From a virus, in IMG/VR virus record IMGVR_UViG_3300020200_001360, positions 1 through 21,434 of that record: 21,434 nucleotides of DNA. The stretch is one strand, 5' to 3'. The position numbers were made by a program, and so were the translations under genes. Of the stretch, positions 1 through 21,434 are shown piece by piece. Positions within the stretch are counted from its first letter, which is position 1, and each line of letters starts with the position of its first letter. Below the pieces are notes generated by a model. It saw nothing but the letters and a program-made list of their open reading frames with translations. It was not told the origin of the DNA and did no database searches.

Positions 1-406
1 TTACAGCCTTTAAAAACGAATTAAAATCTCGTGCCTTTTTGAGCGCATCTGCAATATGAGGTCTATCCATTAAGTTACCATATTTTTTTTCAAAATTAGG
101 ATTGTGACCGGATGTATCTTTGGCCATTGTATAAAACTCTTTCCAATTTATATTTGCTTCTTTCATAATACCCCTACCTTCATTTTGAGATTTTTTTAAC
201 TTAACTATTTTATGAACCAAAGCATTTATTTCCGAAAAAAGGTCTGCAAGTTCTTTATCCAACTTTTTTTCATCCGATGATTTTGGGGTAGTAATATCTA
301 CATCACTATACAACTTTTTCTTCTTTGCTATTAAAGGGTCTACCTTTTTCAGTAAATCATTTTTTTGCTTTTGCAAAGTTTCAATTTCTTTTGTATTTAT
401 ACTCAT
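1..406 (-). CDS. Putative prohead core/scaffold protein (gp22 position), 3' end cut by window edge
   Basis: This reading frame stays open from an ATG to the window edge, giving at least 134 residues. The start codon overlaps the stop of the prohead protease gene as ATGA, so the two are probably translationally coupled. The first ~75 residues are rich in Lys, Glu, Leu and Ile and look like a charged coiled coil. A second segment begins near residue 80 with INWKEFYTMAKDTSG, followed by another Lys-rich helix. In T4 the gene after protease 21 is scaffold gene 22, which is also helical and charged, and this position is the main reason for the call. There is no clear sequence signature of gp22, so the function is inferred from order and composition only. 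The missing 3' end prevents any length comparison. Confidence 0.6.
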   Translation of the reverse strand, partial: MSINTKEIETLQKQKNDLLKKVDPLIAKKKKLYSDVDITTPKSSDEKKLDKELADLFSEINALVHKIVKLKKSQNEGRGIMKEANINWKEFYTMAKDTSGHNPNFEKKYGNLMDRPHIADALKKARDFNSFLKAV

Positions 407-1035
407 TTTGTTTCTCCAATTTGAGGACACTCACAATACCCACCAATTTCACAAATGATATCTCTCATAATATCACCTGCTTTTTTATACTTATCAGCCT
501 TATTAGTTACACCCTCATTCATAGGTGCCATAAAAGCACCATAGGTAGATGGATTACTTACAAAATCCCAACATATCAAATCAAAATCCCCTTCAACTGC
601 AACTGTCCCATCTTCTTTAATTTGACGAACCGAACCCATGCCCCGCGATGATATACCAACTGTGCATCCAGCCTCTACCAACTCTTTAAGTATTCTGCCT
701 GATGGGGTATTTAATATCTCTACCTTACCCATTACATCAGCACCATCCCACCAAACATCTCTAATAATATGTGATGTATTCTTTAACTCAACTACCGATG
801 ATTCAGGATGGTCTAATTCACCATACGCACGATTTTCGGCTATTTCCCTACCCTTATACTTTTGAACTTCACGCTTCAATATACTTTCAGGATATACCCT
901 ACCATTTTGGTTTTTTTCATTTGCTCTTTGTAAAACACCGATTACAATAAGCCTACCATCACCCTTCATTGCTGCTTCTTTAAGCTGCTGGGGTTTAATA
1001 TCAAATACAATAGTATCTACTAATAGCTTTTTCAT
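403..1035 (-). CDS. 21: Prohead maturation protease, T4 gp21-like
   Basis: This 210-residue protein is a herpes/T4-type serine protease that trims scaffold and capsid proteins inside the prohead. The family hallmarks are visible: NGRVYP at 44-49, AYGELDHPES with the candidate catalytic His76, and VGISSRGMGSV with the candidate catalytic Ser129/Ser130, then WDFVSNPST near 156-164. The length matches the ~212 residues of T4 gp21. It sits downstream of the portal gene in the same order as in T4, separated by two unidentified genes where T4 has 67 and 68. It starts 3 nt after the preceding stop and its own stop overlaps the next start. The C-terminal ~40 residues, with Cys-rich ICEIGGYCECP, are not part of the recognisable core. 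Its cleavage specificity in T4 ([L/I]xE|) matters for the leader peptides seen elsewhere in the window. Confidence 0.88.
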   Translation of the reverse strand: MKKLLVDTIVFDIKPQQLKEAAMKGDGRLIVIGVLQRANEKNQNGRVYPESILKREVQKYKGREIAENRAYGELDHPESSVVELKNTSHIIRDVWWDGADVMGKVEILNTPSGRILKELVEAGCTVGISSRGMGSVRQIKEDGTVAVEGDFDLICWDFVSNPSTYGAFMAPMNEGVTNKADKYKKAGDIMRDIICEIGGYCECPQIGETK

Positions 1036-1038
1036 TTT

Positions 1039-1557
1039 TTACGCACCTAATTGTTTAATTTTAAGTGAAATGCGATTTAACCTCTCCGATATTTTAGAAA
1101 AGTTATTTCTTGTCTTTTTCCAATAAGTATTAGATGAAACACCCATTTCAGTTTTTAATTTTATGTTTTGATTGACTAAGTGCTCTACTTCGTATATTTT
1201 TCTATTGATTTCTTTAATTGCTTTATTGATTTTTAATTGTGGAGAACCTGTTTCATTTTTACGATATTGACGATAATTCATTTCACCGATAATACCTTCA
1301 ATCTCTCGCTCCCACCTTTCTAAAAAGTTTCTCTTTACGGTTTTTATTTTCTTGTAACCCAATACTTCAATATGGTCATCATCCATATCCTTTTCAGTTT
1401 TCGCAAAAGCGTATGGAGTTTGAGGTGGACCGGCACCACCATCCAAATTAGAGGTAACATTCTGCTCTTCCAATTCCGTATCATTTTCATCTTTCTCTTC
1501 TACTTCCTCTAATTGCTTGAATTTCTTATCAAGTTCTTCAATTAAAAATCTATTCAT
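1039..1557 (-). CDS. Acidic/basic head-region protein of unknown function
   Basis: This 172-residue protein is not recognised. Residues 1-35 are very acidic (EELDKKFKQLEEVEEKDEND). A Gly/Pro linker (DGGAGPPQTPYAFAKTEKD) follows near 39-57, and the C-terminal half is basic and helical, ending in KISERLNRISLKIKQLGA. It lies between an unidentified gene, which ends 3 nt upstream of it, and the prohead protease, which begins 3 nt downstream. This is the slot where T4 carries small prohead-core genes 67 and 68. A core or scaffold role is therefore plausible, but it rests on position and charge only. The ATG start is the only sensible one, and no membrane segment or signal peptide is visible. Confidence 0.75.
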   Translation of the reverse strand: MNRFLIEELDKKFKQLEEVEEKDENDTELEEQNVTSNLDGGAGPPQTPYAFAKTEKDMDDDHIEVLGYKKIKTVKRNFLERWEREIEGIIGEMNYRQYRKNETGSPQLKINKAIKEINRKIYEVEHLVNQNIKLKTEMGVSSNTYWKKTRNNFSKISERLNRISLKIKQLGA

Positions 1558-1560
1558 ATA

Positions 1561-2394
1561 TTAGATGCCCTTTAACTCATTTAACAATTGATAATAACGT
1601 AAAAGTCCCAAAGCCCGTGTTTCAGAAACTATTTTGGTATTAGATAAACCATCAATTAACCCAATTACCTCTTTAAGCTTTATAGAATAAACCTTATCGG
1701 AAACTTTTATCTTACTAAACTCATTTTTAAGTTTTTTTGTTTCCCCCAAAATAAATCGTTTTAAGTTATCCGAATTATCAATATTGTTAATGTAGTTTCT
1801 TAAAACCGATTTTTGTTCGGTAGTTAATCCCTTATATTTATCATTGAACTTATCAACCAAAAACTTATAAGCCAATAAACGAACATCTTTTGACTCTTTT
1901 GTATATTCATCTGTAACTATTTCTTTAACAGTTTTTACCTTTTTAGTAACATTTTCCAAAATAACGGTCTTACAATCAACCCATTCCTTTGGAGATACAC
2001 TTTCATTATTTTCAAACAATTTGTAAATTGAAGCAAGTGATTTATAATTATTTACCCTATACTTAAAAAAGTCGGATACATTAAACCTCTCATTAATTGT
2101 TTTAATTAAATTATATTTTTCACGTTTCAACAAACTATCATTTAATTTTTTTCTTTCTGAAAGTACGATGTTCAAAAATTCACCGGCCTTATAATTACTA
2201 TCAAATTTTTCTTTTACCAAAAATTGATATAATTTAAGCTCTTTACTTAATTCACTTCCATTCTTAAAATGCTTTTTGATAATTGAAAGGGCCGGTGAGT
2301 TCTTTTCATTTAATGTATCAGATGCAATTTGTCTAACAAGCAACTCAAACAAAACACCGGTGTTTTTAAATTTTGAATGTTTAAGTTTGTTCAT
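1561..2394 (-). CDS. Conserved phage head-cluster protein, unknown function
   Basis: This 277-residue Lys- and Leu-rich protein begins MNKLKHSKFKNTGVLFELL and appears wholly helical, with no membrane segment. I do not recognise an enzymatic motif. Similar-looking proteins starting with 'KxxNTGxLFELLxRQ' occur, to my recollection, beside portal genes in uncultured T4-like marine phages, but I cannot check this here. It lies directly after the portal gene, with a 41-nt spacer holding a candidate promoter motif, and 3 nt before the next gene. Upstream of the ATG the coding strand reads AAGGGATAAA, a reasonable ribosome binding site. Position suggests a role in head assembly or the prohead core. 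This is inference from order only. Confidence 0.8.
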   Translation of the reverse strand: MNKLKHSKFKNTGVLFELLVRQIASDTLNEKNSPALSIIKKHFKNGSELSKELKLYQFLVKEKFDSNYKAGEFLNIVLSERKKLNDSLLKREKYNLIKTINERFNVSDFFKYRVNNYKSLASIYKLFENNESVSPKEWVDCKTVILENVTKKVKTVKEIVTDEYTKESKDVRLLAYKFLVDKFNDKYKGLTTEQKSVLRNYINNIDNSDNLKRFILGETKKLKNEFSKIKVSDKVYSIKLKEVIGLIDGLSNTKIVSETRALGLLRYYQLLNELKGI

Positions 2395-2414
2395 TTTATC
2401 CCTTATATATCATT

Positions 2415-2430
2415 TAATAAATATATGAAA
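2415..2430 (-). promoter_or_regulatory. Spacer motif, candidate late promoter (variant)
   Basis: In the transcription direction the spacer reads TTTCATATATTTATTA, 20 nt before the start codon of the 277-residue gene. It is a variant, with two extra bases, of the AWWTCATATTTATW motif found before many genes here. Promoter function is inferred from recurrence and placement. Confidence 0.4.
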
Positions 2431-2435
2431 TTTAA

Positions 2436-4367
2436 TTAAACCATATCATTTAATATGTTTTTCTCATCTAACAGACTAACTTCTTCCATTTTTTCATCAG
2501 CTTTAAGTGATTCCATCAACATTTCTTTAGTTTTTACTTTGTAAGATTTCAAACTTGATTGTAATTGTAAGTTTTCAATGGATAATGGTGATTTTCTAAA
2601 TTTGTGATATGTTGATTCGGGTGATATATTTTTTTCATATCCTAATGGATTTCTCCCAAAGTTACTTTCATCCGTTCCAGTAGTACTTCCCTTTTGTGGG
2701 GCGCCTGCGCCAGGAAATCCACCTTCGGGCGAACCACCTTCAGGCCCTATTTCACTATTAGGTGGGGTAGGGGGTTGTTGTGTTTCACCACCTGCTACTG
2801 GTTGTTCCTGTTGTGGGATTGTACTCATATAAGCCATATCGTGTGGTGTTCCAAATGATTCTCCGGTTTTAAGTGGGTCATTACCTTCAGTTTCAATTTG
2901 AGTCTGCCTAAATCCTAATTTTAAATCATCAATAACACCCTGTTGTTCATTTTTCCACTCATCATCTGACATATTAAATACATTTTTATATATCCACTCC
3001 TGCGATAGCATTTTTGATGCTTTAATATCAGTTGCTAATCTAATGTTTTCAACCCATAAGGCAACTTTTTCTTGCTGATAAACAATGGATGGTGCTGTTA
3101 AATCCAATGTAAAGTTTGCCAAATCTTCGTTTTCATATCCTTGTGCGTAAAGATGAATTATTGCTATTTTTGTTAGTTCTGAAAGAACAATTTTTTGAAC
3201 CCTTTCAATACTTCGTGCAAAACGAATATCCTGCTGCGCAAGCGTTGCCTTACCTTCAACTGCTTCTTCATACCCAATAAATGCCTTTGGAACTTTAAGA
3301 GCGGCCATCATTCGGTTTTTAAGATAGTTTATATCTTCAATCCCCGTAAACTCCATACCATTTAATGTTTCGATTTCAGTACCGGATTGACCACCCCTAA
3401 CAGGTAGGTAGTAATCTTCCAACATATTTTGCAAATTAAACTTTAAATTATACTCCCCAGTATTACTATCAACATATGGAACTTTTTTGGTGTTATCTAT
3501 AATGTTGCGCACATGTTGGTCTACTTCTGTAGGTGGTATATTACCAACATCTACTTTAAATACCCTTTTTTCAGGTGCGCGCATAATACGATGTATCATC
3601 ATAGCATCTTCCATTAAAGTCAATTGTTTCCAACTTTTTCTTGCAGGTTCTAAAAGCGACCTACCATATGGTAAAAAGTTTGTGTCTGAAAATAATCTGA
3701 AATGTGCTATTTTATAAAATGGAATATAATTGTTAAGGGTGCTTTGTGATTGTTGATAATTAAATGCGGCTAAACTACCTCCAAAGTTTGTTATCTTAAA
3801 TCTAACATCATATGGATTGTCTGGATTAAACCCTTCCTCTCTTTCAATCTCATACGCAGATATAGGTGATACATTTACAATACCAATACCTTCTTCAATA
3901 TCTAAATTTAAATAATAATCACCATATTTATTCATCCCCCTAATCCACGCCCATAAGTTAAACTCAATGTTTAGGACATCATAAAAAAGGTTATATAATA
4001 TTTTCTTTATGTTTTCATCATCGGAATTAATCCGTAGAACATCACCCATATCATTTTTTAGGGTACATTCATCCGAATATATATCCAACACCGACCCGAT
4101 AATCGAATCTTTATCCATCGCTTCATAATCGGTATATAACTCTAACCTATTGGATGAATAATTGTATTGGTTGTTATATGTTTCCCAATTTTTATGAGAG
4201 GTGTGTAACCTACCATATCTATAATCGTAGGATGTTCCCTTTATATTACCCTGTGATTGTAATCTCTGAGTATCAATTGCTCGGGTTTTTCCTTTACCAA
4301 CTCTACGAATTACAACCTGAGTTGAAAATAATCTTTGTAATCTACCAAATAATGATTTATCTACCAT
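2436..4367 (-). CDS. 20: Portal protein, T4 gp20-like
   Basis: This 643-residue protein should form the dodecameric head portal through which DNA is packaged and to which the neck attaches. The T4 gp20-type core is recognisable, with segments such as DSIIGSVLDIYSDE near 87-100, AWIRGMNKYGDYYLN in the first third, and the VPKAFIGYEEAVEGKATLAQQDIRFARSIERVQ region in parts after the middle. It is longer than T4 gp20 (524). The excess is a C-terminal tail with a Pro/Gly/Gln-rich linker (around 515-570) followed by a charged helical end. The gene follows terL by 19 nt and precedes the head-assembly genes in T4 order. No Shine-Dalgarno sequence is visible. The candidate promoter motif ends only 3 nt before the ATG, so the transcript may be leaderless. 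Confidence 0.92.
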   Translation of the reverse strand: MVDKSLFGRLQRLFSTQVVIRRVGKGKTRAIDTQRLQSQGNIKGTSYDYRYGRLHTSHKNWETYNNQYNYSSNRLELYTDYEAMDKDSIIGSVLDIYSDECTLKNDMGDVLRINSDDENIKKILYNLFYDVLNIEFNLWAWIRGMNKYGDYYLNLDIEEGIGIVNVSPISAYEIEREEGFNPDNPYDVRFKITNFGGSLAAFNYQQSQSTLNNYIPFYKIAHFRLFSDTNFLPYGRSLLEPARKSWKQLTLMEDAMMIHRIMRAPEKRVFKVDVGNIPPTEVDQHVRNIIDNTKKVPYVDSNTGEYNLKFNLQNMLEDYYLPVRGGQSGTEIETLNGMEFTGIEDINYLKNRMMAALKVPKAFIGYEEAVEGKATLAQQDIRFARSIERVQKIVLSELTKIAIIHLYAQGYENEDLANFTLDLTAPSIVYQQEKVALWVENIRLATDIKASKMLSQEWIYKNVFNMSDDEWKNEQQGVIDDLKLGFRQTQIETEGNDPLKTGESFGTPHDMAYMSTIPQQEQPVAGGETQQPPTPPNSEIGPEGGSPEGGFPGAGAPQKGSTTGTDESNFGRNPLGYEKNISPESTYHKFRKSPLSIENLQLQSSLKSYKVKTKEMLMESLKADEKMEEVSLLDEKNILNDMV

Positions 4368-4370
4368 AAG

Positions 4371-4384
4371 TATAAATATGATTT
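4371..4384 (-). promoter_or_regulatory. Spacer motif, candidate late promoter of the portal gene
   Basis: The transcribed-direction sequence is AAATCATATTTATA, followed by CTT and the portal ATG. It fills the short terL-portal spacer. The plus strand shows TATAAATA, the T4 late-promoter word, but pointing against the genes. Function is inferred from repetition of the motif in many spacers. Confidence 0.45.
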
Positions 4385-4386
4385 TT

Positions 4387-5574
4387 TTATAATAACCAAC
4401 TTAAATCAACATCATTACCCCTAATATCTTTCATTAAGTAAGGATTTTGTTGATATCCGTTGTTAGAATACACTCCCTTATCACCTGATATTTTGATTAT
4501 ACTACCCAATGTGCTACGGGTTAAATCCATACCTTGCTTTCTTAATTTTAGTGCAGTATCCCTTACCCATAAACCTGTTGAAAATGATATTACCAAATCA
4601 TCGTTGTAACCCCTTTGTGCTTCTGCCTTTGAACCATTCCAAATAAAGACAAATAATTCATCTATTAATCGTTTGGAATGAATAATCGGAACTTTTTCTC
4701 GCATATAAGTATCTAATTTTGATACTATAAGAGGACGGGTTCTTTGTGTCATTGAAAATCCTGGCACCATATCCTCTTTTAATTTTAGGTCCCATCCCCT
4801 CCGCAGGTGAATATCATCATCTACATAACCCAACTCCCTATATGAATAATATAAATTTTGATAGTTACGGTCAATTGCCTCCTGAATAACTGCCCACCCA
4901 ATATTTGCATTTTCAATCACCAAAAGAGCATTATTCCACTCCGTTGCAACTGATGTTAAGAACGCGCCATACTGCTTTGTTTCTATCTTACCTCTATATT
5001 CTGCAACCTGTTCAACCGATTCCACATCAATGACATGAAAAGCGGAATAATCCGCACCATCACCCCTCGCAACATCCGCCACAACAACATAATCTTTTTC
5101 GTAATTTGGATAATCCCATATCCAATAATTCGCATCAAACCCACGCTTTTCAACAGGTTCGGTAATGTAAGTTTCCTTATACCACTCCAAAACGCTACCA
5201 TCTACAACGGTATAACCTGATGATATGAAATCGCAATTATGTGATACAACACCATCTACATTAAATATATTACCCCCACCAACCTCAACAATATCATACA
5301 ATGTAGTATCCATATCAGCATATTCAATAGATACCACATCAACATATTGATTATCAACCGATGATATTTTAGAACCTACTACCAAATCGGAAGCCAATAT
5401 CTTTTCACCATCCAACATAAATGGGTGGTTATCTGAACATTTTAGTGTTTTTCCGTTTGAAAAGGTTATTGTATAAATTGAAGTCTTGTTTAAGCACCTC
5501 ATTCCACCAAACGGCTGAAAGCCGCTTGGCGTCATTATTTCAAACCTATTATTTGCTTTAAAATTATAATTCAT
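4387..5574 (-). CDS. terL: Terminase large subunit, C-terminal half with intein C-fragment
   Basis: This 395-residue protein carries an intein C-fragment (residues 1-113) and then the terminase nuclease half (114-395). The extein begins CDFISSGYTVV, the natural continuation of the N-half that stops at QECD. The RuvC-like nuclease acidic residues are visible: D167 in VVADVARGDGADYS, E221 in LVIENANIGW and D325/D326 in GYNDDLVIS. Spliced to the 244-residue N-extein it would give a terminase of about 526 residues, shorter than T4 gp17 (610) but complete in both domains. The start codon lies inside the end of the endonuclease gene (11-nt overlap), so translation is probably coupled to it. No ATPase motif is encoded here, so this polypeptide alone cannot package DNA. 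Confidence 0.92.
   Translation of the reverse strand: MNYNFKANNRFEIMTPSGFQPFGGMRCLNKTSIYTITFSNGKTLKCSDNHPFMLDGEKILASDLVVGSKISSVDNQYVDVVSIEYADMDTTLYDIVEVGGGNIFNVDGVVSHNCDFISSGYTVVDGSVLEWYKETYITEPVEKRGFDANYWIWDYPNYEKDYVVVADVARGDGADYSAFHVIDVESVEQVAEYRGKIETKQYGAFLTSVATEWNNALLVIENANIGWAVIQEAIDRNYQNLYYSYRELGYVDDDIHLRRGWDLKLKEDMVPGFSMTQRTRPLIVSKLDTYMREKVPIIHSKRLIDELFVFIWNGSKAEAQRGYNDDLVISFSTGLWVRDTALKLRKQGMDLTRSTLGSIIKISGDKGVYSNNGYQQNPYLMKDIRGNDVDLSWLL
5236..5574 (-). other. Intein C-fragment (IntC, 113 residues) of an atypically split TerL intein
   Basis: Residues 1-113 of the C-terminal terminase gene form the intein C-part. Block B is seen as LKCSDNHPF, with His50 (SxxH in place of TxxH). Block F is LYDIVEVGGGNIFNVDG, and block G is VVSHN with His112, Asn113 and the nucleophile Cys114 as the first extein residue. 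Block B normally belongs to the N-part. Its presence here means the split lies between blocks A and B, unlike the usual split site where an endonuclease domain would sit. This matches the architecture of the AceL-TerL split intein from Ace Lake metagenome data (25-residue IntN, 104-residue IntC). Confidence 0.9.
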
Positions 5575-6304
5575 TATGCTTCACTCTGATAAAGTTACAT
5601 GACAATAATTTTTCTATTTCAAATTGGCGTATTAAATCTTTTTGTTTAAGTTGACCATTTTCATCAAAGTGATGTTTTTCATCGTATTCTATTACAATAT
5701 TTTTTTCCTTGCTATATCCATCGACAAAATAACCAAGTTCTTTTATATAGTATTCACCACCATTTTCAGCATGTTGTAAGTCGGTTATACCCAATTTTTT
5801 TGCAACTTTTTCTATTTCTACAATTGAGTTATGGTTGTATCGCGGAACAGCTTTACCTTTTAAACTTTGAATATATTTTAATGTAGATACTCTCATCTTA
5901 TTTTTGGTAATGTTTGTATGCTTTTTACCAAAAAACGATTTTTTTGGCTCTGGGCAGTGTCTACAATACTTTTCCCAATTATAAACTTTTCCACACTCAC
6001 ATTTTAATTTTTCCAAATCACCATTATTTTCCGTTAAAAAAATCATACGATATTTGAAGTTATATTTTCCTTTATAGGTATTTTGCAATTTCAGCATATC
6101 TTCAAGAGGTTGGGTATGATAGTAAATTGATTTATACAATTTTGGGTTTTCACATATCATTGTTCTATTTTTAGCTCTACCAAAATAATTTTTATAATAA
6201 TACTCTCCTAATAATAATTGAATTGTTTCTTCAATAGAATATACTTCTGATATACTATCTATATTATTTTTTATTTTTTGCCAACCATCTTTTATATATT
6301 GCAT
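5564..6304 (-). CDS. Free-standing homing endonuclease, Vsr-like (EDxHD) family, inside the fractured terL locus
   Basis: This 246-residue protein probably cuts intein-less terL alleles so that the split-intein locus can spread. A Cys cluster KCECGKVYNWEKYCRHC (C102, C104, C114, C117) suggests zinc binding. Residues 124-138 (FFGKKHTNITKNKMR) resemble a NUMOD-type DNA-binding helix. The C-terminal domain reads GYFVDGYSKEKNIVIEYDEKHH (in part), with Asp195, Glu206, Asp208, His211 and His212, then FIRVK. This is the layout of Vsr-like nucleases described in 'fractured genes' with split inteins (Dassa and colleagues, 2009). It lies between the two terL halves. Upstream the coding strand has GAAAGGGGTTT before the ATG and a candidate promoter motif. 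Its last codons overlap the next start by 11 nt. The nuclease family is fairly sure; its target is inferred. Confidence 0.85.
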   Translation of the reverse strand: MQYIKDGWQKIKNNIDSISEVYSIEETIQLLLGEYYYKNYFGRAKNRTMICENPKLYKSIYYHTQPLEDMLKLQNTYKGKYNFKYRMIFLTENNGDLEKLKCECGKVYNWEKYCRHCPEPKKSFFGKKHTNITKNKMRVSTLKYIQSLKGKAVPRYNHNSIVEIEKVAKKLGITDLQHAENGGEYYIKELGYFVDGYSKEKNIVIEYDEKHHFDENGQLKQKDLIRQFEIEKLLSCNFIRVKHNEL

Positions 6305-6332
6305 AAACCCCTTTCATTTACACTCTTGTGAT

Positions 6333-6346
6333 AATAAATATGAAAT
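6333..6346 (-). promoter_or_regulatory. Spacer motif, candidate promoter of the endonuclease gene
   Basis: Reading ATTTCATATTTATT in the transcription direction, it starts at the stop codon of the terL N-half and ends 28 nt before the endonuclease ATG. It could drive the endonuclease and IntC-TerL genes separately from the N-half. Function is inferred from motif recurrence. Confidence 0.4.
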
Positions 6347-7170
6347 TATAATCTATCATATAACTCAAATAAGGATATTTCACAAATTTCACCTGTATGG
6401 GTATCTTTTACAACCACATTCGAATCTCCCCACAAACAATCGCATTCTTGAGCAGCACCCGTTTCACCCAATAATCTTGTTTGTTCTTCCCGCCACCTAT
6501 TACTTCTTTCTGGGTGAACTGTCCAATGTAACTTTGTTGGATGCCACTTATCACCATTTTCTCCTTGTAACCAAATTTTATGAAAGAAATTACCTACCCC
6601 GTTTGGTGTTGAAAGAACGATAGTACCACCACCTGTTGAAAGTGTGGATTGCGCTGATAACCATATTTCCTCAATACCTTTAATATGTGCGGCCTCATCA
6701 ATAATCAACAACGATAGTGCTTCAGAACGTCCTGCCGTTTCAGTCGCAGATACTGCTTTAATTTGAGAACCATTTTTCAATCTAAGTGATAATTTGTTAT
6801 CTTCGGAAGCAGCCACTTTTAACCAACTTGGTAGGTTATCATGCATAAACCTAACTTTGGTTACAAGGTTTTTTGCAACATCCTGATTAGTGGCGATTAC
6901 AAGTATGTTTTTATCCCTTTCAAACATCATCAACCAAAGAGAATACCCCGCTGATATAGTAGATATACCTAACTGACGTGATTTAAGAATAACATTGAAA
7001 CGATGATTTTTAAAATCATCAATTAGGTTTTCCTGAAAATCGTAAAGGTTGAATAATATCTTGCCCTTGTGTGGGTGTTGTATATAACAATATTTTTTGA
7101 AAAAATATATGGGGTCTGTAGCGCACTTTACATACTCCTCAGATATTATCTCCTTTAAGCTTTTTGACAT
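6346..7170 (-). CDS. terL: Terminase large subunit, N-terminal ATPase half ending in intein N-fragment
   Basis: This 274-residue protein is the packaging-motor ATPase half of TerL. Counted from the ATG, KSRQLGISTIS (63-73) is the Walker A region, LLIIDEAAH (155-163) is Walker B with Asp158/Glu159, and TIVLSTPNG (183-191) is the coupling motif. The Walker A lacks the usual GK[T/S]; the lysine sits at its front (Lys63), as in lambda gpA-type terminases. The extein ends at QECD (244). The remaining 30 residues start with Cys245 and form an intein N-fragment. I chose the ATG at 7170 rather than an in-frame TTG five codons upstream, because GGAG lies 9 nt before it and TAATG links it to the preceding stop. 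No small-terminase gene is recognisable next to it. Confidence 0.92.
   Translation of the reverse strand: MSKSLKEIISEEYVKCATDPIYFFKKYCYIQHPHKGKILFNLYDFQENLIDDFKNHRFNVILKSRQLGISTISAGYSLWLMMFERDKNILVIATNQDVAKNLVTKVRFMHDNLPSWLKVAASEDNKLSLRLKNGSQIKAVSATETAGRSEALSLLIIDEAAHIKGIEEIWLSAQSTLSTGGGTIVLSTPNGVGNFFHKIWLQGENGDKWHPTKLHWTVHPERSNRWREEQTRLLGETGAAQECDCLWGDSNVVVKDTHTGEICEISLFELYDRL
6349..6438 (-). other. Intein N-fragment (IntN, 30 residues) of an atypically split TerL intein
   Basis: After the extein end QECD the sequence reads CLWGDSNVVVKDTHTGEICE and ends ELYDRL before a stop codon. Cys1 and the GDS.V......G pattern form intein block A. It resembles the AceL-TerL IntN as I recall it (CVYGDTMVETEDGK..., ending DLYKRLA). 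No block B follows, since that is on the partner fragment. A fragment this short is typical of the atypical split class. Confidence 0.88.
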
Positions 7171-7772
7171 TATCTTATTCTCCAATAAAGCTTTGCGGTA
7201 AATGTGGGGTTAATTTCATTATCCAACCCAATACCAATCCCATATATTTTTCTTTTTTTAGTTCTAACTAACACCTCACCATTCATCATCATAAATCCAC
7301 GATTTCCTGATAAAGAACTACCCAAATAAAGTTCTCTTTTATCAATGAAAATGCTGTTGGTTACTATTTTCGTTGGTATACGGATAGTAGAGGTTGTTTG
7401 ACGGGATTCGATTTTGTTTTGTGATATGGTGTCGTTTATTGTTACATATCCAAATGTGTCTACCGCAACAGTATCTTGATAATAATATTTTGAATAATAA
7501 TCTGTCAAAAGTGCCATTGTATCAATAGGTTGTGATTGATTTACTATAAAGCTATCAATATCAATTACAACTCTATCTTTCCATTCTGGGGTATATATAG
7601 TTGATACATTATTGATTGTATCATACTTATACTCTATTGTGGTTACAGTATCCATAATGGGTTCATTTTTGAAAATATCTTTAATGGTCCCAAATGGTAT
7701 TTTATCCCTCAATAAAAATAAGGCGATTAATACAACTAATATTATTCCAATAAATTTAGATACTTTACTCAT
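7170..7772 (-). CDS. Single-pass membrane protein upstream of terL, DUF6808-like
   Basis: From the ATG at 7772 this is a 200-residue protein. Residues 6-24 (KFIGIILVVLIALFLLRDK) form one transmembrane helix with short basic N-terminal residues, so the rest probably lies outside the cytoplasm. The remainder is β-rich and Thr/Ile-rich (TVTTIEYKYDTINN, YYQDTVAVDTFG, STIRIPTKIV) and ends in a segment typical of a small barrel or fold (IYGIGIGLDNEINPTFTAKLYWRIR in parts). It resembles DUF6808-type proteins of Bacteroidetes phages, but that is a recollection of style, not a match. A longer frame reaches further upstream, but it overlaps the 109-residue gene heavily and encodes only basic residues, so I prefer the internal ATG with an 8-nt overlap. 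A spanin-like role with its neighbour is possible but unproven. Confidence 0.7.
   Translation of the reverse strand: MSKVSKFIGIILVVLIALFLLRDKIPFGTIKDIFKNEPIMDTVTTIEYKYDTINNVSTIYTPEWKDRVVIDIDSFIVNQSQPIDTMALLTDYYSKYYYQDTVAVDTFGYVTINDTISQNKIESRQTTSTIRIPTKIVTNSIFIDKRELYLGSSLSGNRGFMMMNGEVLVRTKKRKIYGIGIGLDNEINPTFTAKLYWRIR
7180..7183 (-). promoter_or_regulatory. Shine-Dalgarno (GGAG) deciding the terL start
   Basis: GGAG lies 9 nt before the ATG at 7170 and inside the last codons of the upstream membrane-protein gene. It favours that ATG over the upstream TTG and fits coupling through the TAATG junction. Confidence 0.6.
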
Positions 7773-8094
7773 TTGTTGGCTTCCTCTTTTTGTAGCGTGA
7801 TTTATACCTTTTTGATTTTGGTTTTGTGGTGGTATTTTCAACCGACTTTTCAGTTGGGGGTGCCGTAACATCCTTAACCTCACCCGTCAATTTACCAACT
7901 GAACTAGTAGATGGTGTTTTCTGTTTCAGTTCCTTTACAGGTGATTGTGGTGGTTCTACCTTTGGAACATGAATGGTTTGGATTTCTTTCACAGTCTCAA
8001 TAACCTGCTTTGAAACAGGTTTACCCATTAACCAATCAAATAATTTTTTTTTTGGCCAAAGTATTTTTGACCAAATAGATAAATTTTTTTTCAT
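7765..8094 (-). CDS. Small Pro/Lys-rich basic protein, unknown function
   Basis: This 109-residue protein is not recognised. It begins with an amphipathic, Trp-containing stretch (MKKNLSIWSKILWPKKKLFDWLM) that could sit at a membrane surface. A Pro/Thr/Ser-rich linker follows (VPKVEPPQSPVKELKQ), and the end is strongly basic (KPKSKRYKSRYKKRKPTNE). The composition suggests a disordered, nucleic-acid-binding or membrane-associated protein. A perfect GGAGG lies 8 nt before the ATG, one of the best ribosome sites in the window, and its stop overlaps the next start by 8 nt. The pair with the downstream single-pass membrane protein might act together in lysis or in packaging. There is no sequence evidence to choose between these. 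Confidence 0.72.
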   Translation of the reverse strand: MKKNLSIWSKILWPKKKLFDWLMGKPVSKQVIETVKEIQTIHVPKVEPPQSPVKELKQKTPSTSSVGKLTGEVKDVTAPPTEKSVENTTTKPKSKRYKSRYKKRKPTNE

Positions 8095-8102
8095 AACGAT
8101 TT

Positions 8103-8107
8103 CCTCC
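8103..8107 (-). promoter_or_regulatory. Strong Shine-Dalgarno GGAGG
   Basis: GGAGG lies 8 nt upstream of the 109-residue gene's ATG. It is unusually strong in a window where several starts (portal, 194-residue gene) have no visible site. Confidence 0.65.
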
Positions 8108-8114
8108 GCTTTTT

Positions 8115-8129
8115 ATATATAAATAGTTA
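8115..8129 (-). promoter_or_regulatory. Spacer motif variant, candidate promoter
   Basis: Transcribed direction: TTAACTATTTATATA, 20 nt before the 109-residue gene. It shares the TATTTATA core with the other spacer motifs but lacks TCA. Low confidence. Confidence 0.3.
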
Positions 8130-8158
8130 AAATTAATCTAAATTGTTTATAATCAGCT

Positions 8159-8263
8159 CTACCTTATCTTTGAGTAGAGAACTATACTTACACTATTGAT
8201 AGCGATTGATAATACTCCTAATATATCTGATTTTGTTTTTTTGTATTTTTTATTACCACACAT
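8159..8263 (-). CDS. Possible 34-residue small membrane protein
   Basis: An ATG opens a short frame, MCGNKKYKKTKSDILGVLSI, followed by AINSVSIVLYSKIR and a stop. The basic N-terminus followed by a hydrophobic helix (residues 14-30) is typical of small phage membrane proteins. It fills most of an otherwise empty 261-nt gap between the 109-residue gene and the cupin gene, and the spacer motif lies 69 nt upstream. There is no good Shine-Dalgarno, only an A-rich AAAAAAGTAT before the ATG. The hairpin-like CTCTAC...GTAGAG overlaps its end. It could be a chance frame. Confidence 0.38.
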   Translation of the reverse strand: MCGNKKYKKTKSDILGVLSIAINSVSIVLYSKIR

Positions 8264-8332
8264 ATACTTTTTTACTTATCAGAGGTGATAGATGCTACCA
8301 CATTATGATAAATTATACAACAACTCATTTGT

Positions 8333-8346
8333 AATAAATATGATTT
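8333..8346 (-). promoter_or_regulatory. Spacer motif, candidate promoter for the terL-side genes
   Basis: AAATCATATTTATT in the transcription direction, just after the cupin stop codon and at the head of the 8095-8355 gap. It could start a transcript covering the small ORF and the genes leading to terL. Inferred only. Confidence 0.42.
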
Positions 8347-8355
8347 TAGATTTAA

Positions 8356-8625
8356 TTAATCCAAAAATGTAATTAAAACTTTAAGTGGTGTGTTTCCTCT
8401 GATAACCCTGTGGTAAGTTTCTTTTTGGATTTTTAATCTATCTCCCGTCTTTAATTCAATCGGAATCTGATTATCCAATTGAAACATCCACCCCCTACCA
8501 CTAACTACTTCTATCAACCTATCTTCCCTATCTCTATGCCAAACCAACCCATCCGATGGTAATTTATGCGAAAATTCACGTATAACACTCCCACCACTTT
8601 TTTGTTCGGTATATGGTCTTTTCAT
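8356..8625 (-). CDS. Small cupin-fold protein
   Basis: This 89-residue protein is a minimal single cupin domain. Motif 1 is seen as LVWHRDREDRLIEVVSGRG, with potential metal ligands His30, Asp32 and Glu39. Motif 2 is GDRLKIQKETYHRVIRGN, with His72. The length is close to the minimum for a cupin barrel, with no extra domain. Small cupins occur in T4-like phages of aquatic bacteria, where their substrate is unknown. It starts 4 nt after the stop of the 565-residue gene, so it is co-transcribed with probable virion genes. It may be a metal- or sugar-binding accessory. The fold call is good, but any enzymatic activity is unknown. Confidence 0.8.
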   Translation of the reverse strand: MKRPYTEQKSGGSVIREFSHKLPSDGLVWHRDREDRLIEVVSGRGWMFQLDNQIPIELKTGDRLKIQKETYHRVIRGNTPLKVLITFLD

Positions 8626-8629
8626 AGTG

Positions 8630-10327
8630 TTACCAATATGAATTTATATCTTCACCACCACCGATTTTAGACCAATGACGGGGCAGGTTACAGGACCAAT
8701 ATCCTGGCGTTGTTTTATCTTTTTTATCAGGGCAATTATGCCTATTTGAAAATGCCCGCCTTGCTTCTGGATTATTTATTTTTGCGGTTAATCCACCCTT
8801 TACATCACCAAAGGTTACTTTCCGTATATTATCGCTTGATGGGTCTTTAACATATACCACATACTTTTTACCTTCGCCGGTGTTTCTTTTTGGTGAATTT
8901 AACTCAACTTCAGTTCCTTGATACTGAGCTTCTGCCAGCATTGGAAAATCCAATAAAACTTTCGTACCCTCATAAACCCCAACTTTACCTAAATCCGAAT
9001 CTAAAAACCACTCATCGCTTTCATTCATTGGTATGAATTTACCACGTTTCCACATCTCTCTACACTCATTCACTAATTTGAAAAATCCGGAGGAGCCCCA
9101 CCTAAACACATTTTCTGAAATTGGTACATCATTTTTTAAGTGCCATTTAAATCCCTCACTAATTCTTTTTTTACCTTCACCCAAAGGATTACCATTTACA
9201 TTTAATTCACCATTCAAATAATGTTTTGCGTTTACCATCAATTCTTTTGCACGAATAATATCAGATTGCCACCAATGAGGAAAATCAACTTCTTCATCAG
9301 AGTTATCAAACTCATTCAACATTTCATAAAGTTCTTTTGCGTATTTAGCAATACGAAACAAATCAGCCTTTAACATATTAGGTTCATCATCTTGATGCCC
9401 CACATCAATATCTTCAGTTAAACTTTTTAACTTTTTTAATTTGTTTGTTAAATCGCCCATTTTCTTCAAATGTGCCTTTTGCTTTGGAGTTCTATCTTTT
9501 TGTGGTATTTTGGTAAATACGGCAGTATCCTTGGCATTATCTTTTAATGTTTTCTGAATTTTTAACATCTCCTCTTTTTGTTCTTGCTGTTCTTTTCCGG
9601 CTTTTATAACTTCTGCATCCGATGGTTCATTATCTGTTTCAGTTATTACAGGGTATTTTTTTCCGTTAAATTCAAACTCTTTCAAACCCCCCTTTCTTGC
9701 ATTGAAAAGTGCCCCAGTGAATGCATTACCTTCATTTATGTTATCCTGCGCCAAAATCATTACATCATCCAAAGTGCTTGTAACAGTCCCATTCATTGTT
9801 CTGATTGTTACTTTGTTACCCTGTACTTTAAGCACCATTCCGGTTTTGTTTTTGGACTTTAAGTGAACAAAATCACCACGCTCAAACCCTAAATCTCGCT
9901 TACCTTCATTTTTGGGTTGCCCAAACTTACTCAATATTTTAAATGCGATTGATTGCATTTTTAGTAAACCTGAATTAACAAACTTATCTTTATTACTTTG
10001 TTGCTTTAATCCATCGTATATACTAATAATAGCAGATGCGGAATAACTATCAACTCGCATCTTTCGACCTGTTGTGGGGTCTGTTAATACCTTTGAACCT
10101 GATTTTACAATATCTCTTAACTGAGAAATGATTTTAGGGTCATTCTTTGCTTCATTTACAACAGACTCTTCGGTTTTCCAACCACCACCCGCTGCTTTAT
10201 ATTGCTTCGCAGCCCAAGCATTGGCATATGCACTGGGATAAACGTCAAACTTTTTCTTTGCTTGCGATTTATAATAAGACCATTTTGATGGGTCAGTTGG
10301 AACATTTTTTTCTATTAATAGTTTCAT
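8630..10327 (-). CDS. Modular phage protein with C-terminal RHNC...WSC motif, unknown function
   Basis: This 565-residue multi-module protein is of a type found in marine T4-like phages. Residues 12-50 (WSYYKSQAKKKFDVYPSAYA, then KQYKAAGGGW) form a short helical module. Residues 148-200 (FERGDFVHLKSKNKTGMVLK) look like a KOW/SH3-like barrel. Residues 305-375 (IDVGHQDDEP, VDFPHWWQSDII, NAKHYLNGEL) are a helical module, and 393-460 begin FKWHLKNDVPISENVFRWGS. The end (479-550) has VVYVKDP, FGDVKGGLTAKINNPEARR, RHNC (529-532) and YWSC (543-546), a possible Cys/His metal site. The modules look like separate domains joined by linkers. Packaging or virion association is suggested by its neighbours and by a short leader (MKLLIEK). 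Coding-strand GAGGAAGTGA precedes the ATG. No function is known. Confidence 0.82.
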   Translation of the reverse strand: MKLLIEKNVPTDPSKWSYYKSQAKKKFDVYPSAYANAWAAKQYKAAGGGWKTEESVVNEAKNDPKIISQLRDIVKSGSKVLTDPTTGRKMRVDSYSASAIISIYDGLKQQSNKDKFVNSGLLKMQSIAFKILSKFGQPKNEGKRDLGFERGDFVHLKSKNKTGMVLKVQGNKVTIRTMNGTVTSTLDDVMILAQDNINEGNAFTGALFNARKGGLKEFEFNGKKYPVITETDNEPSDAEVIKAGKEQQEQKEEMLKIQKTLKDNAKDTAVFTKIPQKDRTPKQKAHLKKMGDLTNKLKKLKSLTEDIDVGHQDDEPNMLKADLFRIAKYAKELYEMLNEFDNSDEEVDFPHWWQSDIIRAKELMVNAKHYLNGELNVNGNPLGEGKKRISEGFKWHLKNDVPISENVFRWGSSGFFKLVNECREMWKRGKFIPMNESDEWFLDSDLGKVGVYEGTKVLLDFPMLAEAQYQGTEVELNSPKRNTGEGKKYVVYVKDPSSDNIRKVTFGDVKGGLTAKINNPEARRAFSNRHNCPDKKDKTTPGYWSCNLPRHWSKIGGGEDINSYW

Positions 10328-10340
10328 TCACTTCCTCAAA

Positions 10341-10862
10341 TTATGGATTGTAATTTCTAATGTTTGATTTAACAAATTGTTCAAAATCTTTTGGTGATAA
10401 ATATGAGTTAATTTCATATCCTGTTAAGTGTTTATTTCCCAAAATTAAATAACCTTTAGCAGTTTCCCAATTTTGAGGCATATCATCATTTATATTATCA
10501 AACTCACCCGGTAAATAAGTTACCAATGCATTAAACACTACCTGATTACCACTAAATAACCAACCACTTGGGGGTTTAATGGGTGTATTTCCAACTCTAA
10601 ACTTTCTAATCATTATACCATATCCCTTACCAGGATTTTCATATCTTCTAAACCAATTATCGGTTTCTAACCTGTAAAGAGCAGTTTGTCCCAATATTTT
10701 TCGCATAAGAACTAACTTAACAAGAGATGCCCAATCTGGGTCACCAGGCTTACTTCTTAAATCTTTAACCGTTCCAATCTCAACAGATTCTTCATCATTT
10801 TCGTGTATCATTTGAGATTTTATGGCTTTCCTAATAAGATGCCTTAATTCGGTTAGTTTCAT
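10341..10862 (-). CDS. Unknown phage protein with amphipathic N-terminal leader
   Basis: This 173-residue protein is not recognised. The first 20 residues (MKLTELRHLIRKAIKSQMIH) form an amphipathic basic helix ending MIHE|NDEE, which fits the [L/I]xE cleavage preference of gp21 proteases. The rest is soluble, with YENPGKGYGIMIRKFRVG and KPPSGWLFSGNQVVFNALVTY as recognisable blocks in a β-rich body, and ends EQFVKSNIRNYNP. A candidate promoter motif and AAAAGGTAG lie upstream. It ends 13 nt before the 565-residue gene. The leader suggests the protein is carried inside the capsid (inference). No catalytic motif is visible. Confidence 0.72.
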   Translation of the reverse strand: MKLTELRHLIRKAIKSQMIHENDEESVEIGTVKDLRSKPGDPDWASLVKLVLMRKILGQTALYRLETDNWFRRYENPGKGYGIMIRKFRVGNTPIKPPSGWLFSGNQVVFNALVTYLPGEFDNINDDMPQNWETAKGYLILGNKHLTGYEINSYLSPKDFEQFVKSNIRNYNP

Positions 10863-10888
10863 TGTATGCTACCTTTTTGTTTATATTA

Positions 10889-10903
10889 TATAAATATGAT
10901 GTT
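10889..10903 (-). promoter_or_regulatory. Spacer motif, candidate late promoter
   Basis: AACATCATATTTATA in the transcription direction, followed 26 nt later by the ATG of the 173-residue gene. An AGGTAG ribosome site sits between them. This is one of the cleanest copies of the recurring motif. Confidence 0.48.
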
Positions 10904-10926
10904 TATTTATTTCCGTTATATTTGTG

Positions 10927-11274
10927 TTAAGCACCAGTCTTAACAAAAACAGGCTTTTGACCTTTTGATTGTTCACCACCTTTTTTGGCATCCCCTGCTT
11001 TTTTCTGTGCAGCCCTTTTTCGTTTTACAAACTTAGCCCTTCCTTCCGGTCCTAACTTATTTGCTTTTTCTTTGGAAAGACATGCAGAATATGATTCACC
11101 TTCTTCAGCATCACCACACTTGCCTAATTTTTCGCCTGTAGTGGAATATCTATCCCAACCACCCCCGGTGGTAGAACCGGTCTTACCTTTACCAAACCAC
11201 CCTCTTAAATCCTCTTTGATAATTTCTGTTATCACACTTCGGATTAATTCTCTAAGTTGTTGTTTCTTATTCAA
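10927..11274 (-). CDS. Small Cys/Lys-rich protein with leader peptide, TTG start
   Basis: This 115-residue protein begins with a leader (QQLRELIRSVITEIIKE) that fits cleavage after ITE or IIKE. A Gly-rich module follows (WFGKGKTGSTTGGGWDRYST) with GKCGDAEEGESYSACLSKEKA, containing two Cys, and the end is a very basic Lys tail (KRKRAAQKKAGDAKKGGEQS). The WDRY...G.C.....YS.C pattern recalls small DUF6321-like phage and cyanobacterial proteins, whose function is unknown. No ATG exists near the leader. A TTG at 11274 with GGAG 7 nt upstream fits as the start, inside the end of the preceding gene (8-nt overlap). The basic tail would suit DNA binding inside the capsid. Confidence 0.7.
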   Translation of the reverse strand: MNKKQQLRELIRSVITEIIKEDLRGWFGKGKTGSTTGGGWDRYSTTGEKLGKCGDAEEGESYSACLSKEKANKLGPEGRAKFVKRKRAAQKKAGDAKKGGEQSKGQKPVFVKTGA

Positions 11275-11851
11275 GTTCTTGCTCCAATTTTTCGATATAA
11301 TCTACACGTAACTTTTCAAAATCAGAATCTATTTTAGATAAAACTGCTTCAATATCAACTCCATTCCATTCTTCAACCGAACCATTTTCATTGATAAACT
11401 TCATTTTTAACGCAACTTTAAGGGCCTCTTTTTCAAATTGAGCCTGCTTTAACCATGCTTTCGCATTCTCCAGCATTTTCTTTTTTTCATATCTATCATA
11501 CTCCCCACTCATCCGTAATTTTGATTCCATACTTAATACACAATCAAAACACATACCATGAAAAGCACGCATTTTTTCATCTAACCTTTTTGGGTTTTTA
11601 CAGTCGCAGGTTTCCTTCATACAATTAGGGAACTTTTTCAAATCCTGCCTAAGTTGATGAAGTTTACCGAGTTTTACTTTATACCCGGCCTTCTGCTCCC
11701 ACATATCCCCATTTTCATCCTGCCATTGTTCACCGAATTCTCTACGAACATAGGTAGGGATTTCTTCAAAACCAACGGTTGTTCGTGTTTGCGTTTTATG
11801 TGTCCCCGCCAACATTTCAGTAACCGCTTTTGTATTTTTTAACTTACTCAT
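11267..11851 (-). CDS. Phage protein with Cys cluster, unknown function
   Basis: This 194-residue protein begins MSKLKNTKAVTEMLAGTHKT, a start I associate with conserved T4-like marine phage proteins of unknown role. In the middle, NCMKETCDCKNPKRLDEK and HGMCFDC place Cys77, Cys82, Cys84, Cys101 and Cys104 as a probable zinc site. The C-terminal half is a charged helical region (MKFINENGSVEEWNGVDIEA). It has no leader like those of its neighbours. Its stop overlaps the TTG start of the following gene by 8 nt. A candidate promoter motif lies 12 nt upstream of its ATG, without a clear ribosome site. Structural or DNA-related roles are both possible. Confidence 0.78.
   Translation of the reverse strand: MSKLKNTKAVTEMLAGTHKTQTRTTVGFEEIPTYVRREFGEQWQDENGDMWEQKAGYKVKLGKLHQLRQDLKKFPNCMKETCDCKNPKRLDEKMRAFHGMCFDCVLSMESKLRMSGEYDRYEKKKMLENAKAWLKQAQFEKEALKVALKMKFINENGSVEEWNGVDIEAVLSKIDSDFEKLRVDYIEKLEQELE
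11282..11285 (-). promoter_or_regulatory. Shine-Dalgarno (GGAG) supporting a TTG start
   Basis: GGAG stands 7 nt before TTG at 11274, inside the last codons of the upstream 194-residue gene. Without it the 115-residue gene would have no convincing start, since no ATG precedes the conserved leader. Confidence 0.5.
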
Positions 11852-11863
11852 AACTTATTTTAA

Positions 11864-11880
11864 TATAAATATACTGAAAT
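11864..11880 (-). promoter_or_regulatory. Spacer motif, candidate late promoter
   Basis: ATTTCAGTATATTTATA in the transcription direction, 12 nt before the 194-residue gene's ATG and touching the stop of the 1049-residue gene. It keeps TTCA and ATTTATA but has extra bases between them. Confidence 0.38.
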
Positions 11881-14800
11881 TAATAGAATAAACCCAAAAT
11901 TTGATTTAAACTAGCGAAACTTCCAGTTAGCTTCAGCGTATTTCCCTTATATACAAAAACTATTCCCTCATTCGGAACAATTTTATCAGGACCGCCTACT
12001 GCCGCCATTCTTTCAAGCTCTAATTGTAATTTTCTTATCTTTTTTTCATCCCCACCACTTTGAACATCTTTAATCGTTTGGTCTAATCGTTGTTTCATAT
12101 TACGAACTGCTGAATCTGGGTTTATTGTCAATACCGAACTCATCAACGATAATACTTCTGCACCAACACCTAAGAATATATCTTCAAATGGACGGATATT
12201 ATCTTTTGATATTTTTTGGTGGTCATTCTTATCTACACCCTTTGCCCATTCTAATACCTTGTCTGATTTGATGTTATTATTATTTAACACAAAACTCTTA
12301 TCGTAAAATGCCCATCTTTTTATTAAACCTTCTCTTGTTGATTTATCCAATTTTTCAGGTGAGTTTTTATCTATGAAATCTCCCCACCACGCCTGATGAT
12401 ACTCTGCCATACCATCACTATCTTTTAAACCATATTTTGATTGTAGTTTGTTTAACATCCCCAAGTACTTTGGTTGTAATTTTTCCAAGTGCATTTCCTT
12501 TGGTAGTTGTGTAATAGGTGGTCCTTGTATTGTGTATTTATCCTGTATATGCTGATTGATTTGTTTAATCATTCCCGCCAATACCGCTGCATCAGATTGG
12601 TCTGCCCCAATAGCAACACCCGATTCATCATATTCAGTAGTATTATGAAAAACCAAAAGAGCCTGACCATAAGGTATTACATTTACTGATGTTGGATATA
12701 TAACTTCCAAATTCATAAACTTCACACCCTGTTTGAAAATTTTATCCCTTTGTGCTTTTGATAACCCCTTTACTGCGGTTTCTAAATCCCGCATAGCAAA
12801 GTTGTAAGCATCAGTCAATCCACCCCTACCTCCGAACTTTGAAGCAACATCTGCGGCGTTCATTGCATCTTCGCCCCGATTAGCAAGGTGCCCCTTGTTT
12901 CTTGCAGCAATTAACCCCTTATCATCTCGCCAACTAATAGCAAGTGCCTGCCCATCGGTCTTTTCTCGAGTTAATTCTAAATCACCTTTTAAGGCCTTTG
13001 TTATTATATTTTTTAAATCACCAAAAGTTAAACCCAACTCTAAATCAAACGGATGATTCATGTGTCCGTATGCCCCACCGCATAAAAGTAATATACGATT
13101 ATCCAATTTATGTTCACTATGAGTTATATCTTTTATTAAGGTTCGCAATTTAATGCTAGAACCACCACCTTTACTCTCATTTAAACTGTGATGTTTTATT
13201 TCTAAATTTTTATAATGTGAAATCACCTCTATGGGTATATTATTATTAAATCCGTCCAATATAGAATATTTGTGGTCTAAGTGATATTCTCTACTACGCT
13301 TTTTGGCATTTGGTATTAAATTAAAATATTTAAGATATTCATCATTTGTTAATCTACGAACATTTTCAACATATATTAAATACGCATTTCTATTTTCAAC
13401 AGGTGTCCAATTTAAAATGTTTGCTATTGTTTTTTGAGTTTCTTTATTACCAAATCCAAATTGTTTACCAACATTACTTCTTAATTCTTTAAGTGATGCA
13501 TTATTGATGTATGATTTTCTAACACCTTCTGATATTTTTTTTCTAAATAATATGTTTTTATTTTTTTCAGAAACATCTAATCTAATTTTTCCTTTGTTTT
13601 TACCCATCATCAGATTACTATGATTTTTTTTGTATTCATCCGATTGCATTATTTTTTTATGTTTCTCTTTAACAATCGTAGAATTCATTGGATTTTTATC
13701 TCCAAAATTTTTAAAATGTTCTGATATCAATGGGTGATTTGGATACTTTTCTATGTATTCTTTCATAGACATACGATGTGAGTATTTTAAGTGTCTGTAT
13801 TGTATCTGTTTAAACCATTCACCACACTCCGCACATTGTACCATTCCGCTTTTTTCATAATTGTTGTAATCACCCGACAAAAACTTAGAAAACTTTTTAC
13901 CAATTCTTTCTAATAACTTATATTGCTTTCTATCTATTATTTCTAATTTTTTTCCAATTACCCATTCAACAATCTCATATCCTAACCCCCTAAATACTTC
14001 CTGCAACTCCTCATCCTCCATACCAGTAACATCAATCTCTACTTCGGGTGGAGCTTCAGGCGGTGCAACATCTAATGGTGTAGTAGCAATATCAGCAGTT
14101 ACATAATCTTCTGTTTCGGGTATATCTAAAAGGTCATCCATTGTGAATACCTTTCTTCTAACCGCATACTGATAGTAATCACCAGTATTTTTTGCATTTC
14201 GTTTAACTATCATATCTGCTTTTGGAAACTCCATTTGTGTATACCCACCACGAACAAACCAATAGTCATTTTTTTGCGCATCTTTACCTAAACCCAATAC
14301 ACGCTTTTTACCCGATGGAACATAAATTGCATCGGGCTCACCTGCATCTGCGCCGTATCCACTTCCCAATGTTGATTCAATAAGGGGAATTAAATTATAC
14401 TTATTAAAGAATTCTGATATAATTTCGTTTACTCCACCCAGCTTTTGGGTTATCATATTGTATATTTTTGGGTTAAACTTTGGATATGCTTTTTTAAATC
14501 CTGCTTTTCTTTGTGATTCATCTCCGGTCGATAACCATTTTCTTACATCCGTTCCACTTATTGAGTTTGCCTGCATTGGTGATGTGTATACATAACCACT
14601 TTCCCCATAACCACTCGCAGGTTTAAATCCGGCTCCAGCATGAAACTTTTTGAAATATTTACCACCCAATCGTTGTGCATCCTTTTCTCCTACTACAGTT
14701 ACAAATGCCGTTGTTTTGGGTGAAAATCCACTTAATATTTCAGTTGGATTATATGGGTTTTTTACCTGCACTACCTTATTTTTTGGGATATCAAACATTG

Positions 14801-15029
14801 TAGTCATTATTGTTTTTTTCTCCAAAAAGTTAAAGGGGTCTTTCGGCCCACCACTTTTATTGGATGTCCCAATCCAAACCGCATCCTTACCAAACTTTTG
14901 AACTAAATGTGAATAGGTAGCATAATGCCCCTTGTGGAAAGGTTGAAACCTGCCCGCGTATACTACCACTATATCTTTTACTTCTTCGGTTAATATCCCC
15001 CTAACCCATTCTTTTATTAAATTTCCCAT
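11880..15029 (-). CDS. Two-domain nucleotidyltransferase/ligase-like phage protein with in-frame HNH insertion
   Basis: This 1049-residue protein has several parts. After a leader ending GILTE|E (11-15), residues 20-200 form a HxGH nucleotidylyltransferase: GRFQPFHKGH (26-35) and SISGTDVR (156-163), as in NMN or pantetheine-phosphate adenylyltransferases. Residues 205-355 are a phage-specific β module (RGGYTQMEFPKAD) with an acidic Pro-rich linker. Residues ~356-625 are an HNH homing-endonuclease-like insert. The rest (~645-1049) has CGGAYGHMNHPFD, EKTDGQ with Lys690 as a KxDG ligase-type motif I, IAARNKG (707-713) and NLEVIYP (773-779), like DUF6267 phage proteins. KxDG suggests covalent nucleotidyl transfer, perhaps to nucleic acid. 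The two activities could act together in NAD or RNA/DNA repair, which is inference. The substrate is unknown. Start: the ATG is 3 nt after a spacer motif. Confidence 0.85.
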   Translation of the reverse strand: MGNLIKEWVRGILTEEVKDIVVVYAGRFQPFHKGHYATYSHLVQKFGKDAVWIGTSNKSGGPKDPFNFLEKKTIMTTMFDIPKNKVVQVKNPYNPTEILSGFSPKTTAFVTVVGEKDAQRLGGKYFKKFHAGAGFKPASGYGESGYVYTSPMQANSISGTDVRKWLSTGDESQRKAGFKKAYPKFNPKIYNMITQKLGGVNEIISEFFNKYNLIPLIESTLGSGYGADAGEPDAIYVPSGKKRVLGLGKDAQKNDYWFVRGGYTQMEFPKADMIVKRNAKNTGDYYQYAVRRKVFTMDDLLDIPETEDYVTADIATTPLDVAPPEAPPEVEIDVTGMEDEELQEVFRGLGYEIVEWVIGKKLEIIDRKQYKLLERIGKKFSKFLSGDYNNYEKSGMVQCAECGEWFKQIQYRHLKYSHRMSMKEYIEKYPNHPLISEHFKNFGDKNPMNSTIVKEKHKKIMQSDEYKKNHSNLMMGKNKGKIRLDVSEKNKNILFRKKISEGVRKSYINNASLKELRSNVGKQFGFGNKETQKTIANILNWTPVENRNAYLIYVENVRRLTNDEYLKYFNLIPNAKKRSREYHLDHKYSILDGFNNNIPIEVISHYKNLEIKHHSLNESKGGGSSIKLRTLIKDITHSEHKLDNRILLLCGGAYGHMNHPFDLELGLTFGDLKNIITKALKGDLELTREKTDGQALAISWRDDKGLIAARNKGHLANRGEDAMNAADVASKFGGRGGLTDAYNFAMRDLETAVKGLSKAQRDKIFKQGVKFMNLEVIYPTSVNVIPYGQALLVFHNTTEYDESGVAIGADQSDAAVLAGMIKQINQHIQDKYTIQGPPITQLPKEMHLEKLQPKYLGMLNKLQSKYGLKDSDGMAEYHQAWWGDFIDKNSPEKLDKSTREGLIKRWAFYDKSFVLNNNNIKSDKVLEWAKGVDKNDHQKISKDNIRPFEDIFLGVGAEVLSLMSSVLTINPDSAVRNMKQRLDQTIKDVQSGGDEKKIRKLQLELERMAAVGGPDKIVPNEGIVFVYKGNTLKLTGSFASLNQILGLFY
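13155..13964 (-). mobile_element. In-frame HNH homing-endonuclease-like insertion (boundaries approximate)
   Basis: Within the 1049-residue frame, about residues 356-625 look foreign. They hold a C2H2-like finger (CAEC at 399-402, His413, His418, then YIEKYPNHPL), a NUMOD3-like FGDKNPMNS (442-450), helix-rich repeats (MMGKNKGKIRLDVSE), and an HNH core EYHLDHKYSILDGFNNNIPI with His583, Asp585, His586, NLE (608-610) and Asn617. Codons are more AT-rich than the flanks. Flanking sequences read as two halves of a phage protein. No intein blocks (initial Cys, terminal HN) and no clear group I intron core were found. It may be an unspliced domain, a degenerate intein, or an open intron. The endpoints are uncertain by tens of bases. 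Confidence 0.7.
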
Positions 15030-15032
15030 ATA

Positions 15033-15048
15033 GATAAATATAGAGTTT
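15033..15048 (-). promoter_or_regulatory. Spacer motif, candidate promoter of the 1049-residue gene
   Basis: AAACTCTATATTTATC in the transcription direction ends 3 nt before the ATG at 15029, like the motif at the portal. A T4-like start distance would give a nearly leaderless transcript. Inferred. Confidence 0.4.
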
Positions 15049-15136
15049 AATTTTGTTTATTGTGTGGTTTTAATTTCTCCAACGGCTCATCATTTGTTAA
15101 AAGTTTATACCTAATAATATAAGCTTGAGTAAAATA
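15047..15136 (-). pseudogene. Remnant of the 55-residue ORF's C-terminus
   Basis: Between the DUF2061 gene and the 1049-residue gene, one frame reads YKLLTNDEPLEKLKPHNKQN then stop, with TAA TAA upstream and no start codon. It matches KLLTNDEVLEKLK near the end of the 55-residue ORF at 20640-20807, at the DNA level as well. It therefore looks like the 3' stump of a second copy of that gene. It may be non-functional or just recombination debris. The similarity covers only ~13 residues, so homology rests on the DNA match. Confidence 0.45.
15068..15106. repeat. Direct repeat, copy 1, downstream of the surface-modification cassette
   Basis: A 39-bp stretch differs from the copy at 20664-20702 by two adjacent bases (GG for AC). 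Sixteen bp match, then two mismatches, then 21 bp match. Both copies have the same orientation, and they bracket the glycosyltransferase-to-DUF2061 genes. Confidence 0.85.
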
Positions 15137-15142
15137 TTATTA
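15112..15142. repeat. AT-only inverted repeat in the cassette-end spacer
   Basis: TAATAATAT and ATATTATTA form a perfect 9-bp inverted repeat with a 13-nt loop, in the 142-nt spacer after the DUF2061 gene. It is downstream of a gene end, so a weak terminator or processing hairpin is possible, but there is no GC stem and no clear U-tract. It could also be chance in AT-rich DNA. Confidence 0.35.
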
Positions 15143-15171
15143 TCCGACTGACAAATAACACGGGATTAAAA

Positions 15172-15459
15172 CTATTCTTCTTTCGAATATAATGATGTGA
15201 ATTCTCTTTTAGACTCTAATTTAGTTATTGATTCTGATTTAGAAGTTTCATATAATCTTATATTTTTATACCAAAACCTCTCATGTATAAAATAAATTAA
15301 AGGTTTAACAATCAATTCTACTATACCTAAAATTGATGATAGTTCTAAAGACGCACCTAATAGATATGCTGTTGTAACAGTTGTAAGTGTTCCTAACATT
15401 CTATATGATATGGTTTTGAGTATGTGGCGAATAAGAGCAGATTTTTCTTTAAGTTGCAT
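15172..15459 (-). CDS. DUF2061 small inner-membrane protein
   Basis: This 95-residue protein has the DUF2061 signature: an N-terminal amphipathic segment (ALIRHILKTISYRMLGTL), two hydrophobic helices (about 21-38 and 41-58) and FIHERFWYKN just after, then a charged Ser/Lys/Glu tail. Its function is unknown. In bacteria it often lies beside adenylylsulfate kinase genes, and that is also the case here: the nucleotidylyltransferase and APS-kinase-like genes lie immediately upstream (2-nt gap). It is the last gene of the cassette. Involvement with sulfate activation or export of a sulfated product is a reasonable guess. The tail after residue ~68 is longer than the core family needs. Family call firm, role inferred. 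Confidence 0.85.
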   Translation of the reverse strand: MQLKEKSALIRHILKTISYRMLGTLTTVTTAYLLGASLELSSILGIVELIVKPLIYFIHERFWYKNIRLYETSKSESITKLESKREFTSLYSKEE

Positions 15460-15461
15460 TT

Positions 15462-15818
15462 TTATAATTTTCCTTCTTTTTTTAGTTGTTCTCTAATTTT
15501 AGTAGCCGATATTTGAGATATATTTTCGGGTACTACATGCTCTATTATTTCATATCCTACACCTCTTCCGTAATTAACCGATTCAATATCAGGAACAACA
15601 ATTACTTTAACCCTACCTTCTTTAATTAAATCCTGATATTCCTGTTCAACATTTTGTTTAATTTCCTCCGCTGTCCAAGGTTGGTTTTCATTTGATTCTA
15701 CATCTCTAATAGCTATACATACATTTTTACCTAATTTCAATCTTTCATTAAAAATATACTTATGGCCTTCATGTAAAGGTTGCCATCTACCTATAAAAAT
15801 TGAATATTGTTTTGTCAT
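15462..15818 (-). CDS. Single-domain HxGH nucleotidylyltransferase in the sulfation cluster
   Basis: This 118-residue cytidylyltransferase-like fold protein has GRWQPLHEGH (10-19), the ATP/CTP-binding HxGH, and ISATKIR (103-109), the second phosphate-binding motif. PDIESVNYGRGVGYEII near 77-92 is a typical phage/marine variant. The length is close to the smallest enzymes of the family, such as glycerol-3-phosphate cytidylyltransferase. Substrate choice cannot be read from the motifs. Placement directly after the APS-kinase-like gene (ATGA overlap) hints at a role in sulfate activation, and ATP sulfurylase shares this fold, but the protein is far too short to be a standard ATP sulfurylase. A nucleotide-sugar or glycerol-phosphate role is an alternative. 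It is translationally coupled upstream and lies 2 nt from DUF2061. Confidence 0.82.
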   Translation of the reverse strand: MTKQYSIFIGRWQPLHEGHKYIFNERLKLGKNVCIAIRDVESNENQPWTAEEIKQNVEQEYQDLIKEGRVKVIVVPDIESVNYGRGVGYEIIEHVVPENISQISATKIREQLKKEGKL

Positions 15819-16249
15819 AATATTTTATTTATACATTCGGTTACTGAACAATTTGTCGTGTCTATATCTATAAAGTTAATAATTGGTGGTTCATAATCAG
15901 GTGAATGGTATTGCTCCCTTCCTCTAATCTCCGTTGTGTGAACATATAATTCTTTTATTTCACTTCCAAGCTCTTTTTTAAATGCTTCCCTTAACTCTTT
16001 ATAAGGGGAAACTAAACTAACAACAACATCAAATCCCTTTAAGTGTAAAAACTTAGTTATTTGTTGCGCTAAAGTTATGTTTTTATATCTACCCTCTTTT
16101 GAATAATCTTTATTATCAAAGATTTCACGTATATCATCGCCATCAACATGGATTACTTTTTTGTAATGATTTGTTTCTAAATATTCTTTTAATGCTTTGC
16201 TTAGCACAGTTTTTCCAGCACCTGGCTGACCTGTAAACCAATATATCAT
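15815..16249 (-). CDS. cysC: Adenylylsulfate kinase-like P-loop kinase (short form)
   Basis: This 144-residue protein looks like APS kinase, which phosphorylates APS to PAPS, the sulfate donor used by sulfotransferases. The P-loop is TGQPGAGKT (6-14). The APS site is seen as VDGDDIRE (35-42), and GRYKNITLAQQ (54-64) and VVVSLVSPYKELRE (75-88) are family blocks. It is shorter than the usual ~200 residues. The C-terminal lid containing KGLYKKA in normal enzymes is replaced by TTEIRGREQYHSPDYEPP, so the active-site lid is different. Both ends overlap neighbours by ATGA, between the GT9-like gene and the nucleotidylyltransferase. The sulfotransferase two genes upstream would be the PAPS consumer. 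Family assignment is good, but activity is not certain because of the altered lid. Confidence 0.82.
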   Translation of the reverse strand: MIYWFTGQPGAGKTVLSKALKEYLETNHYKKVIHVDGDDIREIFDNKDYSKEGRYKNITLAQQITKFLHLKGFDVVVSLVSPYKELREAFKKELGSEIKELYVHTTEIRGREQYHSPDYEPPIINFIDIDTTNCSVTECINKIL

Positions 16250-17244
16250 TGTAGTATTTTATTTAATTCATTAAAATCAAACATTTCGTTTATATTTTCA
16301 TATGGGCACTCATGCAATACTCCATCAAATGAATAATCAAATAAATATGCATCTACTAATTTTGTATTTCCTTTTGGTGGTAGAGCTTTTATATTAGTGT
16401 GTAAATCATACCCAAAGTTTTCGGGTGATGTTCCAATCCATAATACAACAGAAGGTAGATTAAAACCAGCAGCAGCATGCTGTAAACATGAATCTATTAA
16501 TATCCGTTTATCGGAAGCGGCTACTAATGCAAATAATTCTGCGGCGGTGGTAGGTGTATTAACAATCTCTGCTCCCATAATTTGTGGGGAGTTTGGTCTT
16601 GTAACTTGTATTATGTGGTGGGTATTAACATATTTATTTGCTATTTCGGTAGCAAGTTCAATAGGCATATCCCTTGTCCAAGCATAGTTGTAATTTTGAT
16701 TTTGAAAAAATCCACCATTAGTGTGAATTAAACAAATTGGTTTATTCCGCTTCCACCCCTCAATTAATTTTTGTTGAACCATATTTAATCTTAAATCAGG
16801 TGTAAATGGTGATTTTATATCTATACCCAATAAATCAGCCCAGTTTTTAATTAAATGTTTTCGTTTTAAAATGTGCCCTGTTTGAAAATAGGGTTCGTGT
16901 CTAAATACCAATGTATCTTTATTTAATATATAATCATCATAAAAATATGCTGTCATTCCGACCCTATAAACTCTATATACATCTGGGTGATTAAGAAATA
17001 CTTCGGGATAAGATGCTACTATAATTATTTTTCGGCTTGGGTATTTTTTTGCTATGTGGGGTATTAATGTGGTTGCTGCAATGTTTTTACCTAAACCACC
17101 CTCAATATGCCACACTAAAAACTTGTTATCCATATTATTATCTTTATTTTGTGCTAATGAAACTATTATTGGAGAATGGTTTTCGTTGGGTATTTCAATG
17201 GAATTAAAATTAAACTCACTATTAGTTTTAAACCCTACTTTCAT
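16246..17244 (-). CDS. GT9-like (heptosyltransferase-type) glycosyltransferase
   Basis: This 332-residue GT-B fold protein resembles ADP-heptose:LPS heptosyltransferases. After a ~40-residue N-terminal extension, WHIEGGLGKNIAATTLIPHI (45-64) is the N-domain acceptor loop. The C-domain shows ELATEIANKY and ASDKRILIDSCLQHAAAGFN (243-262), followed by VVLWIGTSPENFGYD, the donor-binding half of the family. An internal ATG at codon 38 would give a more standard length, but the ATGA coupling with the sulfotransferase gene supports the long form. The sugar donor and acceptor are unknown. It may act on host LPS or on a phage-made glycan. Short coupling on both sides indicates one operon with the sulfation genes. 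Confidence 0.75.
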   Translation of the reverse strand: MKVGFKTNSEFNFNSIEIPNENHSPIIVSLAQNKDNNMDNKFLVWHIEGGLGKNIAATTLIPHIAKKYPSRKIIIVASYPEVFLNHPDVYRVYRVGMTAYFYDDYILNKDTLVFRHEPYFQTGHILKRKHLIKNWADLLGIDIKSPFTPDLRLNMVQQKLIEGWKRNKPICLIHTNGGFFQNQNYNYAWTRDMPIELATEIANKYVNTHHIIQVTRPNSPQIMGAEIVNTPTTAAELFALVAASDKRILIDSCLQHAAAGFNLPSVVLWIGTSPENFGYDLHTNIKALPPKGNTKLVDAYLFDYSFDGVLHECPYENINEMFDFNELNKILQ

Positions 17245-18062
17245 ATTTTATATTCAAAATCATTAAAAAACCAAGCATAATTGTTTTCAATTATTTTACA
17301 CGCATTTACCCCCAAAACCTCTATAAAATCTTCTTTTAAAGGTTTGATTTCATTTCTGATTATATGGTCTCCAAAAATACCATACCATTTATCATCCTCG
17401 TGGGTTACTTGTTTGATATTTTTAAAATCATGATTATAATAAGGTAATTCTAAATACTCATACACCCTCTCCATTTGTGCCTTTGGGTTAGAACACAGTT
17501 CTTCAAATTTTATAAATAGTATATTTTTGTGTAAACCTTGTACCAAAACCTGATATATTCTATCCATTGATGGTCCAATTGGTGGGTTTGCAGACCAAAC
17601 TTCTACTCTTTTATCGGTAGTAGTACCTGTTAAATTTCCCCAATTTGCTAAATGGTGGTCTAAAAGAGGGTGTTTTCTAAACTTTTTTTCCATAGAAGCA
17701 TAAACCGCTCTTATATCCCTAATCATGCAAATAATTTTTGGATTAGGTTCAAATGCGTTTATAAACTCCCATTCAGAGTTCCACCCCCTACATTTATCAA
17801 CTACATATGGTTTATCGGTGATGTTGTTAAAAAACCCATATAATCCACCTTTTAAGTATCCTCTAAACCCATTTAACATTTCTTCTTCGTTTTGGGCTTT
17901 AAACTCTAACCCATCGGTAAAGATTGTTCGAGACGCGGCTAACATTTCAAATAATCCTGATGTGGGTGTGGTATAAAATTCTGAATTTTGTCCCAATATG
18001 TTCTGCATTAAAGTAGAACCAGCTCTAGGCATAGAGCTATTGTAAAATATTTTTTTAACCAT
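17241..18062 (-). CDS. PAPS-dependent sulfotransferase
   Basis: This 273-residue protein transfers sulfate from PAPS to a hydroxyl or amine, probably on a glycan. The 5'-phosphosulfate loop is SSMPRAGSTLMQNIL (9-23). The 3'-phosphate site is CMIRDIRAVYASM (112-124), with Arg115 and Ser123. FIKFEELCSNPKAQMERVYE (183-202) is the usual third conserved block. The length is normal for the family. It starts the tight run sulfotransferase, GT9-like, APS-kinase-like, nucleotidylyltransferase, DUF2061. The upstream neighbour is a small structural-looking gene. Its products could be sulfated host LPS, capsule, or virion sugar. Such genes occur in marine phages, where their targets are not known. Family call is firm. 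Confidence 0.88.
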   Translation of the reverse strand: MVKKIFYNSSMPRAGSTLMQNILGQNSEFYTTPTSGLFEMLAASRTIFTDGLEFKAQNEEEMLNGFRGYLKGGLYGFFNNITDKPYVVDKCRGWNSEWEFINAFEPNPKIICMIRDIRAVYASMEKKFRKHPLLDHHLANWGNLTGTTTDKRVEVWSANPPIGPSMDRIYQVLVQGLHKNILFIKFEELCSNPKAQMERVYEYLELPYYNHDFKNIKQVTHEDDKWYGIFGDHIIRNEIKPLKEDFIEVLGVNACKIIENNYAWFFNDFEYKI

Positions 18063-18089
18063 AACTAATTTTAGTAAATTGTAAATTTT

Positions 18090-18455
18090 TTAGAACATTC
18101 CACCCATATTTTCTATACTTCCTGATACTATATTTGTAACAGTTGTGCCTTGTTTTTTTGCAATTGCCTTTAAGATAATGCTATCATCTTCTCCCCAAGT
18201 TGAAATAACTTCGCCTGAAAGTGTTGTGCTGTTGGTGTGTATTGTTGTAAAATCAGTTACATTGCCAGTATCATCAAAAGTGCAGTTTCCATACATAACA
18301 CGGAAATTAACTTCATTAGCACCTAATATATAATTATGGGCAAAAGCTGTTATATAGCTTCCCGTAATGTAATTTGGGGTAGAACTAAAAATATTAGTTT
18401 GTTCAACTAATGTAATGTTAGGGTTTATTTGTCCAAAAATTGCTGTTTTTTTCAT
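18090..18455 (-). CDS. Small probable virion protein, unknown function
   Basis: This 121-residue protein is Thr/Ser/Asn-rich with a β character (FGQINPNITLVEQTNIFSST, ending NIVSGSIENMGGMF) and has no signal peptide, membrane helix or enzymatic motif. The block AHNYILGANEVNFRVMYGN (79-97 approx. less) and STWGEDDSIILKAIAKKQGT resemble small structural proteins of T4-like phages from my recollection. It interrupts the row of transferases, separated on each side by spacers (27 and 16 nt). One spacer contains the candidate promoter motif, so it may be expressed as a late gene on its own. It could be a tail or fibre component that the neighbouring enzymes modify. Not recognised firmly. Confidence 0.68.
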   Translation of the reverse strand: MKKTAIFGQINPNITLVEQTNIFSSTPNYITGSYITAFAHNYILGANEVNFRVMYGNCTFDDTGNVTDFTTIHTNSTTLSGEVISTWGEDDSIILKAIAKKQGTTVTNIVSGSIENMGGMF

Positions 18456-18471
18456 AGTATTTACTTGTTTA

Positions 18472-19104
18472 TTATAAATATGTATTTTTTATTAGAAAAT
18501 CCATTTGGAATATTTGATTGTTTAAATATTTGTAATCTAATATATCTTCTATCTTAAATGAATATTCTTGCATCTTACCCATTATAATATCTACTAGTGG
18601 TGTATTATCATTGTAGTGTAAAACGGATACTTCCAATATTAAGTATTTTGTTCGTTTTATAGTTTTAATTCCACCTAATAATATGTCTAATTCCGAACCT
18701 TGTGTATCAATTTTTATTAAGTCTATTACCGTTTCGGGAAATAGATTTAAATTATATAATGTATTTAATTGAATGGGGATTTTATGATATTTTCCTTCTC
18801 CATAAAATTGAGTGTTTTCTTTGTATATAGAAGTACCTGTTCCTATATGATTATCATTTTCAATATATAATTCTGATGTGCTTTGTTTTGATGATAATCC
18901 TATAATTTGGTAAGGTTTATTTAACTTTTGAAGGTATGGTTCACAATTTGGATTGGCTTCAATTAGATAGCAAGAGCATTGTGGTGATATTTTTAGTATA
19001 TTTCGAGTAAAATTCCCAATATGTGCCCCAATATCTATAAATGTATTAGGTTTTGTATAGTAAGATAATAAATTATAATCCATCAAGTAAAGTTTTCCAT
19101 TCAT
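18472..19104 (-). CDS. FkbM-family SAM-dependent methyltransferase
   Basis: This 210-residue protein has a Rossmann-type methyltransferase core. TFIDIGAHIGNFTRNIL (21-37) is the SAM-binding loop with Asp24, YLIEANPNCEPYLQKL (46-61) places the acidic Glu49, and DLIKIDTQGSELDILLGG (128-145) is the FkbM signature. FkbM enzymes O-methylate sugars or polyketides; here a glycan is likely because of the neighbours. Two starts are possible: the ATG at 19104 (32-nt overlap with the GT4 gene) and one at 19083 (11-nt overlap, MDYNLLSYY). The core begins shortly after either. Neither has a strong ribosome site. Family call is good, substrate unknown. Confidence 0.85.
   Translation of the reverse strand: MNGKLYLMDYNLLSYYTKPNTFIDIGAHIGNFTRNILKISPQCSCYLIEANPNCEPYLQKLNKPYQIIGLSSKQSTSELYIENDNHIGTGTSIYKENTQFYGEGKYHKIPIQLNTLYNLNLFPETVIDLIKIDTQGSELDILLGGIKTIKRTKYLILEVSVLHYNDNTPLVDIIMGKMQEYSFKIEDILDYKYLNNQIFQMDFLIKNTYL
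18473..18487 (-). promoter_or_regulatory. Spacer motif, candidate late promoter
   Basis: AAATACATATTTATA in the transcription direction, 17 nt before the 121-residue gene. It overlaps the end of the FkbM gene. This placement would start a second transcript inside the cassette. Confidence 0.45.
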
Positions 19105-19975
19105 TTATTCTTACATCCCAAGACCATTTTTGTTTATATCCATCAATTTGTAATTGAGAATTAAATTTACCACTTTTAACATGTTTTATTTCTTCGGCTA
19201 GTATTTTTGAAAAGTAGATAGCGTGTGTTTGTTTATCCATTAGATATGGATACATTCTTGCCCATCCTTCAGTAGTTTCGGGTAGTGCTCCTAAGTTAGA
19301 TGTAATTACTCTCAAACCCGCTGATAGTGCTTCGATAACTGATATGCATGAGGTTTCTTCAAATGTGTTTGGATAAGCTAAAATATCAAAATGAGATAGT
19401 TCGTTTCGTAATTCATTATTAGGTATTGAACCTCTATAAATTACATTGGGTAATTCATTACATTTATTATATAAATCAGAATATTGTTCATCATTTTTAG
19501 AAAATTCTTCACCATATATTTTACACGATGAAAATATGTGTAATTCACAATTTTTTGGATTTAATATCTCCCAACTTTGTAATAGTATATTTAAACCTCT
19601 CCAAGGTGTTGATGTATAGCATATTTTGATTTTTTCTGGATTGGTAGGTTGTTTTATATCTACACCAATACAAGCATTTTTTATAATGTATGATTTATAT
19701 CCTGGGATGTTAAATGTTTTTCTATATATTTCAGATTGCCAATGACTAACAAATACAAAATGGTTTATTTGTTCAATATATTTTGGGTCTTTTAAAAATT
19801 GAACAGCTTCTTGATCATATGAAAGCTGATTCCAGAATATAGTTTTCTTGCTAAAATCTGCTTGTGGTAGATAATTGAATATAGAAATATTATTCCATAT
19901 ATTTTCGGGTAATCTATTTTTTAATTCGGCAAACATAAGTTCAGTTCCACCCATAGGTTTATCAAACATATCCAT
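19073..19975 (-). CDS. GT4-family glycosyltransferase
   Basis: This 300-residue GT-B protein has a short N-domain that starts with FDKPMGGTELMFAELKNRLP (4-23), the acceptor loop. YTSTPWRGLNILLQSWEIL (120-138) is the donor-domain start. YPNTFEETSCISVIEALSAG (201-220) holds the E-x7-E motif (Glu207 and Glu215), and ITSNLGALPE (224-233) closes the sugar-nucleotide site. It is shorter than typical GT4 enzymes (350-400), mainly in the N-domain. The start overlaps the preceding GT2-like gene by 14 nt, and a second Met is at codon 3. Its product would be a glycan that the neighbouring methyltransferase and sulfotransferase could modify. Donor sugar unknown. Confidence 0.87.
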   Translation of the reverse strand: MDMFDKPMGGTELMFAELKNRLPENIWNNISIFNYLPQADFSKKTIFWNQLSYDQEAVQFLKDPKYIEQINHFVFVSHWQSEIYRKTFNIPGYKSYIIKNACIGVDIKQPTNPEKIKICYTSTPWRGLNILLQSWEILNPKNCELHIFSSCKIYGEEFSKNDEQYSDLYNKCNELPNVIYRGSIPNNELRNELSHFDILAYPNTFEETSCISVIEALSAGLRVITSNLGALPETTEGWARMYPYLMDKQTHAIYFSKILAEEIKHVKSGKFNSQLQIDGYKQKWSWDVRINEWKTLLDGL

Positions 19976-20618
19976 TTTTTTCTAAAAAGTTTTGTATATT
20001 TCCTTTATATTTTTTTACACCGTTATGGTTACATGTTATTGTAGGGTCTAACCACACCTTATATCCTAATGATTTCCATTTGTTACACATAATGTAATCT
20101 TCTGATATCAAATCCCCATTTTCTATTTTAATATCAAATACCATTCGGTTATCTTTACCATCGTGAAAATAAGGTTCGCTCATTAACCATAATTTATCTA
20201 TTGCAAATCTATCTATTTTTAAAAAACCAGTACCCACACCATCTACTTCTAGTAGTTTTTTGTCTATAGAGTATTTTAAGATTTTATTAGTTATTTTTAT
20301 AGTATATCCTTCATTATCAGATTTTTTTACAAGTGCTCCACCAACCATAGGTTCAGGTCTTTCTAACAATCTAAAAAACCATTCAGGCTCCCATTCCGTA
20401 TCTGAATCTATGAAAAATAGAACATCATATTCACCTTCTAATGCCATTCTAAAAAGGTCATTTCGGGCCCTTTGTATTAAAGAATCGTAAGATGGATAAA
20501 TAGCATCTATTTGAATTTTTTTAGGTATAGATTGTTTTATAGTTCTAACCAACGAATCAGCAAACCAAGTATCTATCCTACCATCATATGTGGGTGTTCC
20601 TATTAAAACTTTACTCAT
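19962..20618 (-). CDS. GT-A (GT2-like) glycosyltransferase
   Basis: This 218-residue protein begins MSKVLIGTPTYDGRIDTWFA, the N-terminal β-strand of GT-A enzymes. SLIQRARNDLFRMAL follows, then VLFFIDSDTEWEPEWFFRLL (66-85), with the metal-binding DxD motif at Asp71-Asp73. GVGTGFLKIDR and SEDYIMCNKWKSLGYKVWLD (172-191) are the acceptor and His-containing end, closing CNHNGVKKY. The length is near the minimum for the fold, with no membrane segment, so it is probably a soluble transferase using a sugar nucleotide. It is the first gene of the cassette, and the weak variant spacer motif ATAATTATTTAT runs into its start. Substrate not predictable. Confidence 0.85.
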   Translation of the reverse strand: MSKVLIGTPTYDGRIDTWFADSLVRTIKQSIPKKIQIDAIYPSYDSLIQRARNDLFRMALEGEYDVLFFIDSDTEWEPEWFFRLLERPEPMVGGALVKKSDNEGYTIKITNKILKYSIDKKLLEVDGVGTGFLKIDRFAIDKLWLMSEPYFHDGKDNRMVFDIKIENGDLISEDYIMCNKWKSLGYKVWLDPTITCNHNGVKKYKGNIQNFLEKNGYV

Positions 20619-20639
20619 AAATAATTATAATATACAAAA

Positions 20640-20807
20640 CTATTTTGGTTTTACCAAATTGTTTTTTAATTTCTCCAACACCTCATCATTTGTTAAAAGT
20701 TTGCCTTTGGATATCATTTTTTGAAATTCTTCCATAGTAATACTAATAATGGGAACACCACTATCTTTGATTTGTTGAAGGAGTTGGGGTGTGGATTTGA
20801 GGAACAT
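20640..20807 (-). CDS. Possible 55-residue small protein after the fibre gene
   Basis: This frame reads MFLKSTPQLLQQIKDSGVPI, then ISITMEEFQKMISKGKLL, and ends TNDEVLEKLKNNLVKPK. It has AGGA 10 nt before the ATG and begins 7 nt after the fibre-gene stop, a normal spacing for this genome. It is charged and helical, without a membrane segment. Its last third is the repeated 39-bp sequence whose second copy lies at 15068-15106. A partner or chaperone of the fibre is possible by position only. Without homologues it is not certain that it is a gene. Confidence 0.5.
   Translation of the reverse strand: MFLKSTPQLLQQIKDSGVPIISITMEEFQKMISKGKLLTNDEVLEKLKNNLVKPK
20664..20702. repeat. Direct repeat, copy 2, at the upstream edge of the cassette
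   Basis: This copy lies inside the 55-residue ORF and encodes KLLTNDEVLEKLK. It matches copy 1 (15068-15106) in 37 of 39 positions in the same orientation, 5.6 kb away. Confidence 0.85.
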
Positions 20808-20814
20808 AGTATTA

Positions 20815-21434
20815 TCATCCTGGTGAGTAACAAGGTATTAAAACTACTGCTCCATCTAATATTATTTCCATCCAATATCTGGGTTCTGATAAATATTTGT
20901 CCACATGTGTACCAGAGTGTCCCTTAATAGCTATAATAGGTGCGCCACCTTCTTCAAGTGGGTTATTACTAACTTGTGCAGCATCAATTCGAAGATATTT
21001 ATTTGCTGATGGATCAGATGTAATATGAATATGTGAGCTTGGGTTTGTTTGTTGGATACCAACTCTACCTGAACCTGTTACAAATAATGAACCATTTACT
21101 GATGGTGTATCTACTCTGAATGTAACATCTGAAGAAGAACCAGTTATGTGTAATTTTGCAGATGGGGATGTGGTGTTTATGCCTATATTGCCACTACCAC
21201 TTATAAAGAAATATTCAGCACCAGTTGTGCTTTGAACACGCATTAAATTATCAGTAGCTACAGTACCACTAATATGTAAAGATGCTGTTGGAAATCTTGT
21301 TCCAATTCCTACTCTTGATGACCCTACAGTTGTTCCTACCGAGTCTATAGTTAATACAGCATCAGTTAAAGCTGTTGCGGATGTTCCAGCATTGTTATTT
21401 AATAAAAAATATATTTTACCACTTGCATTAGAAC
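20815..21434 (-). CDS. Fibre/adhesin-like virion protein, C-terminal part (start beyond window)
   Basis: The frame is open to the window edge, so the Met at 21243 is internal and at least 206 residues are visible. It shows three imperfect repeats: SRVGIGTRFPTASLHISG, GNIGINTTSPSAKLHITGSS and GRVGIQQTNPSSHIHITS. This [R/N]hGI..xxPxxxhHI pattern is common in phage fibre shafts and in other trimeric β-structured virion proteins. The end, from YLRIDAAQVSN to SEPRYWMEIILDGAVVLIPC, is a different, possibly receptor- or base-binding domain. It is not the S74 intramolecular chaperone often found after such repeats. The glycosylation and sulfation genes follow directly, so the fibre could be their target or could meet the surface they change. 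Family is inferred from repeats. Confidence 0.8.
   Translation of the reverse strand, partial: SNASGKIYFLLNNNAGTSATALTDAVLTIDSVGTTVGSSRVGIGTRFPTASLHISGTVATDNLMRVQSTTGAEYFFISGSGNIGINTTSPSAKLHITGSSSDVTFRVDTPSVNGSLFVTGSGRVGIQQTNPSSHIHITSDPSANKYLRIDAAQVSNNPLEEGGAPIIAIKGHSGTHVDKYLSEPRYWMEIILDGAVVLIPCYSPG

What the first reader, a model, noticed from the sequence alone, without database searches (positions are those of the whole stretch)
5564..6304. Vsr-like homing endonuclease placed outside the intein
The nuclease (Asp195, Glu206, Asp208, His211/His212, Cys4 cluster) is not inside an intein domain but is a free gene exactly at the break in terL. It would still be inherited with the split intein, because cutting an unbroken terL followed by repair would copy the whole break. 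This is an unusual way for a mobile element to link to its host gene.
Basis: partly seen in the sequence, partly recalled or inferred. Interest (0 to 1): 0.65.

Follow-up and report, generated by a model that had tools for sequence, protein, structure and literature searches.

The report
Homing nuclease inside a fractured terL
A phage gene for the DNA-packaging motor is broken in two and rejoined at the protein level by a split intein, and a DNA-cutting gene that probably spreads this break sits in the gap; the arrangement is a known kind, but its relatives carry a likely copy of the nuclease's own target site next to its promoter, which makes the target testable.

Summary
Confirmed, with corrections. 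The 246-aa ORF (5564-6304, minus) lies between terL-N/IntN and IntC/terL-C. Its C-terminal 95 residues are predicted as a Vsr-like PD-(D/E)XK core of the EDxHD/I-Bth0305I type; its N-terminal half is a separate helical/Cys4 domain. The split intein belongs to the AceL/GOS/Cat-TerL family.

Relatives support homing. More than 170 intact terL genes show the precise empty site QECD^CDF, and carriers are scattered among them. The nuclease N-half occurs only at this terL break (56 of 56 loci in an unbiased scan), while the catalytic half occurs elsewhere too and is swapped in some loci. HEN-less, HEN-remnant and unsplit versions exist.

Main new point: between IntN and the nuclease, 15 of 26 dereplicated relatives carry a near copy of the empty terL site (shuffles 0.05), mostly three bases after a promoter-like TATNTAT. 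That composite gives 13 hits in 2.9 million viral contigs, all in this gap. The likely role is an autorepression operator, as for I-TevI. The window's own copy is weak (11/16). No cleavage, binding or splicing was tested.

The parts
6439..7170 (-). terL N-terminal extein (ATPase half), 244 aa, ends ...GAAQECD
   Evidence: Pfam Terminase_6N 2.6e-12; PHROG terminase 7.6e-46; junction located
6346..6438 (-). IntN, 30 aa from Cys1, plus stop codon
   Evidence: sequence; conserved 46-93% in relatives with the same split point
6343..6352 (-). left copy of direct repeat ATTATAATTT at the edge of the nuclease cassette
   Evidence: 9 of 300 shuffles as long; HEN-less allele L406 keeps one copy
6334..6342 (-). 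promoter-like CATATTTAT upstream of the nuclease
   Evidence: ATATTTAT recurs 10-40 nt upstream of 7 gene starts in the window, 0.37 expected, 0 of 5000 shifts
6315..6330 (-). degenerate copy of the terL homing site, CACAAGAGTGTAAATG (weak in the window, 11/16 to the consensus; strong in relatives)
5564..6304 (-). free-standing homing-endonuclease gene, 246 aa
5954..6304 (-). nuclease N-half (residues 1-117): helical domain ending in a Cys4 cluster; found only at the terL break
5567..5848 (-). Vsr-like catalytic core (residues 153-246); invariant E184, D195, E206, E209, H212, D223
5561..5570 (-). right copy of direct repeat ATTATAATTT
5236..5574 (-). IntC, 113 aa, ends ...VVSHN
   Evidence: Pfam Intein_splicing 3.8e-4, below its curated cut-off; profile matches engineered TerL intein CatC 6dsl_B, E 3.8e-26
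4387..5235 (-). terL C-terminal extein (nuclease half), starts Cys+1 CDFISSG
   Evidence: PHROG terminase 2.4e-13; 54.7% identical to intact TerL of Microcystis phage Mel-JY01

Best explanation
The ORF encodes a homing endonuclease of the Vsr-like (EDxHD) kind and is the mobility gene of a fractured terL. The terL gene is cut at QECD^CDF by an atypically split intein; TerL-N-IntN and IntC-TerL-C are made separately and trans-spliced. The nuclease is proposed to cut uninterrupted terL at that site in a co-infecting phage, and repair from the carrier copies IntN, nuclease and IntC together. The insertion destroys the site, which protects the carrier. The N-half is proposed to recognise terL DNA; the C-half cuts. 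In many relatives, and weakly here, the cassette has its own late-promoter-like element followed by a copy of the homing site, most simply an operator by which the nuclease limits its own expression, as in I-TevI. After fixation the nuclease gene decays and is deleted, leaving a split or a contiguous mini-intein. Shown by sequence: anatomy, empty sites, patchy distribution, N-half restricted to terL, decay alleles, conserved site copy. Inferred: cutting, recognition by the N-half, homing, autorepression, splicing.
For: Fold: AF2 pLDDT 85.5; residues 153-246 match RAP domains, I-Bth0305I and Vsr. NUMOD3 in 14 of 32 relatives, DUF559 in 6. Empty site: more than 170 intact terL with QECDCD at the junction, some 78-81% identical to W; L005 carrier and L144 empty are 91% identical in TerL, while L005's nearest carrier is 70%. 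Patchiness: 14 carriers among 143 terL rows need at least 10 changes. N-half: all 56 loci found by an N-half pattern alone are at terL, 117 of 117 overall; the C-half is also in 38 loci elsewhere. N-half and IntC distances correlate after control for terL (partial r 0.43-0.53). Decay: 10 split loci without an intact nuclease, 6 contiguous mini-inteins, remnants in L370, L417, L424, L426. Site copy: 15 of 26 loci, shuffles 0.05; composite 13 of 13 in this context.
Against: No cleavage, binding or splicing data. Foldseek alone is not significant (I-Bth0305I E 0.32) and Z 6-7 is moderate. Catalytic-half and IntC distances are not correlated beyond terL among site-b carriers (partial r 0.06), so not every part always travels together. 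The window's own site copy is weak, a copy is absent in about 5 of 26 loci, and it was not found in the site-a and distant terL groups. Patchiness could be differential loss. The residue match to I-Bth0305I's active site was not checked.
Confidence: 0.85

Rival explanations
1. The nuclease homes into nuclease-less split inteins: its target is the IntN/IntC joint, not uninterrupted terL.
For: HEN+ and HEN- alleles of the same intein exist (W and L406: IntN 100%, IntC 99.4%; L001 and L423), so the cassette is a discrete unit.
Against: The joint sequence varies widely between loci, whereas the site copied next to the nuclease is the terL site. Several HEN-less alleles keep nuclease remnants, so they are losses.
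Confidence: 0.08
2. The terL-site copy upstream of the nuclease is a relic of the terL exon dragged along when the cassette arose, without function.
For: It is a part of the interrupted gene; in 8 of 15 loci it lies in the reading frame of the nuclease, mostly as QECxC.
Against: Conserved across deep divergence at a mostly fixed 3-nt spacing from TATNTAT; frame varies 8/6/1 and stops occur, so it is not protein-coding constraint; it keeps CAA where the host terL uses CAG in 6 loci; in a few loci copies flank the promoter in inverted orientation (by eye).
Confidence: 0.3
3. The protein is a domesticated phage function (for example a repair nuclease or a regulator of terL expression), not a mobility gene.
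For: Purifying selection (dN/dS 0.04/0.61); own promoter-like element.
Against: Absent or reduced to remnants while the split terL persists in several lineages; patchy distribution; no Pfam Vsr match.
Confidence: 0.06
4. The ORF is an unrelated free-standing nuclease that happens to lie here and targets another gene.
For: Relatives of the catalytic half lie in other contexts (L017-L060).
Against: The N-half is found only at this break in 56 of 56 loci.
Confidence: 0.02

Closest known systems
Fractured genes (Dassa et al. 2009, NAR 37:2560, doi 10.1093/nar/gkp095; from my own knowledge of the abstract, paper not held)
   Same: Conserved phage gene broken by a split intein with a free-standing, often Vsr-like, endonuclease gene between the halves.
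   Different: Target here is terL. A homing-site copy beside the nuclease promoter and a target-gene-restricted N-half are not described in any paper I could read.
AceL-TerL, GOS-TerL and Cat-TerL atypically split inteins
   Same: TerL host, IntN of 25-37 aa and IntC of 104-115 aa (PMC11766414), split after helix 1 (PMC13014065), Cys1/Cys+1 as in AceL; IntC profile matches CatC 6dsl_B at 3.8e-26.
   Different: Those papers describe splicing only; the nuclease is not discussed in what I read.
I-Bth0305I (EDxHD homing endonuclease, 3r3p)
   Same: Vsr-like catalytic core, separate DNA-binding part, phage origin (PMC3943268).
   Different: Low identity; N-half has no match in PDB or BFVD; located in a split-intein gap.
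I-TevI autorepression (PMC2988022)
   Same: Homing-site copy (15/20 nt there) at a late promoter upstream of the endonuclease gene.
   Different: GIY-YIG enzyme in a group I intron; binding and repression shown there, only sequence shown here.
Aeromonas phage PX29 genes 17A/17B
   Same: terL fractured by a split intein with a nuclease (GenBank note).
   Different: GIY-YIG nuclease fused to the IntC half.

Membership tests
Fractured gene | conserved gene broken in two by N and C intein halves | tested here: met
Fractured gene | free-standing endonuclease gene between the halves | tested here: met
   not fused in the window (own ATG, stop before it)
Fractured gene | halves trans-splice to a working protein | not testable with these tools
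   catalytic residues Cys1, Asn113 and Cys+1 present
AceL/GOS/Cat-TerL split intein | sequence relationship of IntC and short IntN | tested here: met
   CatC 6dsl_B E 3.8e-26; IntN 30 aa
Vsr-like PD-(D/E)XK fold | alpha-beta-beta-beta-alpha-beta core with structural match to Vsr superfamily | tested here: met
   AF2 topology; RAP domains Z 8-11, I-Bth0305I 6.8, Vsr 6.0; caveat: Foldseek E above 0.001
EDxHD homing endonuclease | E, D, H, D catalytic residues as in I-Bth0305I | tested here: inconclusive
   E184, D195, E206, H212, D223 invariant; not mapped residue by residue onto 3r3p
EDxHD homing endonuclease | site-specific cleavage of the element-free allele | not testable with these tools
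   empty site defined
Vsr mismatch-repair enzyme | match to Pfam Vsr family | tested here: not met
   only DUF5417 listed, far below cut-off
I-TevI-type autorepressor | homing-site copy at the promoter of the nuclease gene | tested here: met
   met for the family: 15 of 26 loci, shuffles 0.05, mostly fixed spacing, exclusive in 2.9 M contigs; weak in the window itself (11/16)
I-TevI-type autorepressor | nuclease binds the copy and represses | not testable with these tools
   no binding or expression data

The most novel reading that the evidence does not exclude
A Vsr-like homing endonuclease of a fractured gene represses itself through a copy of its own terL target placed just downstream of a late promoter, using a recognition domain of unrecognised fold that is specific for this one site and is shared between different nuclease cores. 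This would be convergence with I-TevI in an unrelated nuclease class and would give the recognition sequence directly.
Probability: 0.5. Interest if true: 0.68.

Novelty: new member of a known kind. Interest (0 to 1): 0.5.

Why it matters
The arrangement itself is known, but the set of relatives gives a near-complete homing cycle for one gene site: empty, contiguous mini-intein, split without nuclease, split with nuclease, nuclease remnant, nuclease fused to one half, nuclease core swapped, and terL broken twice. The conserved homing-site copy predicts the recognition sequence (about CACAAGAATGTGATTGT) and a regulatory circuit, both testable with one purified protein. The target-bound N-half with exchangeable nuclease cores is a natural modular recognition domain.

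Tried and rejected
Pfam, NCBIfam and PHROGs searches of the window protein alone gave nothing useful. Profile search of the PDB with the nuclease alignment found no relative. N-half fold searches in PDB and BFVD gave no match, which does not prove a new fold. Genome contigs and phage scans for the N-half found none; the phage scan did not return Va1, whose N-half was found by profile, so single-sequence scans miss distant members. An IntC alignment was too variable to scan with and was replaced by a junction DNA pattern. Flanking direct repeats were tested in 11 carriers: only the window's 10-nt repeat is longer than most shuffles, so target duplication on insertion is not supported in general. 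A first Mantel test (r 0.85 for nuclease and IntC) weakened in a larger set, and I rely on the latter. The site copy was not found in site-a or distant terL loci. Dassa 2009 and the I-Bth0305I paper could not be read, so whether the site copy has been reported there is unknown.

Full report
WHAT IS THERE. The window is a 21,434-base viral record with its genes on the minus strand. terL is in two pieces. The first (7170-6346) ends ...GAAQECD followed by 30 residues that start with Cys (CLWGDSNVVVKDTHTGEICEISLFELYDRL) and a stop. The second (5574-4387) begins with 113 residues ending ...NVDGVVSHN, then CDFISSGY and the rest of TerL. Family searches name both outer parts as terminase. The IntC profile matches the engineered TerL intein CatC (6dsl_B, E 3.8e-26), so this is the AceL/GOS/Cat-TerL kind of atypically split intein. 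The 246-aa ORF of the finding (6304-5564) fills the gap, and its stop codon overlaps the IntC start by 11 nt.

THE PROTEIN. In 32 relatives the invariant residues include H178, N181, G183, E184, Y192, D195, N202, E206, E209, H212, D223 and R226. AlphaFold2 gives pLDDT 85.5. Residues 153-246 form an alpha-beta-beta-beta-alpha-beta core whose best structural neighbours are mitoribosomal proteins (Z 9-11, RAP domains by my own knowledge), FASTKD4 (7.7), I-Bth0305I (6.8) and, lower, Vsr (6.0); Foldseek alone is not significant (I-Bth0305I E 0.32). NUMOD3, a homing-endonuclease module, is found in 14 of the 32 relatives and DUF559 in 6. The N-terminal half (residues 1-120) is predicted on its own with pLDDT 87.5 and pTM 0.81, helical with a terminal Cys4 cluster, and has no match in PDB or BFVD. 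The gene is under purifying selection: dN/dS 0.04/0.61 against L001.

TWO HALVES, ONE SITE. A scan of viral contigs with an N-half pattern alone returned 56 loci. Every one lies in a broken terL, where the contig shows the neighbourhood. Across all loci held, 117 of 117 N-half loci are at terL or the intein, while the catalytic half alone occurs in 38 other loci. In L331-L338, L340, L341, L344, L350, L353-L355 (TerL about 30% identical to the window's) the N-half is joined, where read, to a different Vsr-like core (..PDFLMGKKIIEYDGKYWH..), and in L351 and L358 to a third variant (DUF559 above its cut-off in L341, L351 and L358 but no match in L331). L350 is cut off before the core. The Vibrio phage Va1 carries an N-half-like domain and such a core fused to IntC-TerL-C. 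The N-half is therefore the part tied to the target; that it binds DNA is inferred.

EMPTY SITES AND MOBILITY. Pattern scans found many intact terL genes; more than 170 read QECDCD across the junction, and the closest match the window's joined flanks at 56 of 66 nt. On a tree of 143 TerL rows, 14 carriers require at least 10 changes of state. L005 (carrier) is 91% identical in TerL to L144 (empty) but 70% to its nearest carrier, with a 1,200-nt insert at exactly QECD^CDF. Sampling was by pattern, so these are minimum counts, and differential loss is not excluded. In the larger set the N-half and IntC distances correlate beyond what terL explains (partial r 0.43-0.53, p 0.004 or less); the catalytic half does not do so consistently. 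A second site, QE^CD, 6 bp upstream, is used by L013, L019, L021 and others.

LIFE CYCLE. An independent scan with the IntC/terL-C junction pattern gave 72 contigs. Of those that show the upstream side, 39 are split with the nuclease, 10 are split without a detectable one, 6 are contiguous mini-inteins without it, and 2 carry partial nucleases. L423 is 97-99% identical to nuclease-bearing L001 over 2.7 kb upstream and lacks the gene. L406 is almost identical to the window in the intein (IntN 100%, IntC 99.4%) but only 89% in terL-N, and its joint equals the window with the cassette removed at the direct repeat ATTATAATTT. L370, L417, L424 and L426 keep remnants of the cassette, which shows loss, not only gain. 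So the fracture can outlive its nuclease.

THE HOMING-SITE COPY. Between the IntN stop and the nuclease start, many relatives read TAT[T/G/A]TAT, three bases, CAAGAATGTGATTGT, the last being the empty terL site (QECDC). Of 26 dereplicated site-b carriers, 15 match CAAGAATGTGATTGTG at 13 of 16 or better, against a mean of 0.05 in shuffles (at most 2 loci in any of 200 shuffled sets); using each locus's own terL, 9 loci reach 13 of 16 at the junction and at most 2 at any offset away from it. Locus by locus the signal is weaker: the junction word beats every control window in 8 of 35 loci. The spacing to TATNTAT is 3 nt in most loci. The composite pattern, scanned over 2.9 million viral contigs, gave 13 hits, all in this gap. 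The reading frame relative to the nuclease differs among loci (8, 6 and 1) and the copy keeps CAA where several hosts' terL has CAG, so the constraint is on DNA and the copy is not refreshed from the host gene. In the window ATATTTAT lies 10-40 nt upstream of seven gene starts (0.37 expected, 0 of 5000 shifts), which marks it as a promoter-like element of this phage. This is the layout of I-TevI, whose homing-site-like operator overlaps its late promoter and which represses itself (PMC2988022). The window's own copy (CACAAGAGTGTAAATG) is weak, 11 of 16, and some loci lack one, so the operator reading is a family-level inference.

WHAT IS KNOWN. Split-intein fractured genes with free-standing Vsr-like endonucleases were described by Dassa and colleagues in 2009 (cited in PMC3229294, PMC6892783 and PMC10448857; the paper itself is not held, and its content is given from my own knowledge). 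TerL split inteins are established tools (PMC11766414, PMC13014065). PX29 genes 17A/17B carry a GenBank note of a split intein and a GIY-YIG endonuclease. The finding is therefore a new member of a known kind. The site copy at the promoter, the terL-restricted N-half and the core swaps are the parts I did not find described.

Noticed in passing
L345 1462-5868 (also L346-L348): terL broken twice: three TerL pieces, two split inteins and two free-standing nucleases, the first with a TnsA-like domain (PF08722, 1.2e-6).
   Followed up: partly
L332 4902-7298 (by the same position shift, likely L333-L338): The TerL-C piece also holds a conventional LAGLIDADG intein, so one gene carries a split and a contiguous intein.
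   Followed up: partly
L007 3110-4765: Nuclease fused in frame to TerL-N-IntN without an ATG of its own near the joint.
   Followed up: partly
L298, L300, L301 (Vibrio phages K469, VP-1, 1.244.A): TerL-N-IntN followed in frame by a GIY-YIG nuclease, then IntC-TerL-C in the next ORF (GIY-YIG confirmed by Pfam in L298): a different nuclease class in the same arrangement.
   Followed up: partly
L013, L014, L016, L019, L021, L323, L342: Intein inserted 6 bp upstream (QE^CD) of the usual QECD^CDF; most of these nucleases carry an extra N-terminal finger (KCxxC...HLxxxH).
   Followed up: partly
window 4378, 6340, 2423, 8125, 10896, 11871, 15040, 18480 (minus): Recurrent TATTTAT element just upstream of gene starts, probably the phage's late promoter.
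   Followed up: partly
L046 3-2076; L018 4503-10087: Catalytic-half relatives of the nuclease next to, or 3 kb upstream of, an intact terL; L046's site reads QECDADF, which lacks the Cys+1 needed for the intein.
   Followed up: no
L326-L328, L012 gap: Site copies appear on both sides of TATTTAT, one of them inverted; could suit a dimeric binder.
   Followed up: no
window 6349-5236 against L406: Intein 99-100% identical while terL-N is 89%: a recombination tract that starts near the insertion point.
   Followed up: partly
window 17241-18062 and 11880-15029: Phage-borne sulfotransferase (PF13469) and a 1049-aa protein with a cytidylyltransferase-like domain.
   Followed up: no

Follow-up and report, generated by a model that had tools for sequence, protein, structure and literature searches.

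A phage gene cassette predicted to produce a sulfated glycan, with a candidate for a third type of ATP sulfurylase

Genes of the cassette

The analyzed window, the whole stretch of 21,434 nt, is a contig fragment of a marine-type phage. A gene cassette was found at positions 15172-20618 on the minus strand, in the order GT2-like glycosyltransferase, GT1, FkbM, a small unknown protein, sulfotransferase (ST), GT9-fold protein, APS-kinase-like protein (KIN), nucleotidyltransferase (NT), and DUF2061. Directly upstream lies a fibre-like gene, open at the contig end. The features are as follows:

20815..21432, minus strand: C-terminal part of a tail-fibre-like protein (phrog_9942 tail fiber, E 4e-10)
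19962..20618, minus strand: GT2-like glycosyltransferase, 218 aa (phrog_1574, E 2e-23; phrog_8858 glycosyltransferase)
19073..19975, minus strand: GT1/GT4-type glycosyltransferase, 300 aa (PF13692, E 2.4e-10; phrog_2170 glycosyltransferase, E 7e-28)
18472..19104, minus strand: FkbM-family methyltransferase, 210 aa (PF05050, E 5e-19; TIGR01444 above cut-off)
18090..18455, minus strand: 121-aa protein, function unassigned (homologues in viral loci L001 and L102, next to the sulfation genes there)
17241..18062, minus strand: PAPS-dependent-type sulfotransferase, ST, 273 aa (PF13469, E 1.7e-17; PF00685, E 6e-14)
16246..17244, minus strand: GT9-fold (heptosyltransferase-like) glycosyltransferase, 332 aa (AlphaFold2 model and Foldseek)
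15815..16249, minus strand: APS-kinase-like protein, KIN, 144 aa, lid segment deleted (PF01583, E 7e-18)
15462..15818, minus strand: HxGH nucleotidyltransferase, NT, 118 aa (PF01467)
15172..15459, minus strand: DUF2061 small membrane protein (PF09834, E 9.5e-15)

The clustering of glycosyltransferases, an FkbM methyltransferase, a sulfotransferase, an APS-kinase-like enzyme, a nucleotidylyltransferase, and DUF2061 had been described in an earlier note, and all genes named there were recovered in place by Pfam, PHROG, or model matches. The ATGA overlaps reported for most junctions were found only at ST/GT9, GT9/KIN, and KIN/NT, the other junctions being longer overlaps or short gaps. The gene at 18090-18455, inside the cassette, was missing from the earlier list. 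Its product has no Pfam or PHROG match; as a guess, it may serve as an acceptor or have a structural role. A promoter scan gave counts at chance level, and a terminator scan only a small excess over chance.

Pfam cut-offs were exceeded by the GT1 protein (PF13692, 41.3 bits, cut-off 27), the FkbM protein (PF05050, 69.4 bits, cut-off 22.7), ST (PF13469, 64.8 bits, cut-off 27), KIN (PF01583, 65.5 bits, cut-off 21.1), NT (PF01467, 27.2 bits, cut-off 21), and DUF2061 (PF09834, 55.2 bits, cut-off 23.1). The GT2-like protein scores under the PF00535 cut-off (21.2 vs 23.3 bits); its gene has an equivalent place in L001. The protein encoded at 16246..17244 has no Pfam sequence match, and its AlphaFold2 model (pLDDT 82) indicates a predicted GT9 fold, the best Foldseek PDB matches being the GT9 proteins 3tov (E 5e-12), 1psw, WaaC, and TibC.

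ST contains the motifs PRAGSTL (residues 12-18) and RDIRAVYAS. With a 5'-phosphosulfate loop, a 3'-phosphate motif, and a Pfam score over the cut-off, it is a predicted PAPS-dependent sulfotransferase; a PDB search gave a weak match to tyrosylprotein sulfotransferase 1 (E 0.006). In KIN, alignment reveals the P-loop GQPGAGKT, DGDDIR, and SPY..R. These correspond to the P-loop, DGDxxR, and SPYxxxR of APS kinases and, together with the Pfam score, mark KIN as a putative member of this family. The lid LYKKARxGEIKGFTG is deleted in the phage proteins and in the Marinimicrobia forms, and KIN stays under the cut-off of the APS kinase equivalog TIGR00455 (69.8 vs 138.7 bits). Its activity is thus less sure. 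Inactive sites, which by the earlier note would speak against its proposal, were not seen in either enzyme, as the catalytic motifs of both are kept, although KIN is without the canonical lid.

Sequence and relatives of the nucleotidyltransferase

Invariant positions of NT are GRxQxxHxGH, GRxVGY, and the I and R of ISATxIR. The closest proteins in sequence and fold are the NadM/NMNAT adenylyltransferases (hhalign E 1.7e-17 across the first half), and sulfate specificity is therefore assigned to NT by genomic context. NadM-type enzymes have the frame GRxQPxHxGH, NPxT.xE, and I.AT.IR in common with NT, but are larger, have other gene partners, and, in the rows compared, are without the R38 and GRxVGY conserved in NT. 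Scores of NT are far under the curated cut-offs for the NMNAT subfamily (31.7 vs 127 bits) and for NadM/Nudix (36.2 vs 397 bits), so that by these models NT would not be classified as an NMN adenylyltransferase. A match between NT and Crov588 in the PDB (E 2.7e-7) was discarded as the sum of eleven weak matches to a leucine-rich repeat protein.

To our knowledge, two types of ATP sulfurylase are known, Sat and CysDN. With Sat (PF01747), Sat-APS kinase fusions, and human PAPSS, NT shares the HxGH motif, the ISxTxxR end, and the pairing or fusion with APS kinase in either order. In human ATP sulfurylase, the corresponding HNGH motif is essential (PMC11697783). However, Sat has about 400 aa compared with 118 aa in NT, the Sat motifs QxRNPxHxxH and GRDHAG are not found in NT, and the first half of NT resembles NMN adenylyltransferase rather than Sat. 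No PF01747 match was found in the window, and a few NT genes elsewhere reach 16-19 bits, under the cut-off. We do not claim that NT is homologous to Sat proper, as a profile-profile comparison aligned only the last 25 columns. CysD-CysN (TIGR02039 and a GTPase) is unrelated to NT: CysD is a PP-loop protein and CysN a GTPase, whereas NT has the HxGH fold and no GTPase partner. Common to both is the genomic slot beside APS kinase, CysQ, and sulfotransferases, and their distributions are mutually exclusive.

Distribution in viruses and cells

KIN-NT(-DUF2061) forms a conserved, ordered module in approximately 129 viral contigs. The KIN-NT pair, found in 121 viral loci, is always on one strand and mostly overlapping (median overlap 14 nt), and is fused in Casjensviridae (AhaSv) and DLP_6. 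DUF2061 comes after NT in most viral loci, and the GT9-fold gene accompanies ST/KIN in 32. The whole order GT2-GT1-FkbM-HYP-ST-GT9-KIN-NT recurs in L001. This conservation far exceeds chance. By profile searches, which recovered known members missed by a strict motif search, 42 viral loci were found to carry ST and 13 a second sulfotransferase family, together 55 of 130; the L014-type 'ARTGST' proteins, having no Pfam or PHROG match, were excluded from this firm count. About half of the viral loci have no recognised sulfotransferase within the available contig sequence. Relatives of ST are rare in phage records overall (10 of 50,697). Those of the cyanophages S-SKS1, S-SRM01, and S-SCSM1 are homologous to ST at 23-31% identity but, unlike in the window, no KIN relative was found in their records. 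The surroundings of the viral modules yielded no CysQ-like gene.

In cells, NT and APS kinase are neighbours or fused, with either one first, and these kinases are mostly full-length. Genes for Sulfotransfer_1, _3, and _5 proteins and a CysQ-like phosphatase are found nearby. Among 50 NT genomes, many of them incomplete MAGs or SAGs and the related ones non-independent, APS kinase was found in 49, Sulfotransfer_1 in 38, and Sat in only 4. Two of the four Sat copies (in G015 and G018) have lost the QxRNP/HxxH/GRDHA residues, and a third, in G004, is weak counter-evidence because this genome is probably a chimeric MAG, a Gammaproteobacteria bin with a Marinimicrobia-like locus. CysD exceeds the cut-off in one genome, with two further partial matches; 30-bit matches in haloarchaea cover part of the model, lie far under the cut-off, and were not counted.

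The exclusivity is also seen in 198 genomes of one order. APS kinase was found in 85 of these, 79 with CysD and six with NT; none of the 85 has both or neither, and none has Sat (Fisher p 2e-9, or 3e-4 using only the two genomes not found via NT). Moreover, a syntenic polysaccharide-sulfation locus contains APSK-NT in L236, L173, and L183 vs APSK-CysD-CysN in L233 and L238, while the flanking proteins, CysQ, sulfotransferases, and, mostly, a Wzx-type flippase are 36-82% identical. Thus, NT fills the ATP-sulfurylase slot (EC 2.7.7.4), with an APS kinase partner and with Sat and CysDN displaced. The clean evidence of displacement comes from genomes with full-length kinases, unlike the lid-less phage KIN. 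Because of this distribution and the syntenic swap, NT is most likely a third type of ATP sulfurylase, more like NMN adenylyltransferases than like Sat. The NT type is widespread in bacteria, archaea, and phages.

Proposed pathway, its target, and alternatives

From the gene content, we infer the following reactions. NT would convert sulfate and ATP to APS, KIN would phosphorylate APS to PAPS, and ST would move the sulfate from PAPS onto a glycan. The GT2, GT1, and GT9 enzymes would assemble the acceptor glycan, which FkbM probably methylates. We propose DUF2061 as a membrane accessory of sulfate activation, perhaps for sulfate uptake; it is fused to APS kinase in Chitinophagaceae and lies beside APSK-CysD-CysN in cells. 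Almost nothing was found on DUF2061 in the literature, and the earlier note did not link it to sulfate activation. Taken together, the cassette probably leads to a sulfated glycan via NT, KIN, and ST, with NT as the phage representative of a third, non-orthologous type of ATP sulfurylase. The sulfation module with donor and transfer steps proposed in the earlier note is supported, but the note did not recognise that sulfate activation is very probably the task of the nucleotidylyltransferase. An ATP sulfurylase, suggested there as a search elsewhere in the genome, therefore need not be sought; PF01747 exceeds its cut-off in none of the 34 large viral records of this group, with sub-threshold matches only at NT genes.

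The acceptor is most likely a fibre or virion glycan, because the cassette lies among structural genes, next after the fibre gene. A fibre-like gene occupies the corresponding place in L001, and in other contigs genes for virion structural, tail sheath, and tube proteins are again found around the module. This placement argues against the same pathway acting on the host envelope, for superinfection block or receptor masking. Such a target is nonetheless a real, if less probable, possibility, given the LPS-heptosyltransferase fold among the glycosyltransferases and the Marinimicrobia relatives located with likely surface-polysaccharide genes (Wzz-like and sugar-nucleotide enzymes, judged from sequence).

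The best matches of NT could also suggest an NMN, or other NAD-pathway, adenylyltransferase near APS kinase by coincidence, with PAPS made from host APS. This is unlikely: NadD exceeds the cut-off in 33 of 38 bacterial NT genomes, so that NT is not needed there for NAD, phage NadM genes adjoin nicotinamide phosphoribosyltransferase whereas NT adjoins APS kinase, and the distribution of NT mirrors that of CysD exactly. The distinct R38 and GRxVGY point the same way.

In the Campylobacter phosphoramidate pathway, the annotation of a Cj1415-type kinase as APS kinase persisted for a long time. A similar role of KIN and NT, making another activated group on a 3'-phosphonucleotide, would fit the missing lid and the best NCBIfam match of KIN, PRK05541, itself under cut-off. 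It is very unlikely in view of the full-length kinases beside most cellular NT, the replacement of CysDN by NT in a locus with CysQ and sulfotransferases, and the bona fide sulfotransferases adjoining the phage pair; the cassette showed no glutamine-kinase or amidate genes.

Least probable is an auxiliary role in assimilatory sulfate reduction for cysteine supply, as viral cysC, a known auxiliary gene, has been read (Kieft et al., 2021, PMC8190135): reduction has PAPS as a precursor, but neither a PAPS/APS reductase nor a sulfite reductase could be recognised among the cassette genes of this contig fragment, KIN is grouped with a sulfotransferase and glycosyltransferases, and cellular NT loci hold a flippase, CysQ, and sulfotransferases.

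Overall, it appears reasonably likely that NT founds a third and smallest ATP sulfurylase class, which arose in the HxGH superfamily from its NMN-adenylyltransferase branch and has taken the place of Sat and CysDN in numerous bacteria and archaea, and that phages carry a self-sufficient NT-KIN-ST module, with DUF2061 perhaps supplying sulfate, to decorate their own fibres or the host surface. Inorganic sulfate enters biology by way of ATP sulfurylase. No such enzyme, and no sulfated phage or host glycans of the predicted sort, were found described in a literature search whose coverage excluded most subscription papers, and novelty is provisional. If true, a 118-aa ATP sulfurylase would fill the 'missing sulfurylase' gap in the many genomes that possess APS kinase and sulfotransferases but no ATP sulfurylase of either known type. 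It would also be a convenient tool for making PAPS. DUF2061 thereby gains a testable role. Like the viral cysC genes of Kieft et al. (2021), KIN is an APS-kinase-type gene product of a phage genome; unlike these as read there, it belongs to a sulfation module with a predicted ATP sulfurylase and a sulfotransferase. Viral cysC would then be assigned to sulfation instead of sulfur assimilation, with the prediction that glycans of the phage or the host are sulfated.

Organization and conservation of the cassette

The window covers a viral contig in full (21,434 bases), which contains T4-like head genes (protease, portal, and terminase) together with the following features:

20815-21432, minus strand: C-terminal portion of a tail-fibre-like gene that is truncated by the contig end; the cassette comes after it
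15172-20618, minus strand: the cassette, in the order GT2-like and GT1 glycosyltransferases, FkbM methyltransferase, 121-aa protein, PAPS-type sulfotransferase (ST), GT9-like glycosyltransferase, APS-kinase-like protein (KIN, 144 aa), HxGH nucleotidyltransferase (NT, 118 aa), and DUF2061 membrane protein

The cassette, read in the earlier note as one that may make a sulfated, methylated glycan, is real and conserved. Going beyond that note, it is more interesting than first thought because it points to a putative third kind of ATP sulfurylase. ATGA overlaps, claimed for most genes, were found at three junctions (ST/GT9, GT9/KIN, and KIN/NT). Both PAPS-binding motifs are conserved in ST, which scores above the cut-offs of two Pfam families. 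The GT9-like protein had no match in a Pfam search; its model (pLDDT 82) has structural matches to GT9 heptosyltransferases.

Two other genes of the contig appear to be interrupted. The terminase large subunit (4387-7185, minus strand) is broken into two ORFs with intein-like ends (6346-7185 and 4387-5574), with a separate 246-aa endonuclease-like ORF (5564-6304) between them, an arrangement that resembles a fractured, split-intein gene. A 1049-aa ORF (11880-15029, minus strand) with a cytidyltransferase-like domain (phrog_395) has an in-frame insert (phrog_5104, residues about 387-641) that looks like a homing endonuclease or intein.

Searches with NT and KIN retrieved 129 viral contigs, giving 131 loci with two phage records. 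KIN was found in 127 loci, NT in 126, DUF2061 in 98, ST in 42, and GT9 in 32; as the loci were selected via NT or KIN, the informative point is that either one brings the other. Separate KIN and NT genes, found in 121 loci, are always on the same strand and in 94 overlap or lie at most 60 nt apart. Two further loci have KIN-NT fusions. The family phrog_10255 likewise consists of KIN-NT fusions and is represented in the Xanthomonas phage AhaSv and the Stenotrophomonas phage DLP_6. The order KIN-NT-DUF2061 is nearly constant, usually with ST ahead of KIN, and the closest relative (L001, a 230-kb contig) has the entire order from fibre-like gene through GT2, GT1, FkbM, 121-aa protein homologue, ST, and GT9 to KIN and NT. 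Counting a second, Pfam-recognised family, sulfotransferases were found in 55 of 130 viral loci within the flanking sequence covered; roughly half of the viral loci have no recognised sulfotransferase nearby. Short proteins starting with ARTGST (L014:5956-6552 and relatives in 12 viral loci), without matches in Pfam or PHROG, are possibly an undescribed sulfotransferase family. A Nol-like carbamoyltransferase family (L126:3639-5264) recurs close to the KIN-NT modules of 15 viral loci, a hint of additional decorated glycans.

NT as a putative ATP sulfurylase

The likely function of NT is given by its cellular relatives. Scanning genomes with an alignment of NT yielded 80 cellular loci from more than 10 phyla, in which NT adjoins or is fused to APS kinase: KIN-NT in haloarchaea, NT-KIN in Omnitrophota, and a KIN-DUF2061 fusion beside NT in Chitinophagaceae. 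Full-length canonical APS kinases were found in these three groups and in Flavobacteriales. Recurrent neighbours are sulfotransferases (Sulfotransfer_1, _3, and _5) and a CysQ-like phosphatase (Inositol_P).

The strongest single observation on replacement of ATP sulfurylase by NT is synteny. Loci L233 and L238 have APSK-CysD-CysN between sulfotransferases-flippase-CysQ-aldolase-like and TonB-like-GcvH-like genes. In L236, L173, and L183, APSK-NT lies inside the same neighbours (36-82% identity to their counterparts; flippase and sulfotransferases matched in L236 and L173). NT thus occupies the CysD-CysN position between conserved neighbours.

As to DISPLACEMENT of known ATP sulfurylases, APS kinase was found in 49 of the 50 cellular genomes carrying NT, Sat (PF01747) in 4, CysD over the cut-off in 1 (plus two partial strong matches), and Sulfotransfer_1 in 38. 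The four Sat copies are in G004, probably a chimeric MAG, G025, where Sat is intact, G015 (QTRHPLHRVH/GWDYA), and G018 (QTRHPLYRVH/GQDYA); intact copies have QTRNPMHRAH/GRDHA. Human PAPSS1 requires these motif histidines (PMC11697783), so at least the G018 Sat is probably inactive. The Nitrospiraceae loci L220 and L221 (G015 and G018) encode Sat-APS kinase fusions that have an intact kinase domain and have lost catalytic motifs of Sat; both genomes also have NT. Among 198 genomes belonging to the same order as G022, Sat was found in none and APS kinase in 85: 79 with CysD without NT, 6 with NT without CysD, and none with both or neither. Fisher p for this exclusion is 2e-9, or 3e-4 when the NT genomes are limited to the two retrieved by other means than NT, values that overstate independence because the genomes are related.

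NT consists of one HxGH nucleotidyltransferase domain (pLDDT of the model, 88), NadM-like in the first half of its sequence. The nearest structures are NadM, PPAT, and NMNAT; ATP sulfurylase 1v47 ranks 48 with a similar TM-score (0.49 vs. 0.54). An NMNAT role, to which these likenesses might point, is unlikely, as NadD is over the cut-off in 33 of the 38 bacterial NT genomes and phage NadM genes have other partners than NT. NT-specific residues are the nearly invariant R38 and the invariant GRxVGY. Docking of human PAPSS1 has sulfate held by two arginines, R421 and R522 (PMC11697783); by analogy, R38 and R85 (of GRxVGY) are candidate sulfate-holding arginines of NT. No PF01747 match over the cut-off was obtained in 34 large viral records; five faint matches (16-19 bits) are 136-143-aa frames at NT gene positions. 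The ATP sulfurylase reaction is known; the NT family in that role and the full phage-borne module appear to be new, a literature search of incomplete coverage having found no paper on such an enzyme or on a phage-encoded sulfotransferase module.

Phage kinase, DUF2061, and target of the cassette

In phage KIN the P-loop, DGDxxR, and SPYxxxR motifs are present; the lid segment LYKKARxGEIKGFTG is absent, as in the Marinimicrobia kinase, a weak point for its putative PAPS synthesis. Lid-less kinase and NT also occur in cellular loci L135-L150 (Marinimicrobia and others), with neighbours resembling UDP-sugar dehydrogenase, Wzz-like, and Sulfotransfer_5 genes. NT sequences of phages and Marinimicrobia are interleaved in the tree, suggesting exchange.

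Ten Flavobacteriales-type APSK-CysD loci were compared. Five have a 590-aa CitMHS/TrkA_C permease without DUF2061 (four of these permeases also match Na_sulph_symp), three have a two-repeat DUF2061 protein without such a permease, and two have neither. APSK-CysD-CysN loci with the two-repeat protein and without the usual sulfate-type 590-aa permease are L227, L232, and L234. This alternation, in a small sample, and the APS kinase-DUF2061 fusions suggest that DUF2061 may serve in sulfate supply.

The fibre gene is immediately followed downstream, on the same strand, by the cassette; in other contigs the surroundings of the module repeatedly include genes for virion structure, tail sheath, and tube. 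A change of the host surface by the cassette is a serious rival as to its target. An assimilatory role, as viral cysC is usually read (PMC8190135), is argued against by the cassette itself, in which no reductase gene was recognised. The simplest reading is a fibre or virion glycan, which would be expressed late and sulfated by the cassette.
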